Origin: a virus
Length of the DNA stretch: 54,634 bases
Strand: one strand, 5' to 3'
Virus record (IMG/VR): IMGVR_UViG_3300018080_003388
Span: 1 to 54,634 of that record
In this document: positions 1-54,634 of the stretch, piece by piece
Numbering within the stretch: position 1 is the stretch's first letter
Layout: each line of letters starts with the position of its first letter
Position numbers and translations under genes: made by a program
Notes under the pieces: model-generated
Database searches by the model: none
The model's input: only the letters and a program-made list of their open reading frames with translations
What the model was told of the DNA's origin: nothing

Positions 1-1330
1 TATATAGTTGGTTATAATCCTGATGATGTGTATGAATACTCACTGTCTACACCTTGGTCACTAGATAGTGCTGCCTATACAGGAACAAGCTTTAGCTTGA
101 CCGCACAAACTACCTTTCCACAAGGGATCGCATTCAGCACTGACGGTACTAAGATGTATATGATTACTTATAGTGATGATTCTGTTTATGAATATTCACT
201 ATCTACACCCTGGTCACTGGCTAGTGCTAGTTATACAGGCACAAGCCTTGACATATCCGAACACAATGAAATTCCATACGGAATCGCGTTCAGCACTGAC
301 GGTACTAAGATGTACATGATAGGGACTATGTATGATTCTGTGTATGAATATTCACTATCTACGCCCTGGTCACTGGCTAGTGCTGCGTATACAGGCACAA
401 GATTTATCATGAAAGAACTCGTCGGCGGAACATCGACCCAAGTGGTAGGAATCGCGTTCAGTACCGGCGGTTCTAAGATGTACTCATTTTCGTCTAGCAA
501 TGACAATGACGCAGTTTATGAATACTCACTAACGAATATAAAAGATGATATTTGGTCTTTAGATGTTCCTATTAGCGAAGCATTTTACACGGGCAAGTCC
601 TTTAGCGTGAACTCACACAATTCCGACCCAGAAGGAATCGCGTTCAGCACTGACGGTACTAAGATGTATATAGTTGGTTATAATCCTGATGATGTGTATG
701 AATACTCACTGTCTACACCTTGGTCACTAGATAGTGCTGCCTATACAGGCACAAGCTTTAGCGTGATCGAACAAGCTACCTTTCCACAAGGGATCGCATT
801 CAGCACTGACGGTACTAAGATGTACATATCTGACGGTGATAATGATAATGTCTATGAATACTCACTATCTACGCCTTGGTCACTGGCTAGTGCTAGTTAT
901 ACAGGCACAAGCCTTGACATATCCGAACAAGATACCACTCCATCTGGAATCGCGTTCAGCACTGACGGTACTAAGATGTATATAGTTGGTTATAATCCTG
1001 ATGATGTGTATGAATACTCACTGTCTACACCTTGGTCACTGGCTAGTGCTAGTTATACAGGCACAAGCCTTGACATATCCGAACAAGATCCCTTTCCACA
1101 AGGGATCGCATTCAGCACTGACGGTACTAAGATGTATATGGTTGGGTTTGGTAATGATTCTGTGTATGAATATTCACTATCTACGCCCTGGTCACTAGCT
1201 AGTGCTGACTATACAGGCACAAACTTTAGCTTGACCGCACAAACCACCGTTCCACAAGGGATCGCGTTCAGTACTGACGGTACTGAGATGTACATTATAG
1301 AGTCTAGTACTAAAGGTGTGTATCAGTACC
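1..1330 (+). repeat. 156-bp tandem repeats coding for propeller blades
   Basis: The conserved GIAFST-coding segment recurs at about 127, 283, 637, 793, 949, 1105 and 1261, mostly exactly 156 bp apart; one degenerate copy lies between 283 and 637. Whole stretches recur almost verbatim: bases 1-95 match the segment beginning at 667 with one visible difference, and the same block begins again at 979. In-frame gain or loss of 156-bp units by recombination would change blade number without a frameshift. Confidence 0.9.
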
Positions 1331-2193
1331 TTGTACGAATCTATGATAACACATACGAATTAACGGCATATGAAACAAGTGTAATCGAGAATGTTCTAGT
1401 ATCAGGTTCTAGGCTGCATGCTTTAGACAGTGACGGTAATAAGATAAACGAATGTATACTCGGCACTCCTTGGCAAATAAGTTCAGCAACGTGTTCGGGC
1501 ACTAGCTTTGATACGCAGTCTCAGGATACCACACCGGTTGATTTTGTATTCGGTGATAGCGGAAACGCACTTTATGTTCTAGGACAGCAAAACAAGCAAG
1601 TATATCAATATTCGCTAAGTGTTCCTTATTCGGTATCTTCGGCATCTTATACTGGTACATCTGGGTCACTACAAGGTTCTACATTTGCTAGTTTACAAGG
1701 ATTGTTATTTTCTGAAACAGGCAACAAACTGTTTGTTTTAGACAATGCTGCTTCGCAGATTTTCGAGTATGATTTGTCAACACCGTGGAACATCACTAGT
1801 ATTTCATATTCCGGCATTGCAACTTATGCTATTTCTTCTTTGCAAGACTCTTCGCCTGTTGATATAGCATTTACAGATAACGGATCTACGCTCGCGGTAT
1901 TAGGTGCAAGCACTAGGGCGATATACTATTATGTACTATCCACACCTTATGATATTACCACAGCAGCATACAAAAACTCATATAGTATTGCTGATAAGGT
2001 AGATATCCCGGTAAGTATATCATACACAGACGAAGATAATACCAAAATGTACATACATGATGCTGCTACAAAAGCAACGTATCAATATCAAGTAGATCAG
2101 TACACAAATCAAATGGTATTATATGATGTTTTTCAGTACGGATCGGATATTTTAATCACAACTTCAGGAAACCAAGATGTCTATAAAGTATAA
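1..2193 (+). CDS. Repeat-rich beta-propeller tail fibre protein (5' partial)
   Basis: The reading frame is open from base 1, so the true start lies upstream; the visible part is about 730 residues. It consists of a 52-residue repeat with a YEYSLSTPWSL segment, a YTGTS segment and a GIAFSTDGTKMY strand. Eight nearly identical copies are followed by four diverged copies towards the C terminus. This pattern is typical of beta-propeller blades. The position next to other fibre-type genes suggests a host-contacting virion protein. The near-identity of the copies at DNA level implies recent amplification or homogenisation. The exact role and receptor are unknown. A non-virion propeller is possible but less likely here. 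Confidence 0.7.
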   Translation, partial: YIVGYNPDDVYEYSLSTPWSLDSAAYTGTSFSLTAQTTFPQGIAFSTDGTKMYMITYSDDSVYEYSLSTPWSLASASYTGTSLDISEHNEIPYGIAFSTDGTKMYMIGTMYDSVYEYSLSTPWSLASAAYTGTRFIMKELVGGTSTQVVGIAFSTGGSKMYSFSSSNDNDAVYEYSLTNIKDDIWSLDVPISEAFYTGKSFSVNSHNSDPEGIAFSTDGTKMYIVGYNPDDVYEYSLSTPWSLDSAAYTGTSFSVIEQATFPQGIAFSTDGTKMYISDGDNDNVYEYSLSTPWSLASASYTGTSLDISEQDTTPSGIAFSTDGTKMYIVGYNPDDVYEYSLSTPWSLASASYTGTSLDISEQDPFPQGIAFSTDGTKMYMVGFGNDSVYEYSLSTPWSLASADYTGTNFSLTAQTTVPQGIAFSTDGTEMYIIESSTKGVYQYLVRIYDNTYELTAYETSVIENVLVSGSRLHALDSDGNKINECILGTPWQISSATCSGTSFDTQSQDTTPVDFVFGDSGNALYVLGQQNKQVYQYSLSVPYSVSSASYTGTSGSLQGSTFASLQGLLFSETGNKLFVLDNAASQIFEYDLSTPWNITSISYSGIATYAISSLQDSSPVDIAFTDNGSTLAVLGASTRAIYYYVLSTPYDITTAAYKNSYSIADKVDIPVSISYTDEDNTKMYIHDAATKATYQYQVDQYTNQMVLYDVFQYGSDILITTSGNQDVYKV

Positions 2194-2641
2194 AACAAAA
2201 AAAAGTGGGATTATAGATAGACCACAGAAGATAAGAAATACCTTGATAGGTCCTCGTGCAGATATCTCTAAATACGGTTATTATAAAGTTATACCTCCTG
2301 CTGACGCAGCTCCTCAAGGACAAGAGTATGTTGATAGCGGTCTCGGTACATATGATGAAGAAAAAATGGAATACTATCCCGATTGGATACTAGCAGATAT
2401 ACCCAAAGCTATTAAAACGTGGACAGTATTAGAGTTTAAGCGTATTTTTACATCAGAAGAGAGAATTGCTATAAGGCAAGCTGCTAAAACTGATCCTGTA
2501 GTTGAAGATTTTCTAGATATACTAGAAACAACAGCAATATCAGGATCACTGGTATCTTCAAATGATCAAGACCTAATACAAGGTATAGAATATATGAGAG
2601 AAAAAGGACTAATTTCACAGCAAACAGCAGATAAATTCTAG
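2177..2641 (+). CDS. Putative tail-fibre-associated protein
   Basis: This 154-residue protein starts inside the end of the propeller gene (17-bp overlap), with an AGGA ribosome site 7 bases upstream of ATG. The N terminus is basic (KYKTKKSG). The C-terminal half contains FTSEERIAIRQAAKTDP followed by a VVEDFLDIL helix, a pattern I associate with small proteins encoded beside phage fibres. No enzymatic motif is visible. Overlap with the fibre gene suggests coupled translation and a role in fibre assembly or attachment, but that is inference from position. Confidence 0.65.
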   Translation: MSIKYKTKKSGIIDRPQKIRNTLIGPRADISKYGYYKVIPPADAAPQGQEYVDSGLGTYDEEKMEYYPDWILADIPKAIKTWTVLEFKRIFTSEERIAIRQAAKTDPVVEDFLDILETTAISGSLVSSNDQDLIQGIEYMREKGLISQQTADKF

Positions 2642-2656
2642 TTTTGTGAGTAAATG

Positions 2657-2664
2657 TATAAATT
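2657..2664 (+). promoter_or_regulatory. Possible T4-type late promoter (TATAAATT)
   Basis: TATAAATT differs at the last base from the T4 late -10 element TATAAATA and lies 18 bases upstream of the ATG at 2683, which also has a GAGG ribosome site. The next gene looks virion-related, which fits late expression. Confidence 0.45.
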
Positions 2665-2682
2665 ATAAAAGAGGTATAAAAA

Positions 2683-3138
2683 ATGTCAAGTTCTATAGAC
2701 ACGCAGTATATAGATGTACTTTTTCCAGTAGCAGGGCAAGATAATGATAGCCAAGGATTCAGGGATAACTTTTTCCAAATCAAAGAAAATCTAGATCGTG
2801 CTAAAATCGAATTAACACAGCTTAAAAATGTAGATATCACGTCTAGTTTTGTAGATATTGATGTAAGCACAGCTAAGTATTTTGTGAGATCTCTAGCAGG
2901 ATCAGGAGTAGTTAAACTAACAAACTGGCCCAGTGGATATGTTGTCATTAGAGTAGAACTAATAACAGATCAAACAAGAAATATTGTATTCGAAGGCGAT
3001 GCTACCAGTCAGATAAAATCAGATAATTCTACATTAAAGGGAATTTTTTCAGTAAATGGGAGTGGTCATGTCTATGAACTTTGGAGCTATGATGAAGGAC
3101 AGACTATATATGTAACATATTTAAATCAGTTTACTTGA
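2683..3138 (+). CDS. Putative virion structural protein, fibre region
   Basis: A 151-residue protein opening with DVLFPVAGQDNDSQGFRDN, followed by an amphipathic helix (IKENLDRAKIELTQL). This N-terminal signature recurs in fibre or neck-type proteins of marine T4-like phages and probably forms a trimerising attachment segment. The rest is predicted beta-rich (YFVRSLAGSGVVKLTNWPSGYVVIRVEL). It is preceded by a clear GAGG ribosome site and a late-promoter-like element. No receptor-binding motif can be named. Confidence 0.65.
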   Translation: MSSSIDTQYIDVLFPVAGQDNDSQGFRDNFFQIKENLDRAKIELTQLKNVDITSSFVDIDVSTAKYFVRSLAGSGVVKLTNWPSGYVVIRVELITDQTRNIVFEGDATSQIKSDNSTLKGIFSVNGSGHVYELWSYDEGQTIYVTYLNQFT

Positions 3139-3142
3139 TTTT

Positions 3143-3361
3143 ATGTATCCTTTAAATATTGACTTGTCTGTGTTCTCTGATGATGAACTTCGTGAACGCA
3201 TAACACGTTTATCAGATATCTACTGGTCATCTGGCGCAGACGTTAGGCGACAAGTATCTATGATCTTAGATACTTACACATCCGAGCTAGAAAAACGTCT
3301 TAACAAAATCAAACAAAACCAAGGTAATATAGATCTTGACAATCTTGTAAAAGTAAAGTAA
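3143..3361 (+). CDS. Small conserved phage protein
   Basis: A 72-residue, charged, mostly helical protein that begins 4 bases after the previous stop without a strong ribosome site. DELRERITRLSDIYWSSG is followed by a likely helix DVRRQVSMILDTYTSELEKRL. Such small helical proteins are common next to replication genes in T4-like phages. No function can be assigned. Confidence 0.6.
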   Translation: MYPLNIDLSVFSDDELRERITRLSDIYWSSGADVRRQVSMILDTYTSELEKRLNKIKQNQGNIDLDNLVKVK

Positions 3362-3364
3362 CAT
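3336..3364 (+). promoter_or_regulatory. Possible sigma70 promoter
   Basis: TTGACA, 17 bp, TAACAT; the -35 box is perfect and the -10 box matches at four of six positions. It lies within the end of the preceding gene and just upstream of the polymerase III-like gene at 3372, which lacks a clear ribosome site. Confidence 0.4.
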
Positions 3365-3371
3365 AGACTTT

Positions 3372-3878
3372 ATGAAAATTGACAAATATGGAATACCTTG
3401 TTTTGACACTGACGATATTGTAGATATGATGTTGGATGGTGATATTGACGCAATATTCGATGTATTATGCAATGATGAAAAAGACCTGCAACTCTTTAAT
3501 AATATGAACACAGGTAGAACTTTGGCTCCTTATACTGAGCTATCAGTGGATATATCAGAGTTTGATCATGTTCTACAAAACAATATTTTTCTTCCTGAAT
3601 ACTATAAAAATATCAGCGTTTATGATTTCTTGTTAAATAAAACAAAGTGTGAAATACATCTAGATAGATTGAATCAAGAATTTGATGCTTTCGAGCAAAG
3701 AAATCTCATGGGTGTACTAAGATTTTTGATATATTTAGTAGATGTTCTTAGAGAAAATAATATAATATGGGGAGTAGGTAGAGGTTCTAGTGTATCTTCT
3801 TATATATTATTCCTTATAGGGATACATAGGATAGATCCTATAAAACACAATTTGGACTGGAAAGAGTTCCTAAGATAA
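3372..3878 (+). CDS. DNA polymerase III alpha-like fragment protein
   Basis: A 168-residue protein. Its C terminus (residues 134-167) contains GVGRGSSVSSYILFLIG, then IDPIKHNLDWKEFL. This matches the GRGS...IDPL...LLFERFL segment that lies just before the catalytic aspartates in bacterial family C polymerases (DnaE/PolC). The phage protein stops where the catalytic DxD segment would begin, so it cannot polymerise DNA by itself. The N-terminal 130 residues are acidic and not recognisable. It may bind DNA, nucleotide or host replisome parts, or be a decoy. The phage also has its own family B polymerase at 20860. Confidence 0.6.
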   Translation: MKIDKYGIPCFDTDDIVDMMLDGDIDAIFDVLCNDEKDLQLFNNMNTGRTLAPYTELSVDISEFDHVLQNNIFLPEYYKNISVYDFLLNKTKCEIHLDRLNQEFDAFEQRNLMGVLRFLIYLVDVLRENNIIWGVGRGSSVSSYILFLIGIHRIDPIKHNLDWKEFLR

Positions 3879-3902
3879 CCCAGCGTAAACTAGGAGAAAA
3901 TA

Positions 3903-4433
3903 ATGAAAAATAACAAACAAACAGAACACGTGACTATGAGAGGTCGTCGTATAAACATGGATCTTCTGCAGAAAAAGAATGAACTAACTCCTGCAGTAGG
4001 AAATGCTAACATGAATGCCCGGGGTGATCGTATTAAGCCCAACGGAAAGATTGTAGAAACACGTGAAAAGATGCTAAAAAAGTACTATGAAGACAATCCA
4101 AGAACAGTGTCTGATCCTGTGCATTCTAGAAAAACTCAAGTTCAAGATGCTGTGCAAGAACAAGCACCGTCTGAAAAAACTTCTGAAGTAAAAAGCACAG
4201 TAACTGAACCGTCTTCGCAGAAGACCGCAGAGACTTCCAAGGTTACTAGCGATACTAAAACAGCAAGTACTGTTAAACCTGCTAGCGTTCCTGCTACTAA
4301 TGCAGGTAAAGCTGCTGCTGCAGCAGCAAAAAAAGATCCTGCCAAGATTGAAATGGAAGACAAAAATGATGAATGGGTAGAAGACAAGGACGGAAATTTT
4401 GTAAAAAAAGAAGATCTCAAAAAGGTAAAGTAA
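3903..4433 (+). CDS. Low-complexity conserved phage protein
   Basis: 176 residues. The N terminus (MRGRRINMDLLQKKNELTPA, then GNANMNARGDRIKPNGKIV) looks like a conserved ordered segment. From about residue 75 to 150 the sequence is rich in Ser, Thr, Lys, Glu and Ala with a run of alanines, probably disordered. The C terminus is charged (DEWVEDKDGNFVKKEDL). The ribosome site AGGAGA precedes ATG. The stop TAA overlaps the next ATG (TAATG), so it is translationally coupled to the co-chaperonin. Function unknown; a virion or assembly role is possible. Confidence 0.6.
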   Translation: MKNNKQTEHVTMRGRRINMDLLQKKNELTPAVGNANMNARGDRIKPNGKIVETREKMLKKYYEDNPRTVSDPVHSRKTQVQDAVQEQAPSEKTSEVKSTVTEPSSQKTAETSKVTSDTKTASTVKPASVPATNAGKAAAAAAKKDPAKIEMEDKNDEWVEDKDGNFVKKEDLKKVK

Positions 4434-4786
4434 TGTCTTTGAATCTCAACGCAGTTGAAGGTAAAGTTAGAGCAATAGGTGATGGCATACTAGTTACTCA
4501 TATGCATTTTGGGGAACAAGTAACCGCATCCGGACTAATTATTTCTGATGATGATGGAAAAACACGCGGAATTTACCCCAGATGGGGGTGTGTGTATGAC
4601 AAAGGCCCTAGGAACAATGAAGAATATCAAGTAGGTGACTGGGTTCTAGTAGAACACGGGAGATGGACCAGGAGCGTAAGCGTTAAAGATGGAGATTCTG
4701 TTCTAGAATGTCGTATGATTGACAAGGATGCTGTTTTGTTGTATACTGATGAAAAGCCTGAAGATGTTTATATAGGTAATGAGTAA
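4433..4786 (+). CDS. 31: GroES/gp31-like co-chaperonin
   Basis: 117 residues beginning MSLNLNAVEGKVRAIGDGIL. The order of elements matches Cpn10: a first strand (VRAIGDGILV), a mobile loop (residues about 25-45) with TASGLIIS resembling the GGIIL contact motif, a GCVYDKGP turn, VGDWVLVEHGRW, and a final strand ending KDAVLLYTDE. It should cap host GroEL and help fold phage proteins, as T4 gp31 does for the capsid protein. The ATG overlaps the previous stop by one base; an in-frame upstream ATG at 4373 lies inside the previous gene and is not credible. Confidence 0.8.
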   Translation: MSLNLNAVEGKVRAIGDGILVTHMHFGEQVTASGLIISDDDGKTRGIYPRWGCVYDKGPRNNEEYQVGDWVLVEHGRWTRSVSVKDGDSVLECRMIDKDAVLLYTDEKPEDVYIGNE

Positions 4787-4825
4787 TATAAACTAACAAC
4801 TAATGTTAGGTGATTATTAACATTT

Positions 4826-4857
4826 AAGGTTATATCTGTAACAGATATAACCTTTTT
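4826..4857 (+). terminator. Rho-independent terminator after co-chaperonin gene
   Basis: A perfect 12-bp stem (AGGTTATATCTG pairing with CAGATATAACCT), a 3-base loop and a T tract. It separates the co-chaperonin unit from the exonuclease gene. Confidence 0.85.
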
Positions 4858-4887
4858 AAACACAACAAGGCTCACTAGGAGAACAGA

Positions 4888-5436
4888 ATGAAAATCAACG
4901 GCACTATAGACTTGGAAACACTAGATACAAAACCTAGTGCTACTATATTATCGGTGGGATGTGTTAAATTTAATCCGTATGATACACAAAGCGAGCCTTA
5001 TGATGCTCTTTATATTAAAATATCTGTGGATGATCAGAATAAAATCCACAGAACTTATTCAGAAGATACTCTTGCATGGTGGTCCAAGCAAGACAAATCA
5101 ATAATGGAAGAAGCATTCGATCAAAGTCAATCACTGAGTTGCAACCAAGCTGCACAAGTGATATCTAAATGGTGTAATGGTGTGGATATACTATGGGGGC
5201 AAGGGTATGGGTTTGACTTTACTATCTTAGAAGACTTTTTCAAAGCAGTGAATCATCCCTGTCCTTGGAACTTTTGGCAACTTCGTGACAGTAGAACATT
5301 ATTCAAGCTACTAGAACAAGACCCTAGAAAAGAAATGCAGCAAAATCTTCATAATGCACTAGAAGATGCTTATTATCAATCAAAAGCTATTCAAGTAGCC
5401 TGTGAAAAACTAGAAATCACTAAAATTTCTGCTTAG
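4888..5436 (+). CDS. dexA: DexA-like 3'-5' exonuclease
   Basis: 182 residues of the DnaQ-like exonuclease superfamily, closest in layout to T4 DexA. Exo I is DLET (Asp8, Glu10) within IDLETLDTKPSATILSVG. Exo II lies around GQGYGFDFTILEDFF (about residues 105-120), and exo III is HNALEDAYYQ (about 157-166). T4 DexA is slightly longer (about 227 residues). It probably degrades single-stranded DNA or RNA ends during replication or host DNA recycling. The ribosome site AGGAGA precedes ATG, and the gene follows a terminator, so it begins a new unit even though no convincing promoter is seen. Confidence 0.8.
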   Translation: MKINGTIDLETLDTKPSATILSVGCVKFNPYDTQSEPYDALYIKISVDDQNKIHRTYSEDTLAWWSKQDKSIMEEAFDQSQSLSCNQAAQVISKWCNGVDILWGQGYGFDFTILEDFFKAVNHPCPWNFWQLRDSRTLFKLLEQDPRKEMQQNLHNALEDAYYQSKAIQVACEKLEITKISA

Positions 5437-5474
5437 ATTATCAATCATAACCAAAATTAGTCAGGAGCCGTCCA

Positions 5475-6401
5475 GTGAAACAATTGTGGACAGAAAAATA
5501 TCGACCTAAAAAAGTTGATGAGTATGTATTTCGTGACGATGCACAAAAGAAACAAGTTATTCAGTGGATAGAAGAACGAACTATTCCTCACGTTTTGCTT
5601 AGTGGGAACGCAGGGACGGGTAAAACAACACTTGCCAAAGTCTTGATCAATGAACTTGAAGTAAACGAACTAGATTTTCTAGAAATAAACGCCAGTAGAA
5701 CTAATTCAGTTGATGATGTTCGTGATAGAATTGTTAATTTTGTACAAATGATACCATTTGGTAAGTTCAAGGTCGTACTTTTAGATGAGTGCGATTATTT
5801 ATCCTTGAATGGACAGGCTGCACTCAGAGGAGTCATGGAAGAGTATCATGATACTGCTCGTTTTATACTTACTTGTAACTATCCTAATAAAATAATACCA
5901 GCACTGCATTCTAGGTGTCAGGGATTTCATATCAATAAAATAGATTCAGTGGAATATACTGCTCGTGTAGCTCAGATATTGATAAATGAGCAAGTAAATT
6001 TTGACCTTGAAGTGTTGGATACTTATGTTAAAGTAGCTTACCCAGATCTTAGAAAATGCATAAACTTGCTTCAGCAAAATACTAATAAAAATACTCTTCT
6101 TATTCCGGATTCAGGAGATAAGAGCGAAAAAGACTGGCGCATTGACATGGTTGAACTATTTAAGTCAGGCAAGATCCATGATGCTAGAAAGCTTGTGTGT
6201 GAAAATGCTAGAAACGAAGAAATTGAAGAAATATATAGATGGTTGTATACTAATCATGAGTTGTTTGGCTACGATGATAATTCACGAGATCAAGCAATAC
6301 TATTGATTGCACAAGGTCTAGAAAAACATGCGCTAGTTGCAGACGCAGAAATAAATTTATCTGCTACACTTATAAGACTAGCTAGAAACTTGGAAAAATA
6401 A
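5475..6401 (+). CDS. 44: Sliding clamp loader subunit gp44 (AAA+ ATPase)
   Basis: 308 residues, close to T4 gp44. Residues 6-20 (TEKYRPKKVDEYVF) are the clamp-loader opening. Walker A is GNAGTGKT (44-51), Walker B is DECD (104-107), and the arginine-finger motif SRC is at 146-148. The C-terminal third is a helical collar domain. It opens and loads the gp45 clamp encoded at 23598 for the gp43 polymerase. Its usual partner gp62 is not recognised nearby. The start is GTG with AGGAG eight bases upstream. Confidence 0.93.
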   Translation: MKQLWTEKYRPKKVDEYVFRDDAQKKQVIQWIEERTIPHVLLSGNAGTGKTTLAKVLINELEVNELDFLEINASRTNSVDDVRDRIVNFVQMIPFGKFKVVLLDECDYLSLNGQAALRGVMEEYHDTARFILTCNYPNKIIPALHSRCQGFHINKIDSVEYTARVAQILINEQVNFDLEVLDTYVKVAYPDLRKCINLLQQNTNKNTLLIPDSGDKSEKDWRIDMVELFKSGKIHDARKLVCENARNEEIEEIYRWLYTNHELFGYDDNSRDQAILLIAQGLEKHALVADAEINLSATLIRLARNLEK

Positions 6402-6410
6402 AGGTGATAA

Positions 6411-6464
6411 ATGAATAATAACGATACAAAGCATGAGATGATCTATGACACATGTAGTTACTGA
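6411..6464 (+). CDS. Possible 17-residue leader peptide upstream of ferredoxin
   Basis: An ATG with a good AGGTG ribosome site 5 bases upstream opens a 17-codon frame ending in TGA at 6464, 20 bases inside the ferredoxin gene. The ferredoxin ATG itself has only a weak site, so translation of this short frame could deliver ribosomes to it. Whether the peptide has any role is unknown. Confidence 0.35.
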
Positions 6465-6792
6465 TAATTGCATTCGTTGTAAGCATATGGAATGTGTTAC
6501 AGTTTGCCCAGTTGATTGTTTTCATGAAGGTGAGAATATGTTGGTAATAGATCCGGATGAATGCATTGACTGTGGTGTTTGTGTTCCTGAGTGTCCTTAT
6601 GACGCTATATTTCCACATAGCTCACTAGATGAAGATGAATACCAGAAATGGCTGCAAATAAATAAAAAATACAGCAGTATATGGCCAGTCATTGATCAAG
6701 TTATAGAGCACAGAAAACCTCAAGACTCAGATGTTTGGGACGGTGTGGAAAACAAATATGAAAAATTCTTTTCAAATAAACCAGGAGAATGA
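6445..6792 (+). CDS. 7Fe ferredoxin (3Fe-4S/4Fe-4S), FdxA family
   Basis: 115 residues. Nine cysteines at 9, 12, 17, 21, 25, 40, 43, 46 and 50 follow the spacing of Azotobacter ferredoxin I shifted by one. By that family, Cys9, 17 and 50 bind the 3Fe-4S cluster and Cys21, 40, 43 and 46 bind the 4Fe-4S cluster. [17 protein letters not shown] and DPDECIDC are almost textbook. The C-terminal tail (WPVID...WDGV..K) is also the family tail. It is a low-potential electron carrier in the cytosol. The next gene starts 5 bases downstream of the stop and its ribosome site lies inside this gene, so the two are probably cotranslated. A host-derived auxiliary metabolic gene is likely. Confidence 0.9.
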
Positions 6793-6796
6793 ACCC

Positions 6797-7939
6797 GTGA
6801 AAAATCCTTTTGAAGATCAAAAAAAGTTCATGTCTGCGTGTGATCAGACAGTAGAATCATTTAATTTAAAGCAGTATGATATGTATACGTCTTTGGTAAC
6901 CGAAGAATATCAAGAGCTAATGAAAGCTATCAGTGATAGAAATCTTGTAGAGCAAGTTGATGCCTTGGTTGATATTCTAGTAGTATCAATGGGTTCCTTG
7001 ATTTCACTAGGAATAAATCCGCAAGAAGTTTGGGACGAAGTTATGTCTACTAATTTTGCCAAGATTGACGATGAAACCGGAAAAGTCAGAAAGCGCGAAG
7101 ACGGTAAAGTTCTAAAGCCTCAAGGGTGGACTCCTCCGGAGATTACACGATTTATAACCATGAACATGGTAAAAGAAGTTATAACACAAGCTCAAGACAA
7201 CACAGATCATGACAAAAAAGATGAACAAGAACCATTCACTGCGCGTTTAGTTAGTTACTCTAATCCTGTTTCAGATTTGGCTGAACAAGGCATCGATGAT
7301 CTACAAGAGCTTGTGGCATTTTGCGCTAGAGTTTCTAACCCCAGCAATCAAATGAACACAGAGACTAGTGAAAGATTGATAAATTACCTTATAAAACACG
7401 CACACTGGAGTCCTTTGGAAATGGTGAATGTTTGCTTGGAAATAGAAACTACCAGAGATATAGCACATCAGATTGTAAGGCATTGGTCATTTAGATTCCA
7501 AGAATTTAGTCAACGATATGCTAATCCTGCTGAACTAGGAAACCAGTTTGTGTTGTGTGAAACCAGACTACAAGATACCAAGAATAGGCAAAATTCTATA
7601 GAAATCAATTCAGATTCCATGAGTCATTTAGCTATACACAATAGATGGTTAGAAGAACAGCAAGACGTTATTTATCGTAGCAAAAAAGCCTATGAGTGGG
7701 CTATAAATGCAGGGATAGCCAAGGAACTAGCTAGAAAAGTATTACCTGAAGGTCTTACAAAGACTAGACTTTACATGAATGGTTCTCTGAGAGGCTGGAT
7801 ACACTATGTAGAGCTAAGAAGTGCAAACGGAACCCAGAAAGAACATATGGAAATAGCAAGATGTTGTGCACAAGCTATTTCAGAAGTGTTTCCTATGATA
7901 GACAACTATGCACATAAAGATGAACATAGTGCGAGCTAA
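6797..7939 (+). CDS. MazG-like pyrophosphohydrolase fused to ThyX
   Basis: 380 residues from the GTG at 6797, which has AGGAG nine bases upstream; longer in-frame starts lie inside the ferredoxin gene. Residues 1-115 form an all-alpha NTP pyrophosphohydrolase (MazG superfamily): metal-binding EEYQE (Glu36, 37, 40) and DALVD (Asp55, 59), then GKVRKREDGKVLKPQGWTPP. Residues 145-370 form flavin-dependent thymidylate synthase: HWSPLEMV, the ThyX signature RHWSFRFQEFSQR (228-240, Trp in place of the usual third-position Arg), and GLTKTRLYMNGSLRGWIHYVELR. A linker of about 30 residues joins them. The first domain could turn dUTP (or another dNTP) into a monophosphate and the second methylates dUMP to dTMP. 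Confidence 0.88.
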   Translation: MKNPFEDQKKFMSACDQTVESFNLKQYDMYTSLVTEEYQELMKAISDRNLVEQVDALVDILVVSMGSLISLGINPQEVWDEVMSTNFAKIDDETGKVRKREDGKVLKPQGWTPPEITRFITMNMVKEVITQAQDNTDHDKKDEQEPFTARLVSYSNPVSDLAEQGIDDLQELVAFCARVSNPSNQMNTETSERLINYLIKHAHWSPLEMVNVCLEIETTRDIAHQIVRHWSFRFQEFSQRYANPAELGNQFVLCETRLQDTKNRQNSIEINSDSMSHLAIHNRWLEEQQDVIYRSKKAYEWAINAGIAKELARKVLPEGLTKTRLYMNGSLRGWIHYVELRSANGTQKEHMEIARCCAQAISEVFPMIDNYAHKDEHSAS

Positions 7940-8156
7940 GGATTTCAAAGGTAGTCCTTTTAAGTATGGTCAACCTTTGGTGATTTCCGATGATAATACA
8001 GAGCAACTGCTAGAAAGACTAACAAATATGCTAGCATGGCTAAGGCAGCAAAACAGTGACAGTACCGTAATATGGAACAATGACCATGAAGGCAGTGTTT
8101 ACTTATGGTTTGAAGATAAAAGACTGCAGTTGATGTTTTCTATTGTTGCTATATAA
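7908..8156 (+). CDS. Small phage protein of unknown function
   Basis: 82 residues; the start overlaps the end of the thyX fusion gene by 32 bases, and an ATG at 7920 is an equally possible start because neither has a clear ribosome site. It contains a probable helix (NTEQLLERLTNMLAWLRQQ) followed by strands (TVIWNNDHEGSVYLWFEDKRLQLMFSIV). It ends four bases from the convergent phoH stop. I do not recognise the family. Confidence 0.55.
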   Translation: MHIKMNIVRAKDFKGSPFKYGQPLVISDDNTEQLLERLTNMLAWLRQQNSDSTVIWNNDHEGSVYLWFEDKRLQLMFSIVAI

Positions 8157-8159
8157 CAA

Positions 8160-8870
8160 TCATTCATCACCGTATATTTGTAGAACTTCTTTTACGGCTT
8201 CGTGTCTTTCTATATCTTGATTATTGAACTTAACAATACTCAGTTTTGAGTAATTTTTAATTAGCAATTTATCAAGAAAGTCACGAAGTCCGTTGTCATA
8301 TTGCCTATCACTTTGATCTAGATCCCCAGTTACAGCCATTCTAGATCCTTGTCCTATTCTAGTAAGCAGCATTTTCATTTGATTAGGTGTAGTTAATTGA
8401 ACTTCGTCTGCTATTATAAAAGAATTTTTAAAAGTTCTTCCTCTCATATAAGCTAGTGGTGCTATTTCTATAACACCTTCTTTTAGCATGTGTTCTATTT
8501 CGTTGGAGTTAAAGTATTCACGGAATACATCAAAAATGGGTTTGGTCCACGGGGCCATTTTTTGTTCTAAAGTGCCTGGTAAAAAACCCAGTTCTTCATC
8601 AACACTCACTACTGGTCTAGTTATGATTATTTTGTTTATTATTCCTTGTTTGAATTTTTTTATAGCAGTAGTAACGGCTATTATAGTTTTTCCTGTACCG
8701 GCGGGTCCTATTGCAAATACTATAGGCATTGAATCATCTAGCAAGTTTAATAGATATTCTTCTTGATTTTTATTTTTTGGTAATATAGTTGGATCTTGTT
8801 TTTTGGTTTTATAGTTTGTTGTATTATCTGTGTTATTAACAGAATTACGACGATTCTTTTTTGCTCCCAT
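8160..8870 (-). CDS. phoH: PhoH-like P-loop ATPase
   Basis: 236 residues from an ATG preceded by GGAGG. Residues 1-30 are basic and low-complexity. The PhoH core follows: Walker A GPAGTGKT (55-62), RPVVSVDEELGFLPGTLEQKM (motif typical of PhoH), Walker B IIADE (Asp155, Glu156), and MAVTGDLDQSD. PhoH proteins are common in marine phages; they are ATPases of uncertain role, possibly in RNA metabolism. It is the only minus-strand gene in the first 38 kb and is transcribed convergently with its left neighbour and divergently from 8992. Extending the start upstream would read through the control region and is unlikely. Confidence 0.92.
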   Translation of the reverse strand: MGAKKNRRNSVNNTDNTTNYKTKKQDPTILPKNKNQEEYLLNLLDDSMPIVFAIGPAGTGKTIIAVTTAIKKFKQGIINKIIITRPVVSVDEELGFLPGTLEQKMAPWTKPIFDVFREYFNSNEIEHMLKEGVIEIAPLAYMRGRTFKNSFIIADEVQLTTPNQMKMLLTRIGQGSRMAVTGDLDQSDRQYDNGLRDFLDKLLIKNYSKLSIVKFNNQDIERHEAVKEVLQIYGDE

Positions 8871-8905
8871 CAAAACCTCCTTTGATGAATAATGAGATCT
8901 TATAA

Positions 8906-8913
8906 TATTTATT
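8906..8913 (-). promoter_or_regulatory. Possible late promoter for phoH (AATAAATA)
   Basis: On the minus strand AATAAATA lies 35 bases upstream of the phoH ATG. It fits the NATAAATA pattern of other late promoter candidates here. No good sigma70 pair is seen for this gene. Confidence 0.35.
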
Positions 8914-8957
8914 AGTAAATTAATTGCACTAAAATACAGATTTATCATTGATCTTTT

Positions 8958-8965
8958 GATAAATA
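8958..8965 (+). promoter_or_regulatory. Possible late promoter (GATAAATA)
   Basis: GATAAATA is 26 bases upstream of the ATG at 8992, in the divergent region with phoH. Confidence 0.4.
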
Positions 8966-8991
8966 AATTTATAACTACGGCTGGAAACAAT

Positions 8992-9543
8992 ATGCAAGAC
9001 GTATTAGACGTTTTAAAAAATCTAGAAAATATATTTGATAACAACACATCTTTTAATGTGCTCAAAGATTTTGAGAGAGTTATTGATGAACTAGACGTAT
9101 ACATCTATAAAAATTGGGAAGATGGTGAGCTTATTATCGGTCCTGATATAAAAAGACACTGGGTAAGTTGTTCTTTTATGTGGCCTCGTGACCGCATGCC
9201 AGATCCTCAAGGCGGTAAGCGACTGGTTGAATATGGGTGCAAAGTAAAGTATAAAAAAGACTTTATGATGGTTCCTAGAAAGATAGAAACTCCGGATGAT
9301 ATAAGACCAAATACCAAGAAAGGAAAACTAGATAGGAAACTTATTTGGATAGTAGAGATTAGTATGCCTAAGCAACTGATAGTAGACATCGCTAGTGAAA
9401 TAAAAGATGATGATTATTCAGGAGTAAGTGATGATCTTAGCATGACAGCAGAACCTCAATCCGCAGAAATTTCATCAATGCAAGGGTCTGGACCTGGTTC
9501 TGCTCCGGGTTCTGAACCTCCTTTGCCTGGAATGACACCTTAA
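8992..9543 (+). CDS. Conserved T4-like phage protein
   Basis: 183 residues from the ATG at 8992, which has GGAAA upstream; an in-frame TTG at 8956 would overlap the promoter region. The core contains IDELDVYIYKNWEDGELIIGP, then RHWVSCSFMWPRDRMPDPQGGKRL and a basic strand CKVKYKKDF. I have seen this pattern as a conserved protein of marine T4-like phages. The last 40 residues are Gly/Pro/Ser rich (GSGPGSAPGSEPPLPG), probably a flexible tail. Late-type promoter and position suggest a virion or assembly role; no enzyme motif is visible. Confidence 0.6.
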   Translation: MQDVLDVLKNLENIFDNNTSFNVLKDFERVIDELDVYIYKNWEDGELIIGPDIKRHWVSCSFMWPRDRMPDPQGGKRLVEYGCKVKYKKDFMMVPRKIETPDDIRPNTKKGKLDRKLIWIVEISMPKQLIVDIASEIKDDDYSGVSDDLSMTAEPQSAEISSMQGSGPGSAPGSEPPLPGMTP

Positions 9544-9561
9544 CGAGATCGAGAATAAAAT

Positions 9562-10281
9562 ATGGGACTTAGACAACTAGATTTAAAAGATACGATGCAT
9601 AAAACATTCGAGATTGATTCGTATCAATCCAAGATAGGAAATGACGAGGATATAATTACTCTTTGTTTTTCATTTGATCAAAAAGAAGCAGCAAAAGATT
9701 TAATGGGATTTCTTGAAAGGGGGTATGATTATATTCTAGATTCAGACATGACTGAAGGTGAGCAATCAGACGGCACGTATAAGGTTTTTGTAGAGCTAGA
9801 AAGAGATCATAGATCACATGAAAAGATATTGGAAATCATTGAAGATGTAAAAAAACTAACAGGGCTAGATAAGCTGAGATTTAGGTACTATAAAAATTTC
9901 AGATCATTTGAATGTGACAAAGATAGCATAGAACGAGAAGTTCCTTCGGATCCCAACAAGTACGGAGTAAATGTACAGGAAAGTCAATATAGTAACTATA
10001 AGAACTATTTTAGTAATAGTTTTGTTGATACGGTTTATATAACAGAAAATGAAATAACATTAAAAAAAATCTATGCAGATCCTTTATTGTTTGATTTTAT
10101 AGACTTTGGTAAAAAAACTGACATAATGAACACTATAACAGAATCTATAAACGTAAATGATTTTGCTGAAATTATATATCTTTCCAAATATATAGGTGAT
10201 TATAATATAACAAAGTACGGTTCTAAAATAGTGTTAGAAAACAATGATTATTGCTTGGTTGTTTCGAGGGTAATAGTATGA
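9562..10281 (+). CDS. Conserved phage protein of unknown function
   Basis: 239 residues, with YKVFVELERDHRSHEKILEIIEDVKKLTGLDKLRFRYYKNF in the middle, a segment that recurs in marine T4-like phages. The N-terminal part (FSFDQKEAAKDLMGFLERGYDYILD) resembles a small alpha/beta domain. No catalytic motif is seen. The stop codon overlaps the endolysin ATG (ATGA), so the genes are translationally coupled. Confidence 0.55.
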   Translation: MGLRQLDLKDTMHKTFEIDSYQSKIGNDEDIITLCFSFDQKEAAKDLMGFLERGYDYILDSDMTEGEQSDGTYKVFVELERDHRSHEKILEIIEDVKKLTGLDKLRFRYYKNFRSFECDKDSIEREVPSDPNKYGVNVQESQYSNYKNYFSNSFVDTVYITENEITLKKIYADPLLFDFIDFGKKTDIMNTITESINVNDFAEIIYLSKYIGDYNITKYGSKIVLENNDYCLVVSRVIV

Positions 10282-11096
10282 ATAATATATATAAAGTGAC
10301 TAGATTAATAGATTCTGATCAAGATGAATGGTATAATTTAATGAAAGATATTTTACCAGACTATGAGATAGATACTGATAAACGAGTCGCAGCTTTTTAT
10401 GCCCAGTGTGCACATGAAAGTGCTAATTTTTCCAGATTGAGCGAAAATCTGAATTATTCTTCGGATGCACTTGAAAGAGTGTTTTCTAAATATTTTTCTA
10501 AACGAGGAATAGATGCTTCGGATTATCACAGACAGCCTGAAAAGATAGCAAATCTAGTATATGCAAACAGAATGGGAAATTCTGATAGCCAATCCGGAGA
10601 CGGTTGGAAATATCGAGGAAGAGGCATTATACAACTAACTGGGAAGTATAACTATTCTAGATTCGCTAAATACATGGGCATGGATCTAGATCATGTGATT
10701 AAGTTTCTAGAAACACAAGAAGGATCGCTCGTTAGCGCATGTTGGTTTTGGGACGAACATGACTTAAATTCATATGCAGATGAAGAAAACATCAAAGCTA
10801 TGACTCGTGTTATAAATGGTGGGTACAACGGGCTAGAAGACCGTATACGCTATTATGAAAAAGCTTACTATGCTATACAAGACAGCAAGGACTTTTCTAG
10901 CACAGTGGTTAAAAAAGGAAGTACAGGAAAGCAAGTAGTTAAAATACAAAAAATCATAGGAGCAGTTCCTGACGGAGTTTTTGGAAATATAACAGAAAGA
11001 TTAGTAAAAGTGTGGCAAAGTGATAATGGTTTGATACCTGATGGTATTGTAGGTCCTGCAACACTAGAGAAAATGATAGATTTATATGATTTATAA
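10278..11096 (+). CDS. Endolysin: GH19 glycoside hydrolase with peptidoglycan-binding domain
   Basis: 272 residues from the ATG at 10278, which has GAGGG upstream and overlaps the previous stop. Residues 35-195 are glycoside hydrolase family 19: catalytic Glu47 (AHESANF) and probably Glu56 (LSENLNYS), then YRGRGIIQLTGKYNY (112-126) and MTRVINGGYNGLEDR. Residues 205-270 form a peptidoglycan-binding domain (VVKKGSTGKQVVKIQKIIG, DGVFGNITERLVKVWQ, DGIVGPATLEKM). It has no signal peptide, so it should need a holin for release. It cuts the glycan strands of the host wall and heads a lysis cassette. Confidence 0.9.
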   Translation: MNNIYKVTRLIDSDQDEWYNLMKDILPDYEIDTDKRVAAFYAQCAHESANFSRLSENLNYSSDALERVFSKYFSKRGIDASDYHRQPEKIANLVYANRMGNSDSQSGDGWKYRGRGIIQLTGKYNYSRFAKYMGMDLDHVIKFLETQEGSLVSACWFWDEHDLNSYADEENIKAMTRVINGGYNGLEDRIRYYEKAYYAIQDSKDFSSTVVKKGSTGKQVVKIQKIIGAVPDGVFGNITERLVKVWQSDNGLIPDGIVGPATLEKMIDLYDL

Positions 11097-11541
11097 AATT
11101 CTTATAATACTGGTATCTTTGTTATTAATGTTAATTTTACTACTAGGTTGGTACTATAATTATAGTCAGACCGAGATAGAACAGTTAGACAAGCAAGTTG
11201 AAGAACTCACTGATTTACTAGAAACTAGTCAAGAATCATTTGCAAATCTTCAATTTGAATATGAAGAATCTAACAAACGTCTACGGTCCTTAAATAAACA
11301 GTTATCGCAGTCTAGAAGTAGAAATAAGATTCTAGAAGATAGGTTTACTGAGTATGAGATGAGTAAACGAGCTTTAGAAGATCCTGACTCAGCAGAAAGG
11401 GTAATAAACAAAGCTACAACAGACGCAAATCGTTGCTTCGAGATTCTTTCGGGCAGTGAATTAACTGATCAAGAAAAGGAAGCAGAAGATGAAACAGATT
11501 TTAATTCTATTTGTCCTTGGATTAGGGATAGCCTTATCTAG
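11086..11541 (+). CDS. Putative inner-membrane spanin (Rz-like)
   Basis: 151 residues: an N-terminal membrane segment (about residues 4-23, ILIILVSLLLMLILLLGWYY) and then a long coiled coil (about 28-95) with heptad-like E/L/K patterns, facing the periplasm. The ATG lies inside the endolysin end (11-bp overlap). The next gene, a lipoprotein, begins within its last 53 bases in another frame, the classic Rz/Rz1 layout. It should join the outer-membrane partner to fuse membranes at lysis. Confidence 0.75.
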   Translation: MIYKILIILVSLLLMLILLLGWYYNYSQTEIEQLDKQVEELTDLLETSQESFANLQFEYEESNKRLRSLNKQLSQSRSRNKILEDRFTEYEMSKRALEDPDSAERVINKATTDANRCFEILSGSELTDQEKEAEDETDFNSICPWIRDSLI

Positions 11542-11866
11542 CGGATGTTCTTCAACACGAGACATAACAGTGTCTACGCTGTCAGTAGAACCTCCAAAAG
11601 TGACTATTCCTGATGTTGATGTACTAGTACTCAGAGATGTATCTTGGGTAGTGGTTACGTCTGAAAATATACAAGAAGAGTTTGATAAATTATCTGAGCA
11701 AGGACAGCGTCGTGTATTATTTGCATTGGGTCCAGATGGTTATAAAAACATATCATTGAATTTTTCTGATATATTGATGCTGGTAGAACAGCAGCAAGCT
11801 ATAATACAAGTGTATAAAGAATACTACGAAAAAACTACTACAGATAGCGATAAGAATCAAAAATAA
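11489..11866 (+). CDS. Putative outer-membrane spanin lipoprotein (Rz1-like)
   Basis: 125 residues with a lipoprotein signal peptide: hydrophobic 4-15, lipobox LSSGC with the lipidated Cys20. After it come SSTRDITVSTLSVEPPKVTIPDVDVLVLRDVSW and a segment VLFALGPDGYKNISLN. The C terminus (LMLVEQQQAIIQVYKEYYEK) could pair with the coiled coil of the neighbouring spanin. It is longer than typical Rz1 and resembles lipoproteins in other phage lysis regions. It overlaps the previous gene out of frame. Confidence 0.72.
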   Translation: MKQILILFVLGLGIALSSGCSSTRDITVSTLSVEPPKVTIPDVDVLVLRDVSWVVVTSENIQEEFDKLSEQGQRRVLFALGPDGYKNISLNFSDILMLVEQQQAIIQVYKEYYEKTTTDSDKNQK

Positions 11867-11871
11867 ATATG

Positions 11872-11892
11872 TGATAGCAGGGAGAGCTATCA
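11872..11892 (+). promoter_or_regulatory. Hairpin with ribosome site in the loop, upstream of the holin-like gene
   Basis: TGATAGC and GCTATCA form a 7-bp perfect stem with the loop AGGGAGA, which holds the ribosome-binding purines. The final pair uses the A of the start codon at 11892. Such a hairpin could hold back or time translation. Confidence 0.55.
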
Positions 11893-12194
11893 TGGAATAC
11901 TTGAAAAAATATGATCTGGATAATGATGGAACAGTTTCAGAAAAAGATGTTGAAGCAATGAAAGATTTGCATGAAATAGAAAGACTCAACAGAAAGCAGT
12001 CTACACAGAAAAAAATGGCATGGCTAGCTATGGCTATCATGGTTATTACTACGGTATTACTGCTCACGCCTCTTATTCCCACAGATCGTGTAAAAGCTTT
12101 GTCAGAGCTGTTGGGAATGTTTTATTTGTCTCAAGCTGGTATAGTAGGAGCTTTTATGGGCTTTTACATAGCGGACAAATTCAATAAAAAATAA
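11892..12194 (+). CDS. EF-hand membrane protein, candidate holin
   Basis: 100 residues from ATG at 11892; the GTG at 11871 is in frame but lies within the hairpin. Residues 8-19 (DLDNDGTVSEKD) match a calcium-binding EF-hand loop, with Asp at the last ligand position where Glu is usual. Two membrane segments follow (about 43-63 and 75-95), with a basic C terminus. It follows the endolysin and spanins, so a holin or lysis-timing role is plausible. A similar EF-hand plus two-helix plan is found in marine phage proteins of unknown function. The calcium-binding idea rests only on the motif. Confidence 0.65.
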   Translation: MEYLKKYDLDNDGTVSEKDVEAMKDLHEIERLNRKQSTQKKMAWLAMAIMVITTVLLLTPLIPTDRVKALSELLGMFYLSQAGIVGAFMGFYIADKFNKK

Positions 12195-12209
12195 ACACCC
12201 CGGGGTTTC

Positions 12210-12237
12210 AGGGTTTAATTGAATTCTATTAAACCCT
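12210..12237 (+). terminator. Hairpin after the lysis cassette, possible terminator
   Basis: AGGGTTTAAT and ATTAAACCCT form a 10-bp stem with an 8-base loop, but only a short T-poor tail follows. It may slow or end transcription of the lysis genes, or act in RNA processing. Confidence 0.45.
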
Positions 12238-12281
12238 TGATTTACTCTATTACCTAATGTAATCATATCTTTTTATACGTA

Positions 12282-12289
12282 TATAAATA
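12282..12289 (+). promoter_or_regulatory. T4-type late promoter upstream of dnaJ
   Basis: A perfect TATAAATA, 26 bases upstream of the dnaJ ATG at 12316, in a non-coding gap after a hairpin. Confidence 0.65.
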
Positions 12290-12315
12290 TTATAAACATA
12301 TAAAGAGAGGAATGC

Positions 12316-13128
12316 ATGGACTTTTATGAAATTTTACAAGTAGATTGTAGTGCATCAGAAGAAGTTATAAAGAGTGCTTATAAGAAAAAAGCAATGGAAG
12401 CTCACCCGGACAGGGGAGGAACAGACGAAAAGTTCAAGCAGGTAAAAGAAGCATATGAAACTCTGAGCAATAAAAATAAACGCATGGGCTACGACCTTAA
12501 GTATAATAAAAGACAGCCGAGAAACTTCAAGATTGACGGACGTGAATTAAAGAATGTATTTGTTAAAAGTTCTAGATATGGTACTAACAAAGATATTATT
12601 GTAATGTTAGATCTGAGCTTATCGGATGTGTTTAATGGTAGAATTTTTGTTGTAAGTTATACAACGTCAGGTAATAAACACGAAGAGATTCCTGTAAAAA
12701 TACCTAACAATATCACATCTAATCATCATATTCGTTTTGATCAACGAGGTGATGATATGATAAGCATGGCACCTAGAGGTAATCTTGTAATCAGAGTAAA
12801 AATAAAAGGTGACAAAAAATGGGGAATTTCTGATAGTGACATTGATTCCACGCAAGAAGTAAACATATTTGACTTGATGACAGGCACAGTAATTGAAGTA
12901 GTTACTCCTGAGAATAAAAAATTGAAAATCAAAGTATCTCCGGGAACTCAGCCTGGAACAGTATTGAGAGTTTCAGGACAAGGATTATATTCTGCTGATA
13001 AAAGAACGAGAGGGGATATAAAGATTACTCTAAATGCCAGTGTTCCTGCAGTTGTAGATGAAGAACTCAAGAAAAAAATAACTGATTTCAAGGACTGTCT
13101 GGGCAAAAGCGTTAAAAAACACGTGTGA
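12316..13128 (+). CDS. DnaJ/CbpA-like co-chaperone
   Basis: 270 residues. The J domain is at 1-65 with the HPD motif at 30-32 (AHPDRGG). There is no Gly/Phe-rich stretch and no CxxCxGxG zinc finger, so it is a type II (CbpA-like) protein. The C-terminal substrate-binding domains run from about 85 to 250 (VKIPNNITSNHHIRF, NLVIRVKIKGDKKW, VSPGTQPGTVLRVSGQGL). It should stimulate host DnaK. It sits next to a ClpA-type unfoldase. Ribosome site AGAGAGG; a late promoter lies upstream. Confidence 0.9.
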   Translation: MDFYEILQVDCSASEEVIKSAYKKKAMEAHPDRGGTDEKFKQVKEAYETLSNKNKRMGYDLKYNKRQPRNFKIDGRELKNVFVKSSRYGTNKDIIVMLDLSLSDVFNGRIFVVSYTTSGNKHEEIPVKIPNNITSNHHIRFDQRGDDMISMAPRGNLVIRVKIKGDKKWGISDSDIDSTQEVNIFDLMTGTVIEVVTPENKKLKIKVSPGTQPGTVLRVSGQGLYSADKRTRGDIKITLNASVPAVVDEELKKKITDFKDCLGKSVKKHV

Positions 13129-13137
13129 ATATTATTG

Positions 13138-13166
13138 TTGAAATCTCGATGATTTTTTGATATGAT
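13138..13166 (+). promoter_or_regulatory. Sigma70-type promoter of clpA
   Basis: TTGAAA, 17 bp, TATGAT, followed after 42 bases by the clpA-like ATG with GAGG. It is in a non-coding gap. Confidence 0.8.
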
Positions 13167-13208
13167 AGAGGCATAAGATTTTAACTACGAAATAAAAGAG
13201 GATTAGAT

Positions 13209-15425
13209 ATGGTAGAACCTAGTGACGTTCTAAAACTAGTTTTTGAAAAAGCAGTTGATGATGCTAAAAAACTAAAACACGAGTATATTACTATCGAACA
13301 CATCTTGTTTGCTATGTTGTGCGAAGAAGATTTTTATGAAAAAATAAAAAGTTACGGAGCAGACCCTTCTTATTTAAAGTCAAACATTGAACATTATCTG
13401 CAACATAATCTAGCTGAGATAAAAATCAGTAAAGACTCAGATTACAAGCCCAAGAAAACTTATGCTGTTGAGCGCGTGTTGAATCGTGCATTCACACAGG
13501 TTTTATTTAGCGGGCGACCGTATATAGAACTAGAAGATATGCTTATCAGTATTCTTGCAGAAAAGAAGTCTATGAGTGTTTACTATCTAGGACAACTAGG
13601 TATCACTAAAAAGACTTTTTCAGAATATGTCAACAGTGACTTTGAAGAAGATGAAGATGATATTCCTGCAGATGCTATGAAACGAGTTCTGTCCCAGTTC
13701 ACTACAAACCTGAATGCTCAAGTATCTAGCGGGCGAGTAGATAAAATGATAGGTCGAGAAGACGAACTAGAATCTATATCACTATCACTGGGAAGAAGAT
13801 CAAAGAATAATGTTCTTATGGTAGGTGATCCCGGAGTAGGAAAAACTGCTATTGCAGAAGGACTGGCTTGGAATATTGTGAATAAACAAGTCCCTAAATT
13901 TTTGCAAGATTATACTGTTTATAGCTTGGATATAGGATCTATGATAGCAGGTTCTAAGTACAGGGGAGACTTTGAAGAACGATTTAAAGCAGTTATAGCT
14001 TCACTCAAAAGCAAAGGTAAAACAATATTGTTTATTGATGAAGCTCATATGATGCTAGGAGCAGGATCAGGCAATAGTAATTCTGCTAATGATATGGCAA
14101 ACATGATTAAGCCTGCTCTTTCTAGAGGTAACATAAAAGTTATAGCTTGTACCACATGGGAAGAGTATAGACGATTCTTTGAAAAAGATCGTGCTTTGAT
14201 GAGGCGATTCCAAAGAGTGACTGTGGATGAGCCTTCAATCGAAGTAGCCAAAGATATTCTATTAGGTATAAAAAAGTACTATGAAGAATATCACTCTACG
14301 TCGATTTTGGATAGTGCAGTCGAGGCAGCAGTTGATCTTAGCCACAAGTATCAAACTGATAAAAAACTTCCTGATAAAGCCATAGACCTGATTGATATAT
14401 CGTGTTCTAGATTTAACTTGATGCCCGATGATGTCGAGCGCGTTGTTTCTGATGCAGATATTCAAAGAGAGATAGCTAATATCACCAAGATACCTCTAGA
14501 ACAAATAACTGAAAAAGAGTCTTCTAGTTTGATAAACCTAGAAGAATCTTTGAAAACAGCGATATATGGCCAAGATCATGCCATTGATGACATTGTGGAT
14601 AGAATCTTTATTGCTCATGCAGGCCTCAAAAGCGGAAATAAACCTATTGGTTCATTTGTATTCATGGGTCCTACTGGAACTGGAAAAACAGAATCTGCCA
14701 AGCAACTAGCAAAAGCACTAGGAGTAAAGCTGGTAAGATTTGATATGAGTGAATTTCAGGAGAAACATTCCGTTTCTAAATTAATAGGATCTCCTCCTGG
14801 TTATGTTGGTTATGAAGACAATGATGGACTTTTGATATCAAAGTTGCAAGAAAATCCTTCTTGTGTTCTTTTATTAGACGAAATTGAAAAAGCTCATCCG
14901 GATATAAGTCAGATCTTGTTACAGATCATGGACAATGGATTCATAACTTCATCAAAAGGCAAGACTGTTGATGCTAGGAATTGCATTTTAGTTCTAACAA
15001 CGAACTTGGGAGCATATGATGCAGAAAAAAATGCAATTGGTTTTAGAGAAAATATAGAAAAAGACTATGAAGACACGGAACTAAAAAGATTTTTTGCACC
15101 AGAGTTTAGAAACCGTCTTGATGCGATAGTGACTTTCAAAAAATTATCCAAAGAATCTATGATTCAAATAGTCCATAAGTTCATAAATGAATTGAAGGAT
15201 ATGCTTGTAAGCAAGAATGTATGGATCACGGTAACAGATAAAGCTGTTGATTATTTGGTAAGCAAAGGCTTCGACAGCAAAATGGGAGCAAGACCTCTCC
15301 AACGTATTATAGACAACGAGATAAAAACTGCGCTTTCTAGGAAAATTCTTTTTGACAGCTCAAAAAATGGTGCCAATCTAGTAATTGATGTTTCAGATGA
15401 AAAAATAACTATTGCTGAGGAATAA
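13209..15425 (+). CDS. clpA: ClpA-type AAA+ unfoldase
   Basis: 738 residues, close to E. coli ClpA (758). An N-terminal Clp repeat domain (about 1-140) is followed by AAA+ domain 1 with Walker A GDPGVGKT (206-213) and FIDEAH, and AAA+ domain 2 with Walker A GPTGTGKT (487-494) and LLLDEIEKAHPD. There is no inserted M domain, so it is ClpA-like and not ClpB-like. The loop NAIGFREN places IGF at 610-612, matching the (I/L)G(F/L) ClpP-docking tripeptide of ClpA and ClpX. No phage ClpP is visible, so it probably drives host ClpP. It has its own strong promoter. Confidence 0.9.
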   Translation: MVEPSDVLKLVFEKAVDDAKKLKHEYITIEHILFAMLCEEDFYEKIKSYGADPSYLKSNIEHYLQHNLAEIKISKDSDYKPKKTYAVERVLNRAFTQVLFSGRPYIELEDMLISILAEKKSMSVYYLGQLGITKKTFSEYVNSDFEEDEDDIPADAMKRVLSQFTTNLNAQVSSGRVDKMIGREDELESISLSLGRRSKNNVLMVGDPGVGKTAIAEGLAWNIVNKQVPKFLQDYTVYSLDIGSMIAGSKYRGDFEERFKAVIASLKSKGKTILFIDEAHMMLGAGSGNSNSANDMANMIKPALSRGNIKVIACTTWEEYRRFFEKDRALMRRFQRVTVDEPSIEVAKDILLGIKKYYEEYHSTSILDSAVEAAVDLSHKYQTDKKLPDKAIDLIDISCSRFNLMPDDVERVVSDADIQREIANITKIPLEQITEKESSSLINLEESLKTAIYGQDHAIDDIVDRIFIAHAGLKSGNKPIGSFVFMGPTGTGKTESAKQLAKALGVKLVRFDMSEFQEKHSVSKLIGSPPGYVGYEDNDGLLISKLQENPSCVLLLDEIEKAHPDISQILLQIMDNGFITSSKGKTVDARNCILVLTTNLGAYDAEKNAIGFRENIEKDYEDTELKRFFAPEFRNRLDAIVTFKKLSKESMIQIVHKFINELKDMLVSKNVWITVTDKAVDYLVSKGFDSKMGARPLQRIIDNEIKTALSRKILFDSSKNGANLVIDVSDEKITIAEE

Positions 15426-15428
15426 AAT

Positions 15429-16013
15429 ATGATACACAGAGATTCTGATAGGATGTATTATGGAAAGTATTTTTTTAAACTTCGGGTGGAAGGTCTTAAA
15501 AATTTTACCTGTTTTGCAATAAAAGAAATAAACAAAGAAAAGATGTCCTATATTGATCCTGAATTAAGGGAGATTCGTAATATTTTAGACAGTATAAAAG
15601 ACAAAAGAATAGCGTGTTCATATAGTTCACTATCCATTTACGCCAATGACCTCATTACTTTGCGTAAGATAGGAGACTTCATTTCATCGAATGATAATGT
15701 TTCTAGGGTATTTATGTATAGTGCTGTGAAATCCGACGGTTCTCACTTGGAAAAAAATACGATTGTATTGAAAAACAAGATACCGTTTAAGTATCGAGTT
15801 ACACTGGGAAATGCTAAAAATATAAAAAGCTTTTATACATTTGCAGTAAATAATCCCTCATTGGTAAAAGTTTCTAGCACTGTACTTGATAAGATAAAAA
15901 ACAATCATAATGTGGAAGGAAGATACATTTATGTAAAAGATGACAAGTCATTGATGTTATCAAAGATGTCTTTGAATAACATACGACGGGTTGATAGGCT
16001 GGTATTTAAGTAG
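15429..16013 (+). CDS. Unknown phage protein downstream of clpA
   Basis: 194 residues, basic, mixed alpha/beta. It begins 4 bases after the clpA stop with GAGGA upstream. MYYGKYFFKLRVEGLKNF and SLSIYANDLITLRKIGDFI resemble two strand-helix units, but I do not recognise the family. Probably cotranscribed with clpA. No catalytic motif is visible. Confidence 0.55.
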   Translation: MIHRDSDRMYYGKYFFKLRVEGLKNFTCFAIKEINKEKMSYIDPELREIRNILDSIKDKRIACSYSSLSIYANDLITLRKIGDFISSNDNVSRVFMYSAVKSDGSHLEKNTIVLKNKIPFKYRVTLGNAKNIKSFYTFAVNNPSLVKVSSTVLDKIKNNHNVEGRYIYVKDDKSLMLSKMSLNNIRRVDRLVFK

Positions 16014-16036
16014 TATCTGTCTTTAATTTAAATTTA

Positions 16037-16075
16037 TTCACTGTTTGCATAAATAATTTTATGTCAAACAGTGAA
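16037..16075 (+). promoter_or_regulatory. Inverted repeat enclosing a late promoter and start codon
   Basis: TTCACTGTTTG (16037-16047) and CAAACAGTGAA (16065-16075) form an 11-bp perfect stem. The 17-base loop contains the late promoter CATAAATA (16048-16055) and the ATG at 16061. A transcript begun at this promoter would lack the left arm; read-through RNA from clpA would contain both arms. Confidence 0.75.
16048..16055 (+). promoter_or_regulatory. Late promoter five bases before the ATG
   Basis: CATAAATA, then 5 bases, then ATG at 16061. In T4 late promoters transcription begins about six bases after this element, so the mRNA should begin at or next to the start codon. Confidence 0.6.
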
Positions 16076-16399
16076 ATACTTTTAGAGTCATCATATCATC
16101 CTGACGATAGTTCTGTTGAGATACTAGTCAGTGACCCTGCAGAAGGTGACGGTTACTACGGGCGTAGTGACGGTTTACACACAGTACAATATTCTTACGA
16201 TAATTTTATCGGCACTATACGAATACAAGCCACTATAATGCTAGAGCCTCTTGAACAAGATTGGTTCGATGTGGTTGTTGATGAAATACTAGATCAGTCC
16301 GAAACAAAAATCCATAATTTTGTAGGAAATTATGTATGGGTTCGTGCATACGTTGAATTTGAAAAAGGATATTTGCGAGCAATAAGATTAAAGAGCTAG
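16061..16399 (+). CDS. Putative virion structural protein, leaderless late gene
   Basis: 112 residues, beta-rich. It contains YYGRSDGLHTVQYSYDNFIGTIRIQA, a dispersed EQDWFDVVVDE segment and NFVGNYVWVRAYVEFEKGYL. I associate this arrangement with small virion proteins of marine T4-like phages. There is no ribosome site, but a late-type element sits 5 bases upstream, so it is likely translated from a leaderless late mRNA. The inverted repeat around the start suggests a block on early translation. Confidence 0.7.
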   Translation: MSNSEILLESSYHPDDSSVEILVSDPAEGDGYYGRSDGLHTVQYSYDNFIGTIRIQATIMLEPLEQDWFDVVVDEILDQSETKIHNFVGNYVWVRAYVEFEKGYLRAIRLKS

Positions 16400-16401
16400 A
16401 A

Positions 16402-16974
16402 ATGAGTAATTATATAAGAATAATAATAGAAAATACAAAATCCTCAAAAAAATTAACAGAATCAGTATTAAAAGAGTATAAAGTAAAAGACTCAGGTGTA
16501 CTGATATATGAAATTCCTCTGAGAAAAGACCTCTCAACCAAAGAATCTAATAGATTTGCTGAAAAGATGAGTAATTTTTTATTTGATCAAGGGTTTACTA
16601 GTTTTGATATCGAATTTTCTTCAGAAAAATACGATTTTGACAAGAAAAATATCAATGAAGAGACATATCACGGTGATGATTTCTTTAAAGAATACGATAT
16701 TTTAGGGTATGTTGAAGGAGATGCGTTATGGGAAGCGGAATATCAAGGTAGGAAAGTCACTCTCAACAAGCCTATGCGAGGTGATGTGAAAAAATTCAAG
16801 GTATATGTACGTGATCCCAAGACTAAAAATGTGAAAAAAGTAAATTTTGGTGATCCGAACATGAGAATCAAAAAATCTGACCCGAAACGGCGACGTTCTT
16901 TTAGAGCAAGACATAACTGTGATAATCCCGGACCAAAAACTTCAGCAAGGTACTGGAGTTGTAAAAAGTGGTAA
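16402..16974 (+). CDS. Conserved virion-region protein with Cys-Trp C terminus
   Basis: 190 residues. The N-terminal half is acidic and variable. The C-terminal 70 residues are basic and conserved in style: LNKPMRGDVKKFKVYVRD, NFGDPNMRIKKSDPKRRR, then SFRARHNCDNPGPKTSARY and WSCKKW at the end. This C-terminal module is widespread in phages, often close to head assembly genes. The two Cys and the basic cluster suggest metal or nucleic-acid contact, unproven. It begins 3 bases after the previous stop. Confidence 0.6.
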   Translation: MSNYIRIIIENTKSSKKLTESVLKEYKVKDSGVLIYEIPLRKDLSTKESNRFAEKMSNFLFDQGFTSFDIEFSSEKYDFDKKNINEETYHGDDFFKEYDILGYVEGDALWEAEYQGRKVTLNKPMRGDVKKFKVYVRDPKTKNVKKVNFGDPNMRIKKSDPKRRRSFRARHNCDNPGPKTSARYWSCKKW

Positions 16975-17005
16975 GACATTTGTACCTTATAAGTTGGTGA
17001 TTTCT

Positions 17006-17335
17006 ATGAATTTAGTTGAAATGTTTAATAATGAACCAGATCCATATGATTATGATATGGCTGATGATATAATTTTTTTCATGAAAAATGATTCTGATTT
17101 TTATAGAAAGCACTATTTTCCTTTATTTGTCAAGATAAGCGATATGCAGAAGTCAGACAAGGATTATGATTGGGGAGCCGATGTAAAACAAGTCATTTTG
17201 ACGGCTATAAAAGAATATTCTGAAAAGTTCGGTGTGCCTTTAAAAGTAATAAGTAAAAAACAAAATCTAATATCAAATATAAAAAATCAACTATGGGAAC
17301 ATGAGTTAGAAAATATCAATAATGGTGCTTATTAA
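17006..17335 (+). CDS. Small unknown protein
   Basis: 109 residues from the ATG at 17006, with GGTGA upstream; a longer frame from 16919 would overlap the conserved end of the preceding gene. It is acidic near the N terminus (NNEPDPYDYDMADD) with aromatic-rich helices (FYRKHYFPLFVKISDMQ). Its last base is the first base of the next ATG. Function unknown. Confidence 0.5.
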   Translation: MNLVEMFNNEPDPYDYDMADDIIFFMKNDSDFYRKHYFPLFVKISDMQKSDKDYDWGADVKQVILTAIKEYSEKFGVPLKVISKKQNLISNIKNQLWEHELENINNGAY

Positions 17336-18468
17336 TGAGAGTGCGAGAACTATACGAAGGCGGGAATCTTAGAATAGGAACAGCACGTGCACAGGGTATT
17401 CCCACAGAACAGCGTGATTACTTTATAAAAGTAATCGATGATTTTTTACTCGCGCTTAATACTTTATTTATAGAACGATACAATAAACCTTTGTGGTCTG
17501 ATACAACCTTTAAGAAAAAACTGTTTTTTGCAGGATCTAGTCATTATTTCTTTAAAAAAGAAACAATATCAAACAGTGAGTTATCAAGAGTTAAAGAGTC
17601 GCTGGGAGATGTAGATTTGATGATAGACAAAGATTATCAAAGCGAACTAACTGATCTTCTGGAAAATATAACAATAGGGCAAACGGTGGGATCAGCGAGA
17701 TATATGGGTTACACTCAATCTGGTCCTAGAATGTTATTGACTATGTGGAGCTTTCCGAATAAAGAAAACCAAATCAATGTTCAAGTGGACATGGAATTAA
17801 AGGATTTCATAAACGGTGTACCTAGTGAATGGAGTGTATTTTCAACCAGCTCAAGCTATAGTGACTTTTTAAGTGGGATCAAGGGTGTTTTTCATAAATT
17901 GCTGATACAAAGTATACCTGCTTATGATAAAACTGTTTTTATGCTTAAAGATCATAGAAAGCTAGGATCTAATTATGATATGACAGTTGATACATTATAT
18001 ACTTTTGCTATAGGTGCAAAGCAAGGAGGTGGTTTGCGAGAAAAATACAAGCCTGTGATGGATAGTTCCGGCAAACAACAAAAGTATGTAGAAGGACTGC
18101 CTGTTTACGAGAGAAAAAGATTAGTAGAATATGAAACAGATATTGAAAAAATATTTCATAAAATATTTGATGGAATAATAGGACAAGATATTTTATCTAG
18201 GAATAAACAAAGGTTATGGAGTTTTATAGGATTAGTGAATATAATAAAAGATCATATGTCCCGCAGGCACAAAGAAAAAATATTTGAAGATTTTATAAAA
18301 AGATGCTTTCCCAACAACGGGAAAGGTTTATACGCTAATAATCCAGCAAAAGACAAAGAAGAAAAATTAAAAGCAGTTACTAGGATATCTAGGGAACTAG
18401 GTGTGTCACTAACTCCGGAACTTAATCAAAGAATACAAACGTTTTACAGAAAATATAAAATATCATGA
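17335..18468 (+). CDS. Nucleotidyltransferase-like protein
   Basis: 377 residues. Residues 64-98 read FFAGSSHYFFKKETI..., then LGDVDLMID, which fits the polymerase-beta-type nucleotidyltransferase signature GS plus DxD (Gly67, Ser68, Asp92, Asp94). The N terminus MRVRELYEGGN resembles short N-terminal tags on several marine T4-like phage proteins. Residues 150-250 include a basic, aromatic region (KLGSNYDMTVDTLYTFAIGAKQGG). The substrate is unknown: it could modify RNA, a protein or a small molecule. The gene overlaps both neighbours by 1-4 bases, so it is in an operon. Confidence 0.65.
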   Translation: MRVRELYEGGNLRIGTARAQGIPTEQRDYFIKVIDDFLLALNTLFIERYNKPLWSDTTFKKKLFFAGSSHYFFKKETISNSELSRVKESLGDVDLMIDKDYQSELTDLLENITIGQTVGSARYMGYTQSGPRMLLTMWSFPNKENQINVQVDMELKDFINGVPSEWSVFSTSSSYSDFLSGIKGVFHKLLIQSIPAYDKTVFMLKDHRKLGSNYDMTVDTLYTFAIGAKQGGGLREKYKPVMDSSGKQQKYVEGLPVYERKRLVEYETDIEKIFHKIFDGIIGQDILSRNKQRLWSFIGLVNIIKDHMSRRHKEKIFEDFIKRCFPNNGKGLYANNPAKDKEEKLKAVTRISRELGVSLTPELNQRIQTFYRKYKIS

Positions 18469-18698
18469 AAGATAAAACAGATATACAGTCATTAAAAAAG
18501 CTAGCAGGGTTAGACAACAATAGAAAACAGGATTTATCAGGATCTAATATAAGCGTAACAGGCACGGAAAAGCGAAGAATAGAACGTGAAAATAATATAA
18601 AGCCCGGAACTGATGAGTGGTTCAAGCTTTGGTTTTCTTTGCCGTACATGACCGGGGAAAATCCCAGAGATTTGGATAATAAAAATGAAAATAAGTGA
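18465..18698 (+). CDS. Small conserved phage protein with LAG motif
   Basis: 77 residues. The N terminus carries DIQSLKKLAGLDNNR; the C-terminal half has KPGTDEWFKLWFSLPYMTGE, a conserved motif in small T4-like phage proteins. It overlaps the preceding stop by four bases (ATGA). The N-terminal motif recurs in the protein at 19231. Function unknown; a head-associated role is possible. Confidence 0.6.
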   Translation: MKDKTDIQSLKKLAGLDNNRKQDLSGSNISVTGTEKRRIERENNIKPGTDEWFKLWFSLPYMTGENPRDLDNKNENK

Positions 18699-18849
18699 AA
18701 TTATCAGAGAAACTACCAGCGCAGGTGCTATTGCTAGTGTTGCCAATCCCAGTGCGACTACTAAAAAGAAAAAAAATAAAAAACAAAAAAAGTTCAAAAA
18801 TGCCTTGGATTCCGATAATATTTTTCAAGGTCATGTAATAAAGAGATAA
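18685..18849 (+). CDS. 54-residue conserved phage protein
   Basis: The reading frame starts at ATG 18685 inside the end of the previous gene and encodes MKISEIIRETTSAGAIASVA, then a run of lysines (KKKKNKKQKK) and DSDNIFQGHVIKR. The MKISE start, the TTSAGAIA segment and the basic tail resemble small proteins in marine T4-like phages. No function is known. Confidence 0.6.
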   Translation: MKISEIIRETTSAGAIASVANPSATTKKKKNKKQKKFKNALDSDNIFQGHVIKR

Positions 18850-18852
18850 TAT

Positions 18853-18860
18853 CATAAATA
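18853..18860 (+). promoter_or_regulatory. Possible late promoter (CATAAATA)
   Basis: CATAAATA is 16 bases upstream of the ATG at 18877, with an AAAGG ribosome site between them. Confidence 0.5.
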
Positions 18861-18876
18861 TATAAAAAGGTACAAA

Positions 18877-19224
18877 ATGAACAAGAAAGTAAAAAAAATA
18901 AATGAGGAACTAGCAGAGTTAGCTGATATAGCAGAACGAGATCATGAAGTACAAATGGCAAGATCAGACTTGTATAAATTAGCCAAGTACTCGATAAAAC
19001 TTCATGATATGTTAAAAAGGGTTTCTGAAGAAACAGGTATAGAAGGATGGCAACAATCAAAGATTACCAAAGCAGCAGACTATATTTCTTCTGTATATCA
19101 TAGTCTTGATTATGATATGAACTCCGGGATCAATATGCCTTTGGATTCTATAGACACAGACAGCGATGATGTATATAAAAATGATCTAAAGTACAAACTA
19201 GAGAGCAAAGTATACAAACGGTGA
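18877..19224 (+). CDS. Conserved small helical phage protein
   Basis: 115 residues, largely helical. VQMARSDLYKLAKYSIKLHDML and GWQQSKITKAADYISSVYHSLDY are the conserved parts and recur in marine T4-like phages. The last 25 residues are acidic then basic. Late-type promoter and ribosome site AAAGG. No enzyme motif; a virion or assembly role is likely but unproven. Confidence 0.6.
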   Translation: MNKKVKKINEELAELADIAERDHEVQMARSDLYKLAKYSIKLHDMLKRVSEETGIEGWQQSKITKAADYISSVYHSLDYDMNSGINMPLDSIDTDSDDVYKNDLKYKLESKVYKR

Positions 19225-19230
19225 TATATA

Positions 19231-19617
19231 ATGAAAAAAGATAGTATACAAAGCTTAAAAGAACTTGCAGGAATCCAAGACAACTGTAATTGTTTTACGT
19301 TTGAAAACATAGTACATTCATTTAACAGAGGAAGACAATCAGTTAAACCTGGCGGTAGTTTAGGACCTGACAGGTTAGAACGAGCAGCAACATCCACAGG
19401 ACCAGGCTCAACAGTTTCTTTTGGAAATTCCAGTCAACCAAATAAAAACTATAATAAAACCAAGGATTTATTAAACCCTAGATTGTCCAAACAACTAGTA
19501 CCGTATCAGAATGCACTATTTAACGTAGTAAACAACCCTGAACTCATGGCAGAATTCCAAGAATTTATGAAACGTGCCGGCTCCAGGCAGTATAAAAGAG
19601 TAAATAATACACAGTGA
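19231..19617 (+). CDS. Unknown protein with LAG N-terminal motif
   Basis: 128 residues. The N terminus DSIQSLKELAGIQDN closely resembles that of the protein at 18465. The middle is Gly/Ser/Pro rich (KPGGSLGPDRLERAATSTGPG) and probably flexible. The C terminus has a helix (NALFNVVNNPELMAEFQEFMKRAG). It starts six bases after the previous stop. Function unknown. Confidence 0.5.
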   Translation: MKKDSIQSLKELAGIQDNCNCFTFENIVHSFNRGRQSVKPGGSLGPDRLERAATSTGPGSTVSFGNSSQPNKNYNKTKDLLNPRLSKQLVPYQNALFNVVNNPELMAEFQEFMKRAGSRQYKRVNNTQ

Positions 19618-19621
19618 CACA

Positions 19622-20260
19622 ATGGTACTCAAAAGAAGCAGCGCGGTTTTTACAAAAGATTTATTCTTAACAACTCCTATAGAAGAGTCACTACTGGAAA
19701 CACTGCATCTAGATTCTTTTGATAAAGATGGGTATGAACTAGAAAGCGTTTTAGAACAGAGTTTTTATCAAGCAGATAACAGAATATTAAACACAAAGAT
19801 ACAAGATCATATATCAGATAGTAGTGTTTGGTTTTATGATGATGAAAAGTCTCAGAAAGGTCTGGTACTAGATCATTCCATGATTTTGACTAGATGCTCG
19901 TTTAGCGGGCAAGCACGTGAACAATTAATTAGGTTTTCAAAAAATCGTCCTATACTGAATAAATTACTAGCACTTCGTCCAAAATGGGGACTGGATTTTA
20001 GTCTTGATTTTGTAGAAGAGTGTCGTTGTTTTGAAGTAATACACATCGAACAAGATTTTCTAAACTATCAAGATGCACAAGAAGCAAAGTATCAACTAGA
20101 AAATATGATAGAATCTGTTGATTGGTTTCACGGTGCTAAGATGCTAAAACGAAATTTCAGCGAATGGTCAAGCTTAAACAGTGATGATCAATCAGACTAT
20201 AAAGCTAGATATTTTGGATTTTATAGAGCATTCGACAACTTAAAAGCATTCAACTATTGA
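19622..20260 (+). CDS. Conserved phage protein of unknown function
   Basis: 212 residues. The middle has RPKWGLDFSLDFVEECRCFEVIHIEQDF, and the C-terminal part has DWFHGAKMLKR and DQSDYKARYFGFYRAFDNLKAF. This set of motifs recurs in marine T4-like phages just upstream of replication genes. The stop codon lies in the -35 box of the promoter at 20257. No catalytic residues can be named. Confidence 0.6.
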   Translation: MVLKRSSAVFTKDLFLTTPIEESLLETLHLDSFDKDGYELESVLEQSFYQADNRILNTKIQDHISDSSVWFYDDEKSQKGLVLDHSMILTRCSFSGQAREQLIRFSKNRPILNKLLALRPKWGLDFSLDFVEECRCFEVIHIEQDFLNYQDAQEAKYQLENMIESVDWFHGAKMLKRNFSEWSSLNSDDQSDYKARYFGFYRAFDNLKAFNY

Positions 20261-20285
20261 CATAGTTCTATACTTGTCATATAAT
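20257..20285 (+). promoter_or_regulatory. Strong sigma70 promoter, consensus boxes
   Basis: TTGACA, 17 bp, TATAAT: both boxes are perfect. The previous gene's TGA stop (20258-20260) lies within the -35 box. It drives the DsbA-polymerase operon. Confidence 0.9.
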
Positions 20286-20310
20286 TTCACTACTTAACAA
20301 AGAGGTGAAT

Positions 20311-20571
20311 ATGAGCGATAGAACTTATGGTCCAGAAGAAAAATCCAAGCTTGAGCGTCTTATCAATGAAGGTGTAATTGTTCTACAAGAAGTAGAAGAC
20401 TTGCAACAAGGTCTAAAAGATACTGTGAAATCAGTAGCAGAGGAACTAGACATCAAACCTGCACTTATAAACAAAGCAATAAAAATTGCCAAGAATCGAG
20501 ATTGGGACAAGTATAACGACGAGTTCGAAGATCTTGAAACTATTGTTGTAACTGTTGGCAGAGACAAGTGA
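20311..20571 (+). CDS. dsbA: DsbA-like double-stranded DNA-binding protein
   Basis: 86 residues from ATG at 20311 with GAGGTG upstream. It is helical and contains EEKSKLERLINEGVIVLQEV, LKDTVKSVAEELDIKPALIN and KAIKIAKNRDWDKYN. This matches the small dsDNA-binding protein (DsbA) of T4-like phages, which in T4 binds near late promoters. It has a perfect sigma70 promoter. The next gene overlaps its stop (GTGA). Confidence 0.75.
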   Translation: MSDRTYGPEEKSKLERLINEGVIVLQEVEDLQQGLKDTVKSVAEELDIKPALINKAIKIAKNRDWDKYNDEFEDLETIVVTVGRDK

Positions 20572-20849
20572 AAAAATTGATTTATTTTTGGATAGACAGT
20601 TATAGATCAGATCCCACGGCTTTTAAGTTTGAAGTTGTGAGTTTTGTTTTTACAGTCTGGGCGTCTATGAGTCTAGCATTGAACGCTGATAATCCTAGTA
20701 TGGTAACAGTCTATCCTTTATTTTTAATAGGGTCCGTAACGCAGTTTATAGCTAGCTTGCGAAGAAGAGCAGCGTGGATCGCGTTACTTACATTTTATTT
20801 TGCATGTATTAATATCTTTGGCTTTTTTAGAGCCATAGCGTGGATTTAG
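20568..20849 (+). CDS. Small membrane protein
   Basis: 93 residues starting with GTG that overlaps the DsbA stop. It has three probable membrane segments (about 22-40, 45-62 and 70-90), with a basic stretch SLRRRAAW between the second and third. It lies directly before the polymerase gene. Function unknown; proteins of similar size occur next to gene 43 in marine T4-like phages. Confidence 0.6.
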   Translation: MKKLIYFWIDSYRSDPTAFKFEVVSFVFTVWASMSLALNADNPSMVTVYPLFLIGSVTQFIASLRRRAAWIALLTFYFACINIFGFFRAIAWI

Positions 20850-20859
20850 AGGACGTTGC

Positions 20860-23544
20860 ATGAGTTATGTTGACGGTTTTTTTGATAGAGAACATGACAT
20901 TATAAAGATAGTTGAAAGAAAGGATGGTAACAGAGTATATCGAGAGTATCCTGTTAAATATACATTTTACTATGAAGATCCAAAAGGAAAACACAAGAGC
21001 GTTTATAATACTCCTTTATCAAGAATTATCTGCAAAAACACCAAAGATTTTCGAAAAGAACTGGCTATCAATAAGAACAAAAAGTTATATGAAGCGGATG
21101 TAAATCCGGTATTTCAGTGTCTTAGTGAAAACTACTTGAATCAAGATTCACCTAAGCTGAATATAGCATTTTGGGATATAGAAACTGATTTTGATCCCGA
21201 AGCCGGATTTGCTCAGCCTAGTGATCCGTTTATGCCTATTACTGCGATTTCTGTTCATCTACAGTGGATAGAAACTTTGATAACACTAGCGATTCCTCCC
21301 AAGGGAATGAGCATGGAAGAAGCTAGAGAATGTGTGTCAGAGTGGGGAGATCAAGTTGTTTTATTTGAGAATGATCAACATGGAAATGGTGAAAAGCAGA
21401 TGCTTTCTACATTTTTAGATCTTATCGCAGATGCAGATATAATAAGCGGGTGGAACTCAGAAGGATATGATGTTCCTTATACGGTTAATCGTATAAGCAG
21501 AGTACTAAGCAAAGATGATACCAGACGTTTTTGTTTATGGGATCAGTTGCCTAAAAAACGAGAATTTGAGAAATTTGGGAAAGCAACTGAAACCTATGAT
21601 TTTCTAGGACGTGTCCATCTAGATAGTCTTGAACTATACAGAGAATATACCTATGATGAACGCCACTCATATAGACTAGATGCTATAGGAGAAATCGAGA
21701 TAGGAGAAAACAAAACTGTTTATGAAGGCACACTAGATCAATTGTATAATAATGATTTCAAGACCTTTATTGAATATAATAGACAAGACGTTGCATTGCT
21801 AGATAAACTAGACAAGAAACTCAAATTTATTGACTTAGCTAATGAACTAGCGCATGCTAATACTGTGTTATTGCCTACAACACTAGGCTCAGTTGCAGTA
21901 ACTGAACAAGCAATTATAAATGAGGCACATCGCAGAGGCATGCATGTTCCTAATAGACCTAAAAAATGTGAAGGGTCTACTCAGTCAGCAGGTGCATATG
22001 TAGCTTATCCTAAAAAAGGCTTACACAAGTGGATAGGATCTATAGACTTGAACTCACTATATCCTAGTGTGATACGTGCATTAAACATGGCTCCGGAGAC
22101 AATCATCGGACAATTACGTCCTGAATACACTGACAAAATGATAGAAGATTCTATGTTAATGAAAAAATCATTCGCAGAATCGTGGGAAGGTCATTTTTCT
22201 AGTCTTGAATATAAAGCTGTTATGGAACAACGAAAGGACATGCCAATATGTATTGATTGGGAAACAGGAGAATCAGAAGTATTAAGTGCTGCTCAAGTCT
22301 ATAAATTAATATTTGAGAGCTATAAACCTTGGATGCTTAGCGCAAACGGCACTATATTCACTACAGAGTTTGAAGGTATTATACCGGGTATTCTTAAAAG
22401 ATGGTATCAAGAAAGAAAAGATCTTAAAAAGATGAAAGAAAAAGCCGAAGAAGCTGGGCTAGCAGAAGAGGTTGCGTTCTGGGACAAGCGCCAGCATGTG
22501 AAAAAAATCAATCTTAATTCACTGTATGGTAGTTTATTGAATTCGGGTTGTAGATTTTTTGATAAAAGAATAGGTCAATCTACTACGCTAACAGGACGAC
22601 AGATTGTAAAGCATATGAGCGCCGAAGTTAATAAGATAATAACAGGTGAATATGATCATGTTGGAAAATCTATTATATACGGTGATACAGATTCCACTTA
22701 CTTCTCTGCATATCCTGTTCTCAAAGATGACATAGAACAAGGCAAAGTGCCTTGGACTAAAGAAAATATATCATTGTTGTATGATCAGATCAGTGATCAA
22801 GTAAATGATTCATTTGTGAAGTTTATGAAACAAGCATTTCATTGTCCCAAATCCAGGGCTGATGTTATACGAGCAGGTAGAGAAATAGTTGCTGAATCAG
22901 GGTTGTACATCACTAAGAAAAGATATGCAGCATTGGTCTACGACGAAGAGGGATATAGAAAAGACATAGACGGTAAGCCTGGTAAGATAAAAGCCATGGG
23001 ATTGGATCTAAGAAGAAGCGATACTCCTGTTTATATGCAGAATTTTCTAAAAGAAATACTTTTAATGGTTCTAACAGGAAAACAAGAGCAAGAAGTAACA
23101 CAAGCTATATATGAGTTCAGAAAAAGTTTCAAAGATATGCTAGGATGGGAAAAAGGCTCACCTAAGCGAGCTAATAACATAAGTCATTTTAGGCGCTTGG
23201 AAGAAAAACAAGGTAAAGCCAGAATGCCTGGTCATGTAAGAGCTAGCTTAAATTGGAACAACCTTAAAAAAATGAACAGTGACAAGTACTCTTTGGAAAT
23301 CGTAGATGGCATGAAAGTCATAGTTTGCAAACTCAAGCAGAATCCATTGAATTTTACATCTATTGCTTATCCTACAGATCAATTAAGATTGCCTGAATGG
23401 TTTAAAGAACTTCCATTCGATCATGAAGCTATGGAAGAGACTATCATTGATAACAAAATAAAAAACCTCATAGGTGTTTTGAATTATGATCTAGAGTCCA
23501 CTAAGTGCCATACTACGTTCGGATCTTTGTTTGATTTCGTATAA
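20860..23544 (+). CDS. 43: DNA polymerase gp43 (family B)
   Basis: 894 residues, close to T4 gp43 (898). Exonuclease domain: FWDIETD (Asp106, Glu108), ISGWNSEGYDVPY and DVALLDKL. Palm: DLNSLYPSVI with Asp396, fingers NLNSLYGSLLN, and YGDTDST with Asp609 and Asp611. All proofreading and polymerising residues that can be read are present. It replicates the phage genome with the clamp gp45 (23598) and loader gp44 (5475). Ribosome site AGAGGA. A short hairpin (TGGCT/AGCCA) lies 25 bases upstream of the start; T4 gp43 represses its own translation through a hairpin, but this one is not the same sequence. Confidence 0.97.
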   Translation: MSYVDGFFDREHDIIKIVERKDGNRVYREYPVKYTFYYEDPKGKHKSVYNTPLSRIICKNTKDFRKELAINKNKKLYEADVNPVFQCLSENYLNQDSPKLNIAFWDIETDFDPEAGFAQPSDPFMPITAISVHLQWIETLITLAIPPKGMSMEEARECVSEWGDQVVLFENDQHGNGEKQMLSTFLDLIADADIISGWNSEGYDVPYTVNRISRVLSKDDTRRFCLWDQLPKKREFEKFGKATETYDFLGRVHLDSLELYREYTYDERHSYRLDAIGEIEIGENKTVYEGTLDQLYNNDFKTFIEYNRQDVALLDKLDKKLKFIDLANELAHANTVLLPTTLGSVAVTEQAIINEAHRRGMHVPNRPKKCEGSTQSAGAYVAYPKKGLHKWIGSIDLNSLYPSVIRALNMAPETIIGQLRPEYTDKMIEDSMLMKKSFAESWEGHFSSLEYKAVMEQRKDMPICIDWETGESEVLSAAQVYKLIFESYKPWMLSANGTIFTTEFEGIIPGILKRWYQERKDLKKMKEKAEEAGLAEEVAFWDKRQHVKKINLNSLYGSLLNSGCRFFDKRIGQSTTLTGRQIVKHMSAEVNKIITGEYDHVGKSIIYGDTDSTYFSAYPVLKDDIEQGKVPWTKENISLLYDQISDQVNDSFVKFMKQAFHCPKSRADVIRAGREIVAESGLYITKKRYAALVYDEEGYRKDIDGKPGKIKAMGLDLRRSDTPVYMQNFLKEILLMVLTGKQEQEVTQAIYEFRKSFKDMLGWEKGSPKRANNISHFRRLEEKQGKARMPGHVRASLNWNNLKKMNSDKYSLEIVDGMKVIVCKLKQNPLNFTSIAYPTDQLRLPEWFKELPFDHEAMEETIIDNKIKNLIGVLNYDLESTKCHTTFGSLFDFV

Positions 23545-23549
23545 CATAG

Positions 23550-23578
23550 TTGACATTCTTCGGGTTTTTTTATATAAT
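23550..23578 (+). promoter_or_regulatory. Strong sigma70 promoter, consensus boxes
   Basis: TTGACA, 17 bp, TATAAT: both boxes are perfect. It lies in the gap between gp43 and gp45 and gives the clamp gene its own high expression. Confidence 0.9.
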
Positions 23579-23597
23579 TAACAAAAGGAGACAAATA

Positions 23598-24332
23598 GTG
23601 AAAGATATTTTACTTGATATAGTAACACATACTCATTCTTTGGGATTTTTATCTCTGATAAAAATATCCGAAAATGAAGACAAAACACAAACAACTATTG
23701 AGTCAATGGCCGAAGATCGTTCGGTTATACTACAAGGTTATTCTCATAAAATTGTTCCTGAGTTTAACGGCACATTTGGAATGGGTAACTTGGAAAAACT
23801 TAATCTCTTGGTTAAGAATCCTGAATATCGAGAACATGCCAAGATAGAAGTAGTAACAGGAACTAGGAATAACGAGATTGTTCCTACCCATATACATTTT
23901 GAAAATCAGCACGGTGATTTCCAAAATGATTATAGATTCATGAATAAGACTATTGTTGAGGAAAAAGTAAAGTCATTAAAATATAAAGGTTCCAAGTGGG
24001 ATATTGTATTTGAACCTAGTGCATCTGCGATTTCTAGAATGAAATTGCAGAGTGCAGTTCATACCGAAGAGCCTTTGTTTAATGTTAGAACTGAAAATAA
24101 AGATTTGATTTTTAGTTTCGGAGACCAAAATACTCACGCAGGACAGTTTGTTTTTGAGCAGAGCGTGAATGGTATTCTACACGGAACACAGTCTTGGCCG
24201 GTTGCTCAAGTACAGTCTATACTAAATCTAACTGGTCGAGTAGAAATGAGCATAACCAACGGAGCTATGCAGATATCAGTAGATAGCGGTTTGGTAAATT
24301 ATAATTATATACTTCCTGCGCACAGCAAATAA
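23598..24332 (+). CDS. 45: DNA polymerase sliding clamp gp45
   Basis: 244 residues from the GTG at 23598, with AAGGAG upstream; a longer frame from 23550 would translate the promoter. T4 gp45 has 228 residues. Features of the clamp fold are visible: FLSLIKISENEDKTQTTIESMAEDRSVIL near the start and a final strand region ending ISVDSGLVNYNYILP. It forms a trimeric ring that holds gp43 on DNA and, in T4, also activates late transcription. The late promoters in this window imply the same role here. Confidence 0.88.
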   Translation: MKDILLDIVTHTHSLGFLSLIKISENEDKTQTTIESMAEDRSVILQGYSHKIVPEFNGTFGMGNLEKLNLLVKNPEYREHAKIEVVTGTRNNEIVPTHIHFENQHGDFQNDYRFMNKTIVEEKVKSLKYKGSKWDIVFEPSASAISRMKLQSAVHTEEPLFNVRTENKDLIFSFGDQNTHAGQFVFEQSVNGILHGTQSWPVAQVQSILNLTGRVEMSITNGAMQISVDSGLVNYNYILPAHSK

Positions 24333-24347
24333 TATACAGGCATTTAC

Positions 24348-24833
24348 ATGAAACAATTTGAATCTGATTTTTTTCTTATAGATAAAAATTTTTCGATTTC
24401 CAAAGAAAGGTTAAATACAGTTGCAAGAAATAAAAAAACTCTGTATGTTACGGGTATTCAAGATGTTAATACCGTAGTTAAATATTTTAACAAATATGAT
24501 TGTGATCATATTTATTTCGGAGCAAATGCTAGTTTTGATGTATGCTCCGAAGATGAATGTATTCATTGGGAATCGATGATTTTCTATTTTCTACGAAAAG
24601 ATATATTGTGTTCTCTAGAGATTCCGGTCGATGTTAATACGTACTTAACAGATTCAAATTTAAATGAGTTTCATAATTTTATTCCATTGATCAAAGTTTC
24701 TATACCGAACCTTCACTTGTGGAATTATAATACTTCTCTAAAATTAGACGATAGTGTTAAAGCTGATTCGTTTGAGTCAGCATGCTATAATGTATATCAA
24801 TCAGACGACAATAATTATGAATTGTTTGTATAA
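24348..24833 (+). CDS. Unknown phage protein downstream of gp45
   Basis: 161 residues, acidic alpha/beta. TLYVTGIQDVNTVVKYFNKYDCDHIYFGANASF suggests a Rossmann-like beta-alpha-beta start. Further on it has aromatic residues and NFIPLIKVSIPNLHLWNYN. No family is recognised. It begins 15 bases after the clamp stop and probably shares its promoter. Confidence 0.5.
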   Translation: MKQFESDFFLIDKNFSISKERLNTVARNKKTLYVTGIQDVNTVVKYFNKYDCDHIYFGANASFDVCSEDECIHWESMIFYFLRKDILCSLEIPVDVNTYLTDSNLNEFHNFIPLIKVSIPNLHLWNYNTSLKLDDSVKADSFESACYNVYQSDDNNYELFV

Positions 24834-24848
24834 GTATGGCATTTAATC

Positions 24849-25235
24849 ATGATCACCAAACACAGTAGTTATATTTTTATTACATTTCAACGAGAAGGTG
24901 TACACGCTTTTCCTCGAGCAGGATCTGATCCTAGGTTAGCAACAGGGTCTTGGGATGATGTTTCTTTTTTACAGTACCCGCATAGACATATCTTTCATTT
25001 TACTGTAAAGATACAAGTAGAACACAATGACCGAGAAATAGAATTCATACAGTTCAAGCGTCGTTGTGAAAGATTATATAGCGTGGACAACTGTCTAGAT
25101 CTAGATAACAAGTCTTGTGAAATGATTGCAGAAGAGTTAATTGACCAGATATCAAAATGGTACCCTGGCAGAGAAATAGAAGTAATAGTTTCCGAAGATG
25201 GTGAAAACGGATCTATTTTGAATTATGTACCATAA
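24849..25235 (+). CDS. Possible T-fold protein, QueD-like paralogue
   Basis: 128 residues. YPHRHIFHFTVKIQVEH (His45, His47), REIEFIQFKR, SCEMIAEELIDQIS and VIVSEDGENG can be laid alongside the QueD at 44927 (LHGHNYRITFFVEAQ, RVMDFGVIK, TAENMGEFLVNKI, VIIEETRKCS). The order and spacing agree, so I infer a T-fold (tunnelling fold) protein, possibly a diverged pterin synthase. The catalytic Cys of QueD is not evident, so activity is doubtful. I have seen this protein, without function, in marine T4-like phages. Confidence 0.5.
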   Translation: MITKHSSYIFITFQREGVHAFPRAGSDPRLATGSWDDVSFLQYPHRHIFHFTVKIQVEHNDREIEFIQFKRRCERLYSVDNCLDLDNKSCEMIAEELIDQISKWYPGREIEVIVSEDGENGSILNYVP

Positions 25236-25258
25236 AAATAAAAAGTGAGGTATACTAA

Positions 25259-25444
25259 ATGGCAAGTAAATTCCCCCCAGTAAGAAAAATTTTTGAAGAT
25301 CTTGAAAAATTCAAGGAATTTTGTACAACTCCCCCAGGCAGACCTTTTGACGAAGCGGACTTGTATAGAGAAGAATCTCCAGTGTGGAAAGAGTATAAAA
25401 AACACTTAGCGGTACAAAGAACCAAAGCTAGAAACAAACGGTAA
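25259..25444 (+). CDS. Small conserved phage protein
   Basis: 61 residues, basic C terminus. KFKEFCTTPPGRPFDEADLYREESPVW resembles a short motif (EFC...FDEADLY) found in small phage proteins. Ribosome site GAGGT. Function unknown. Confidence 0.5.
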   Translation: MASKFPPVRKIFEDLEKFKEFCTTPPGRPFDEADLYREESPVWKEYKKHLAVQRTKARNKR

Positions 25445-25448
25445 CAGT

Positions 25449-26534
25449 ATGAAACCTACGATCTGGATATTTTCAATTGAGCCTTTGGAAACACGTTATA
25501 CAGCACAGTGGCACAAATACTTCCCAATTCTTTTAGAAGACACATTGGGTAGTGATTTTAATATAGTACAGGTGGACGGTATTCAGCGAGAGACAGAGAC
25601 TTCTCAAGGAGCATTTCTTAATTTTGCAGATACTAATTATTGGAAAAGTTCTCAATTGTGTAATTTTTTAGATTTGCACAGTAAGGGCAAAACTTCCACT
25701 GATGACAAATTTATTTTTACTGATGCATGGAATACCAGTATACTGCAGTTGAAATATATCTCAGATTTGTTAGGTTATAATTGGCAAATACACGGATTGT
25801 TTCATGCCGGAAGCTGGGACAAGCAAGATTTTCTAGGAAGATCAATGGGATCATCTGCTTGGGTCAAACACACAGAAAAAGCATTATTTCATGCGCTGGA
25901 TTTTTCATATTTTGCTACAAATTTTCATATTAGAATGTTCGTGGATGGAATATTGGATGAAAAAGATCTAAGTCACGCTAGTAATAATAGTATAATTAGA
26001 TCAGGATGGCCCATGGAATATCTCTATGCTGAGCTAGAACCTTTTAAAAATGCAAAAAAGCAAGATATTATTCTGTTCCCGCATCGGAAAGCACCTGAGA
26101 AACAACTAGAAATTTTCTTGGATCTTAAATCCAGGTTAACAGAATACGAGTTTGTGGTTTGCCAAGATAAAAAGCTCTCTAAACAAGAATACCATGAGTT
26201 GCTGGCAAGATCTAAGATAGTGTTTTCAGCTAACTTGCAAGAAACGTTAGGAATATCTTCTTGTGCAGAAGGTCCCTTAATGGAATGTATTCCTCTTTGT
26301 CCTGATAGACTGAGTTATACAGAAATATTCGATGAGTATCCTGAATTTTTGTATCCCTCTCATTGGACCGAAGATTGGAATTGCTATGAACATAACAGAG
26401 CTAGTGTAATAAAACTAATACGCAATGCTATAGAAAACTATGATAGTATACTACCTTCTGTTAAAAGATATAATCGACGTACTTACGTGGAATACTTTCA
26501 TTCAGGTGAGTTACTGACCAGATTGATAAATTAA
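25449..26534 (+). CDS. GT-B type glycosyltransferase-like protein
   Basis: 361 residues. The C-terminal half has the nucleotide-sugar-binding pattern of retaining GT-B (GT4-like) enzymes: IILFPHRKAPEKQLEIFLDL, LARSKIVFSANLQETLGISSCAEGPLMECIPLCPD, with two conserved Glu in an E-x(7)-E-like arrangement. The N-terminal half carries an acceptor-type domain with aromatic residues (HGLFHAGSWDKQDFLG). It may glycosylate phage DNA, a virion protein or a host target. Similar genes occur in marine T4-like phages; the acceptor is unknown. Confidence 0.65.
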   Translation: MKPTIWIFSIEPLETRYTAQWHKYFPILLEDTLGSDFNIVQVDGIQRETETSQGAFLNFADTNYWKSSQLCNFLDLHSKGKTSTDDKFIFTDAWNTSILQLKYISDLLGYNWQIHGLFHAGSWDKQDFLGRSMGSSAWVKHTEKALFHALDFSYFATNFHIRMFVDGILDEKDLSHASNNSIIRSGWPMEYLYAELEPFKNAKKQDIILFPHRKAPEKQLEIFLDLKSRLTEYEFVVCQDKKLSKQEYHELLARSKIVFSANLQETLGISSCAEGPLMECIPLCPDRLSYTEIFDEYPEFLYPSHWTEDWNCYEHNRASVIKLIRNAIENYDSILPSVKRYNRRTYVEYFHSGELLTRLIN

Positions 26535-26569
26535 TATTATGAAAAACTCAAGATGGACTGAGAAAATAG

Positions 26570-26598
26570 TTGACAATTATATTTTTTTAATGTATAGT
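26570..26598 (+). promoter_or_regulatory. Strong sigma70 promoter
   Basis: TTGACA, 17 bp, TATAGT. It lies in the gap before the small secreted protein and the cREC gene. Confidence 0.85.
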
Positions 26599-26630
26599 TA
26601 ATAACATGAAATCAAATATGAGTGTAAAAA

Positions 26631-26843
26631 ATGAAAATATCTGAAACAATTCTAGTAGCAACAATGATGACTGTTACTACAGTGGCTATTTCTGATGAAA
26701 TGAATCAATTTATCGAGGATTTTAATAAAGCTACTGCTAAACAAGATAGTACACAAGACAGGATATGTGACTTTCAGGAAGTAATGCAAGCAAATGGTGC
26801 AATTTCTATAGTAAAAGACTGCAATCCTGATGAGGATAAATGA
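26631..26843 (+). CDS. Small exported protein
   Basis: 70 residues. Residues 1-20 look like a signal peptide (KISETILVATMMTVTTVAIS), with a likely cut near SDE. The mature part is acidic with two cysteines (CDFQEV and KDCNPD) that could form a disulphide. The ATG of the next gene overlaps its stop (ATGA). A strong early promoter precedes it. Export to the periplasm early in infection would fit an envelope or exclusion role, but that is speculation. Confidence 0.55.
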   Translation: MKISETILVATMMTVTTVAISDEMNQFIEDFNKATAKQDSTQDRICDFQEVMQANGAISIVKDCNPDEDK

Positions 26844-27160
26844 AATTATTTATTGACGATACTAGAAATCCACCAAACGAAGACTATATGGTGGCAAGAT
26901 CTTACGATGAAGCTATTCATATACTGAGAAGTAAAGGGTGTCCTGAATATATTAGTTTCGATCATGATTTAGGAAGCACAGATAAGTCAGGGTATGAAAT
27001 AGCAAAATGGATCATAAATTCAGATCTAAATAAAAAAGGTTTGTTTATACCTAAAAATTTTAGATTTTCTGTTCATTCACAAAATCCAGTAGGTGCAGAA
27101 AATATACGAAGTGCATTAACATGTTATCTTAATGAAAGAGACAACAGACAAGGTTTATAA
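26840..27160 (+). CDS. Cyclic-phosphate-processing receiver-like (cREC) protein
   Basis: 106 residues. KLFIDDTRNP, VARSYDEAIHIL, ISFDHDLGSTDKSGYEIAKWI and FRFSVHSQNPVGAENI match the cREC family: a receiver-like fold with FDHDLG and a VHSxNPVGAxNI end. This family was predicted to act on cyclic phosphate RNA ends or nucleotides and is linked to RNA repair contexts. In a phage it could counter host RNA-cleaving defences. No RNA ligase or kinase is visible in this window. It is translationally coupled to the exported protein before it. Confidence 0.7.
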   Translation: MKLFIDDTRNPPNEDYMVARSYDEAIHILRSKGCPEYISFDHDLGSTDKSGYEIAKWIINSDLNKKGLFIPKNFRFSVHSQNPVGAENIRSALTCYLNERDNRQGL

Positions 27161-27161
27161 A

Positions 27162-27719
27162 ATGATAGAGGTTAATCTAAGAAGAGCACATCTTATACAG
27201 CAAGATTTAAAAAATCTTATTACTGATCTTGAGTTTCAAGTAACTCAGGATCTAAAACTGAACTTGAGTGTTTTTGAGAAAAACATTGAAGATGTTCAAC
27301 AAAGAAAAAGAGAAGAACTTCTGAGTTTGGTCGATAGGATAAACTCTTTGTACTCAGTGTTATATGATATTAGATCTTTGATTAGCAAACGTAATCACTC
27401 ATCAGGAGTGGATAAACTATTAGCAGAAATTTGTATTTTAGATAAAAGAATCGATTTGTATCAGGAATTATCCACATCTGCGCCTGCTATGGATGTGAGC
27501 AGCATAGTTGATAACATGAATTATATAAAAGAGCACCAATCTTTTGGTTTATCCGTATCTTCAGGATCTTTAAACGAAAATGATATAAACAAATACGGAA
27601 AAAAGTTCAAAGAACTAAAAATACAAAAACGAGAATTGCAAGACAAGTTGCTATCTTTGAATGTAAATTCTTTGATAGTTATAGATGATGCGTTGTTAAA
27701 ACAAGAAGGCATTATTTAA
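27162..27719 (+). CDS. Coiled-coil phage protein of unknown function
   Basis: 185 residues from ATG at 27162, two bases after the previous stop. It is largely helical with long coiled-coil-like stretches (residues 5-80 and 130-175): NLRRAHLIQQDLKNLITDL, KRDELLSLV-like and KFKELKIQKRELQDKLLS. No catalytic motif. The NLRRAHLIQ start recurs in proteins of T4-like phages. Function unknown. Confidence 0.55.
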   Translation: MIEVNLRRAHLIQQDLKNLITDLEFQVTQDLKLNLSVFEKNIEDVQQRKREELLSLVDRINSLYSVLYDIRSLISKRNHSSGVDKLLAEICILDKRIDLYQELSTSAPAMDVSSIVDNMNYIKEHQSFGLSVSSGSLNENDINKYGKKFKELKIQKRELQDKLLSLNVNSLIVIDDALLKQEGII

Positions 27720-27990
27720 AGATTTTGGTAGTATACACTTGAAACTACCCGGATAAATTTAGAAAACGAGAACAGAAGATATATTTAAACTGGAGTCGAA
27801 CTATTCAAGGTTCATGATAAATTGCGTTATCTGATATATTTTTTTGTTTATTGCTAATCAGAGCGCACTTTTGATATTTGTTTTTGATCATTGAATGATG
27901 TTCATTGTTATTCTGTAACTCATCTAATTTATCCGTTATATTTCACATTCTAAATTAGAATTTTATTATATAATTAATAAGGAGAAAAAA
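27720..27990 (+). other. Non-coding gap with a hairpin and a dyad
   Basis: The longest non-coding stretch of the window (271 bases). It holds a hairpin GGTAGT/ACTACC (27727-27749), a 15-bp dyad ATTCTAA-A-TTAGAAT (27947-27961), a perfect TATAAT (27969-27974) without a matching -35, and an AAGGAG ribosome site for the next gene. No tRNA or reading frame over a few codons was seen. Confidence 0.6.
27947..27961 (+). promoter_or_regulatory. Dyad overlapping the -35 position (possible operator)
   Basis: ATTCTAA, central A, TTAGAAT. It covers the place where a -35 box would stand for the perfect TATAAT at 27969-27974, as an activator or repressor site would. Confidence 0.4.
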
Positions 27991-28173
27991 ATGACAGCGA
28001 TAGGTTTATTCTTAGCGTCTAGTATGATGATGGTTATTTTCGATCAAGAACGGGAACCGAGATTTGAAGATTATTTTGTTCAATATAGTTGTGAAGATAC
28101 TCCTGTTGAGTATTTTACCAAAGCAACACTTAAATATTCGGGATATGATTATTATGCGGCGCTATACAAGTAA
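27991..28173 (+). CDS. Small protein, hydrophobic N terminus
   Basis: 60 residues with a strong AAGGAG ribosome site. Residues 1-17 are hydrophobic (TAIGLFLASSMMMVIF), possibly a membrane anchor or signal; the rest is acidic and Tyr rich (EDYFVQYSCEDTPVEYFTKA). The next gene begins inside its end. Function unknown. Confidence 0.55.
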   Translation: MTAIGLFLASSMMMVIFDQEREPRFEDYFVQYSCEDTPVEYFTKATLKYSGYDYYAALYK

Positions 28174-28405
28174 ATTAGTCTTGATTTTTTCTATGTTTCT
28201 GTGTAGTATTGCATACTCTGATGTAAGAGTAGAGATAACCAGGGATCTAGTAGACCAGAAGCAGATCGTTGTTCAGCAGTTCCATGACATGGATGCTTTT
28301 GAGATGTGGATGGTTAATAGACTAGAAACCCAAGGTTGTGATCCTTATGTTACTAGTGTTGTAATAAGTATTAATCCACAAAACCAAACAGAGACTGATA
28401 TGTGA
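28154..28405 (+). CDS. Small exported protein
   Basis: 83 residues from the ATG at 28154, which overlaps the previous gene by 20 bases; an upstream in-frame start at 28064 lies deep in that gene. Residues 1-23 form a signal peptide (RRYTSKLVLIFSMFLCSIAYS) with a probable cut after AYS. The mature part has a helix QQFHDMDAFEMWMVNRLE and a single Cys in CDPYV. Probably periplasmic. Function unknown. Confidence 0.55.
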   Translation: MRRYTSKLVLIFSMFLCSIAYSDVRVEITRDLVDQKQIVVQQFHDMDAFEMWMVNRLETQGCDPYVTSVVISINPQNQTETDM

Positions 28406-28941
28406 GTTTTATAAACAGAGTAAACAACATAGATTCTATATTTTTTAATGAGTTTTATCCTTATATTATACAGTTTAAGGATTTTGATTATGATACACTT
28501 GAAGGTCTAGCACGAATGAATCTTTTACCTAAAGATAAATTAGTAGAATGGGCAATATCTAGTGTATCAGGTCTAGAAATACATTCTGAGAAAGGCAAGG
28601 ATTTTTCAGATAACAGCGACTGTAAAACAGTAGTGAGTCAAGCAAGAATAACTGGTTCTAGTAAGTATGCTAGATGGACTAACAGCTTTAAAGTAAGCAA
28701 TATTTCATCAAAGATAGGTGCTTTGCGTGTTGTTGCTTACAACAAAGTTCCGGAAAAATTTCATTATTTTTATATTCCTAATCAAGCTTTTAAAAGCTGT
28801 AAAAATTGTCTAGAAATTAATATAGAGCAAGTGAGTTTGAAGCAAGAACCTAATTACTGTTTTAATGGTATAAGGACCAGAGATTTTAAATGGTGGAACT
28901 TTGAATGTTCTTCGTTTGAAGAACTCTGTAAAATAAAATAA
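28402..28941 (+). CDS. Unknown phage protein
   Basis: 179 residues starting with a GTG that overlaps the previous stop (GTGA). The middle is basic (SKYARWTNSFKVSN). There are five cysteines, two of them as CKNC (about residues 134-137). The C-terminal part FNGIRTRDFKWWNFECSSFEEL is aromatic. Metal binding by the Cys residues is possible. I do not recognise the family. Confidence 0.5.
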   Translation: MSFINRVNNIDSIFFNEFYPYIIQFKDFDYDTLEGLARMNLLPKDKLVEWAISSVSGLEIHSEKGKDFSDNSDCKTVVSQARITGSSKYARWTNSFKVSNISSKIGALRVVAYNKVPEKFHYFYIPNQAFKSCKNCLEINIEQVSLKQEPNYCFNGIRTRDFKWWNFECSSFEELCKIK

Positions 28942-28959
28942 CTTATACGAGGGTATAAA

Positions 28960-29106
28960 ATGTCCGGAAAAGGTTCAAGATACAGGCCAGTAAACAAGAA
29001 AAAATTTGATCAAGGTTGGGATAGAATTTTTGGCAACAAAAAACAAGATCCTGAAATCAAAGAAGAAAAACAAACAACTAACAAACTAAAGGTGAATTAT
29101 GACTGA
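28960..29106 (+). CDS. 48-residue conserved phage protein
   Basis: Starts MSGKGSRYRPVNKKKFDQGW and continues with DRIFGNKK and a charged tail. The pattern SGKGSRxRPxxxxxF...WDxIF marks a small protein conserved across many T4-like marine phages. GAGGG ribosome site 6 bases upstream. Its stop overlaps the start of the peroxiredoxin gene (ATG at 29099), so the two are coupled. Function unknown. Confidence 0.7.
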   Translation: MSGKGSRYRPVNKKKFDQGWDRIFGNKKQDPEIKEEKQTTNKLKVNYD

Positions 29107-29845
29107 ATTAAAAGAAGGTATGAGAGTTCCGTATGATGTAGTTATCAAGAATATCGAAGGTTCTGAGGTAGTTGAATACACAACTGAATCTATTTTCAAA
29201 GGTAATAAAGTGGTGGTATTTTCACTTCCTGGAGCATTTACGCCTACGTGTTCTTCTACTCATGTTCCTCGTTACGAGCATTTGTCTAATCATTTTTATA
29301 ACCTGGGAGTTGATGAAATTGTTTGTGTGTCAGTTAATGACATGTTTGTAATGGATGCTTGGAAGCAAGATCAACAATCATACAACATTGATTTTATGCC
29401 TGATGGAAACGGTGAGTTTACTGAAAAAATGGGAATGCTAGTAGACAAAAGTGATCTGGGTTTCGGCAATCGTTCCTGGAGATATTCTATGTATGTAGAA
29501 GACGGTATAATTAAAAAAATGTTTGTTGAACCTGAAGTAGAAGGTGATCCTTTTGAAGTTTCAGATGCAGATACAATGCTATCTTATCTAAAAGAGTTGA
29601 AAGGGGATACCACTGACTTCCCATCAGATGTGTTGATTATTACCCGTTCCGGTTGTCCTTATTGTGAACGCGCAAAAGAAATACTTATTGAAACATGTTA
29701 TGACTTTAACGAACTAGAAGTTAATAGAGACATTGCCGAAACGGGACTGCGAGCAGTTAGCGGAAAGTCTACAGTGCCTCAGATATTTATTGATAGTAAA
29801 TATATCGGAGGTCTTGATGAACTAGAAACACTGTTCAACAACTGA
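29099..29845 (+). CDS. Peroxiredoxin-glutaredoxin fusion
   Basis: 248 residues. Residues 1-165 are a Prx5-type peroxiredoxin with PGAFTPTCSSTHVPRY (peroxidatic Cys51). Residues 175-248 form glutaredoxin with CPYC (Cys186, Cys189) and STVPQIFIDSKYIGG. The order matches the hybrid enzyme known from Haemophilus, which reduces peroxides with glutathione. In the phage it may protect replication or keep thiol enzymes reduced during infection. A terminator follows. Confidence 0.92.
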   Translation: MTELKEGMRVPYDVVIKNIEGSEVVEYTTESIFKGNKVVVFSLPGAFTPTCSSTHVPRYEHLSNHFYNLGVDEIVCVSVNDMFVMDAWKQDQQSYNIDFMPDGNGEFTEKMGMLVDKSDLGFGNRSWRYSMYVEDGIIKKMFVEPEVEGDPFEVSDADTMLSYLKELKGDTTDFPSDVLIITRSGCPYCERAKEILIETCYDFNELEVNRDIAETGLRAVSGKSTVPQIFIDSKYIGGLDELETLFNN

Positions 29846-29870
29846 TGACCGGATCAGTGGTATAAATTAA

Positions 29871-29902
29871 AAAGTCATCTCTGTAATGAGATGGCTTTTT
29901 TT
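29871..29902 (+). terminator. Rho-independent terminator
   Basis: An 11-bp stem (AAAGTCATCTC with GAGATGGCTTT, one G-T pair), a 6-base loop and a run of T. It closes the peroxiredoxin unit just before the folE promoter. Confidence 0.88.
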
Positions 29903-29907
29903 ATGTG

Positions 29908-29936
29908 TTGACAAATAATTGATAAAATACTATACT
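29908..29936 (+). promoter_or_regulatory. Strong sigma70 promoter of folE-queE
   Basis: TTGACA, 17 bp, TATACT, immediately downstream of the terminator. Confidence 0.88.
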
Positions 29937-29972
29937 AAAGTATGTAATAGTACTTTTAAATATTGGTGAAAA

Positions 29973-30659
29973 ATGAAAATATCCGAACATATAAAGCAAC
30001 GACTTGAAGACAATGGTGTTCGTTATTGGGCTAATGACAACATTGCTGACTTTATAACTGAAGAAGAGAAAAAACTACTAGTACAAGAACTAAAAGATTC
30101 TTTTGAGTCAGTTCTAGATAGCTTGATAATTGATAGAAACACTGATCCTAATTCTCATGATACTGCACACAGATTAGCTAAGATGTATGTCTATGAGATA
30201 ATGAGCGGGAGATATGAAAGCAAACCCTGTGCTACAGCATTCCCTAATGACAGAGATGAGTCTTATACAGGAATGCTAGTAGTTCGATCAGAGATAAAAA
30301 GTGTTTGTTCACACCATCATCAACCTGTGACTGGAGTAGCATATATAGGTATACTGGCTGCTAATACACTAGTAGGATTGTCAAAATATTCCAGAATTGC
30401 ACAATGGTGCGCTAGAAGAGGCACTCTGCAAGAAGAGTTGGCAATGGATATTGCCACAGAGATCAAGAAAGTAACAAACAGTGATGATATTGGCGTTTAT
30501 ATTTCAGCTCGTCACGGGTGTTGTGAAAACAGAGGAATAATGGCACACAGTTCAGTGACACAAACAACCGTGCTCAGGGGTGCATTCAAAGAAGACAACG
30601 GGACTAAACAAGAATTTTATGATAATATCAAGCTTCAACAACAACTAGCTAGAGACTAG
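29973..30659 (+). CDS. folE: GTP cyclohydrolase I (FolE)
   Basis: 228 residues. The zinc and catalytic residues of FolE are present: Cys112 and His114/His115 in VCSHHHQPVTG, and a second Cys in ARHGCCENRG (Cys183). LVGLSKYSRIAQWCARRGTLQEEL and TQTTVLRGAF are family segments. It converts GTP to dihydroneopterin triphosphate, the first step for both folate and 7-deazaguanine compounds. With queE next to it and queD at 44927, the deazaguanine route is more likely. Confidence 0.93.
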   Translation: MKISEHIKQRLEDNGVRYWANDNIADFITEEEKKLLVQELKDSFESVLDSLIIDRNTDPNSHDTAHRLAKMYVYEIMSGRYESKPCATAFPNDRDESYTGMLVVRSEIKSVCSHHHQPVTGVAYIGILAANTLVGLSKYSRIAQWCARRGTLQEELAMDIATEIKKVTNSDDIGVYISARHGCCENRGIMAHSSVTQTTVLRGAFKEDNGTKQEFYDNIKLQQQLARD

Positions 30660-30679
30660 TATTATATAAGGGGAAAAAT

Positions 30680-30736
30680 ATGATATTCGAAATAAGTCAC
30701 AAATATGTTACACAGACGGGAGGTGTTAATGTCTAA
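30680..30736 (+). CDS. Possible 18-residue leader peptide before queE
   Basis: ATG with AAGGGG upstream opens an 18-codon frame whose stop lies 8 bases inside queE. It has the same plan as the short frame before the ferredoxin gene. The queE ATG has its own GGGAGG site, so coupling is only a possibility. Confidence 0.3.
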   Translation: MIFEISHKYVTQTGGVNV

Positions 30737-31592
30737 CAAAAAGCTTAGATATTCTGAAATATTTAATTCAATTCAGGGAGAAGGTCTTCATGTGGGTACT
30801 CCTAGTGTGTTTGTGAGGAGCTTTGGGTGTAATTTTAGATGTCAGGGGTTTGGTATAGATGATTTTAAAGGTAAGACTAGGTATAATCCCGAAGTAAAAC
30901 ATCTAATAGATAGTGGTAAGCTGGATAGCATTCAAACCTTTCATGAACTTCCTATTCTATCAACAGGGTGTGATACATATGCTAGTATATATCCAGAATT
31001 TAAACACTACATGAAGCACGGTGATGTGGATCAAGTGGCTTCTGAGGTATTATCTGTGATTCCCGATGTTTCAAAAACACATACACATCTCATACTAACT
31101 GGAGGTGAGCCTATGCTGTGGCAAGATTTTTGGAAAGATTTTTTGGTTCATCCTAGTATAAAACAGTTCTCTGAAGTTACTATTGAAACTAATGGAACAC
31201 AAGATTTGAAAACAAAATTTCAGGATTTTTTGTCATCTAAAAGAAACTTTAACATAACGTGGTCAGTATCAACAAAGTTAAGCGTATCAGGGGAATCGTT
31301 CGAAGATACAGTGAAACCTGATGTTATTAAGTCTTACTTGGAAACAATGAAAAATGATGATAATTTTTATTTTAAATTTGTTGTATCTGATGAACAGGAT
31401 CTAAGAGAAATACAATCAGTGCTTCGGGAATATAATATAGGAGATCCTGTGGTTTATATAATGCCTGTAGGTAGCAGACATGAAGACTATTCTCGTAATG
31501 CCAAAAAAATTGCAGATCTAGCCATCAAGTATGGTTATAGATATTCGCCTAGATTGCACTGCGATATATTTGGAAATGCGTGGGGAACATAA
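30729..31592 (+). CDS. queE: QueE-like radical SAM 7-carboxy-7-deazaguanine synthase
   Basis: 287 residues from ATG at 30729 with GGGAGG upstream. FNSIQGEGLHVGTPSVFVR, then GCNFRC at 33-38, followed by GFG, so the usual CX3CX2C cluster motif lacks its third Cys. A third Cys in STGCDTY (Cys81) is the likely ligand, giving CX3CX42C. THLILTGGEPMLW is the SAM-binding segment and VTIETNG follows. The C terminus has YRYSPRLHCDIFGNAWGT. It should rearrange carboxy-tetrahydropterin into CDG. The phage type with the inserted segment is known to me from other T4-like phages. Confidence 0.87.
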   Translation: MSNKKLRYSEIFNSIQGEGLHVGTPSVFVRSFGCNFRCQGFGIDDFKGKTRYNPEVKHLIDSGKLDSIQTFHELPILSTGCDTYASIYPEFKHYMKHGDVDQVASEVLSVIPDVSKTHTHLILTGGEPMLWQDFWKDFLVHPSIKQFSEVTIETNGTQDLKTKFQDFLSSKRNFNITWSVSTKLSVSGESFEDTVKPDVIKSYLETMKNDDNFYFKFVVSDEQDLREIQSVLREYNIGDPVVYIMPVGSRHEDYSRNAKKIADLAIKYGYRYSPRLHCDIFGNAWGT

Positions 31593-31604
31593 GAGGTAAA
31601 CTAC

Positions 31605-31958
31605 ATGAAATTATTTGAAAATATATTTGGTAAAAAAAATAAAGAGAAAATATCTGACAGTAAAGAAACCGTGAAGATCTTACTGGAAAAGCAAAAAGCT
31701 GATGCTACTAAAAAAGGAAAACCGTGGGTCAGTGTTATAGATATGCACGTGGATCCTGGTAATATGAAAAACGGATTTTTTGAGTTAGATTGGAATAACG
31801 AGTTCATTGAATGTTTGATAGATGCTGGATACAAAGGAGAAAGCTCCGAAGAAATTGTAGATCATTGGTTTAAGGCAATTATCAAAGAAATCACAGAAGA
31901 AGATGATTATGGAAACAGAAATGCCGGATCACTTTCATTGGATTTTTTAAATAGTTGA
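31605..31958 (+). CDS. Conserved marine T4-like phage protein
   Basis: 117 residues. ATKKGKPWVSVIDMHVDPGNMKNGFFELDWNNEFIECL is a strongly patterned segment that recurs in marine T4-like phages; EEIVDHWFKAIIKEI follows. GAGG ribosome site. The stop TGA lies in the -35 box of the next promoter. Function unknown. Confidence 0.65.
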   Translation: MKLFENIFGKKNKEKISDSKETVKILLEKQKADATKKGKPWVSVIDMHVDPGNMKNGFFELDWNNEFIECLIDAGYKGESSEEIVDHWFKAIIKEITEEDDYGNRNAGSLSLDFLNS

Positions 31959-31983
31959 TTTTACAATAACAATTTGCTATAAT
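31955..31983 (+). promoter_or_regulatory. Strong sigma70 promoter of RNase H
   Basis: TTGATT, 17 bp, TATAAT. The preceding stop codon (31956-31958) is inside the -35 box. Confidence 0.85.
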
Positions 31984-32000
31984 CACGATGAGGTGAATAA

Positions 32001-32984
32001 ATGACATATGTTATACTAGATTTAGCTAATTTGTTTTTTCGATCAAGGCATGTTGTGAAAGGTGATCTTACGACTAAAGCAGAAATGTCGTTACATATAG
32101 TGTTTAACAGTATATTAAAAGTATCCAAAGAGTTTAATGCAGATCACATAGTAATGTGTCTAGAAGGACGAAGTTGGAGAAAAGATTTTTATCCCCAGTA
32201 TAAAAAACACAGACATGACGCTAAAAAAGCCATGACTGAAAAAGAGCAAGAAGAAGATAAAATGTTTTGGGAAATATTTGATGAATTCAAGACATATATC
32301 TCGGATAAAACCAATTGCACAGTACTGCATAATCCTATACTAGAAGCAGATGATTTGATATCAGGATTCATTGACCATCATCCTTCAGATACTCATATTA
32401 TTATTTCTACAGATGGTGATTTTGCCCAATTAATTTCTGACAATGTTATGCAGTACAACGGTGTTACAGAAACGTTAATTACTATCGATGGTTACTTTGA
32501 TAACAAAGGAAACCCAGTCATGGACAAGAAAACAAAACAGCCTAAACCGGCTCCCAATCCAGAATGGATGCTATTTGAAAAGTGCATAAGAGGAGACACC
32601 GCTGATAATGTGTTCAGTGCTTATCCCGGTGTTAGAAAAAAAGGAACAAAAAATAAAACAGGACTGTTGGAAGCATTTTCTGATAAACAAACAAAGGGAT
32701 TTGAATGGAATAATCTTATGTTACAACGCTGGGTAGATCATAACGGTGTTGAACATCGAGTCATGGATGATTATAATAGAAATGTTATGTTATGCGATCT
32801 AAGAGCACAGCCAGAAGAAGTAAAAGATGTTATCAAATCTACTATACTAGAAGCTAGTGTTCCCAAGAACGTAAGACAGGTCGGAATGTTATTTATGAAA
32901 TTTTGTGCAAAGTGGAATTTAGAGAGAATATCCGATAATGCACAGCAGTATGCAACTTTTTTAAATAAAGGATATCCTGAATGA
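32001..32984 (+). CDS. rnh: T4-type RNase H, 5'-3' exonuclease
   Basis: 327 residues (T4 RNase H has 305). FEN-1 family acidic residues: ILDLANLFFRSRH (Asp7), LEADDLISGF, STDGDFAQLI, and GDTADNVFSAYPGV (the helix-three-turn region). It removes RNA primers and adjacent DNA from lagging-strand fragments. It has its own promoter and a GAGGTG ribosome site. The next gene overlaps its stop. Confidence 0.92.
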   Translation: MTYVILDLANLFFRSRHVVKGDLTTKAEMSLHIVFNSILKVSKEFNADHIVMCLEGRSWRKDFYPQYKKHRHDAKKAMTEKEQEEDKMFWEIFDEFKTYISDKTNCTVLHNPILEADDLISGFIDHHPSDTHIIISTDGDFAQLISDNVMQYNGVTETLITIDGYFDNKGNPVMDKKTKQPKPAPNPEWMLFEKCIRGDTADNVFSAYPGVRKKGTKNKTGLLEAFSDKQTKGFEWNNLMLQRWVDHNGVEHRVMDDYNRNVMLCDLRAQPEEVKDVIKSTILEASVPKNVRQVGMLFMKFCAKWNLERISDNAQQYATFLNKGYPE

Positions 32985-33454
32985 CAATGAATGCAATACC
33001 TATACTAGAAGATCGTTTTTGGATTCTCGAAGAAGACGGGATTAGAGTAGGGACTTTATCATTTGATAATGATCGTTATATGTTTAATAATATGGAAGAA
33101 ATAAAATATTTTGACACTGAGGGTGAGCTTAGGAAAGTTTTCGGGGAAGATTTCCTTCAAGTTGATAGAAATAGTAAAAATCCACAAAAAACTCACTATA
33201 TACTAGGTTACCCGACTAGTGTAAAGCCTTATAATGTCATGCATGATGTTCATAGGTCGTTGCCGTTATTCACTAAGTCAAAAAAATCCAAAAGCTTGTA
33301 CTGTGCTGGCTACTTTTTGATAGAGTTTAATAACGGATGGGTAAGGAGCTTTTGTCCAAAGCTGATTACAGTAGAGCGATATAACCATAAAGGTCCTTTT
33401 AGAACCGAGCAAGAAATACGAGATTTACTAGGAAAACTGTCTAATGAAAAATGA
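32981..33454 (+). CDS. Conserved phage protein downstream of RNase H
   Basis: 157 residues; ATG at 32981 overlaps the RNase H stop (ATGA), with a second ATG at 32987. It contains EDRFWILEEDGIRVGTLSFDNDRYMFNN, HYILGYPTS and AGYFLIEFNNGWVRSFCPKLITV, an all-beta style sequence conserved in marine T4-like phages. No function known; its link with RNase H suggests a DNA-replication context. Confidence 0.6.
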   Translation: MTMNAIPILEDRFWILEEDGIRVGTLSFDNDRYMFNNMEEIKYFDTEGELRKVFGEDFLQVDRNSKNPQKTHYILGYPTSVKPYNVMHDVHRSLPLFTKSKKSKSLYCAGYFLIEFNNGWVRSFCPKLITVERYNHKGPFRTEQEIRDLLGKLSNEK

Positions 33455-33683
33455 TACACTAAACACACTGCCTATACAGCAGTATATACAAAAAGTAAAA
33501 TCAGCAGATTCCTCACAGTCTAAAGAGTTGAGGTTGGATATTAAGTTTGCTAAAAACCTAGCATTTACACTAGGAGTGGTAATGAGCAGGCTAGAAGGTG
33601 ATCTAGAAAAAATAATCAGCGATTCTTCGAATAAAGATGAAGTCTTTCATGTCACGTTTGATACTGGCGGAGATTGGTCTTAG
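33444..33683 (+). CDS. Small conserved phage protein
   Basis: 79 residues overlapping the previous gene by 11 bases. NTLPIQQYIQKVKSADSSQ and KFAKNLAFTLGVVMSRLEGDLEKII are helical; it ends in HVTFDTGGDW. Proteins with this pattern accompany replication genes in marine T4-like phages. Function unknown. Confidence 0.6.
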   Translation: MKNDTLNTLPIQQYIQKVKSADSSQSKELRLDIKFAKNLAFTLGVVMSRLEGDLEKIISDSSNKDEVFHVTFDTGGDWS

Positions 33684-33693
33684 CTCAGCGGTT

Positions 33694-33727
33694 AATATAA
33701 TGTATTTTTTGATAAATACATTATATT
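33694..33727 (+). promoter_or_regulatory. AT-rich 14-bp hairpin overlapping a GATAAATA element
   Basis: AATATAATGTATTT pairs perfectly with AAATACATTATATT across a 6-base loop. GATAAATA (33711-33718), a late-promoter-like element, straddles loop and right arm. It may end upstream transcripts or control the gene at 33741. Confidence 0.5.
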
Positions 33728-33740
33728 GGCGAGAAAATTT

Positions 33741-34028
33741 ATGAGTAGACCTAAACCTTTAGTATTAATAGAACATTTAGATAAGAGAACTTACAAACTA
33801 GATCAAGTGCTAGAAGCTGAAGCTATATGGGCAGTCTTTTATAAAGATCGTCCTTTTAACTTAAAGACTAGCAATTCAATAACTAATTATCCTGGTCCTA
33901 AGTATAAAAAAGTAAGTTTTTCTAATCAAGGGTATGCTATAAATCTAGCTAAAAGATTGAATAAAGTATTCAATACATCAGACTTTTCAGTGGTCAAGAT
34001 GACAAAAGGTGAAAAGATATATCCTTGA
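33741..34028 (+). CDS. Conserved marine T4-like phage protein
   Basis: 95 residues from ATG 33741. PKPLVLIEHLDKRTYKLDQVLEAEAIWAVFYKDRPFNLK, then YPGPKYKKVSFSNQGYAINLAKRLNKVF, a strongly patterned small protein seen in marine T4-like phages. The preceding hairpin excludes a longer start at 33726. It could be virion-linked given the late-like element. Function unknown. Confidence 0.6.
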   Translation: MSRPKPLVLIEHLDKRTYKLDQVLEAEAIWAVFYKDRPFNLKTSNSITNYPGPKYKKVSFSNQGYAINLAKRLNKVFNTSDFSVVKMTKGEKIYP

Positions 34029-34029
34029 C

Positions 34030-34413
34030 ATGAATAAAAAAACTTATACAAAATTTTTGTTGAGCATAAGTGGATTAGATAACAGAGATAATGATGTAAA
34101 AGAGTACATGTCCAAATTTTGGAAAAATACCCGAGTTAAGCAAAACTCGGGTTTACATTTGTCAGATTATGGTTTTGAATTCTTGAAAAAAAATCATATA
34201 AGATTTTATGAAATAAAAAAGCCTAAATCTGTTAATATGGTTACACAACTCTTGATATTTCTGGACAACTATATCACTGTTCCTTATTATATTTCTAAGA
34301 CCGGGGTATTTGTAACAGATCATAAAACAGCCTTAAAGTTATCATTATTGTTTTTTGATCTTGCTAAAAAGGACATAAAAACGGCAATTTCTAGACCCGA
34401 ACTATTTAGTTGA
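34030..34413 (+). CDS. Conserved phage protein of unknown function
   Basis: 127 residues from ATG 34030, one base after the previous stop; a GTG at 34009 is also in frame. TYTKFLLSISGL, EYMSKFWKNTRVKQNSGLHLSDYGFEFLKKN and MVTQLLIFLDNYITVPYYIS are conserved-looking and basic. Its stop lies in the -35 box of the promoter at 34410. Function unknown. Confidence 0.55.
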   Translation: MNKKTYTKFLLSISGLDNRDNDVKEYMSKFWKNTRVKQNSGLHLSDYGFEFLKKNHIRFYEIKKPKSVNMVTQLLIFLDNYITVPYYISKTGVFVTDHKTALKLSLLFFDLAKKDIKTAISRPELFS

Positions 34414-34438
34414 CTTGCTATTGGATATTGCATATAAT
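34410..34438 (+). promoter_or_regulatory. Strong sigma70 promoter of the MoxR-VWA operon
   Basis: TTGACT, 17 bp, TATAAT, upstream of ATG 34469. The preceding stop TGA (34411-34413) is in the -35 box. Confidence 0.88.
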
Positions 34439-34468
34439 ATACTCTCAATCAACGAAACAGAGGTAAAT

Positions 34469-35554
34469 ATGTCTAAAATTTCTTCACGAGTTCTTAACCC
34501 TAGCCGTGCTAAAGTCTCTATCAATCATGCAATCAGCAAGCAACGTCCTGTGTTTCTATGGGGACCTCCTGGCATCGGTAAAAGTGACATCGTGCATCAG
34601 ATTGCCGAAGACATCAATGCTTATGTGATTGATGTTCGATTGAGTTTGTGGGATCCAACAGATATCAAAGGTATTCCTTACTTTGATAGCAATCAAAATA
34701 AGATGCAATGGGCACCGCCGTCTGAACTACCTGATCAAGTATTATCTGAGAAACACGATAGAATCATTCTATTTTTTGATGAAATGAACAGTGCTCCTCC
34801 TGCGGTAATGGCAGCCGCATATCAGTTGATCTTGAATCGACGAGTGGGTACATATGAGTTGCCTGATAATGTACAGATTATTGCTGCTGGTAACAGAGAG
34901 TCAGATAACGGAGTTAGTTATCGTATGCCGGCACCTTTATCCAATCGTTTTATTCATATTGAACTGGGTGTAAACTTTGATGACTGGTTTGATTGGGCTA
35001 CTAAATCTAGTATTCACCCTGATATCGTAGGCTTCCTTCAGTTTTCTAAGAAAGATCTTTTTGACTTTGATCCTAAATCTCCGTCTAGGAGTTTTGCTAC
35101 TCCTCGTACATGGGAGTTTGTTAGCGATCTTCTTGATGATGAACTAGATGAGTTGTCCACAACTGATCTAGTATCAGGAGCAATCGGAGAAGGTCTAGCT
35201 GTGAAGTTCATGTCACACCGAAAGCATGCTCAGATGCTTCCTAACCCTGAAGATGTACTAGAAGGAAAAGTAACTAAGCTCGATACATCAGAAGTTAGTG
35301 CTATGTATTCTCTAACAGTATCCATGTGTTATGAACTAAAACAACTAGAAGGAAAACATGCCAAGGACTTTGGTAAAAAAGTAAATAACTTTTTGAAGTT
35401 TTCAATGGATAATTTTGAAACAGAACTTGTAGTTCTCGGACTTCGACTGGCACTTACTCAATATGGTATCACAATTGATCCTGATGAAATCGAGTGCTTT
35501 GACGAGTTCTATGAACGATTCGGCAAGTATGTTCACGCTGCTCAACAGGGTTGA
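34469..35554 (+). CDS. MoxR-family AAA+ ATPase
   Basis: 361 residues from ATG 34469 with GAGGTAA upstream; a longer frame would cross the promoter. Walker A GPPGIGKS (32-39), Walker B LFFDEMN (Asp104, Glu105), AAGNRESD (sensor 1) and LSNRFIHIEL (arginine finger). The C-terminal part is helical. MoxR ATPases work with VWA-domain proteins to remodel or mature target complexes. The partner gene follows after 8 bases. In this phage the target is unknown. Confidence 0.88.
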   Translation: MSKISSRVLNPSRAKVSINHAISKQRPVFLWGPPGIGKSDIVHQIAEDINAYVIDVRLSLWDPTDIKGIPYFDSNQNKMQWAPPSELPDQVLSEKHDRIILFFDEMNSAPPAVMAAAYQLILNRRVGTYELPDNVQIIAAGNRESDNGVSYRMPAPLSNRFIHIELGVNFDDWFDWATKSSIHPDIVGFLQFSKKDLFDFDPKSPSRSFATPRTWEFVSDLLDDELDELSTTDLVSGAIGEGLAVKFMSHRKHAQMLPNPEDVLEGKVTKLDTSEVSAMYSLTVSMCYELKQLEGKHAKDFGKKVNNFLKFSMDNFETELVVLGLRLALTQYGITIDPDEIECFDEFYERFGKYVHAAQQG

Positions 35555-35562
35555 GGTAAAAA

Positions 35563-36777
35563 ATGACACAACAAGCTAAAACATGGGAACCTAAAGAAAT
35601 CCCTGAACATGAGTATAACGAAGCAAAAAAACAAGTAGAAGATAACATTGTGGTTGCACGTGTGGGCTTGTTGCTTCGTCATTCATTTTTCGGAAATATG
35701 GCAACTCGTCTTAATATCGAGAATGCAGACAGTTGGTGTCCTACTGCTGCCACAGATGGAAGAAATTTGTACTATAATACTGCATTTTTCCGAGAGATGA
35801 ATGTCTCTGAGATTGAATTTGTTATAGGTCATGAGATATTACACTGTGCTTTTGATCACATGACTAGAACTGAAAAACGAGACAAGCAACTATTCAATAT
35901 TGCATGTGACTATTTGGTTAATAATTGTTTGATAAAAAATAACATCGGATCTATTCCTAGCTTTATAGATTGCTATCATGATCAAAAATATGACGGATGG
36001 ACGGCAGAAGAAGTATATGATGATCTATTAAAGAATGCAGAAAAAGTAAAGATGCTAGCATCTTTGTTAGACGAGCACATGGATCTCGAGGACAATCAAG
36101 GAGATCAAAACAGACCCTCATACTCAGAAGAAGAAATTCAAAAAATAAAAGATGATATTCGAGAATCTATGATTTCTTCTGCTCAAAGTGCCAGCGGTGA
36201 TGTCCCGGTTGAAATTCAACGTCTGGTAAAAGATCTCACAGAACCTAAAATGGACTGGAGAGAAATAATCAGACAGCAAATACAAAGTACTGTAAAAAAT
36301 GATTATAGCTTTGTTAGACCTTCTAGGAAGTCTATGTCATCTGGTGTAGTGTTGCCGGGTATAATCAATGACACGGAGATTGATATATGTGTGTGTATTG
36401 ATACATCCGGTTCTATTAGAGATGAACAAATCAGAGATTTTTTGAGTGAAGTAAAAGGGATTACCAGTCAGTATCAGAATTATAAAATCAATCTTTGGTC
36501 TTTTGACACGCGAGTTCATAATCATCAAGAGTTTTCATCTTCGGATATCGCTGACATTGATGATTATGTACCGCACGGTGGCGGCGGAACAGATTTTAAT
36601 GTGAATTGGAAGTTCATGAAAGAAAAAGGCATAGTCCCTGAAAAGTTTATTATTTTCACAGATATGTATCCCTGGGGATCGTTCGGAGAAGAAGACTACT
36701 GTGATACGATATTTATCAATCACGGTCGCCCTGGGTTTGAAGCGCCTTTCGGTATAACTGTAGAATATAAAAATTGA
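35563..36777 (+). CDS. Metallopeptidase-like VWA protein (DUF2201 type)
   Basis: 404 residues. N-terminal domain (about 20-170): GHEILHCAFDH, that is HExxH at 90-94 with His99, plus ACDYLVN (Asp116), a zinc metallopeptidase-like fold. C-terminal VWA domain (about 270-404): a complete MIDAS set with DTSGS (280-284), GGTDF (Thr343) and FTDMYP (Asp367). Architecture and order match the DUF2201 partner of MoxR ATPases. Probably acts as the substrate-binding partner and may be a protease. Known bacterial counterparts remain functionally obscure. Confidence 0.85.
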   Translation: MTQQAKTWEPKEIPEHEYNEAKKQVEDNIVVARVGLLLRHSFFGNMATRLNIENADSWCPTAATDGRNLYYNTAFFREMNVSEIEFVIGHEILHCAFDHMTRTEKRDKQLFNIACDYLVNNCLIKNNIGSIPSFIDCYHDQKYDGWTAEEVYDDLLKNAEKVKMLASLLDEHMDLEDNQGDQNRPSYSEEEIQKIKDDIRESMISSAQSASGDVPVEIQRLVKDLTEPKMDWREIIRQQIQSTVKNDYSFVRPSRKSMSSGVVLPGIINDTEIDICVCIDTSGSIRDEQIRDFLSEVKGITSQYQNYKINLWSFDTRVHNHQEFSSSDIADIDDYVPHGGGGTDFNVNWKFMKEKGIVPEKFIIFTDMYPWGSFGEEDYCDTIFINHGRPGFEAPFGITVEYKN

Positions 36778-37064
36778 ATCAGATAAACAAAAAACTAACA
36801 TACTGCAGTGTTTATAATTGCAGACGTGTGGATTTTATAGTACCTCACTTCAAGCAATTATGTATTCGTTCATCAGAAAATCTATGTCCGGATGAGACTA
36901 TTCTCATTGATCAATGGATATTAAAAAATCTAAAATACAGATATTATATAGAAAAAGACGTGATAATCAATGATAGCAATAGCATAAAAAAAGTAACCAG
37001 AGTAGGGCTAGAAGATAGCAAAGAGTTTTCTTTCTTTCTAATAGCCTGTCCACATTTATCATAG
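36774..37064 (+). CDS. Cys-rich small protein (start uncertain)
   Basis: Up to 96 residues. The only codon that starts the whole frame is TTG 36774, which overlaps the previous stop; a GTG at 36828 is a shorter option. Neither has a ribosome site. TYCSVYNCRRVDFIVPHFKQLCIRSS, CPDETI and a final ACPH suggest a zinc-binding small protein. It is in line with the MoxR-VWA operon. I am unsure it is a true gene. Confidence 0.4.
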   Translation: MNQINKKLTYCSVYNCRRVDFIVPHFKQLCIRSSENLCPDETILIDQWILKNLKYRYYIEKDVIINDSNSIKKVTRVGLEDSKEFSFFLIACPHLS

Positions 37065-37069
37065 ATTAC

Positions 37070-37097
37070 TTGTTTTTTTGATAGATACGTATATAAT
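37070..37097 (+). promoter_or_regulatory. Probable sigma70 promoter
   Basis: TTGTTT, 16 bp, TATAAT, 16 bases upstream of ATG 37114. The -10 is perfect and the -35 is partial. Confidence 0.6.
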
Positions 37098-37113
37098 ACA
37101 TATAAGGTTAGAT

Positions 37114-37299
37114 ATGGAAACACAAAAAACACAAGAATCCACTGATTATTTTGACATCAATGATTTTTTAATGATGCGAAACGTATTAGAAGTCGTATCT
37201 CAGCGAGGTGCTATCAAAGCTGATGAAATGGAATCAGTAGGTAGACTTTTTTCTAAGATACAACATTATATAGCACAGTCTGGTGCAAGTAGTAAATAA
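37114..37299 (+). CDS. Small conserved phage protein
   Basis: 61 residues from ATG 37114 with AAGG upstream; a longer start at 37078 lies in the promoter. FDINDFLMMRNVLEVVSQRGAIKADEMESVGRLFSKI is helical and conserved-looking among marine T4-like phages. Function unknown. Confidence 0.6.
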   Translation: METQKTQESTDYFDINDFLMMRNVLEVVSQRGAIKADEMESVGRLFSKIQHYIAQSGASSK

Positions 37300-37316
37300 A
37301 TCACAACGAGGTAAAT

Positions 37317-37943
37317 ATGATAACCAAACACGTAGGACGTATAATTGATACGCATAAAAGAGTTGCTGTAGCATATCGAGTTTGTCCCGGTGACCCTGAC
37401 TATTGTCTAGTGGTGTATACAGAGAGTCTAGAAGCTGAGTATCATGATTCCCTGATTAAACTAATCGAATCAAACGCAGGGCAGACAGCGTATGAGCTTG
37501 CTGAAGCAATGGCTAGAACAACGTTACCTGACGGAAGAAATATGTTATCAGCATTTCATTATTTTGGTAAAATAGTGAAAATACCTACTTCTTCGGTAGA
37601 AATGGTTCTAGACAGCAGAAATTCAATTGTTCTAGCAGAATTGAATCAAAATATTGCTGAGCAAAAAGGTGTAACTGTTGATGACTTGGCAATCAAAGAA
37701 GAAAATTCATCTAAAAAACAAACTAGCACAGAGCAAGAGCTGGTTTTAAAAGTAAAAGATATTCTTAGTAAAACTCAAAGCCTTCAACTAGAAGTTGATA
37801 TTCTGCAGAATAAATCCAAGATAACTGACCCTCAGTTTAATGTTTATACCAGTAATCTCTTGAAAGAAGTATCTATTCTAGACGATAAAATAAAAACTCA
37901 ATTCGTGCAAGAAAAAGAAGAACTAGAATTAGATGAAGCATGA
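37317..37943 (+). CDS. Conserved T4-like phage protein
   Basis: 208 residues, GAGGTAA ribosome site. MITKHVGRIIDTHKRVAVAY and VCPGDPDYCLVVYTESLEAEYHDSLIKLIES recur in marine T4-like phages, as does the LPDGRNMLSAFHYFGKI segment. The C-terminal 80 residues are a coiled coil (TEQELVLKVKDILSKTQSLQLE). Four bases of overlap with the next gene. Function unknown, possibly an interaction scaffold. Confidence 0.65.
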   Translation: MITKHVGRIIDTHKRVAVAYRVCPGDPDYCLVVYTESLEAEYHDSLIKLIESNAGQTAYELAEAMARTTLPDGRNMLSAFHYFGKIVKIPTSSVEMVLDSRNSIVLAELNQNIAEQKGVTVDDLAIKEENSSKKQTSTEQELVLKVKDILSKTQSLQLEVDILQNKSKITDPQFNVYTSNLLKEVSILDDKIKTQFVQEKEELELDEA

Positions 37944-38242
37944 ATCATAAAAAAAGTTTTAGCGTTAGTGAAGATTATTGGTCTGATTTGTTTGAAGAGT
38001 TGGAAATCAAGCAAATACCTATGAAATACATAGAGTGTGCGATAATAACTTTTAAAGACGGTACAACATGGGAAGTTGAATTTAGTTCCGGTGAAGACGT
38101 AGATGAAGACGAGTTAGATGAACTAGGACAAGAACTTGAAGAGTTATTTATTACCTATGAAGACGACATCGATTCAATAGACATAAGGCTAGATACTGAA
38201 CGAGTTAGAAAAGATATATCAAGAAAAACTGATAACATGTGA
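37940..38242 (+). CDS. Small acidic conserved phage protein
   Basis: 100 residues overlapping the previous stop (ATGA). QIPMKYIECAIITFKDGTTWEVEFS is followed by a strongly acidic helix (EDVDEDELDELGQELEELF) and DIRLDTERVRKDISRKT. The pattern is known from small T4-like phage proteins without function. Terminator follows. Confidence 0.6.
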   Translation: MNHKKSFSVSEDYWSDLFEELEIKQIPMKYIECAIITFKDGTTWEVEFSSGEDVDEDELDELGQELEELFITYEDDIDSIDIRLDTERVRKDISRKTDNM

Positions 38243-38246
38243 AATA

Positions 38247-38280
38247 AAAATATACGCATTCGTGCGTATATTTTATTTTT
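38247..38280. terminator. Bidirectional terminator with TTCG loop
   Basis: AAAATATACGCA and TGCGTATATTTT form a 12-bp perfect stem with a TTCG tetraloop; T-rich tracts on both strands allow it to end the rightward operon and the leftward adhesin gene. Confidence 0.88.
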
Positions 38281-38325
38281 ATCAAATTGAGCGAAAAACC
38301 ACAAAAGCGTCAGCTTTGCTGTAGT

Positions 38326-41300
38326 TCACTCAAACACTCTATCTCTGAGATTGACTTTCCATCCTATTGCAACTAAATCATTGATACCATTTTCAATTGC
38401 CGTACCGGGATTGTAGGGATCTCCATTGAAGTCTAAACTTACTTTATTATACGTATTTTGGTAGTTAATATTAGGCAAGGTTCCTTGATATGGTTTGCAG
38501 TTTTTTACTATGTTTATTATTTCCAAGAGTTGGGCAGGTGTTATACTCGTACAACCCTCCCATGTTTCTGAAAAGCAGTTATAATTTACTTCTATTAAAT
38601 CTGCGCCTTTGTTAATAAAGTTTATCAGGTTACTGGTATTACCGTTTTTGTCTTTCCATTCTAGTAAATCACAACTATTGAATGCTCCTCTGAAAGATAT
38701 TTTCCTTGTTATTTTTTTTAAATCTATATTAATATTTTCTACTGTGGTTTTTAGATAGCATCTGCTCCATGTTTCAATAAACCATGCACATTTATCGGTT
38801 ATTATATCAGGGAAGTTAGTACAAGAAATGCACCAATAAAATGCACTAGACATATCCTCAACATTAGATGTATCTACGAATGAAAAATCGCTTATACCTT
38901 TACAACTGTTCCATGTAGAAGACAAATTAGTACAATTACTAGTGTCAATAGACGGGAAGCTAGTTAGTAATTCACATCCCCTCCATGTAGAAGACAAATT
39001 AGTACAATTACTAGTGTCAATAGACGGGAAGCTAGTTAGTAATTCACATCCACTCCATGTAGAAGACAAATTAGTACAATTACTAGTGTCAATAGACGGG
39101 AAGCTAGTTAGTAATTCACATCCACTCCAAGTTCCCGTCATGTCAGTTGCGCTTGATGTATCTATTTCAGGAAACTCGGTTAAAGATCTGCAGTCTCTCC
39201 AAGCTGCGTAAAAGTCGTCAACTAGAGCAGTATTTATAAGAGGAAATGAAGTCAATAAATAACAATTTTCCCATGTTTGTCGTATAGTACTTGCACTAGA
39301 AGTATCAATGTAAGGGAACGATTCGAGCAACTCACATCCCCGCCATGCTCCGTCGAATATGATTACGTTTGAAGTGTCTAGTGTTGGAAATGAAGTCAAT
39401 AAAGAACAACCCCACCATGCATTTTTTATATTAAGACAACTAGACAAGTCTATATAGGGAAACGAAGTCAATGAAGAACAATCTTTCCATGCATCTTGCA
39501 TGAATCTTATAGTAGATGTTGATACTGCAGGAAATGACTGCAAAGAAGAACAGCCCTCCCATGTATAACTAATACTATCAGCAGATGTTAAGTCAATTAG
39601 CGGGAAGTCAGTTAATGAACTACAGTTATTCCAACAATAAGCAAATCTTTGACCTTGTGAGGTATCTATTTCAGGAAATGAAGTCAACGAACTGCAGTTT
39701 TCCCATGTGTAGTAAAAGTACACAATGCTAGAAGTATCTATCAAAGGAAATTCAGTTAAGCTAGAACATCCTTTCCAGGTCGAATTCAAGACATCAACAT
39801 TGTTTAAACCTGATAAGTCTATCAAAGGAAATTCAGTTAAGCTAGAACACTCAAACCATGTCCGTTGAAGACCGTTAATTTCTAGATCAGGATTTAGTGA
39901 TATTTGAGGGAAAGAGATTAAACTAGTGCAATATGACCATGATTCGTATAAGCTAATTATTTCTGATGTGTTAAGATCATCAGGGAAGGATGTTATCTTG
40001 TTTGCATTAGTAAATCCACGAAACAGCGATTTTATAGTTATGTTGTCTGCTGTAATAACACTAGATATCTTGTCTGATGAATATCTTGTCTGATAATCTC
40101 CAACAGTTGAATCAGTTAAGAATGACAAATCGTCCCATGTACCAGATATTACCACATTATATGTACCTGCAGACTCGTATACATGAGGTCTGTATTTTTG
40201 ATACCCATTTACTATATCATAGTAACCATCTCCCCAATCTATTTCACCGCTATAAGATCCTTCAGTATCGCTGTTATAAATAGTAAACTCATCACCTGCA
40301 GCAACTGTTAGTTCAAGTTCCATGCCTGCTATATTACTATCTATTTGTATGCTGATGATATTACTGATTTCTGAACTGGTTCCTTGATCATTAGTAGAAA
40401 TTGCTGATATCGCATAGTCTCCGTCAACTAGAGAATCTATATATAATTCATAGTTTCCTGTTGTAGACTCTTGCGCTGTTCCTAGTAACACTGATTGGTT
40501 ATAAACACTGACAGTATCTCCGGGATCAGCTGTTATTTTTACAGTAAACGCATTATATCTAGTAAACCCGGACACTGATTCTTCTTTTATATTGAACAAC
40601 CCTTGTATTACAGGGTCAGAAGGAATATCATCTGTGCCTTGTATAGTTATGGTTATAGTTTGTTGGGTACCGTCGGTGGCAGTGAATGTTGTAGTATCGT
40701 ATACTGTATCACTGCCGGTAAGAGATTGCACACTTGATTGATCTAGTGTATAAGTCCATGCTCCGTTATTTAGAGAAAATACTCCATATGAGTTATCTCC
40801 GTTTACAGCAGCAACATTTTCAAAAACAACCCCGGGATTATCAAAGTCTACGATATTCAGTGATCCTGCTGTTATTCCGTCGGTGCTATCCAGATCTCCT
40901 TCGGACACCGTTCCTGTAAAGTCTCCTACAATGATAGGACTGTCATCTGTTCCTTGTATGGTAATTTCTATACTTTTTTGATCACCGTTGGAGGCTGTAA
41001 AAGTAGCAGAGTCAGTCACAGTGTCACTGGCTCCTAGTGATTGAACAGATGCTTGGTTTAGTGTATAGGTCCATGTTTGTCCGATGAGATCAAATACACC
41101 GTAGGAATTAGATCCTAGCATATTAAAAACGGGAGCAAAAGAAACATCATCATCAGCATCATTTATAGACAAGGTTCCAGAAATGCTAGAAACTGCATCT
41201 TCGATGTTACCTTCAAAAATAGTTCCCGTAAAGTCGCCAAAGATCACGGCTCCGTCATCAGTTCCTTGTATAGTGACTTCTATTTTTTGTTGGTCTCCTT

Positions 41301-42645
41301 TAACGGACGTATATGTGATAGAGTCTGTTACTTGGTCGGAAATATTTAAATTCTGAACTGCTGACTGATCTAAGGTGTATGTCCATGTATTACCTATTAG
41401 ATCAAATGTCCCGTAGTCATTGTCACCTCGTTGATTAACAAGGGTATTAAATATATTATCTTCGTCGTCTATGTCAGTTATTTCTAAAGTCCCAGATACT
41501 GTTACCGGAGCATCGCCTTCGTCGCCTTCGGACACTGTTCCTGTGAAGTTTCCGGATATAACAGCAGGATTATCAGCTCCTTGTACGGTTATGTTAATAT
41601 CAACTTCTTCTCCATTAGAAGCTACGATAGTGAATGTTTCTACAGCTTGATCACCTTCTCCCAGCGTCTGCGACTTGTTTACGTCTATTGAATAGACCCA
41701 GGACCCGTTGTTGATTGAAAAATATCCATAATCTCCTTCTAGTGATATGTCATTGAATGTGACTCCGGGACTATCAGGGTCGATAATAGTTAACTGGCCC
41801 TGTATGCTTGTCTCAGCGCCTTCGGTTATAGTTCCTGACCGGTCACCGGATATAATAGATTCATCATTTGTTCCTAGTATAGTAACAGATATTTTTTGTT
41901 GTTGTCCGTTAGTAGCAGTAAACACCGCGTAATCTTCTGCGATTTCACCGTCAGTCAGTGATTGAACTGCTGATTGATTTAGTGTATAAGTCCACACACC
42001 GTCAATTAGTTTGAATACTCCGTAATTGTTTTTCCCTGATTTATTATAGACATTTTTAAAGCTAGCGTCGGTATCTTCTGGGTCATATATAAACAATTCT
42101 CCTTGTGCGGTTACAGATTCATCGCCTATATCTCCTTCAGTTACTGTGCCTGAAAACTCTCCGTTTATGCCTGATCGAACCCATTGCTTGATATTATTGC
42201 GTTCAATTACCAAGAATTGTTGGTTTATTGATTGGGTTTTATTGTATATCAGTGTTTTTATAGTAAACCCTGTGGAATACTGTTCAAGCGGTAGCAAGAA
42301 GTTGAGTTGTTCTATTATGCCATCGAGTGCAGTGGAACTTGAAAGATCAGAATCGTTAGTAAATATACTCAACGTGTTATTGGATATGCTAGAAAACAAG
42401 TTATCATTGTAAATTCCAATTGTTTTAGAATTTTGATCATACCATATCTGTCCTTCTATAGGATTATTTGGTGATTTAATATCACAAAAATTATCTAGTA
42501 GTTTTACAAAGTTTTGATTGATCAAGTTACCATGATTGTTATAGTCAAAACCTATCAGAGATATTTGACTATAGTCTTGATTTATTTTATTATTAGAAAG
42601 ATTTACTAGAACAGATCCGTTGGTTTTATTAATTTTATAACTCAT
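38326..42645 (-). CDS. Giant adhesin-like fibre: VCBS, Ig/PKD and BspA-type repeats
   Basis: 1439 residues from ATG at 42645, two bases after the stop of the neighbour. N-terminal module (1-85): MSYKINKTNGSVLVNLS..., NFVKLLDNF and NPIEGQIWYD, shared with the gene at 42648 and found at the N termini of phage virion proteins. Then five VCBS repeats (about 165-690: GDFTGTVSEGD, WTYTLDQSAVQSL, IQGTDD). One Ig-like domain and a PKD-like domain (IDWGDGYYDI) follow. The rest is about 20 BspA-type (DUF285) repeats of the form TWxxCSSLTSFPxIDTS. Together with its neighbour it should be a host-contacting fibre. Confidence 0.8.
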   Translation of the reverse strand: MSYKINKTNGSVLVNLSNNKINQDYSQISLIGFDYNNHGNLINQNFVKLLDNFCDIKSPNNPIEGQIWYDQNSKTIGIYNDNLFSSISNNTLSIFTNDSDLSSSTALDGIIEQLNFLLPLEQYSTGFTIKTLIYNKTQSINQQFLVIERNNIKQWVRSGINGEFSGTVTEGDIGDESVTAQGELFIYDPEDTDASFKNVYNKSGKNNYGVFKLIDGVWTYTLNQSAVQSLTDGEIAEDYAVFTATNGQQQKISVTILGTNDESIISGDRSGTITEGAETSIQGQLTIIDPDSPGVTFNDISLEGDYGYFSINNGSWVYSIDVNKSQTLGEGDQAVETFTIVASNGEEVDINITVQGADNPAVISGNFTGTVSEGDEGDAPVTVSGTLEITDIDDEDNIFNTLVNQRGDNDYGTFDLIGNTWTYTLDQSAVQNLNISDQVTDSITYTSVKGDQQKIEVTIQGTDDGAVIFGDFTGTIFEGNIEDAVSSISGTLSINDADDDVSFAPVFNMLGSNSYGVFDLIGQTWTYTLNQASVQSLGASDTVTDSATFTASNGDQKSIEITIQGTDDSPIIVGDFTGTVSEGDLDSTDGITAGSLNIVDFDNPGVVFENVAAVNGDNSYGVFSLNNGAWTYTLDQSSVQSLTGSDTVYDTTTFTATDGTQQTITITIQGTDDIPSDPVIQGLFNIKEESVSGFTRYNAFTVKITADPGDTVSVYNQSVLLGTAQESTTGNYELYIDSLVDGDYAISAISTNDQGTSSEISNIISIQIDSNIAGMELELTVAAGDEFTIYNSDTEGSYSGEIDWGDGYYDIVNGYQKYRPHVYESAGTYNVVISGTWDDLSFLTDSTVGDYQTRYSSDKISSVITADNITIKSLFRGFTNANKITSFPDDLNTSEIISLYESWSYCTSLISFPQISLNPDLEINGLQRTWFECSSLTEFPLIDLSGLNNVDVLNSTWKGCSSLTEFPLIDTSSIVYFYYTWENCSSLTSFPEIDTSQGQRFAYCWNNCSSLTDFPLIDLTSADSISYTWEGCSSLQSFPAVSTSTIRFMQDAWKDCSSLTSFPYIDLSSCLNIKNAWWGCSLLTSFPTLDTSNVIIFDGAWRGCELLESFPYIDTSSASTIRQTWENCYLLTSFPLINTALVDDFYAAWRDCRSLTEFPEIDTSSATDMTGTWSGCELLTSFPSIDTSNCTNLSSTWSGCELLTSFPSIDTSNCTNLSSTWRGCELLTSFPSIDTSNCTNLSSTWNSCKGISDFSFVDTSNVEDMSSAFYWCISCTNFPDIITDKCAWFIETWSRCYLKTTVENINIDLKKITRKISFRGAFNSCDLLEWKDKNGNTSNLINFINKGADLIEVNYNCFSETWEGCTSITPAQLLEIINIVKNCKPYQGTLPNINYQNTYNKVSLDFNGDPYNPGTAIENGINDLVAIGWKVNLRDRVFE
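38911..39126 (-). repeat. Three near-identical 72-bp tandem repeats in the adhesin gene
   Basis: Copies begin at 38911, 38983 and 39055. Each codes for a 24-residue unit TWSGCELLTSFPSIDTSNCT (then NLSS), a BspA-type repeat. Only one or two bases differ among copies, whereas the other repeats of this gene are much more diverged, so this is a recent amplification. Confidence 0.93.
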
Positions 42646-42647
42646 GA

Positions 42648-43109
42648 CTAGTTTATTTTTTTCCAAGAATTGTTATATATTTCATAGTGATGATAATAAG
42701 TGTTAAAATCAGTGCTTATCACTACTTTTGCATGTTTACCTTCAGGATAATTATCAGAAGGGTATAAAAATTCCAAGCGTTCTTGTGTTTGATTTTCGAT
42801 GTCTGCTGCAGTGTTGAGATTTGTATAAAGCGACAGTGATATAGAATTCAATGGTGTAAATACTTGTCCAGTAAAAACATTCAAAGTCATCGAGCTAGTA
42901 TCATACCAAAGTTGTCCTTGGATAGGATTAACGGGAGGATAATGATAAGCAAAGTTTTCTAGTAGCTTAATAAAATTTTCATTAACGAGTTCGCCAAATC
43001 CTATATAATTTTTTCCTATAAGATTGATCCCGCTATAATCATTGTTGATTTTTCCATCTTGTACATTGGCTAGTAGAGATCCGTTGGTTTTGTTTATTTT
43101 ATATGGCAT
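42648..43109 (-). CDS. Virion protein with the shared N-terminal fibre module
   Basis: 153 residues from ATG 43109. MPYKINKTNGSLLANVQDG, DYSGINLIGKNYIGFGEL, NENFIKLLENFA and NPIQGQLWYDTSSM form the same N-terminal module as in the giant gene that follows. It ends DFNTYYHHYEIYNNSWKKIN. The two genes are 2 bases apart, so they form an operon. It is probably a short adaptor or a truncated fibre that joins the long one to the particle. Confidence 0.75.
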   Translation of the reverse strand: MPYKINKTNGSLLANVQDGKINNDYSGINLIGKNYIGFGELVNENFIKLLENFAYHYPPVNPIQGQLWYDTSSMTLNVFTGQVFTPLNSISLSLYTNLNTAADIENQTQERLEFLYPSDNYPEGKHAKVVISTDFNTYYHHYEIYNNSWKKIN

Positions 43110-43138
43110 CTGTGCTATCTCGATTTGGTGATTACAGT

Positions 43139-43146
43139 TATTTATC
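43139..43146 (-). promoter_or_regulatory. Possible late promoter for the fibre operon (GATAAATA)
   Basis: On the minus strand GATAAATA is 29 bases upstream of the ATG at 43109. The genes it precedes are virion genes, which fits late expression. Confidence 0.5.
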
Positions 43147-43155
43147 AAATAGACG

Positions 43156-43184
43156 TTGACATACTAGTGCTAGTGTAATAGAAT
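43156..43184 (+). promoter_or_regulatory. Strong sigma70 promoter before the deaminase
   Basis: TTGACA, 17 bp, TAGAAT, diverging from the fibre operon. Confidence 0.85.
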
Positions 43185-43193
43185 AACTGAACT

Positions 43194-43201
43194 TATAAAT
43201 A
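43194..43201 (+). promoter_or_regulatory. Late promoter in tandem with the sigma70 promoter
   Basis: A perfect TATAAATA 14 bases before the deaminase ATG and 9 bases after the sigma70 -10 box, so the gene can be read early and late. Confidence 0.65.
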
Positions 43202-43215
43202 ACGCAGAGAGTCTT

Positions 43216-43632
43216 ATGAACAAACGAGTTCTGAGTATGTTGACCAAACTAGCAATTGAAAATCCCGGACTACAAAACAGATTCAAGCTCTCAGCAGGGG
43301 TAGTATATAAAAAGAATCTTATATCCACGGGTGTAAATTCTTATAAGTCTCATCCCATGATGAAAGGACCGGGATACAATCCCGAACAGATTTTTATGCA
43401 TGCTGAAGTGGATGCAATAAGAAATGCGCTGAGACTTATACCGCAACAAGAAATGGAAAAAACTGAACTGTATGTTGTAAGAGTTAGGCGTCCTTGCGGG
43501 AATACTAAAAAGTGGGTGTATGGGATGGCTAAGCCGTGTGCAGGTTGTATGATGACCATAGCTAGTTTCAATATATCCAAGATCTTTTGGACTACTGATG
43601 AACTAGAAATAGATAATAATTTTATTATATAG
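43216..43632 (+). CDS. Cytidine/deoxycytidylate deaminase-like protein
   Basis: 138 residues. HAEVDAIRNAL (His62, Glu64) and PCAGC (Cys108, Cys111) form the zinc site of the CDA/dCMP deaminase fold. KLAIENPGLQNRFKLSAGVVYKKNLISTGVNSYKSHPMM is the N-terminal substrate region. In T4 dCMP deaminase feeds dUMP to thymidylate synthase. Here the thymidylate synthase is ThyX at 6797, so a dUMP supply role is likely; a tRNA or RNA editing role is less likely. Confidence 0.8.
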   Translation: MNKRVLSMLTKLAIENPGLQNRFKLSAGVVYKKNLISTGVNSYKSHPMMKGPGYNPEQIFMHAEVDAIRNALRLIPQQEMEKTELYVVRVRRPCGNTKKWVYGMAKPCAGCMMTIASFNISKIFWTTDELEIDNNFII

Positions 43633-43640
43633 GTATTAAC

Positions 43641-44915
43641 ATGATAAAAAGCAAAACAAAAAGGAAAACAAAATCTGCAAATTTCAATAAATCTTCTTAT
43701 GTAGATTTTTCAGAATGGGAATCATGGAGCGGGCAAAAGTATCATTCTATGCTTTTGAAAGCTAGGTTTTATTATTATGAAAATCTAAAGTTATCTGAAC
43801 TTGTTCCCGAGATATGGACATGGATGAAAGAAAACGGATACAGCAATCAAGACGTTGCATGTGCAAAAATAGCACACACTGCGTCAGGAGCACTAGGGTA
43901 TTCTATTGCTATATTTTGCAAGTTGTTAAATCAAGGTGTGCCTGATTATAACCCTGCTTATGAAGAGTATTGGGTTTCATTACCTGGCACTTCTAATCAC
44001 TTGAAGCCTATTTCTGAATCTATAAAACCTTATATTGAAAAAGCAATAACACAAGGACAAAAGATACAGAAGTCATCGGATATAAAGAAACCTGCTAAAT
44101 CTAAATCTCCTAATGTACAAGAGATATTAAATGATCAAGCAATTAAAATTGCCGAAGACATTGATGCTTGGTTAGATGAATTTGTTGAAAACAAGTTCGA
44201 ATTTGATCCTGAATCATTTGATATAAAAAAGTATTTTCTAAAAAAAGAGATAAATCAGGCTCATGCTAGAAAAATTCAAAAATTCTATATCGGGGAACTC
44301 GAAGAATTCAAGAGTTTGTTGAGTATCCCTTCGCCATCAAAGTTATCTAAGCTAGAAGATAGTGAACAAGATTATTGGCATCAACTAAAAGAAGGTTATA
44401 AATTCTACAGAAAAACCGACATTAAAAAATACATTTCTGCACTAGAAAATGTGATAGGATCTTGTGAATTTCTTATCGAAACTAATAAATCAACTAAAAC
44501 AATTAGAAAATCCAAGCCCAAGCCAGCTTCAAAACTAGTTGAAAAACTAAAATATAAAAAAATATGTGACAAGTACGCTTTAACTAGTGTTTCTCCTGAG
44601 AGTGTTGTCGGAGCTAATGTACTATGGGTCTTTGATACTAAAACTAGGAAGCTGGGAAAATATGTAGCTAGTAATCCAGATCCCAAAAATCAAGGTCGTC
44701 CAGGCAGCGGGTTGAGTGTCAAAGGTACAACAATAACCGGATTTGATACGGAACAGAGCATACAAAAAACTCTGAGGCAACCTGAACAAGCGTTGAAAGA
44801 ATTCAAGTCTAGCGGAAAAGTTGCACTGCGTAAGTTTCTAGATAACATAAGCACTGTAGATACAAAGTTGACTGGCCGTTGCAATGAGAATATAATACTA
44901 TTAAAAGTACACTAA
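43641..44915 (+). CDS. Unknown marine phage protein
   Basis: 424 residues. Basic N terminus (KSKTKRKTKSANFNKS), then WESWSGQKYHSMLLKARFYYYENLKLSEL, VPEIWTWMKENGYSNQDVACAKIA and a long helical, charged middle. The C-terminal 130 residues have VLWVFDTKTRKLGKYVASN, GRPGSGLSVKGTTITGFD and KTLRQPEQALKEF, which look like a folded beta domain. It is in line with deaminase and QueD. I know similar proteins from marine phages but no function. Confidence 0.55.
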   Translation: MIKSKTKRKTKSANFNKSSYVDFSEWESWSGQKYHSMLLKARFYYYENLKLSELVPEIWTWMKENGYSNQDVACAKIAHTASGALGYSIAIFCKLLNQGVPDYNPAYEEYWVSLPGTSNHLKPISESIKPYIEKAITQGQKIQKSSDIKKPAKSKSPNVQEILNDQAIKIAEDIDAWLDEFVENKFEFDPESFDIKKYFLKKEINQAHARKIQKFYIGELEEFKSLLSIPSPSKLSKLEDSEQDYWHQLKEGYKFYRKTDIKKYISALENVIGSCEFLIETNKSTKTIRKSKPKPASKLVEKLKYKKICDKYALTSVSPESVVGANVLWVFDTKTRKLGKYVASNPDPKNQGRPGSGLSVKGTTITGFDTEQSIQKTLRQPEQALKEFKSSGKVALRKFLDNISTVDTKLTGRCNENIILLKVH

Positions 44916-44926
44916 GAGGAAAAACA

Positions 44927-45355
44927 ATGTCAAAAATAACAGCAACTAGATATCATGATTTTAGCACAGGACATCGTGTATACGGACATGAATCCAAGTG
45001 TTCTCATTTACATGGGCATAACTATCGAATAACTTTTTTTGTAGAAGCGCAAGAACTGGATAATATCGGCAGAGTAATGGATTTTGGTGTAATAAAGACG
45101 CTGCTGTGTAACTGGCTAGAAGAAAATTGGGATCATAAATTCTTGATATGGGAAAAAGATCCTTGGTGCACACATCTACAAGATATTGATCCAGAAGGAA
45201 CGGTTATTGTAGATTTTAACCCCACTGCAGAAAACATGGGAGAATTTCTAGTAAATAAAATTGGACCCAAGCAGTTAAAAAATACCGGTGTTGTACTAAC
45301 AAAGGTTATCATTGAAGAAACTCGTAAATGTTCAGCAGAAGTTTGTGTTAGTTGA
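44927..45355 (+). CDS. queD: 6-carboxytetrahydropterin synthase (QueD)
   Basis: 142 residues. Zinc ligands His16, His29 and His31 (FSTGHR, LHGHNY) and probable catalytic Cys25 (KCSHLHGHN). RVMDFGVIK, ENWDHKFL (Asp69, His70), NPTAENMGEFL and VIIEET complete the family pattern. It converts the FolE product into carboxytetrahydropterin, the QueE substrate. QueC and DNA-inserting enzymes are not visible in this window. Ribosome site GAGG. Confidence 0.92.
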   Translation: MSKITATRYHDFSTGHRVYGHESKCSHLHGHNYRITFFVEAQELDNIGRVMDFGVIKTLLCNWLEENWDHKFLIWEKDPWCTHLQDIDPEGTVIVDFNPTAENMGEFLVNKIGPKQLKNTGVVLTKVIIEETRKCSAEVCVS

Positions 45356-46053
45356 TGAATTACGTTGTTTGCATAAAGCAAGGATCAAAGTATGATTCTA
45401 GATATGTGAATATACTTTATAATATGGTTACTAGAAATCTAAGACTAGATCATGAGTTTATTTGTTTTACAGATGATACTCATGATCTAGAGTCTGGTAT
45501 ACGGGATAAAAAATTAGATAAAAATATAAATTTACCGGGGTGGTGGAATAAAATATTACTTTTTAACAAAGATCTTGATATACGAGGTACTGTATTGTTT
45601 CTGGACTTAGATATTGTCATACATTCTAGTATAGATATCTTGTTTACATATCAAGCAGGTAAATTTGCAATAATACGAGATTTTACCAGATATGCTAGGA
45701 AAAAAACAACAAAGTTTAACTCTAGTGTGTTTAGACTAGAAACAGCACAAATGTCATATGTGTATGATAGGTTCATATCTGATCAATCACGCATAGGAAA
45801 AATGTTCAAAGGTGATCAAGAATGGATTAATCACTGTGTTGACGGTGATTATTGTTTTTGGCCGGATGAATGGATACAGAGTTATAAATGGGAGTTCAAA
45901 AAACAATTTTCCTGCGCATCAGGAAGATACCTTATTGATTGCAGTAATTCATCTAGTGATGATATAATATCTAGATCTAGTATACTAGTATTTCACGGTG
46001 ATCCCAAGCCTCATGAATGTGGTGATCATTTTATACAACAACACTGGCGATAA
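45355..46053 (+). CDS. GT-A type glycosyltransferase-like protein
   Basis: 232 residues; ATG at 45355 uses the last base of the queD stop (TGATG). YVVCIKQGSKYDSRYVNILYNMV, HEFICFTDD, LPGWWNKILLF, VLFLDLDIVI (DxD metal site), NSSVFRLE, GDQEWI and WPDEWIQSYKW, then VFHGDPKPHE, match a bacterial glycosyltransferase family with a DLD nucleotide-sugar site. The acceptor is unknown; DNA, lipopolysaccharide or virion protein are all possible. It follows queD directly. Confidence 0.75.
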   Translation: MNYVVCIKQGSKYDSRYVNILYNMVTRNLRLDHEFICFTDDTHDLESGIRDKKLDKNINLPGWWNKILLFNKDLDIRGTVLFLDLDIVIHSSIDILFTYQAGKFAIIRDFTRYARKKTTKFNSSVFRLETAQMSYVYDRFISDQSRIGKMFKGDQEWINHCVDGDYCFWPDEWIQSYKWEFKKQFSCASGRYLIDCSNSSSDDIISRSSILVFHGDPKPHECGDHFIQQHWR

Positions 46054-46064
46054 AAGGCAAATTA

Positions 46065-47096
46065 ATGTTCAATCAAGCAATTAAACGTATAGGTTATGCA
46101 TGCAAGACTTCTAGAATTTCTGAAAAAAACAAACTAGAATCTATACCAGAACTAAATTTCAAAACTACAACTGTTGCATGGCTAAACAGACAAACTACTC
46201 GTGTTGCAGAACAGAGATTAGAAGATCTAGCAGTGCACAATATCCAATCTTTGGAGAATGTAGTTAATTACTTATCAACGCTAGAACCTTCTTCACGTCA
46301 GTTCAGAATCGGCAGTGATTGTTTACCTGTGTATACCGAGAATACGTGGAAGGGATTTTGGAAAAATACAGACATGAAAAACTACTGTGAACGCAGATTT
46401 TCACGCATAGGTGATCTAGCAAGAAAAAATGATATACGTTTGAGCTTCCATCCCGGCCAGTTTACGGTACTAGCTAGTGACAATCCTGATATTGTTGAAA
46501 AAAGTATAGAAGAGATGGAATATCATGCAGATATGGCTAGGTGGATGGGATACGGTAAAGAGTTCCAAGATTTCAAAATAAATGTTCATATATCGGGTAA
46601 ACAAGGACCTGCAGGTATCAAGCGAGCACTTCCTCGTTTATCCAGCGAAGCTAGAAACATGATTACCATCGAAAATGAAGAAATGAAATGGGGTTTGTCA
46701 GACACACTAGAATTAAGAAATGATCTAGCGCTGGTACTAGACATACATCACCATTATATAAATTCGCAAGGTGAATTTATTCGTCCCTCTGATGATCGAT
46801 TTAAAATGGTTATGGATAGCTGGAGAGGAGTAAGACCGGTGATTCACTACAGCGTGAGCAGATCAGAGTACTTAACTGAAGTGGATGATTCTACGCTTCC
46901 TGACTATAAATTGTTACTAGAACAAGGGCATAAAAAAGGCAAGCTTCGTGCTCACAGTGACTATTTTGATAACACCGCATGCAATGACTGGGCACTAGAA
47001 TTTTTAGAATATGCAGATATAATGACAGAGTCCAAAGCAAAAAATTTATCATCATCGAAACTTTTTGCTTATGCTAAACAACGAGGTATTATCTAG
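46065..47096 (+). CDS. uvsE: UV damage endonuclease (UvsE/UvdE)
   Basis: 343 residues. RIGYAC, FKTTTVAWLNRQ, FRIGSDCLP, SFHPGQFTVLAS, HADMARWMGYG, INVHISGK and LVLDIHHHYI match the UvsE family, a TIM-barrel endonuclease with metal-binding His and Glu. It cuts next to UV photoproducts and gives the phage a repair system in sunlit waters. The TAG stop shares CTAG with the stop of the convergent late gene. Confidence 0.9.
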   Translation: MFNQAIKRIGYACKTSRISEKNKLESIPELNFKTTTVAWLNRQTTRVAEQRLEDLAVHNIQSLENVVNYLSTLEPSSRQFRIGSDCLPVYTENTWKGFWKNTDMKNYCERRFSRIGDLARKNDIRLSFHPGQFTVLASDNPDIVEKSIEEMEYHADMARWMGYGKEFQDFKINVHISGKQGPAGIKRALPRLSSEARNMITIENEEMKWGLSDTLELRNDLALVLDIHHHYINSQGEFIRPSDDRFKMVMDSWRGVRPVIHYSVSRSEYLTEVDDSTLPDYKLLLEQGHKKGKLRAHSDYFDNTACNDWALEFLEYADIMTESKAKNLSSSKLFAYAKQRGII

Positions 47097-47581
47097 TTAT
47101 AGTATAAACGTATTTCTAAACTTCTAATGTATACTAGATTTGAACTAGGATATTGCTGGTGAGGTTGAACATCTACAAGAACACCAAAAGAAGGATCAAT
47201 AAATGAAACATCGGGTTTGGTTTTCCACAAATCATCAGGTGACCCGTATATATGAACGTTTTCAGCATATAAATCGGCTTTGTTTTCACTGATTATTTTA
47301 TCTTGATACAAGCATATGGTTTTGTCTTGTATTCTAGCTAATCGGGATATGTCTAGTTTTACTTCTATGCCTAGTATCTCGGTGTAAGAAATTAATGGAA
47401 AATCAAAATTATAAAAGACTACTGCATTGGTTTCTCTGGGTAATAAATCTCCATAAGGCAGTGCTGTAGAAAATGCCGGAGTTGCTGAAACTAGATCTTC
47501 GGTGGTTAGTTGTTTGAATTCTATTTCATCTTCTTCGGCATATTTTATATTTTTAGGTTCTATCCATCCGGTATCATTCAT
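47093..47581 (-). CDS. Putative virion protein, leaderless late gene
   Basis: 162 residues. TGWIEPKNI, YNFDFPLISYTEILGIEVKLDISRLARIQDK and YGSPDDLWKTKPDVSF, then IDPSFGVLVDVQPHQQYPSS, RSLEIRLYYN. The all-beta character matches small virion proteins of marine T4-like phages. CATAAATA lies 5 bases upstream of its ATG, so the mRNA is probably leaderless. It is convergent with uvsE, and both stops use the same CTAG. Confidence 0.65.
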   Translation of the reverse strand: MNDTGWIEPKNIKYAEEDEIEFKQLTTEDLVSATPAFSTALPYGDLLPRETNAVVFYNFDFPLISYTEILGIEVKLDISRLARIQDKTICLYQDKIISENKADLYAENVHIYGSPDDLWKTKPDVSFIDPSFGVLVDVQPHQQYPSSNLVYIRSLEIRLYYN

Positions 47582-47586
47582 AGTAA

Positions 47587-47594
47587 TATTTATG
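47587..47594 (-). promoter_or_regulatory. Late promoter five bases before the ATG (minus strand)
   Basis: CATAAATA, 5 bases, ATG at 47581 on the minus strand. A 13-bp dyad TGATAA-A-TTATCA (47593-47605) overlaps its upstream end. Confidence 0.6.
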
Positions 47595-47620
47595 ATAAAT
47601 TATCAGAAACACGCTGCATG

Positions 47621-47628
47621 TATAAATA
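47621..47628 (+). promoter_or_regulatory. Late promoter five bases before the ATG
   Basis: TATAAATA, 5 bases, ATG at 47634. It is divergent from the CATAAATA promoter at 47587-47594. Confidence 0.65.
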
Positions 47629-47633
47629 TCATT

Positions 47634-47933
47634 ATGTCTTATTTAAACAAAATGTACGGTAGAACTCAGACGATAGGTACTAGTGCAGATAGTACAAAAA
47701 GTCCTTCTAGAGTAACAGGGGGGTTAAAAGCTCAAGGTGTTGATCATTTTGATATTATAGCCGAAGACGGGTCAGTACAAAAGATTTCGTCATATAAGTA
47801 TGTACAGAGTTTAGAATCTCAGATAAAAAAATACCGAGAAACCTTGAATCTACTAGAACGCAAAGTTTCTCGGGTAGAGAATTCGGTAAATCAGATGGGT
47901 ATAATTATCAAGAATTCTGTTCGAGAATCTTGA
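47634..47933 (+). CDS. Putative virion protein, leaderless late gene
   Basis: 99 residues from ATG 47634. SYLNKMYGRTQTIGTSADSTKSPSRVTGG and VDHFDIIAEDGSVQKISSYKYV are followed by a coiled coil (SLESQIKKYRETLNLLERKVSRVENSVNQM). The N-terminal signature resembles virion proteins of marine T4-like phages. No ribosome site; late promoter 5 bases upstream. A longer in-frame start at 47502 would cross both late promoters and is rejected. It overlaps the end of the next, convergent gene by 26 bases. Confidence 0.65.
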   Translation: MSYLNKMYGRTQTIGTSADSTKSPSRVTGGLKAQGVDHFDIIAEDGSVQKISSYKYVQSLESQIKKYRETLNLLERKVSRVENSVNQMGIIIKNSVRES

Positions 47934-48336
47934 TTATATCTACTTTTTTCATGTTAGCTCTGACATCTATGCCGTGATTTTGACCATAGATAAGAAGATC
48001 TTTCTTTTTCATTCCTCGAAAGTTGGGAACTTTCTTTTTATCTTTGATATCTTCTACGATATCTTCAACTTTTTCTGAAACATCTTCTACGATATCTTCA
48101 ACTTTTTCTGAAACATCTTCTACAATATCTTCAACTTTTTCTGAAACATCCTCGGCTGTGTCTTCTATTACAGAAGAAACTTCTTCTATAATGCCTTCAA
48201 CTCTTTCTGAAATTTCTTCGACTTTTTTTGCAACTTCTTGTTTATGTACTATATTTTTGTGCTTTTTATAAGCCCAAACAACAGCACCTAACACTACTGC
48301 AAATATTATTATAACAGGTATAGCAATACTATTCAT
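47908..48336 (-). CDS. Membrane-anchored protein with 11-residue repeats and SAP/HeH-like end
   Basis: 142 residues with a strong AAGGAG ribosome site. Residues 4-23 are a membrane segment; then a basic patch; then an amphipathic helix with three EDVSEKVEDIV repeats (62-95). Residues 105-140 (FRGMKKKDLLIYGQNHGIDV, then MKKVDIIKILE) have the helix-extended loop-helix pattern of SAP, HeH or Rho-N type DNA/RNA-binding motifs. It could tether nucleic acid to the host membrane. It is divergent from 48393 with a shared late promoter region. Confidence 0.6.
   Translation of the reverse strand: MNSIAIPVIIIFAVVLGAVVWAYKKHKNIVHKQEVAKKVEEISERVEGIIEEVSSVIEDTAEDVSEKVEDIVEDVSEKVEDIVEDVSEKVEDIVEDIKDKKKVPNFRGMKKKDLLIYGQNHGIDVRANMKKVDIIKILEQNS
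48051..48149 (-). repeat. Three 33-bp tandem repeats
   Basis: Copies begin at 48051, 48084 and 48117 and code for the undecad EDVSEKVEDIV. They are almost identical at DNA level. The 11-residue period gives a long straight amphipathic helix. Confidence 0.9.
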
Positions 48337-48359
48337 GGCGGTCTCCTTTTAATACTTTG

Positions 48360-48367
48360 TATTTATA
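48360..48367 (-). promoter_or_regulatory. Late promoter for the SAP-like gene (minus strand)
   Basis: TATAAATA on the minus strand, 23 bases before the ATG at 48336. It overlaps the plus-strand element at 48366 in a 14-bp palindrome. Confidence 0.6.
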
Positions 48368-48373
48368 TAAATA
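48366..48373 (+). promoter_or_regulatory. Late promoter, overlapping a divergent one
   Basis: TATAAATA on the plus strand, 19 bases before ATG 48393. The two promoters share two bases, so both polymerases cannot bind at once. Confidence 0.6.
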
Positions 48374-48392
48374 TAGTTTTGGAGGATGGGCA

Positions 48393-48626
48393 ATGAACGA
48401 ATTTATATTATTTATGTATGGTAAAATAATTTCACAAATCAAAGATGGTTCTTTGTTTTCTAATACATTATCATGGTTGAAGCAGAGATTATCAGAACGT
48501 ACTACTCTAGACGGCACTGTTCTTATAGCGGTCAGCTTGGCTTTTATTTTACTTAATCCTATAATAGAAATAGTTGCTTATGTAGCAATAGCATATGGCG
48601 CTTGGACTATGTGGAAAAAAGGATAA
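48393..48626 (+). CDS. Small membrane protein of late expression
   Basis: 77 residues from ATG 48393, with GGAGG upstream; a longer frame from 48357 covers the promoter. SERTTLDGTVLIAVSLAFILLNPIIEIVAYVAIAYGAWTMWKKG gives two membrane segments (about 36-52 and 55-72). This pattern is known from small membrane proteins of marine phages. A virion or membrane role is possible; function unknown. Confidence 0.6.
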   Translation: MNEFILFMYGKIISQIKDGSLFSNTLSWLKQRLSERTTLDGTVLIAVSLAFILLNPIIEIVAYVAIAYGAWTMWKKG

Positions 48627-48658
48627 TACCAATTCTGTAGACAGATTCCCGGAATTCT

Positions 48659-48666
48659 TTTAAATA
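48659..48666 (+). promoter_or_regulatory. Late-like element upstream of giant fibre gene
   Basis: TTTAAATA (one base from TATAAATA), followed by an ACTAAAAGGG ribosome segment. The same block occurs upstream of the paralogue at 54489. Confidence 0.5.
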
Positions 48667-48686
48667 ATACTAAAAGGGTTCCGTAG

Positions 48687-51600
48687 ATGTCTAAAAAACA
48701 GTTTCAACATGGTATCGATATGGGCGGTGTTTCACAACTCAAAAACATGATACTTCACAATGTAACATATCAAGATCTGGAAGATTTATCGTTTAATCTT
48801 ACAGTTTTAAATACCGGTCTTTTGGTTTACAATATAGAAAACGATTCTCCTTATATATGGGACGGTTCGACTTTTCTTGAAATAACTACAGAAATTCAAG
48901 GAGATGTGATATACCGAGGAAGCATAGATGCTTCTCAGTCATTGAATACTCAGTGTGAAGCTATTGCAGGTTATCAATATCTAGTAGAAAATTCAGGTGA
49001 GTTATCTATGGACGGGATAACTTTTATCACTGAAAATCAAGCAGAAACAGGTGATATGCTTTTGTTTACCAGTGATACGCAAGCTGTTATTATGCAAGCG
49101 GGTAGTATACGCTTGGCAACAACAGATGAACCAGGATCATCCAGGTATTCCACAGAATCTGAGTTGTTATCTGATGACGATTCTACTGTTATAAGTGCAA
49201 ATAGTTTGGATTTGTATCTGAGCCAAAAAGGTTATATAAGACAGTTCTCAGAATATTTGCCTGCAATGTCCGCAGGGGTCCCTGTTCGAATATTTCACGG
49301 ACTACGACTAGAAGACAAGGACAACTTTTCATATAACATTATGAAAGGATCATCACGTGTTAACATGGAAGTACGAGCAGTAAACCAAAGCTATGTAGAT
49401 GTTACTTCTTTCACGGATATATCTGATGTCAGAATTACTTTGGTCGGTAAATCTAGAAAGCAAACAGGTGAACCGGTTATCACGGCTCTACGAGATCTGT
49501 CAGATGCAGACATATCTCAGAGTATTACTGATGCAGACCAATTCAAGATTATTATTTCTTCAGACATAGGCGATACTATTGAAGTATATGACGGTCAAAC
49601 TTTACTGGGAACTGCTACAGAGACATCAGAGCCGGGTGTATTTGAGTTAATTGTCGGACCATTGCTAGACGGTGAGTACGATATTACGGCAACTAGGGTT
49701 GTAGACGGGCAGCAAGAACTATCTTCAGAACCTTATAATATAACCATTGATACAACTCCGCCGTCTGTTCCAGTAATAACTGTTTATGATGACAATAGTG
49801 ATGTGGTAAACGAAAACGCATATACTAATTCCGAAGATTTCACATTGAGTATTTCCACAGACCCTGGCATCACGGTGTACGTATTCAATAATGGTGTATC
49901 ACAGGGTATAGCAGTGGAATCATCTAGTCAAGGAGTGTATAATTTTCAACTAACTGATAACTCTGATGGAGATTATGCGTTATCTGCTGTCGCTGAAGAT
50001 TCTGCTGGTAACACATCGAGTTCTGTAGTTACTAACTTCCAAAGGGATACAACTCCGCCTAGTACTCCCGTTATACAAGAGCTAAGAAAAACAAATTCAA
50101 GTGGCGAACTGTTATCATCAGGAGATCTTATAAATGATGATAGTTTTTTTGTTTCCGTATCAACAGAAAGTTCAGTAGATGTTAAGATATATATAAATGG
50201 CACATCAGCTGGAACTCTAGCAGAATATACACCAGGAATTTATCAAACGACAGTTAATATACCTCAGCAAGGGTCAACTGAAATAACTATAGAATCTACA
50301 GATCAAGCAGGAAATACATCAGTTTCAGATACATTTTCTTTGATCTTAGATTCTGTATCCCCTGCGGCTCCTGTTATAACATCCGTTAGAGATTTAAACG
50401 ATACTGATGTTGATTTTATAAATCAAGAAATTCCTGTGAAGATTACACTTTCGGCAGAACAGTCAGGAACAGTTGAAGTTTATATAAATGCAGTACTAGA
50501 CGGTGAAGCACAAGAGGTTTCTCCGGGTGTGTATGAATATACCACTGAAACCTTGCTAGAAGGTGATTATATATTTTCATCCAGAATAACCGACGAAGCA
50601 GGCAATAGATCAGGGCGAGTAGGGGATACTTTGGTTTCTATAGATCTAACTACAGTAAAGCCTATTTTTACTGATATGACCGAGGACACAGGCGAAAGTA
50701 GTTCGGATTATATCACAGGCGATACCGAAATAGTGTTAAAACTAACAGCGGAAAATTATTCAACGGTTGAAATATATCGTGATACTGTTTACATAGGGGA
50801 AGCAACAGCAACGACACCGGGTTCTACTGTATATGAATATAATACCGGTGTACTGCCTGATGGTACTTACGATTTTGTTGCAAAATCCACAGACAGAGCA
50901 GGAAACACGGCATTCTCTGATGCTCTAACAGTGACTATAGACTCTACATTGCCGGTGACACCGGTTATAACGCAGATTACTGATTTAGATTCTTCGGTAG
51001 TAACAGATACGGTGAGATCTACAAAGACGCCATTAACTCTAGAGATTTCAGCAGAAACACAGACTTATGTCGAAGTTTTTAATAACGGTGTTTCAATAGG
51101 ACAAGCTACAGAAACTTCTAGTGCAGGTGTTTATGAATTTGATACCTTGCCTTACGGCACAAGCGACACCAAAGTATTCACTGCTAACTCCACGGATACA
51201 GCAGGCAATACATCAGCTATGTCGCAGAGTAGAGAAATCACTATAGATACAGGGTCGCTGTTGTTGTATGACAATACTACTTACGCAGGAGACTGGACTG
51301 CTTCAGGATATTCATTCACGCAAGTAGTAGAACAGTATGACAAGTTTTATGTTCGTGCCAGTACTGCTAATAGTGGCGAGCAAACATTCACATCTCCTGA
51401 AACATTTAGTATGGATCTAGACAAGGATTATAGATTGACATTTTATCTAGATACCGGTTCTGGAGGCTATTCTTATATAAACATAGGACCATTTACGGTA
51501 AACGGACGTTATAATTATGCAGGAATTATCTCTGATAGCATACCAGATAGTACAATTGATATAGAATCCACAAAAAATCAAAACAATTTCTGGGATCTTA

Positions 51601-54431
51601 GGTTATATTCTATATCAGAAACTGAACTAGAAGTCCGCGTGTATCGCGATGATGTTCTTCAAGGGTCGCAGACATTTGATAAATCTTCGGTGCCAACTGA
51701 GTACTATCAAGATGTTAGTTCTATTATACTAGGATTTGACGATGAATCTATTGCAGTTTCTACATCATATCTTCGTGGATTACCTCGTATAACAGAAGTA
51801 CTAGATGAACAAGGAGTTAGTACTCTGATAAACCAAGATGAGGAAACTTCTACTATACGAATTTCAGCAGATCCTTTGGCAACAGTTAGTGTATATTCTA
51901 ATGACACTCTATTAGGTAATGCCACGGAAGTTTCTAGTGGAAATTTTGAATATAATACTGGAGTACTTGTTGATGGAACATATATATTTACTGCATTTGC
52001 AACCGCAGATGAAGTGGAGTATGGAGTATCACGAGAGGTTACATATATAGTCGATGTTGCTCCACCGGAAGTTCCGGTGATATCATCTATATCCAGCGAA
52101 AATGGTTTGGTGTTAATCACTATAACTGCAGAAACAGAATCTACGGTCGAGGTATTTGATCAAGGTGAATCACTGGGAACTGCACAAGAAAACGGTACAA
52201 CGGGAATATTTACTCTACAAACACAGGTTTCTGATGTTTCTGCATATTCTTTTACTGCTAGTTCAACGGATAAAGGCGGAAACACAACAGTTTCATCGAC
52301 AGTTGATCAAGATATACCTTCTTTTGTTGCGGAAGATTTATCAGGTACGCCGGTGATCCAAGCGAGTTTTATAAATGAAAATTCTTTGATCCTAACAGTG
52401 CTAACCGCATCAGGGCAGACAGTTGAAGTATACAACGATGAGCAGTTGATGGGTTCTGCAACAGAAACTGAAACGTTAGGCACATACGTTTATGAAACCG
52501 GTACTATTTCCGATGGTGAATATAATATCAGAGTCAGGGTTGAATATGATTCAGGAAATATGTATACACAGTCACAGTTATTGACTTTTACAGTTGATAC
52601 TGTAAACCCTACTGTTCCGGTATTTTCACAAGTGGTAAACTCACAAGGAGACACACTGACATCAGGTACAAAGTCTTTTTATGAAGATATAACATTTACT
52701 GTAGCAGCAGAAGAAGGATCATCAGTAGGGATATATGTTGATGGGGTTTATCAAGATGACATGACTGAAACTGAAACACCTGGGGTGTTTGAGTATTCCT
52801 ATTATTTCCCCTTGGGTTATGAGTATACTGTTGTTGCAAGATCTCAAGATCTTGCAGGCAATTACACTGAGTCTGCAGAATTTTCTATTATAATTGACTG
52901 GCCGGAATTGAATTTAACTATGGTAGGATCCAGTGAGTTGTCTGACTTATCTCCATACGCATCAGGTTCCAGGGGAAGTATATATTTAGATAATGCACAG
53001 GAACCTAGTTATTTAATGATCGATACAATGGTTAGAGATATAGGAAATTCTCCTTATACCGTAGAATTTTGGTTTAATTATGAAGGCGATGATTTTAACA
53101 AGACTGTGTATCGCATGTTTGGATCGTTAACTAATGATCCTGTTTTGATACATGAGATTGCTAATAAAAGATTTCAATATTATGTAGATAATTCCAATGT
53201 TGCATCAAATTATTTCAATACAGTGGGAGAAATAGGAACCGGCGAGTGGCATCACATTGCTCTTTGTTATGATGGATCCAAGCTCAGGGGTTATATAGAT
53301 GGGCAAAAACTAATAGATCAGAATTATACTACGAGATTGTGGAACTCGGTAAATCAAGAGTTTTGGATAGGTGCACAAGAGAATGTACCGAATGTAGGGC
53401 TAGAAGGATATATATCTGATTTTAGGATATCATCTGTAGCAAGATATTCTGATTCGTTTGCATTACCTACCCAGCCATTTATCAGAGATGCATATACTCA
53501 GTTTTTGCTAGAAACTGAGGATTATATGAGTTTTTATTTTAAAAACGATGCTGGCGATTTATTTTATGACGGCGGCCAAATATTAGATAGAAATTTAACT
53601 CTAGTTGTAGAATCATCCTCTGGGCGATCTATAGAAGTATATCAAGATAACGAATTTATAGGTTATCCTGTTGAAGTTTCTGCGGGAATATATGAAATTG
53701 AATTATTAGAACTAGAGGGATATTTGGAGTTTAAAGCGTCAACCATTAATAGTAACGGTGATACATTTACGACTAATAATACTCATATAACTGCAGGTAT
53801 TGCAGACATTTCAGAAAATAACATAACTTTGGAAATAGGCGAAGGATCAACAGGGGAAAAGATTGAAATATCATCATTATCACCTTACTCCGGTGAAGGT
53901 AACACGAGTATATACTTCCCTGGTACTTCTTATATAGAAGTCCCTAATCTTTCATCTATAGGCCCGTCGGTTTTTACTCTTGAAACTTGGGTTAATACCT
54001 CGACTACAGGAAGATCCGGGCGTTTTGCAGGGTCTAATGTTAGATCTAATTCACCACTCATGCTTGTAAATACTAATAGAACTGTTTCATATATAACAGG
54101 ATCCGGCTTGAATCTAACTAGCTCTGTAACTGTGCAACTAAATGAATGGTTTCATTTTGCTATTTCTCAAACACTTACTAATGTATACATGTTTATAGAC
54201 GGAGTTTTAGTCGCATCAGGTGCAGCACAAACATCAGGTACAGGCGGCTGGGCTGCTGATGACTTTAGAATAGGAGGACATCCTCTTAACGGAGGAGCAT
54301 ACTCATTCGATGGTTATCTAGTAGATTTTAGAATTGTGTTAGGAGAAGCGATATATACCACTGGCTTTACGCCTCCCTCTGAACCGTTAACAGCAATACC
54401 TGGAACTTATTTGTTGATTAAAACAGCATGA
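48687..54431 (+). CDS. Giant fibre: Ig-like repeats with lectin-like domains
   Basis: 1914 residues. N-terminal module (1-65): KQFQHGIDMGGVSQLKN, LLVYNIENDSPYIWDG, shared with the next gene. From about residue 265 come roughly ten Ig-like domains (PPSVPVITVYD, VEVYNNGV, GTATETS, DGDYTFTA, DxAGNxS). A jelly-roll-like insert lies at about 855-1030. Two LamG/concanavalin-type domains follow at about 1407-1600 (YTVEFWFNYEGD, WHHIALCYDGSKLRGYIDG) and 1715-1914 (FTLETWVN, WFHFAISQTLTNVYMFIDG), which probably bind host surface glycans. No signal peptide is seen, which fits a virion protein. Confidence 0.8.
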   Translation: MSKKQFQHGIDMGGVSQLKNMILHNVTYQDLEDLSFNLTVLNTGLLVYNIENDSPYIWDGSTFLEITTEIQGDVIYRGSIDASQSLNTQCEAIAGYQYLVENSGELSMDGITFITENQAETGDMLLFTSDTQAVIMQAGSIRLATTDEPGSSRYSTESELLSDDDSTVISANSLDLYLSQKGYIRQFSEYLPAMSAGVPVRIFHGLRLEDKDNFSYNIMKGSSRVNMEVRAVNQSYVDVTSFTDISDVRITLVGKSRKQTGEPVITALRDLSDADISQSITDADQFKIIISSDIGDTIEVYDGQTLLGTATETSEPGVFELIVGPLLDGEYDITATRVVDGQQELSSEPYNITIDTTPPSVPVITVYDDNSDVVNENAYTNSEDFTLSISTDPGITVYVFNNGVSQGIAVESSSQGVYNFQLTDNSDGDYALSAVAEDSAGNTSSSVVTNFQRDTTPPSTPVIQELRKTNSSGELLSSGDLINDDSFFVSVSTESSVDVKIYINGTSAGTLAEYTPGIYQTTVNIPQQGSTEITIESTDQAGNTSVSDTFSLILDSVSPAAPVITSVRDLNDTDVDFINQEIPVKITLSAEQSGTVEVYINAVLDGEAQEVSPGVYEYTTETLLEGDYIFSSRITDEAGNRSGRVGDTLVSIDLTTVKPIFTDMTEDTGESSSDYITGDTEIVLKLTAENYSTVEIYRDTVYIGEATATTPGSTVYEYNTGVLPDGTYDFVAKSTDRAGNTAFSDALTVTIDSTLPVTPVITQITDLDSSVVTDTVRSTKTPLTLEISAETQTYVEVFNNGVSIGQATETSSAGVYEFDTLPYGTSDTKVFTANSTDTAGNTSAMSQSREITIDTGSLLLYDNTTYAGDWTASGYSFTQVVEQYDKFYVRASTANSGEQTFTSPETFSMDLDKDYRLTFYLDTGSGGYSYINIGPFTVNGRYNYAGIISDSIPDSTIDIESTKNQNNFWDLRLYSISETELEVRVYRDDVLQGSQTFDKSSVPTEYYQDVSSIILGFDDESIAVSTSYLRGLPRITEVLDEQGVSTLINQDEETSTIRISADPLATVSVYSNDTLLGNATEVSSGNFEYNTGVLVDGTYIFTAFATADEVEYGVSREVTYIVDVAPPEVPVISSISSENGLVLITITAETESTVEVFDQGESLGTAQENGTTGIFTLQTQVSDVSAYSFTASSTDKGGNTTVSSTVDQDIPSFVAEDLSGTPVIQASFINENSLILTVLTASGQTVEVYNDEQLMGSATETETLGTYVYETGTISDGEYNIRVRVEYDSGNMYTQSQLLTFTVDTVNPTVPVFSQVVNSQGDTLTSGTKSFYEDITFTVAAEEGSSVGIYVDGVYQDDMTETETPGVFEYSYYFPLGYEYTVVARSQDLAGNYTESAEFSIIIDWPELNLTMVGSSELSDLSPYASGSRGSIYLDNAQEPSYLMIDTMVRDIGNSPYTVEFWFNYEGDDFNKTVYRMFGSLTNDPVLIHEIANKRFQYYVDNSNVASNYFNTVGEIGTGEWHHIALCYDGSKLRGYIDGQKLIDQNYTTRLWNSVNQEFWIGAQENVPNVGLEGYISDFRISSVARYSDSFALPTQPFIRDAYTQFLLETEDYMSFYFKNDAGDLFYDGGQILDRNLTLVVESSSGRSIEVYQDNEFIGYPVEVSAGIYEIELLELEGYLEFKASTINSNGDTFTTNNTHITAGIADISENNITLEIGEGSTGEKIEISSLSPYSGEGNTSIYFPGTSYIEVPNLSSIGPSVFTLETWVNTSTTGRSGRFAGSNVRSNSPLMLVNTNRTVSYITGSGLNLTSSVTVQLNEWFHFAISQTLTNVYMFIDGVLVASGAAQTSGTGGWAADDFRIGGHPLNGGAYSFDGYLVDFRIVLGEAIYTTGFTPPSEPLTAIPGTYLLIKTA

Positions 54432-54462
54432 CCAGATTTAGCCATACCACTAGTTTAGTGTT

Positions 54463-54470
54463 TTAAATAA
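54463..54470 (+). promoter_or_regulatory. Late-like element upstream of the second fibre gene
   Basis: TTTAAATA inside a 9-bp stem-loop (TTTAGTGTT with AACACTAAA), followed by AAAAGGG. It matches the element upstream of the gene at 48687. Confidence 0.5.
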
Positions 54471-54488
54471 CACTAAAAGGGTATAACG

Positions 54489-54634
54489 ATGTCCGGTAAG
54501 CAGTTTCAACATGGTCTAGATCTAGGACGAGTAAATCAGCTAAAGAACTTTACTGTGCAGCAGGTAGATACAAATCAACTTGCTGTACTAAACAATGATC
54601 TAGATACAACAAACACAGGATTCTTGGTCTATGA
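54489..54634 (+). CDS. Second fibre paralogue (3' partial)
   Basis: 48 codons are visible before the window ends. SGKQFQHGLDLGRVNQLKN, DLDTTNTGFLVY matches the N-terminal module of the giant fibre at 48687, so it is a tandem paralogue that uses the same attachment site. The rest lies beyond the window. Confidence 0.8.
   Translation, partial: MSGKQFQHGLDLGRVNQLKNFTVQQVDTNQLAVLNNDLDTTNTGFLVY

Follow-up and report, generated by a model that had tools for sequence, protein, structure and literature searches.

The window, a virus record of 54,634 bases with a G+C content of 35%, encodes an FdxA-type 7Fe ferredoxin directly upstream of a gene in which a MazG-like domain is fused to a ThyX homologue. 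The parts are known and their arrangement is uncommon. An earlier note on this DNA had proposed that the ferredoxin feeds electrons to ThyX; this dedicated-donor idea was weakened by the comparison with related phages, and a phage FdxA/Fpr couple tied to FolE and QueD genes emerged as the better lead. The gene identities, the synteny, the exchange of ThyX and ThyA beside the ferredoxin, and the pairing of the ferredoxin gene with reductase and FolE genes are all shown by the sequences. No tRNA genes were detected in the window. Since several related contigs exceed 200 kb, the window probably represents part of a larger genome.

The ferredoxin gene and the MazG-ThyX fusion

The locus comprises the following features:

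5475-6401, plus strand: clamp-loader large subunit (gp44-like; phrog_168, E 1e-79), the conserved upstream neighbour of the ferredoxin
6445-6792, plus strand: FdxA-type 7Fe ferredoxin, 115 aa (ATG 6445, TGA 6790-6792)
6783-6788, plus strand: AGGAGA, read directly within the ferredoxin gene and presumed to serve the fusion gene as its ribosome site
6797-7939, plus strand: MazG-ThyX fusion gene, 380 aa, GTG start (Pfam, TIGR02170)
6797-7159, plus strand: MazG-like domain (aa 1-121), with PRA-PH/MazG at residues 17-84 (PF01503, 43.2 vs 21.3 bits)
7160-7237, plus strand: linker (aa 122-147), defined by the extents of the separate MazG and ThyX matches
7238-7903, plus strand: ThyX domain (aa 148-369), with Thy1 at residues 168-366
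7478-7519, plus strand: ThyX signature RHWSFRFQEFSQRY, in which W230 and R233 deviate from RHRSF[A/S]FQEFSQRY
8160-9104, minus strand: PhoH (PF02562, E 5.4e-71), the conserved downstream boundary of the locus

The reading of the first gene as a nine-cysteine 7Fe ferredoxin, made earlier from the letters alone, was borne out. The cysteines lie at positions 9, 12, 17, 21, 25, 40, 43, 46, and 50, with the spacing CxxCx4CxxxCxxxC and CxxCxxCxxxC, and the protein scored 145.8 bits against FdxA_Protbact (NCBIfam NF045490; cut-off 135). Pfam matched Fer4 and a DUF3470 tail (PF11953, 43 vs 23.2 bits), and the top PDB matches were ferredoxin I entries, which we take to be from Azotobacter. By its nine cysteines and the family cut-off, the protein is assigned to the FdxA type, for which [3Fe-4S] and [4Fe-4S] clusters and a low potential are predicted. 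At least 597 relatives were found in one IMG/VR scan. Of 173 distinct aligned ferredoxins, among them the window's own copy and two phage records that look bacterial, at least 170 retain each of the nine cysteines, with gaps scored as absent. In an 89-row ferredoxin tree, with few columns and weak resolution, the phage and bacterial labels change only 2 times. Within the phage collection, 7 of 50,697 records matched the ferredoxin. Acinetobacter phage MD-2021a (two records, one of them read) and Microcystis phage MaAM05 were set aside as ferredoxin phages, as the regions read resemble bacterial chromosome, and the other four matches are unannotated faecal records. At the sensitivity used, none of the 50,697 records was a convincing case of a cultured phage carrying this ferredoxin.

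The ferredoxin stop codon is separated from the GTG at 6797 by four bases; the tight coupling of the two genes and the presence of a presumed ribosome site within the ferredoxin sequence both stand. The GTG start is supported by the MazG homologues, which begin (T)NPFxD... and align from residue 3 of the GTG-started protein; a longer frame from ATG 6731 was unsupported. That the gene fuses a MazG-like domain to ThyX was corroborated by the PRA-PH/MazG and Thy1 matches, the ThyX domain scoring 141.6 bits against TIGR02170 (cut-off 87.9) and 135.6 bits against PF02511 (24.8). For most MazG relatives the match stops at about residue 115-129; for most ThyX relatives it begins at about 140-150. The acidic motif of the MazG domain (EExxE...ExxDxxxD) is intact, being formed by E36, E37, E40, E52, D55, and D59. 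Among the matches listed, E36, E37, E40, D55, and D59 were found in 150 of 150 MazG relatives, with E or D at position 52 in 145 of the 150. By its profile match and its acidic residues, the domain qualifies as a putative pyrophosphohydrolase. The motifs were read from an alignment that misplaced the rows of stand-alone MazG proteins over ThyX columns, and this alignment was used for motifs only.

The signature motif of ThyX is named RHRxxS, an arginine triplet, and its third arginine reportedly lies within the FAD-binding motif. The window ThyX departs from RHRxxS in having W230 as the third residue. Its signature reads RHW..R, against RHR..[A/S] in 129 of 129 distinct ThyX relatives (among the matches listed), and RHR was also present in 7 of 7 ThyX proteins from annotated phage records, six of cultured phages and one, L602, uncultured. 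Because tryptophan replaces this arginine, the gene is called a ThyX homologue without assuming catalysis, and its activity is considered uncertain. An assembly error behind W230 and R233 is possible, but it would require changes at two separate bases in a stretch of about 12.

No second MazG-ThyX fusion was seen in 598 loci, which overlap in part (many contigs being represented repeatedly) and of which 220 have ThyX. In the phage collection, 1,289 records gave matches, none of them covering 80% of the fusion protein. Likewise, none of the 598 loci showed a ferredoxin fused to ThyX or to any other protein sought. In relatives, a separate MazG gene is situated between the conserved gene C6 and gp44 (99 of the 108 gp44 loci with the upstream side covered); the window has no separate MazG gene between the C6 position and gp44. 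The fused MazG domain matches its top relatives, which belong to other phages, with 59.7% identity and 168 bits, and the syntenic ones with 61.0% and 161 bits; at such similar scores, relocation of the local gene is indistinguishable from import. Judged from these matches, the fusion joins two enzymes encoded separately in relatives and has been seen solely in the window's lineage so far.

Thymidylate synthase exchange beside the ferredoxin

In relatives, the conserved block runs from a MazG gene through an exonuclease and the gp44 clamp loader to the ferredoxin, which is followed by a thymidylate gene, by PhoH in the opposite orientation, and by more shared genes. MazG and dCMP deaminase genes occur within this block in many relatives, the deaminase gene often beside the synthase. 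When loci were selected by ferredoxin, 45 of the best 80 carried ThyX on the fetched stretch, 5 of the 80 being without a called anchor gene, and many of the ThyX-free loci carry DHFR and ThyA in the equivalent position (Pfam confirmed one protein of each). Among the best 80 loci selected by ThyX, 33 had the ferredoxin and 47 lacked it on the fetched stretch, some of these stretches being short.

Using gp44 as the anchor gene, neighbourhoods were drawn with three seeds: the window's, L285 (ferredoxin without a synthase), and L184 (ThyA without ferredoxin); since the latter two were picked for their state, the resulting proportions are not population frequencies. The 238 gp44 loci among the matches listed were reduced to 150 by grouping at 97% identity and to 119 by leaving out 31 incomplete loci, a locus being kept if its gp44-PhoH interval was complete or at least 5 kb was available downstream. 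The ferredoxin was accompanied by ThyX in 44 of the 119 loci, by ThyA in 17, and by no synthase in 23; ThyA without ferredoxin occurred in 1, neither gene in 34, and ThyX without ferredoxin in 0. Expressed by synthase type, the ferredoxin was present in 44/44 ThyX-type, 17/18 ThyA, and 23/57 synthase-free loci. The search for the gene pair in other phages, which the earlier note had called for, has in this way revealed a widespread ferredoxin-ThyX synteny. In the ferredoxin-ThyX loci listed, ThyX lies downstream of the ferredoxin gene in the same orientation, and the two genes abut or overlap in several, namely L036, L044, L061, L077, L088, and L104.

The 62 synthase loci cluster together on the gp44 tree (support 82), and within this group ThyX and ThyA replaced each other 8 times on the best tree and at least 2 times by starred branches alone. 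The ferredoxin was lost once within this group, in a ThyA locus. The window lies on a long branch outside both large groups, and an independent-pair comparison on the same tree gave few informative pairs. ThyA working with DHFR has no use for ferredoxin; its retention beside these enzymes argues against a dedicated partnership with ThyX.

A further survey covered 35 long contigs hand-picked for length and state, so that its counts are not those of a random sample and absence means absence from the contig fragment: 15 carried both the ferredoxin and ThyX, 8 the ferredoxin only, 8 ThyX only, and 4 neither. Ferredoxin and QueE were sought with single query sequences, which distant homologues can escape. 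The ferredoxin-only contigs carry ThyA, and the ferredoxin accompanies ThyA and DHFR on contigs of up to 357 kb in which no ThyX was found; the ThyX-only contigs include examples of 269,730 and 199,328 bases. Each gene therefore occurs without the other, rather than the two being gained and lost together, with the qualification that 0 of the 44 complete ThyX-type gp44 loci lacked the ferredoxin, as a ThyX partner would predict.

Candidate electron partners and competing explanations

Four further genes of the window are relevant to electron transfer and nucleotide supply:

29973-30659, plus strand: FolE (GTP cyclohydrolase I; PF01227, E 5.1e-38)
30705-31592, plus strand: QueE-like radical SAM protein, a candidate electron acceptor (below-cut-off QueE models)
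43216-43632, plus strand: dCMP/cytidine deaminase-like protein (PF00383, E 1.2e-9; HAE and PCxxC zinc motifs)
44927-45355, plus strand: QueD-like 6-carboxytetrahydropterin synthase (phrog_2389, E 2e-51; TIGR03367 76 bits, under the cut-off of 89.25)

The reductase genes of relatives encode proteins of the bacterial Fpr type. The L558 protein reached a best E of 1.6e-57 against the PDB, where the top matches of the phage reductase were bacterial ferredoxin-NADP reductases, including 1a8p, presumably the Azotobacter enzyme, and the L578 reductase combines FAD_binding_6 with NAD_binding_1, as expected of this type. An Fpr-type reductase gene was not found in the window. In the reductase scan, for which the best 28 loci with relatives were retained, the reductase gene was directly followed by the ferredoxin gene on the same strand on 3 contigs; two of these are identical over the compared 10,690 bases, leaving two distinct phages. 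All three also carry ThyX 6-8 kb from the ferredoxin, which disposed of the reductase as a ThyA-only feature. On the long contigs, a PF00175 ferredoxin reductase was present in 5 of 35, all with ferredoxin and ThyA, and no reductase gene was found on the 15 with both ferredoxin and ThyX.

When a reductase-linked ferredoxin was used as the query, the best 80 loci had gp44 in 27 cases, FolE in 10, a reductase in 2, and ThyX in 1 on the fetched stretch. FolE beside the ferredoxin was recorded in 11 locus rows (one from a whole contig), corresponding to 8 distinct loci, given that L565 and L622 are one contig, L630 and L633 are identical, and L612 and L613 are 99.9% identical. Six of the 8 show a 4-base ATGA overlap between the ferredoxin and FolE genes, the spacing in the others being 9 and 771 bases, and in 6 of the 8 QueD follows at a distance of at most 4 kb. 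Of 31 distinct reductase contigs, 7 also have QueD no more than 1.3 kb from the reductase gene, and Pfam confirmed ten selected FolE, PTPS, and reductase proteins. At bacterial fdxA genes, by comparison, FolE, QueD, ThyX, or this reductase was present in 0 of the best 80 loci (fetched flanks of at most 5 kb). In the window itself, FolE adjoins the QueE-like radical SAM gene, and QueD is also encoded. The QueE-like product matched TIGR03963 and four other QueE models, the best at 65.3 bits (E 6.2e-18) and all under the curated cut-offs, as was its PF04055 match. With the window QueE as query, the only other ferredoxin locus with a hit was L611, 6 kb away.

Some enzyme classes failed to separate contigs with and without ferredoxin. 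The ribonucleotide reductase subunit NrdB occurred on 12 of 35 contigs of both kinds, and TrxR-like reductases on 8 of 35, 1 over the cut-off. Radical-SAM genes were present on 30 of 35, comprising 11 of the 12 ferredoxin-free and 19 of the 23 ferredoxin-bearing contigs, so their presence was no discriminator.

Regarding the electron donor of ThyX, the view that it is not settled is overstated for the assayed enzymes. NADPH is named as the donor in the available portions of PMC8316439 and PMC9931769, and FAD in PBCV-1 ThyX was reduced anaerobically by NADPH only with dUMP present (PMC3498832, in part). Within the partial texts retrieved, no literature was found on ferredoxin as a ThyX donor, on a MazG-ThyX fusion, or on a phage FdxA-Fpr pair, which is not proof of absence. 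A deaminase does lie at 43216, as reported before, although without an NCBIfam match, and production of dUMP by the fused MazG domain is possible. Since the preferred substrates of a cyanophage MazG are dGTP and dCTP, its Km for the hydrolysis of dUTP being higher (PMC6850273, in part), a route from dCTP to dCMP (MazG), dUMP (deaminase), and dTMP (ThyX) would be at least as plausible as one from dUTP to dUMP.

The explanation we favour, at roughly even chances, is that the ferredoxin serves as a phage-borne 7Fe electron shuttle rather than as a dedicated ThyX donor. It would be recharged from NADPH by an Fpr-type reductase, encoded by the phage in some relatives and presumably by the host in others, and would deliver low-potential electrons to redox enzymes of the infected cell. 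The likeliest single sink would be radical-SAM enzymes, above all QueE of the 7-deazaguanine pathway. The hydride of ThyX would probably come from NADPH, and the fused MazG may supply dNMPs, either dCMP for the deaminase or dUMP. These electron-transfer steps and substrates are all inferred from genomics. The ferredoxin would stand beside ThyX because both belong to a conserved replication/nucleotide block, gp44-ferredoxin-[ThyX or DHFR and ThyA]-PhoH. The shuttle is favoured by the persistence of the ferredoxin through the ThyX/ThyA exchanges and in loci without a synthase, the presence of ferredoxin on all 5 long contigs with a reductase gene, the reductase-ferredoxin and FolE-ferredoxin gene pairs and their lack at the 80 bacterial fdxA loci, the proximity of QueD, the FolE, QueE-like, and QueD genes of the window, and the requirement of QueE for a one-electron donor, a role that flavodoxin/FPR/NADPH fills in vitro (PMC11994313, in part). 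Several observations count against it: FolE neighbours are a minority (10/80 loci vs 27 with gp44), radical-SAM genes are no rarer on ferredoxin-free contigs, and a role in folate or pterin chemistry is conceivable for FolE and the PTPS-like proteins. The lack of a reductase on the 15 long contigs with ferredoxin and ThyX, the finding of QueE in one other ferredoxin locus, and the modest identity of the linked ferredoxins to the window's (50-53% when FolE-linked; 50-60% over 80-105 residues when reductase-linked) point the same way, as does the fact that the sole ferredoxin loss beside a synthase occurred in a ThyA locus, ThyX loci never being without it. A bolder version, in which large aquatic phages own an NADPH-Fpr-FdxA wire devoted to reducing their radical-SAM enzymes, mainly a QueE that makes 7-deazaguanine for modified phage DNA, and in which the window's lineage has a MazG-ThyX of rewired flavin-site motif in the wire's presumed transcription unit, is tentative and rather doubtful.

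Three competing explanations were weighed. Reduced ferredoxin as the physiological donor that passes electrons directly to the ThyX FAD, forming a dTMP module with MazG-ThyX, would account for the complete co-occurrence in ThyX-type gp44 loci, for the upstream, same-strand, and sometimes abutting or overlapping genes, and for the tight coupling in the window; we consider it improbable, given that the ferredoxin is kept where ThyA and DHFR replace ThyX, that ThyX was without detected ferredoxin on 8 of the 35 long contigs and in 47 of the 80 ThyX-selected stretches, that ferredoxin-ThyX fusions numbered 0 in 598 loci, that homologous ferredoxins elsewhere pair with reductase and FolE genes, and that the FAD of dUMP-bound PBCV-1 ThyX is reduced by NADPH (PMC3498832, in part). 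Somewhat less improbable, though still unlikely, is a ferredoxin that replaces or boosts host FdxA and sustains general host redox metabolism with no phage enzyme as its main partner. The closest cellular relatives among the matches listed are mostly alphaproteobacterial FdxA, with two Pelagibacteraceae among the best 80, deletion of fdxA proved impossible in Rhodobacter capsulatus according to the available part of PMC10936413, and the ferredoxin gene was found in several phage neighbourhoods; the reductase and FolE pairs, unseen at the 80 bacterial fdxA loci, suggest instead a phage-specific use. Least probable of all is a role in thymidylate or pterin supply whichever synthase is present, with a reductase run in reverse to make NADPH for ThyX or for the DHFR beside ThyA. 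Such a role would suit neighbours such as ThyX, DHFR, ThyA, dCMP deaminase, and FolE and the location of all 5 reductase genes of the long contigs on ThyA contigs, but reductase, ferredoxin, and ThyX also occur together in two distinct phages, 23 gp44 loci have the ferredoxin and no synthase there, and Fpr in heterotrophs normally runs from NADPH to ferredoxin.

Comparison with known systems

A ferredoxin gene coupled to a reductase gene or overlapping FolE represents a small candidate redox chain that could be rebuilt from purified proteins, and it bears on the in vivo reductant of radical-SAM enzymes, described as elusive in the available part of PMC11994313. The repeated exchange of ThyX and ThyA beside an unchanged ferredoxin constitutes a natural control and cautions against inferring partnership from adjacency, while the fusion with its altered signature offers a defined test of the role of that arginine in ThyX.

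The ferredoxin shares its nine cysteines, 7Fe type, and DUF3470 tail with Azotobacter vinelandii ferredoxin I and bacterial FdxA, which work alongside Fpr, and the reductase of relatives matches solved bacterial ferredoxin-NADP reductases. In contrast to bacterial FdxA, it is encoded by a phage, and in phages its gene is paired or overlaps with Fpr or FolE genes, an arrangement unseen at the 80 bacterial fdxA loci. Cyanophage PetF, a plant-type 2Fe ferredoxin, is also an auxiliary metabolic gene carried by phages. Another is the host-like 4Fe-S ferredoxin of a Nitrospirota virus, which the study describing it connects with the reductive TCA cycle (PMC7678222, in part); the window's ferredoxin differs from both in being of the 7Fe type and in its position within a replication/nucleotide block. 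The best solved relatives of the window ThyX domain (E about 1e-53) are PDB 2cfa and 4fzb, which we take to be PBCV-1 ThyX, and the window protein is distinguished from these by its fusion to MazG and by W230 and R233 in its signature. The MazG of cyanophage S-PM2 is also a phage MazG-like pyrophosphohydrolase, with the dGTP and dCTP preference given above, and stands alone (PMC6850273, in part), whereas the window's MazG domain is fused to ThyX. Finally, the nearest gp44 in the phage collection belongs to the Arenbergviridae PA5oct-type jumbo phages (57% identity), whose region holds gp44, PhoH, MazG, and dCMP deaminase; unlike in the window, no ferredoxin or ThyX is annotated in the gp44-PhoH interval of the PA5oct region read.

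Features of the window

Three regions of the window carry the following features:

7478-7519, ThyX signature within the fusion gene (6797-7939, + strand)
29099-29845, peroxiredoxin-glutaredoxin fusion protein, directly 5' of the GTP cyclohydrolase I gene folE (29973..30659, + strand)
34415-36777, genes for an AAA ATPase and, next, a DUF2201 metallopeptidase/VWA protein

In the ThyX signature, W replaces an otherwise invariant R and R replaces A/S, and the same changes were found in none of the relatives examined.

Surroundings of the ferredoxin gene

The locus L564 (G047) carries, at 4485-5379, a ferredoxin gene followed by a stand-alone MazG gene, and the clamp loader gene gp44 was not found within the 10 kb fetched. 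Three phage-labelled INPHARED records matched the window ferredoxin, namely CAKLQF020000001.1, MW495066.1, and CAKLQH020000001.1; the annotation reading covered the first two, where the ferredoxin surroundings resemble a bacterial chromosome. The viral contigs of L624, L638, L646, and L683 may likewise be bacterial, because the ferredoxin gene adjoins a MutS-like gene (named by eye), the same arrangement as in the Acinetobacter phage record whose annotation was read.

Redox genes of other phages

On G052 (the contig of L514) and other long contigs, radical-SAM matches numbered as many as 23 on a single phage contig. At the gp44-ferredoxin-ThyX block of relatives, 2OG-Fe(II) oxygenases belonging to five protein clusters were observed (L068, L080, L101, L064, and L071), and in L101 the oxygenase gene adjoins ThyX without a ferredoxin. 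In the cultured Rhizobium phage RHph_N3_13 (L604), the end of thyX is overlapped by a glutaredoxin gene.

Follow-up and report, generated by a model that had tools for sequence, protein, structure and literature searches.

The start of the gene at 16061 probably combines a conserved, leaderless late promoter with a hairpin that was acquired in a single lineage and acts on translation, although this combined explanation is put forward with only modest confidence because the likely role of the hairpin is included in it. Under this explanation, the box CATAAATA at 16048 would be a gp55-type (T4-like) late promoter that directs transcription from the A of the ATG, and the late mRNA of the probable virion gene would be leaderless, an arrangement that appears to be ancestral and conserved. 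The inverted repeat around the promoter would be a later addition, in which a left arm complementary to the existing gene start arose in the spacer preceding the promoter. RNA read through from clpA would then fold into a 17-bp hairpin burying the AUG, whereas late RNA would start inside the hairpin and escape it. Most likely, the hairpin would stop upstream RNA from being translated at the 16061 AUG, by silencing or insulation, and would represent an add-on for a gene already devoid of a Shine-Dalgarno sequence. The sequence, the fold, the conservation of the leaderless-type promoter and the absence of the left arm elsewhere were determined directly, and we infer where and when transcription starts, that RNA is read through and how translation is affected.

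The window, i.e., the whole stretch of DNA analyzed, is a 54.6-kb viral fragment (IMG/VR virus record IMGVR_UViG_3300018080_003388, positions 1 to 54,634). Its DNA polymerase is nearest to that of Sinorhizobium phage Phosso (50%), followed by Agrobacterium phage Atu_ph07 (47%), indicating that the source is a jumbo phage of the T4 superfamily. Searches for close relatives of the window by DNA or by several neighboring proteins returned none or too few, and relatives were obtained by means of a clpA query and protein alignment. Within the window, a clpA-like ATPase gene (13209..15425, + strand), the supposed source of read-through RNA, is followed consecutively by an ORF of 194 aa (15429..16013, +) and the 16061 gene (16061..16399, +). 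The clpA gene is syntenic in relatives, and its order with the 16061 gene is kept in more than 70 IMG/VR contigs, the clpA identity being 63-67%. The stop codon of the 194-aa ORF lies 47 nt before the ATG at 16061, compared to 4 nt in 61 of the 98 relatives. The product of the 16061 gene, 112 aa long, had been described as virion-type from the letters of the DNA, which agrees with a moderate match (E 9e-9) to the virion structural protein family PHROG 14467, further matches to phage structural families and a confident beta-sandwich in the predicted structure (pLDDT 89; the Phosso row was excluded from the input alignment), for which structural matches were weak only. Rfam and tRNA scans of the window yielded no matches.

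The late promoter box CATAAATA occupies positions 16048..16055 (+) and is separated from the ATG by the five nucleotides ATTTT. Its frequency in the window is at chance level (six found versus 6.4 expected), so its significance rests on position and conservation. Among 98 distinct related start regions of 16061 homologues with an ATAAATA box, the distance from ATAAATA to the ATG was 5 nt in 92, 4 nt in five and 7 nt in one. Eight further homologous loci have no ATAAATA at that position; these comprise Phosso, two loci lacking a box altogether, some in which it reads CTAAATA or GTAAATA, and one cut by a contig end. In 61 of the 98 regions, the box and the upstream stop codon share nucleotides; elsewhere, the box keeps the same distance. 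As the T4 late box occupies positions -13 to -6 (PMC2988020), the 5-nt spacing would, by analogy with T4, place +1 on the A of the ATG. A gp55-type late sigma factor is encoded by the relatives G001-G003, Phosso and HTVC008M; none of this family was found within the window, which is itself a fragment. A leaderless late promoter at 16061 is likely on these grounds, and the late element and leaderless late mRNA proposed by the sequence-only reading were well supported by spacing, T4 numbering and the sigma factors of relatives. In most of the relatives L004-L083, the late box lies over the upstream stop codon and the next ATG follows after 4 nt, an arrangement in which read-through RNA could be translated by coupling.

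The spacing survey, covering 1.1 Mb from the window, Phosso and three relatives, one of them 358 kb long, revealed a bimodal distribution of box-to-ATG distances, with 31 sites at 4-5 nt and 121 sites at 15-45 nt, and intermediate spacings were scarce (none at 6 nt and five at 9-14 nt). Shine-Dalgarno sequences were present at 0 of 36 sites with 2-8 nt spacing versus 96 of the 121 sites at 15-45 nt. In eight relatives and Phosso, 32 sites of the 4-5 nt type were counted versus four in a reversed-pattern control, Phosso contributing none. T4, RaK2 and the cyanophages tested showed no surplus of boxes 4-5 nt before an ATG. For the pelagiphage HTVC008M (NC_020484), ten late boxes at this distance were detected versus two in the control, which suggests that leaderless late mRNAs occur there as well. 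These patterns support the existence of a second, leaderless class of late genes in this phage group. A marine branch of the T4 superfamily appears to possess late genes whose start codon is set by the promoter itself, which would alter the annotation of these genes and the view of their expression. The wider proposal, namely that the 16061 AUG is usable only at the 5' end of late RNA and locked in a 17-bp stem in longer RNA, and that marine phages of the T4 superfamily run part of their late program leaderless as set by promoter-to-ATG spacing, is tentative when taken as a whole.

A box-to-ATG spacing of exactly 5 nt occurs three times in the window, at 16048, at 47621 and, on the minus strand, at 47594. 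The second leaderless candidate is CATAAATA at 47587..47594 (-), preceding the ATG of the ORF 47581-47093, and the third is TATAAATA at 47621..47628 (+), preceding the ATG at 47634; these two are divergent and arranged back to back. Pairing of the gene start with upstream sequence, calculated for all leaderless promoters, was not clearly above shuffled or mismatched controls, so hairpins are not a general part of the leaderless class. Start-codon hairpins as a general feature of late promoters were likewise rejected (18 of 150 had p<=0.05, no clear excess over mismatched controls), and the same test for the leadered promoters of Phosso gave a p value of 0.07. As a separate observation, a leaderless-type box at 322310 (-) of contig G001, the contig behind L023, lies within a 12-bp inverted repeat (TTTCTTCATAAA/TTTATGAAGAAA) covering the ATG of a 681-codon ORF, which represents an independent case like 16061.

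The perfect 11-bp inverted repeat enclosing the late element and the ATG was confirmed and proved to be longer than originally described. The region 16037-16075 reads TTCACTGTTTG-CATAAATAATTTTATGT-CAAACAGTGAA, the left arm TTCACTGTTTG (16037..16047, +; 11 bp) being the perfect complement of the right arm CAAACAGTGAA (16065..16075, +). The late box in between corresponds to -13 to -6 if +1 is 16061. Since CATAAA (16048-16053) pairs with TTTATG (16058..16063, +), which contains the start codon and the putative +1, the repeat exceeds 11 bp and the RNA stem comprises 17 pairs, with one bulged U (16064) and a UAAU loop. For the RNA 16014-16120 (107 nt), a minimum free energy of -26 kcal/mol was calculated (z -4.2), and none of 200 shuffles was as good, whereas RNA truncated to start at the ATG showed nothing unusual in its fold (z +0.5). 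The earlier proposal that read-through RNA buries the start codon and late RNA does not therefore holds at the level of folding, where the AUG is buried in the former and free in the latter. Five perfect inverted repeats with arms ≥11 and spacers ≤25 were found in the window, whereas 20 dinucleotide-shuffled versions contained ~0.45 on average; when slightly longer spacers were allowed, the number rose to six, two of which contain a late box versus 0.12 expected. When the 34-nt upstream spacer was shuffled, the gene start was matched perfectly over 11 or more positions in ~3.5e-4 of 200,000 trials. The inverted repeat at 16037-16075 is more than chance, though not astronomically so.

The history of the hairpin differs from that of the promoter. 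According to the sequence-only reading, the left arm should be conserved in relatives, and a lack of such conservation had been named as evidence against the proposed mechanism; the arm was present in 0 of the 98 distinct relatives and is unique to this phage among them. When the first 20 nt of the gene were compared with the 50 nt preceding them, perfect stems reached at most 8 bp in the 98 relatives versus 11 bp here. The right arm encodes the residues after the start (SNSE..) and is conserved as coding sequence in several relatives; in L031, L013 and L046 it is identical while the left arm is absent, indicating that the right arm is old and the left arm new. The left arm is situated in the 47-nt spacer, which is longer than in nearly all relatives. 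A conserved switch in the 16061 family is rejected, as the left arm is missing in relatives; the hairpin appears to be lineage-specific and possibly functional. The rarity of an 11-bp match in shuffled spacers favours an origin of the left arm by an event other than chance, but a template-switch mutation would also produce it. The hairpin could be a mutational by-product, i.e., a recent, functionless quasi-palindrome that arose when template switching copied the gene start inverted into the spacer. An ancestral right arm with a new complement, and a spacer restricted to one lineage and absent from the nearest relatives, are in line with such an event; however, the arms are perfect, the pairing continues through the promoter, another inverted repeat of the window also lies over a late box, and the hairpins at T4 late promoters are functional, and we regard this origin as rather unlikely.

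A full switch under selection, of the kind described for T4 genes e, soc and 49, in which the hairpin silences early read-through RNA and the leaderless late RNA is translated, is possible but doubtful. The geometry and the fold of the region agree with it, T4 provides precedents (PMC3014915), and the same architecture occurs with covariation at another late gene of the group (the 33741 family, see below); furthermore, the upstream stop codon is 47 nt away with the hairpin in between, versus 4 nt in 61 of the 98 relatives. On the other hand, none of the relatives has the left arm, early read-through is only supposed, the dnaJ-clpA operon itself carrying a late box at 12282, and there is no Shine-Dalgarno sequence before the ATG at 16061 to hide. 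The hairpin sequesters the AUG only; read-through RNA should initiate poorly at 16061 even without it, and the hairpin has less to hide than that of T4 gene e. An early/late switch at 16061 is plausible, and activity of the hairpin in this phage as either a switch or an insulator is a tentative suggestion, somewhat short of an even chance.

The stem begins approximately 23 nt past the stop codon of the upstream ORF, and the + strand from clpA to 16061 yielded no other terminator. It could therefore protect or terminate the 3' end of the clpA-15429 RNA, the overlap with the next promoter being incidental; this appears improbable, as no T run follows the stem and a terminator scan does not call it. 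A palindromic DNA operator, bound by a dimeric regulator of the late promoter, would explain why the inverted repeat is centered near the promoter box, but no relative shares it and a search of the window with the region yielded no second copy except its own reverse complement, making this reading very improbable. The likelihoods assigned to these readings partly overlap, since the full switch is the stronger form of the hairpin role in the preferred explanation of a conserved leaderless promoter with a lineage-specific hairpin.

The strongest evidence found here for a T4-type early/late translation switch comes from a hairpin at another late gene, 33741..34028 (+; 95 aa, MSRPKP family). In the window, an inverted repeat with 14-bp arms (33694..33727, +) precedes this gene and includes the late box GATAAATA (33711-33718, +). 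In 80 IMG/VR relatives (L150-L229), the box GATAAATA typically runs into the left arm ATATGCGTAT, the ATG lies within the right arm ATACGCATATG and the Shine-Dalgarno sequence is in the loop. The late start would fall inside the left arm, so late RNA of this family would lose the hairpin, and the folds agree. The hairpin is kept in ~62 of the 80 loci. In an alignment of 39 sequences, 85% of the cells are paired, and the covariation score was reached by none of 500 shuffles and also exceeded slid controls. One or two pairs account for most of the covariation. One pair is G-C in 22, A-U in nine and G-U in five of the 39 sequences; on the gene tree, G-C/A-T requires five changes, at least three of them forced by well-supported branches (A-T group). 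RNAalifold alone reported no consensus structure for this alignment, and pairing was counted on a named structure instead, so the negative outcome calls for some caution. The compensating changes fit an RNA hairpin or a DNA palindrome alike, and the varying loop length favours RNA. The window's own hairpin differs in being shifted upstream, leaving the Shine-Dalgarno sequence outside, and the hairpins before the 33741 homologue in PA5oct, Phosso, Atu_ph07 and SCTP-2 (7-9 bp) could be due to chance. The predicted structure of the 33741 protein was of too poor quality to be used. On the basis of these comparisons, a conserved T4-type early/late switch in the 33741 family is likely, and it is here, rather than as a conserved feature of the 16061 family, that the proposed T4 logic is supported. 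According to the literature searched, the covarying hairpin provides novel support, from sequence comparison, for an extension of the T4 early/late translation switch to jumbo phages.

Further inverted repeats were observed in the phage group. In L003 (5700-6001, Phosso genes 199 and 200), they are located at the start of both genes. Upstream of Phosso gene 200, a 15-bp stem lies over the Shine-Dalgarno sequence with GTAAATA in the loop, and at Phosso gene 199, ATACTCTGT/ACAGAGTAT flank the Shine-Dalgarno sequence and overlap ATAAATA. Other long perfect inverted repeats in the window are at 4826-4854, 38247-38274 and 45445-45490, that at 38247-38274 being terminator-like in appearance and situated between convergent ORFs.

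In T4, hairpins silence read-through RNA of genes e, soc, 49 and I-TevI/I-TevII and are omitted from late RNA (PMC3014915). The arrangement at 16061 resembles these genes in that the arms enclose or contain the late box, the 5' arm would be lost from RNA begun at the late start and the start codon is part of the stem. Folding of T4 gene 49 and I-TevII placed the left arm over the late box region, and the geometry of the 33741 family is that of these two genes (T4 folds; PMC3014915). However, the T4 hairpins hide a Shine-Dalgarno sequence and their late mRNAs are leadered, whereas the 16061 gene has no such sequence and its mRNA would start at the AUG; moreover, the 16061 hairpin is not conserved among relatives of that gene. 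With the T4-type gp55 late promoters (TATAAATA; NATAAATA in cyanophages), the group shares the same box and, in relatives, a gp55-family sigma factor, and the box lies 4-5 nt from the ATG in 97 of 98 distinct regions with a box, in line with a position of about -13 to -6 in T4 numbering. Unlike the gp55 promoters of T4, RaK2 and the cyanophages tested, those of this group show an excess at 4-5 nt, as HTVC008M seems to do. No description of leaderless mRNA arising from a gp55-type late promoter with constant spacing to the ATG was found in the open literature searched. The 16061 mRNA would have in common with leaderless phage mRNAs a 5'-terminal AUG, as judged from the spacing, and the lack of a Shine-Dalgarno sequence, and would differ from them in its link to a gp55-type late promoter at a fixed distance.
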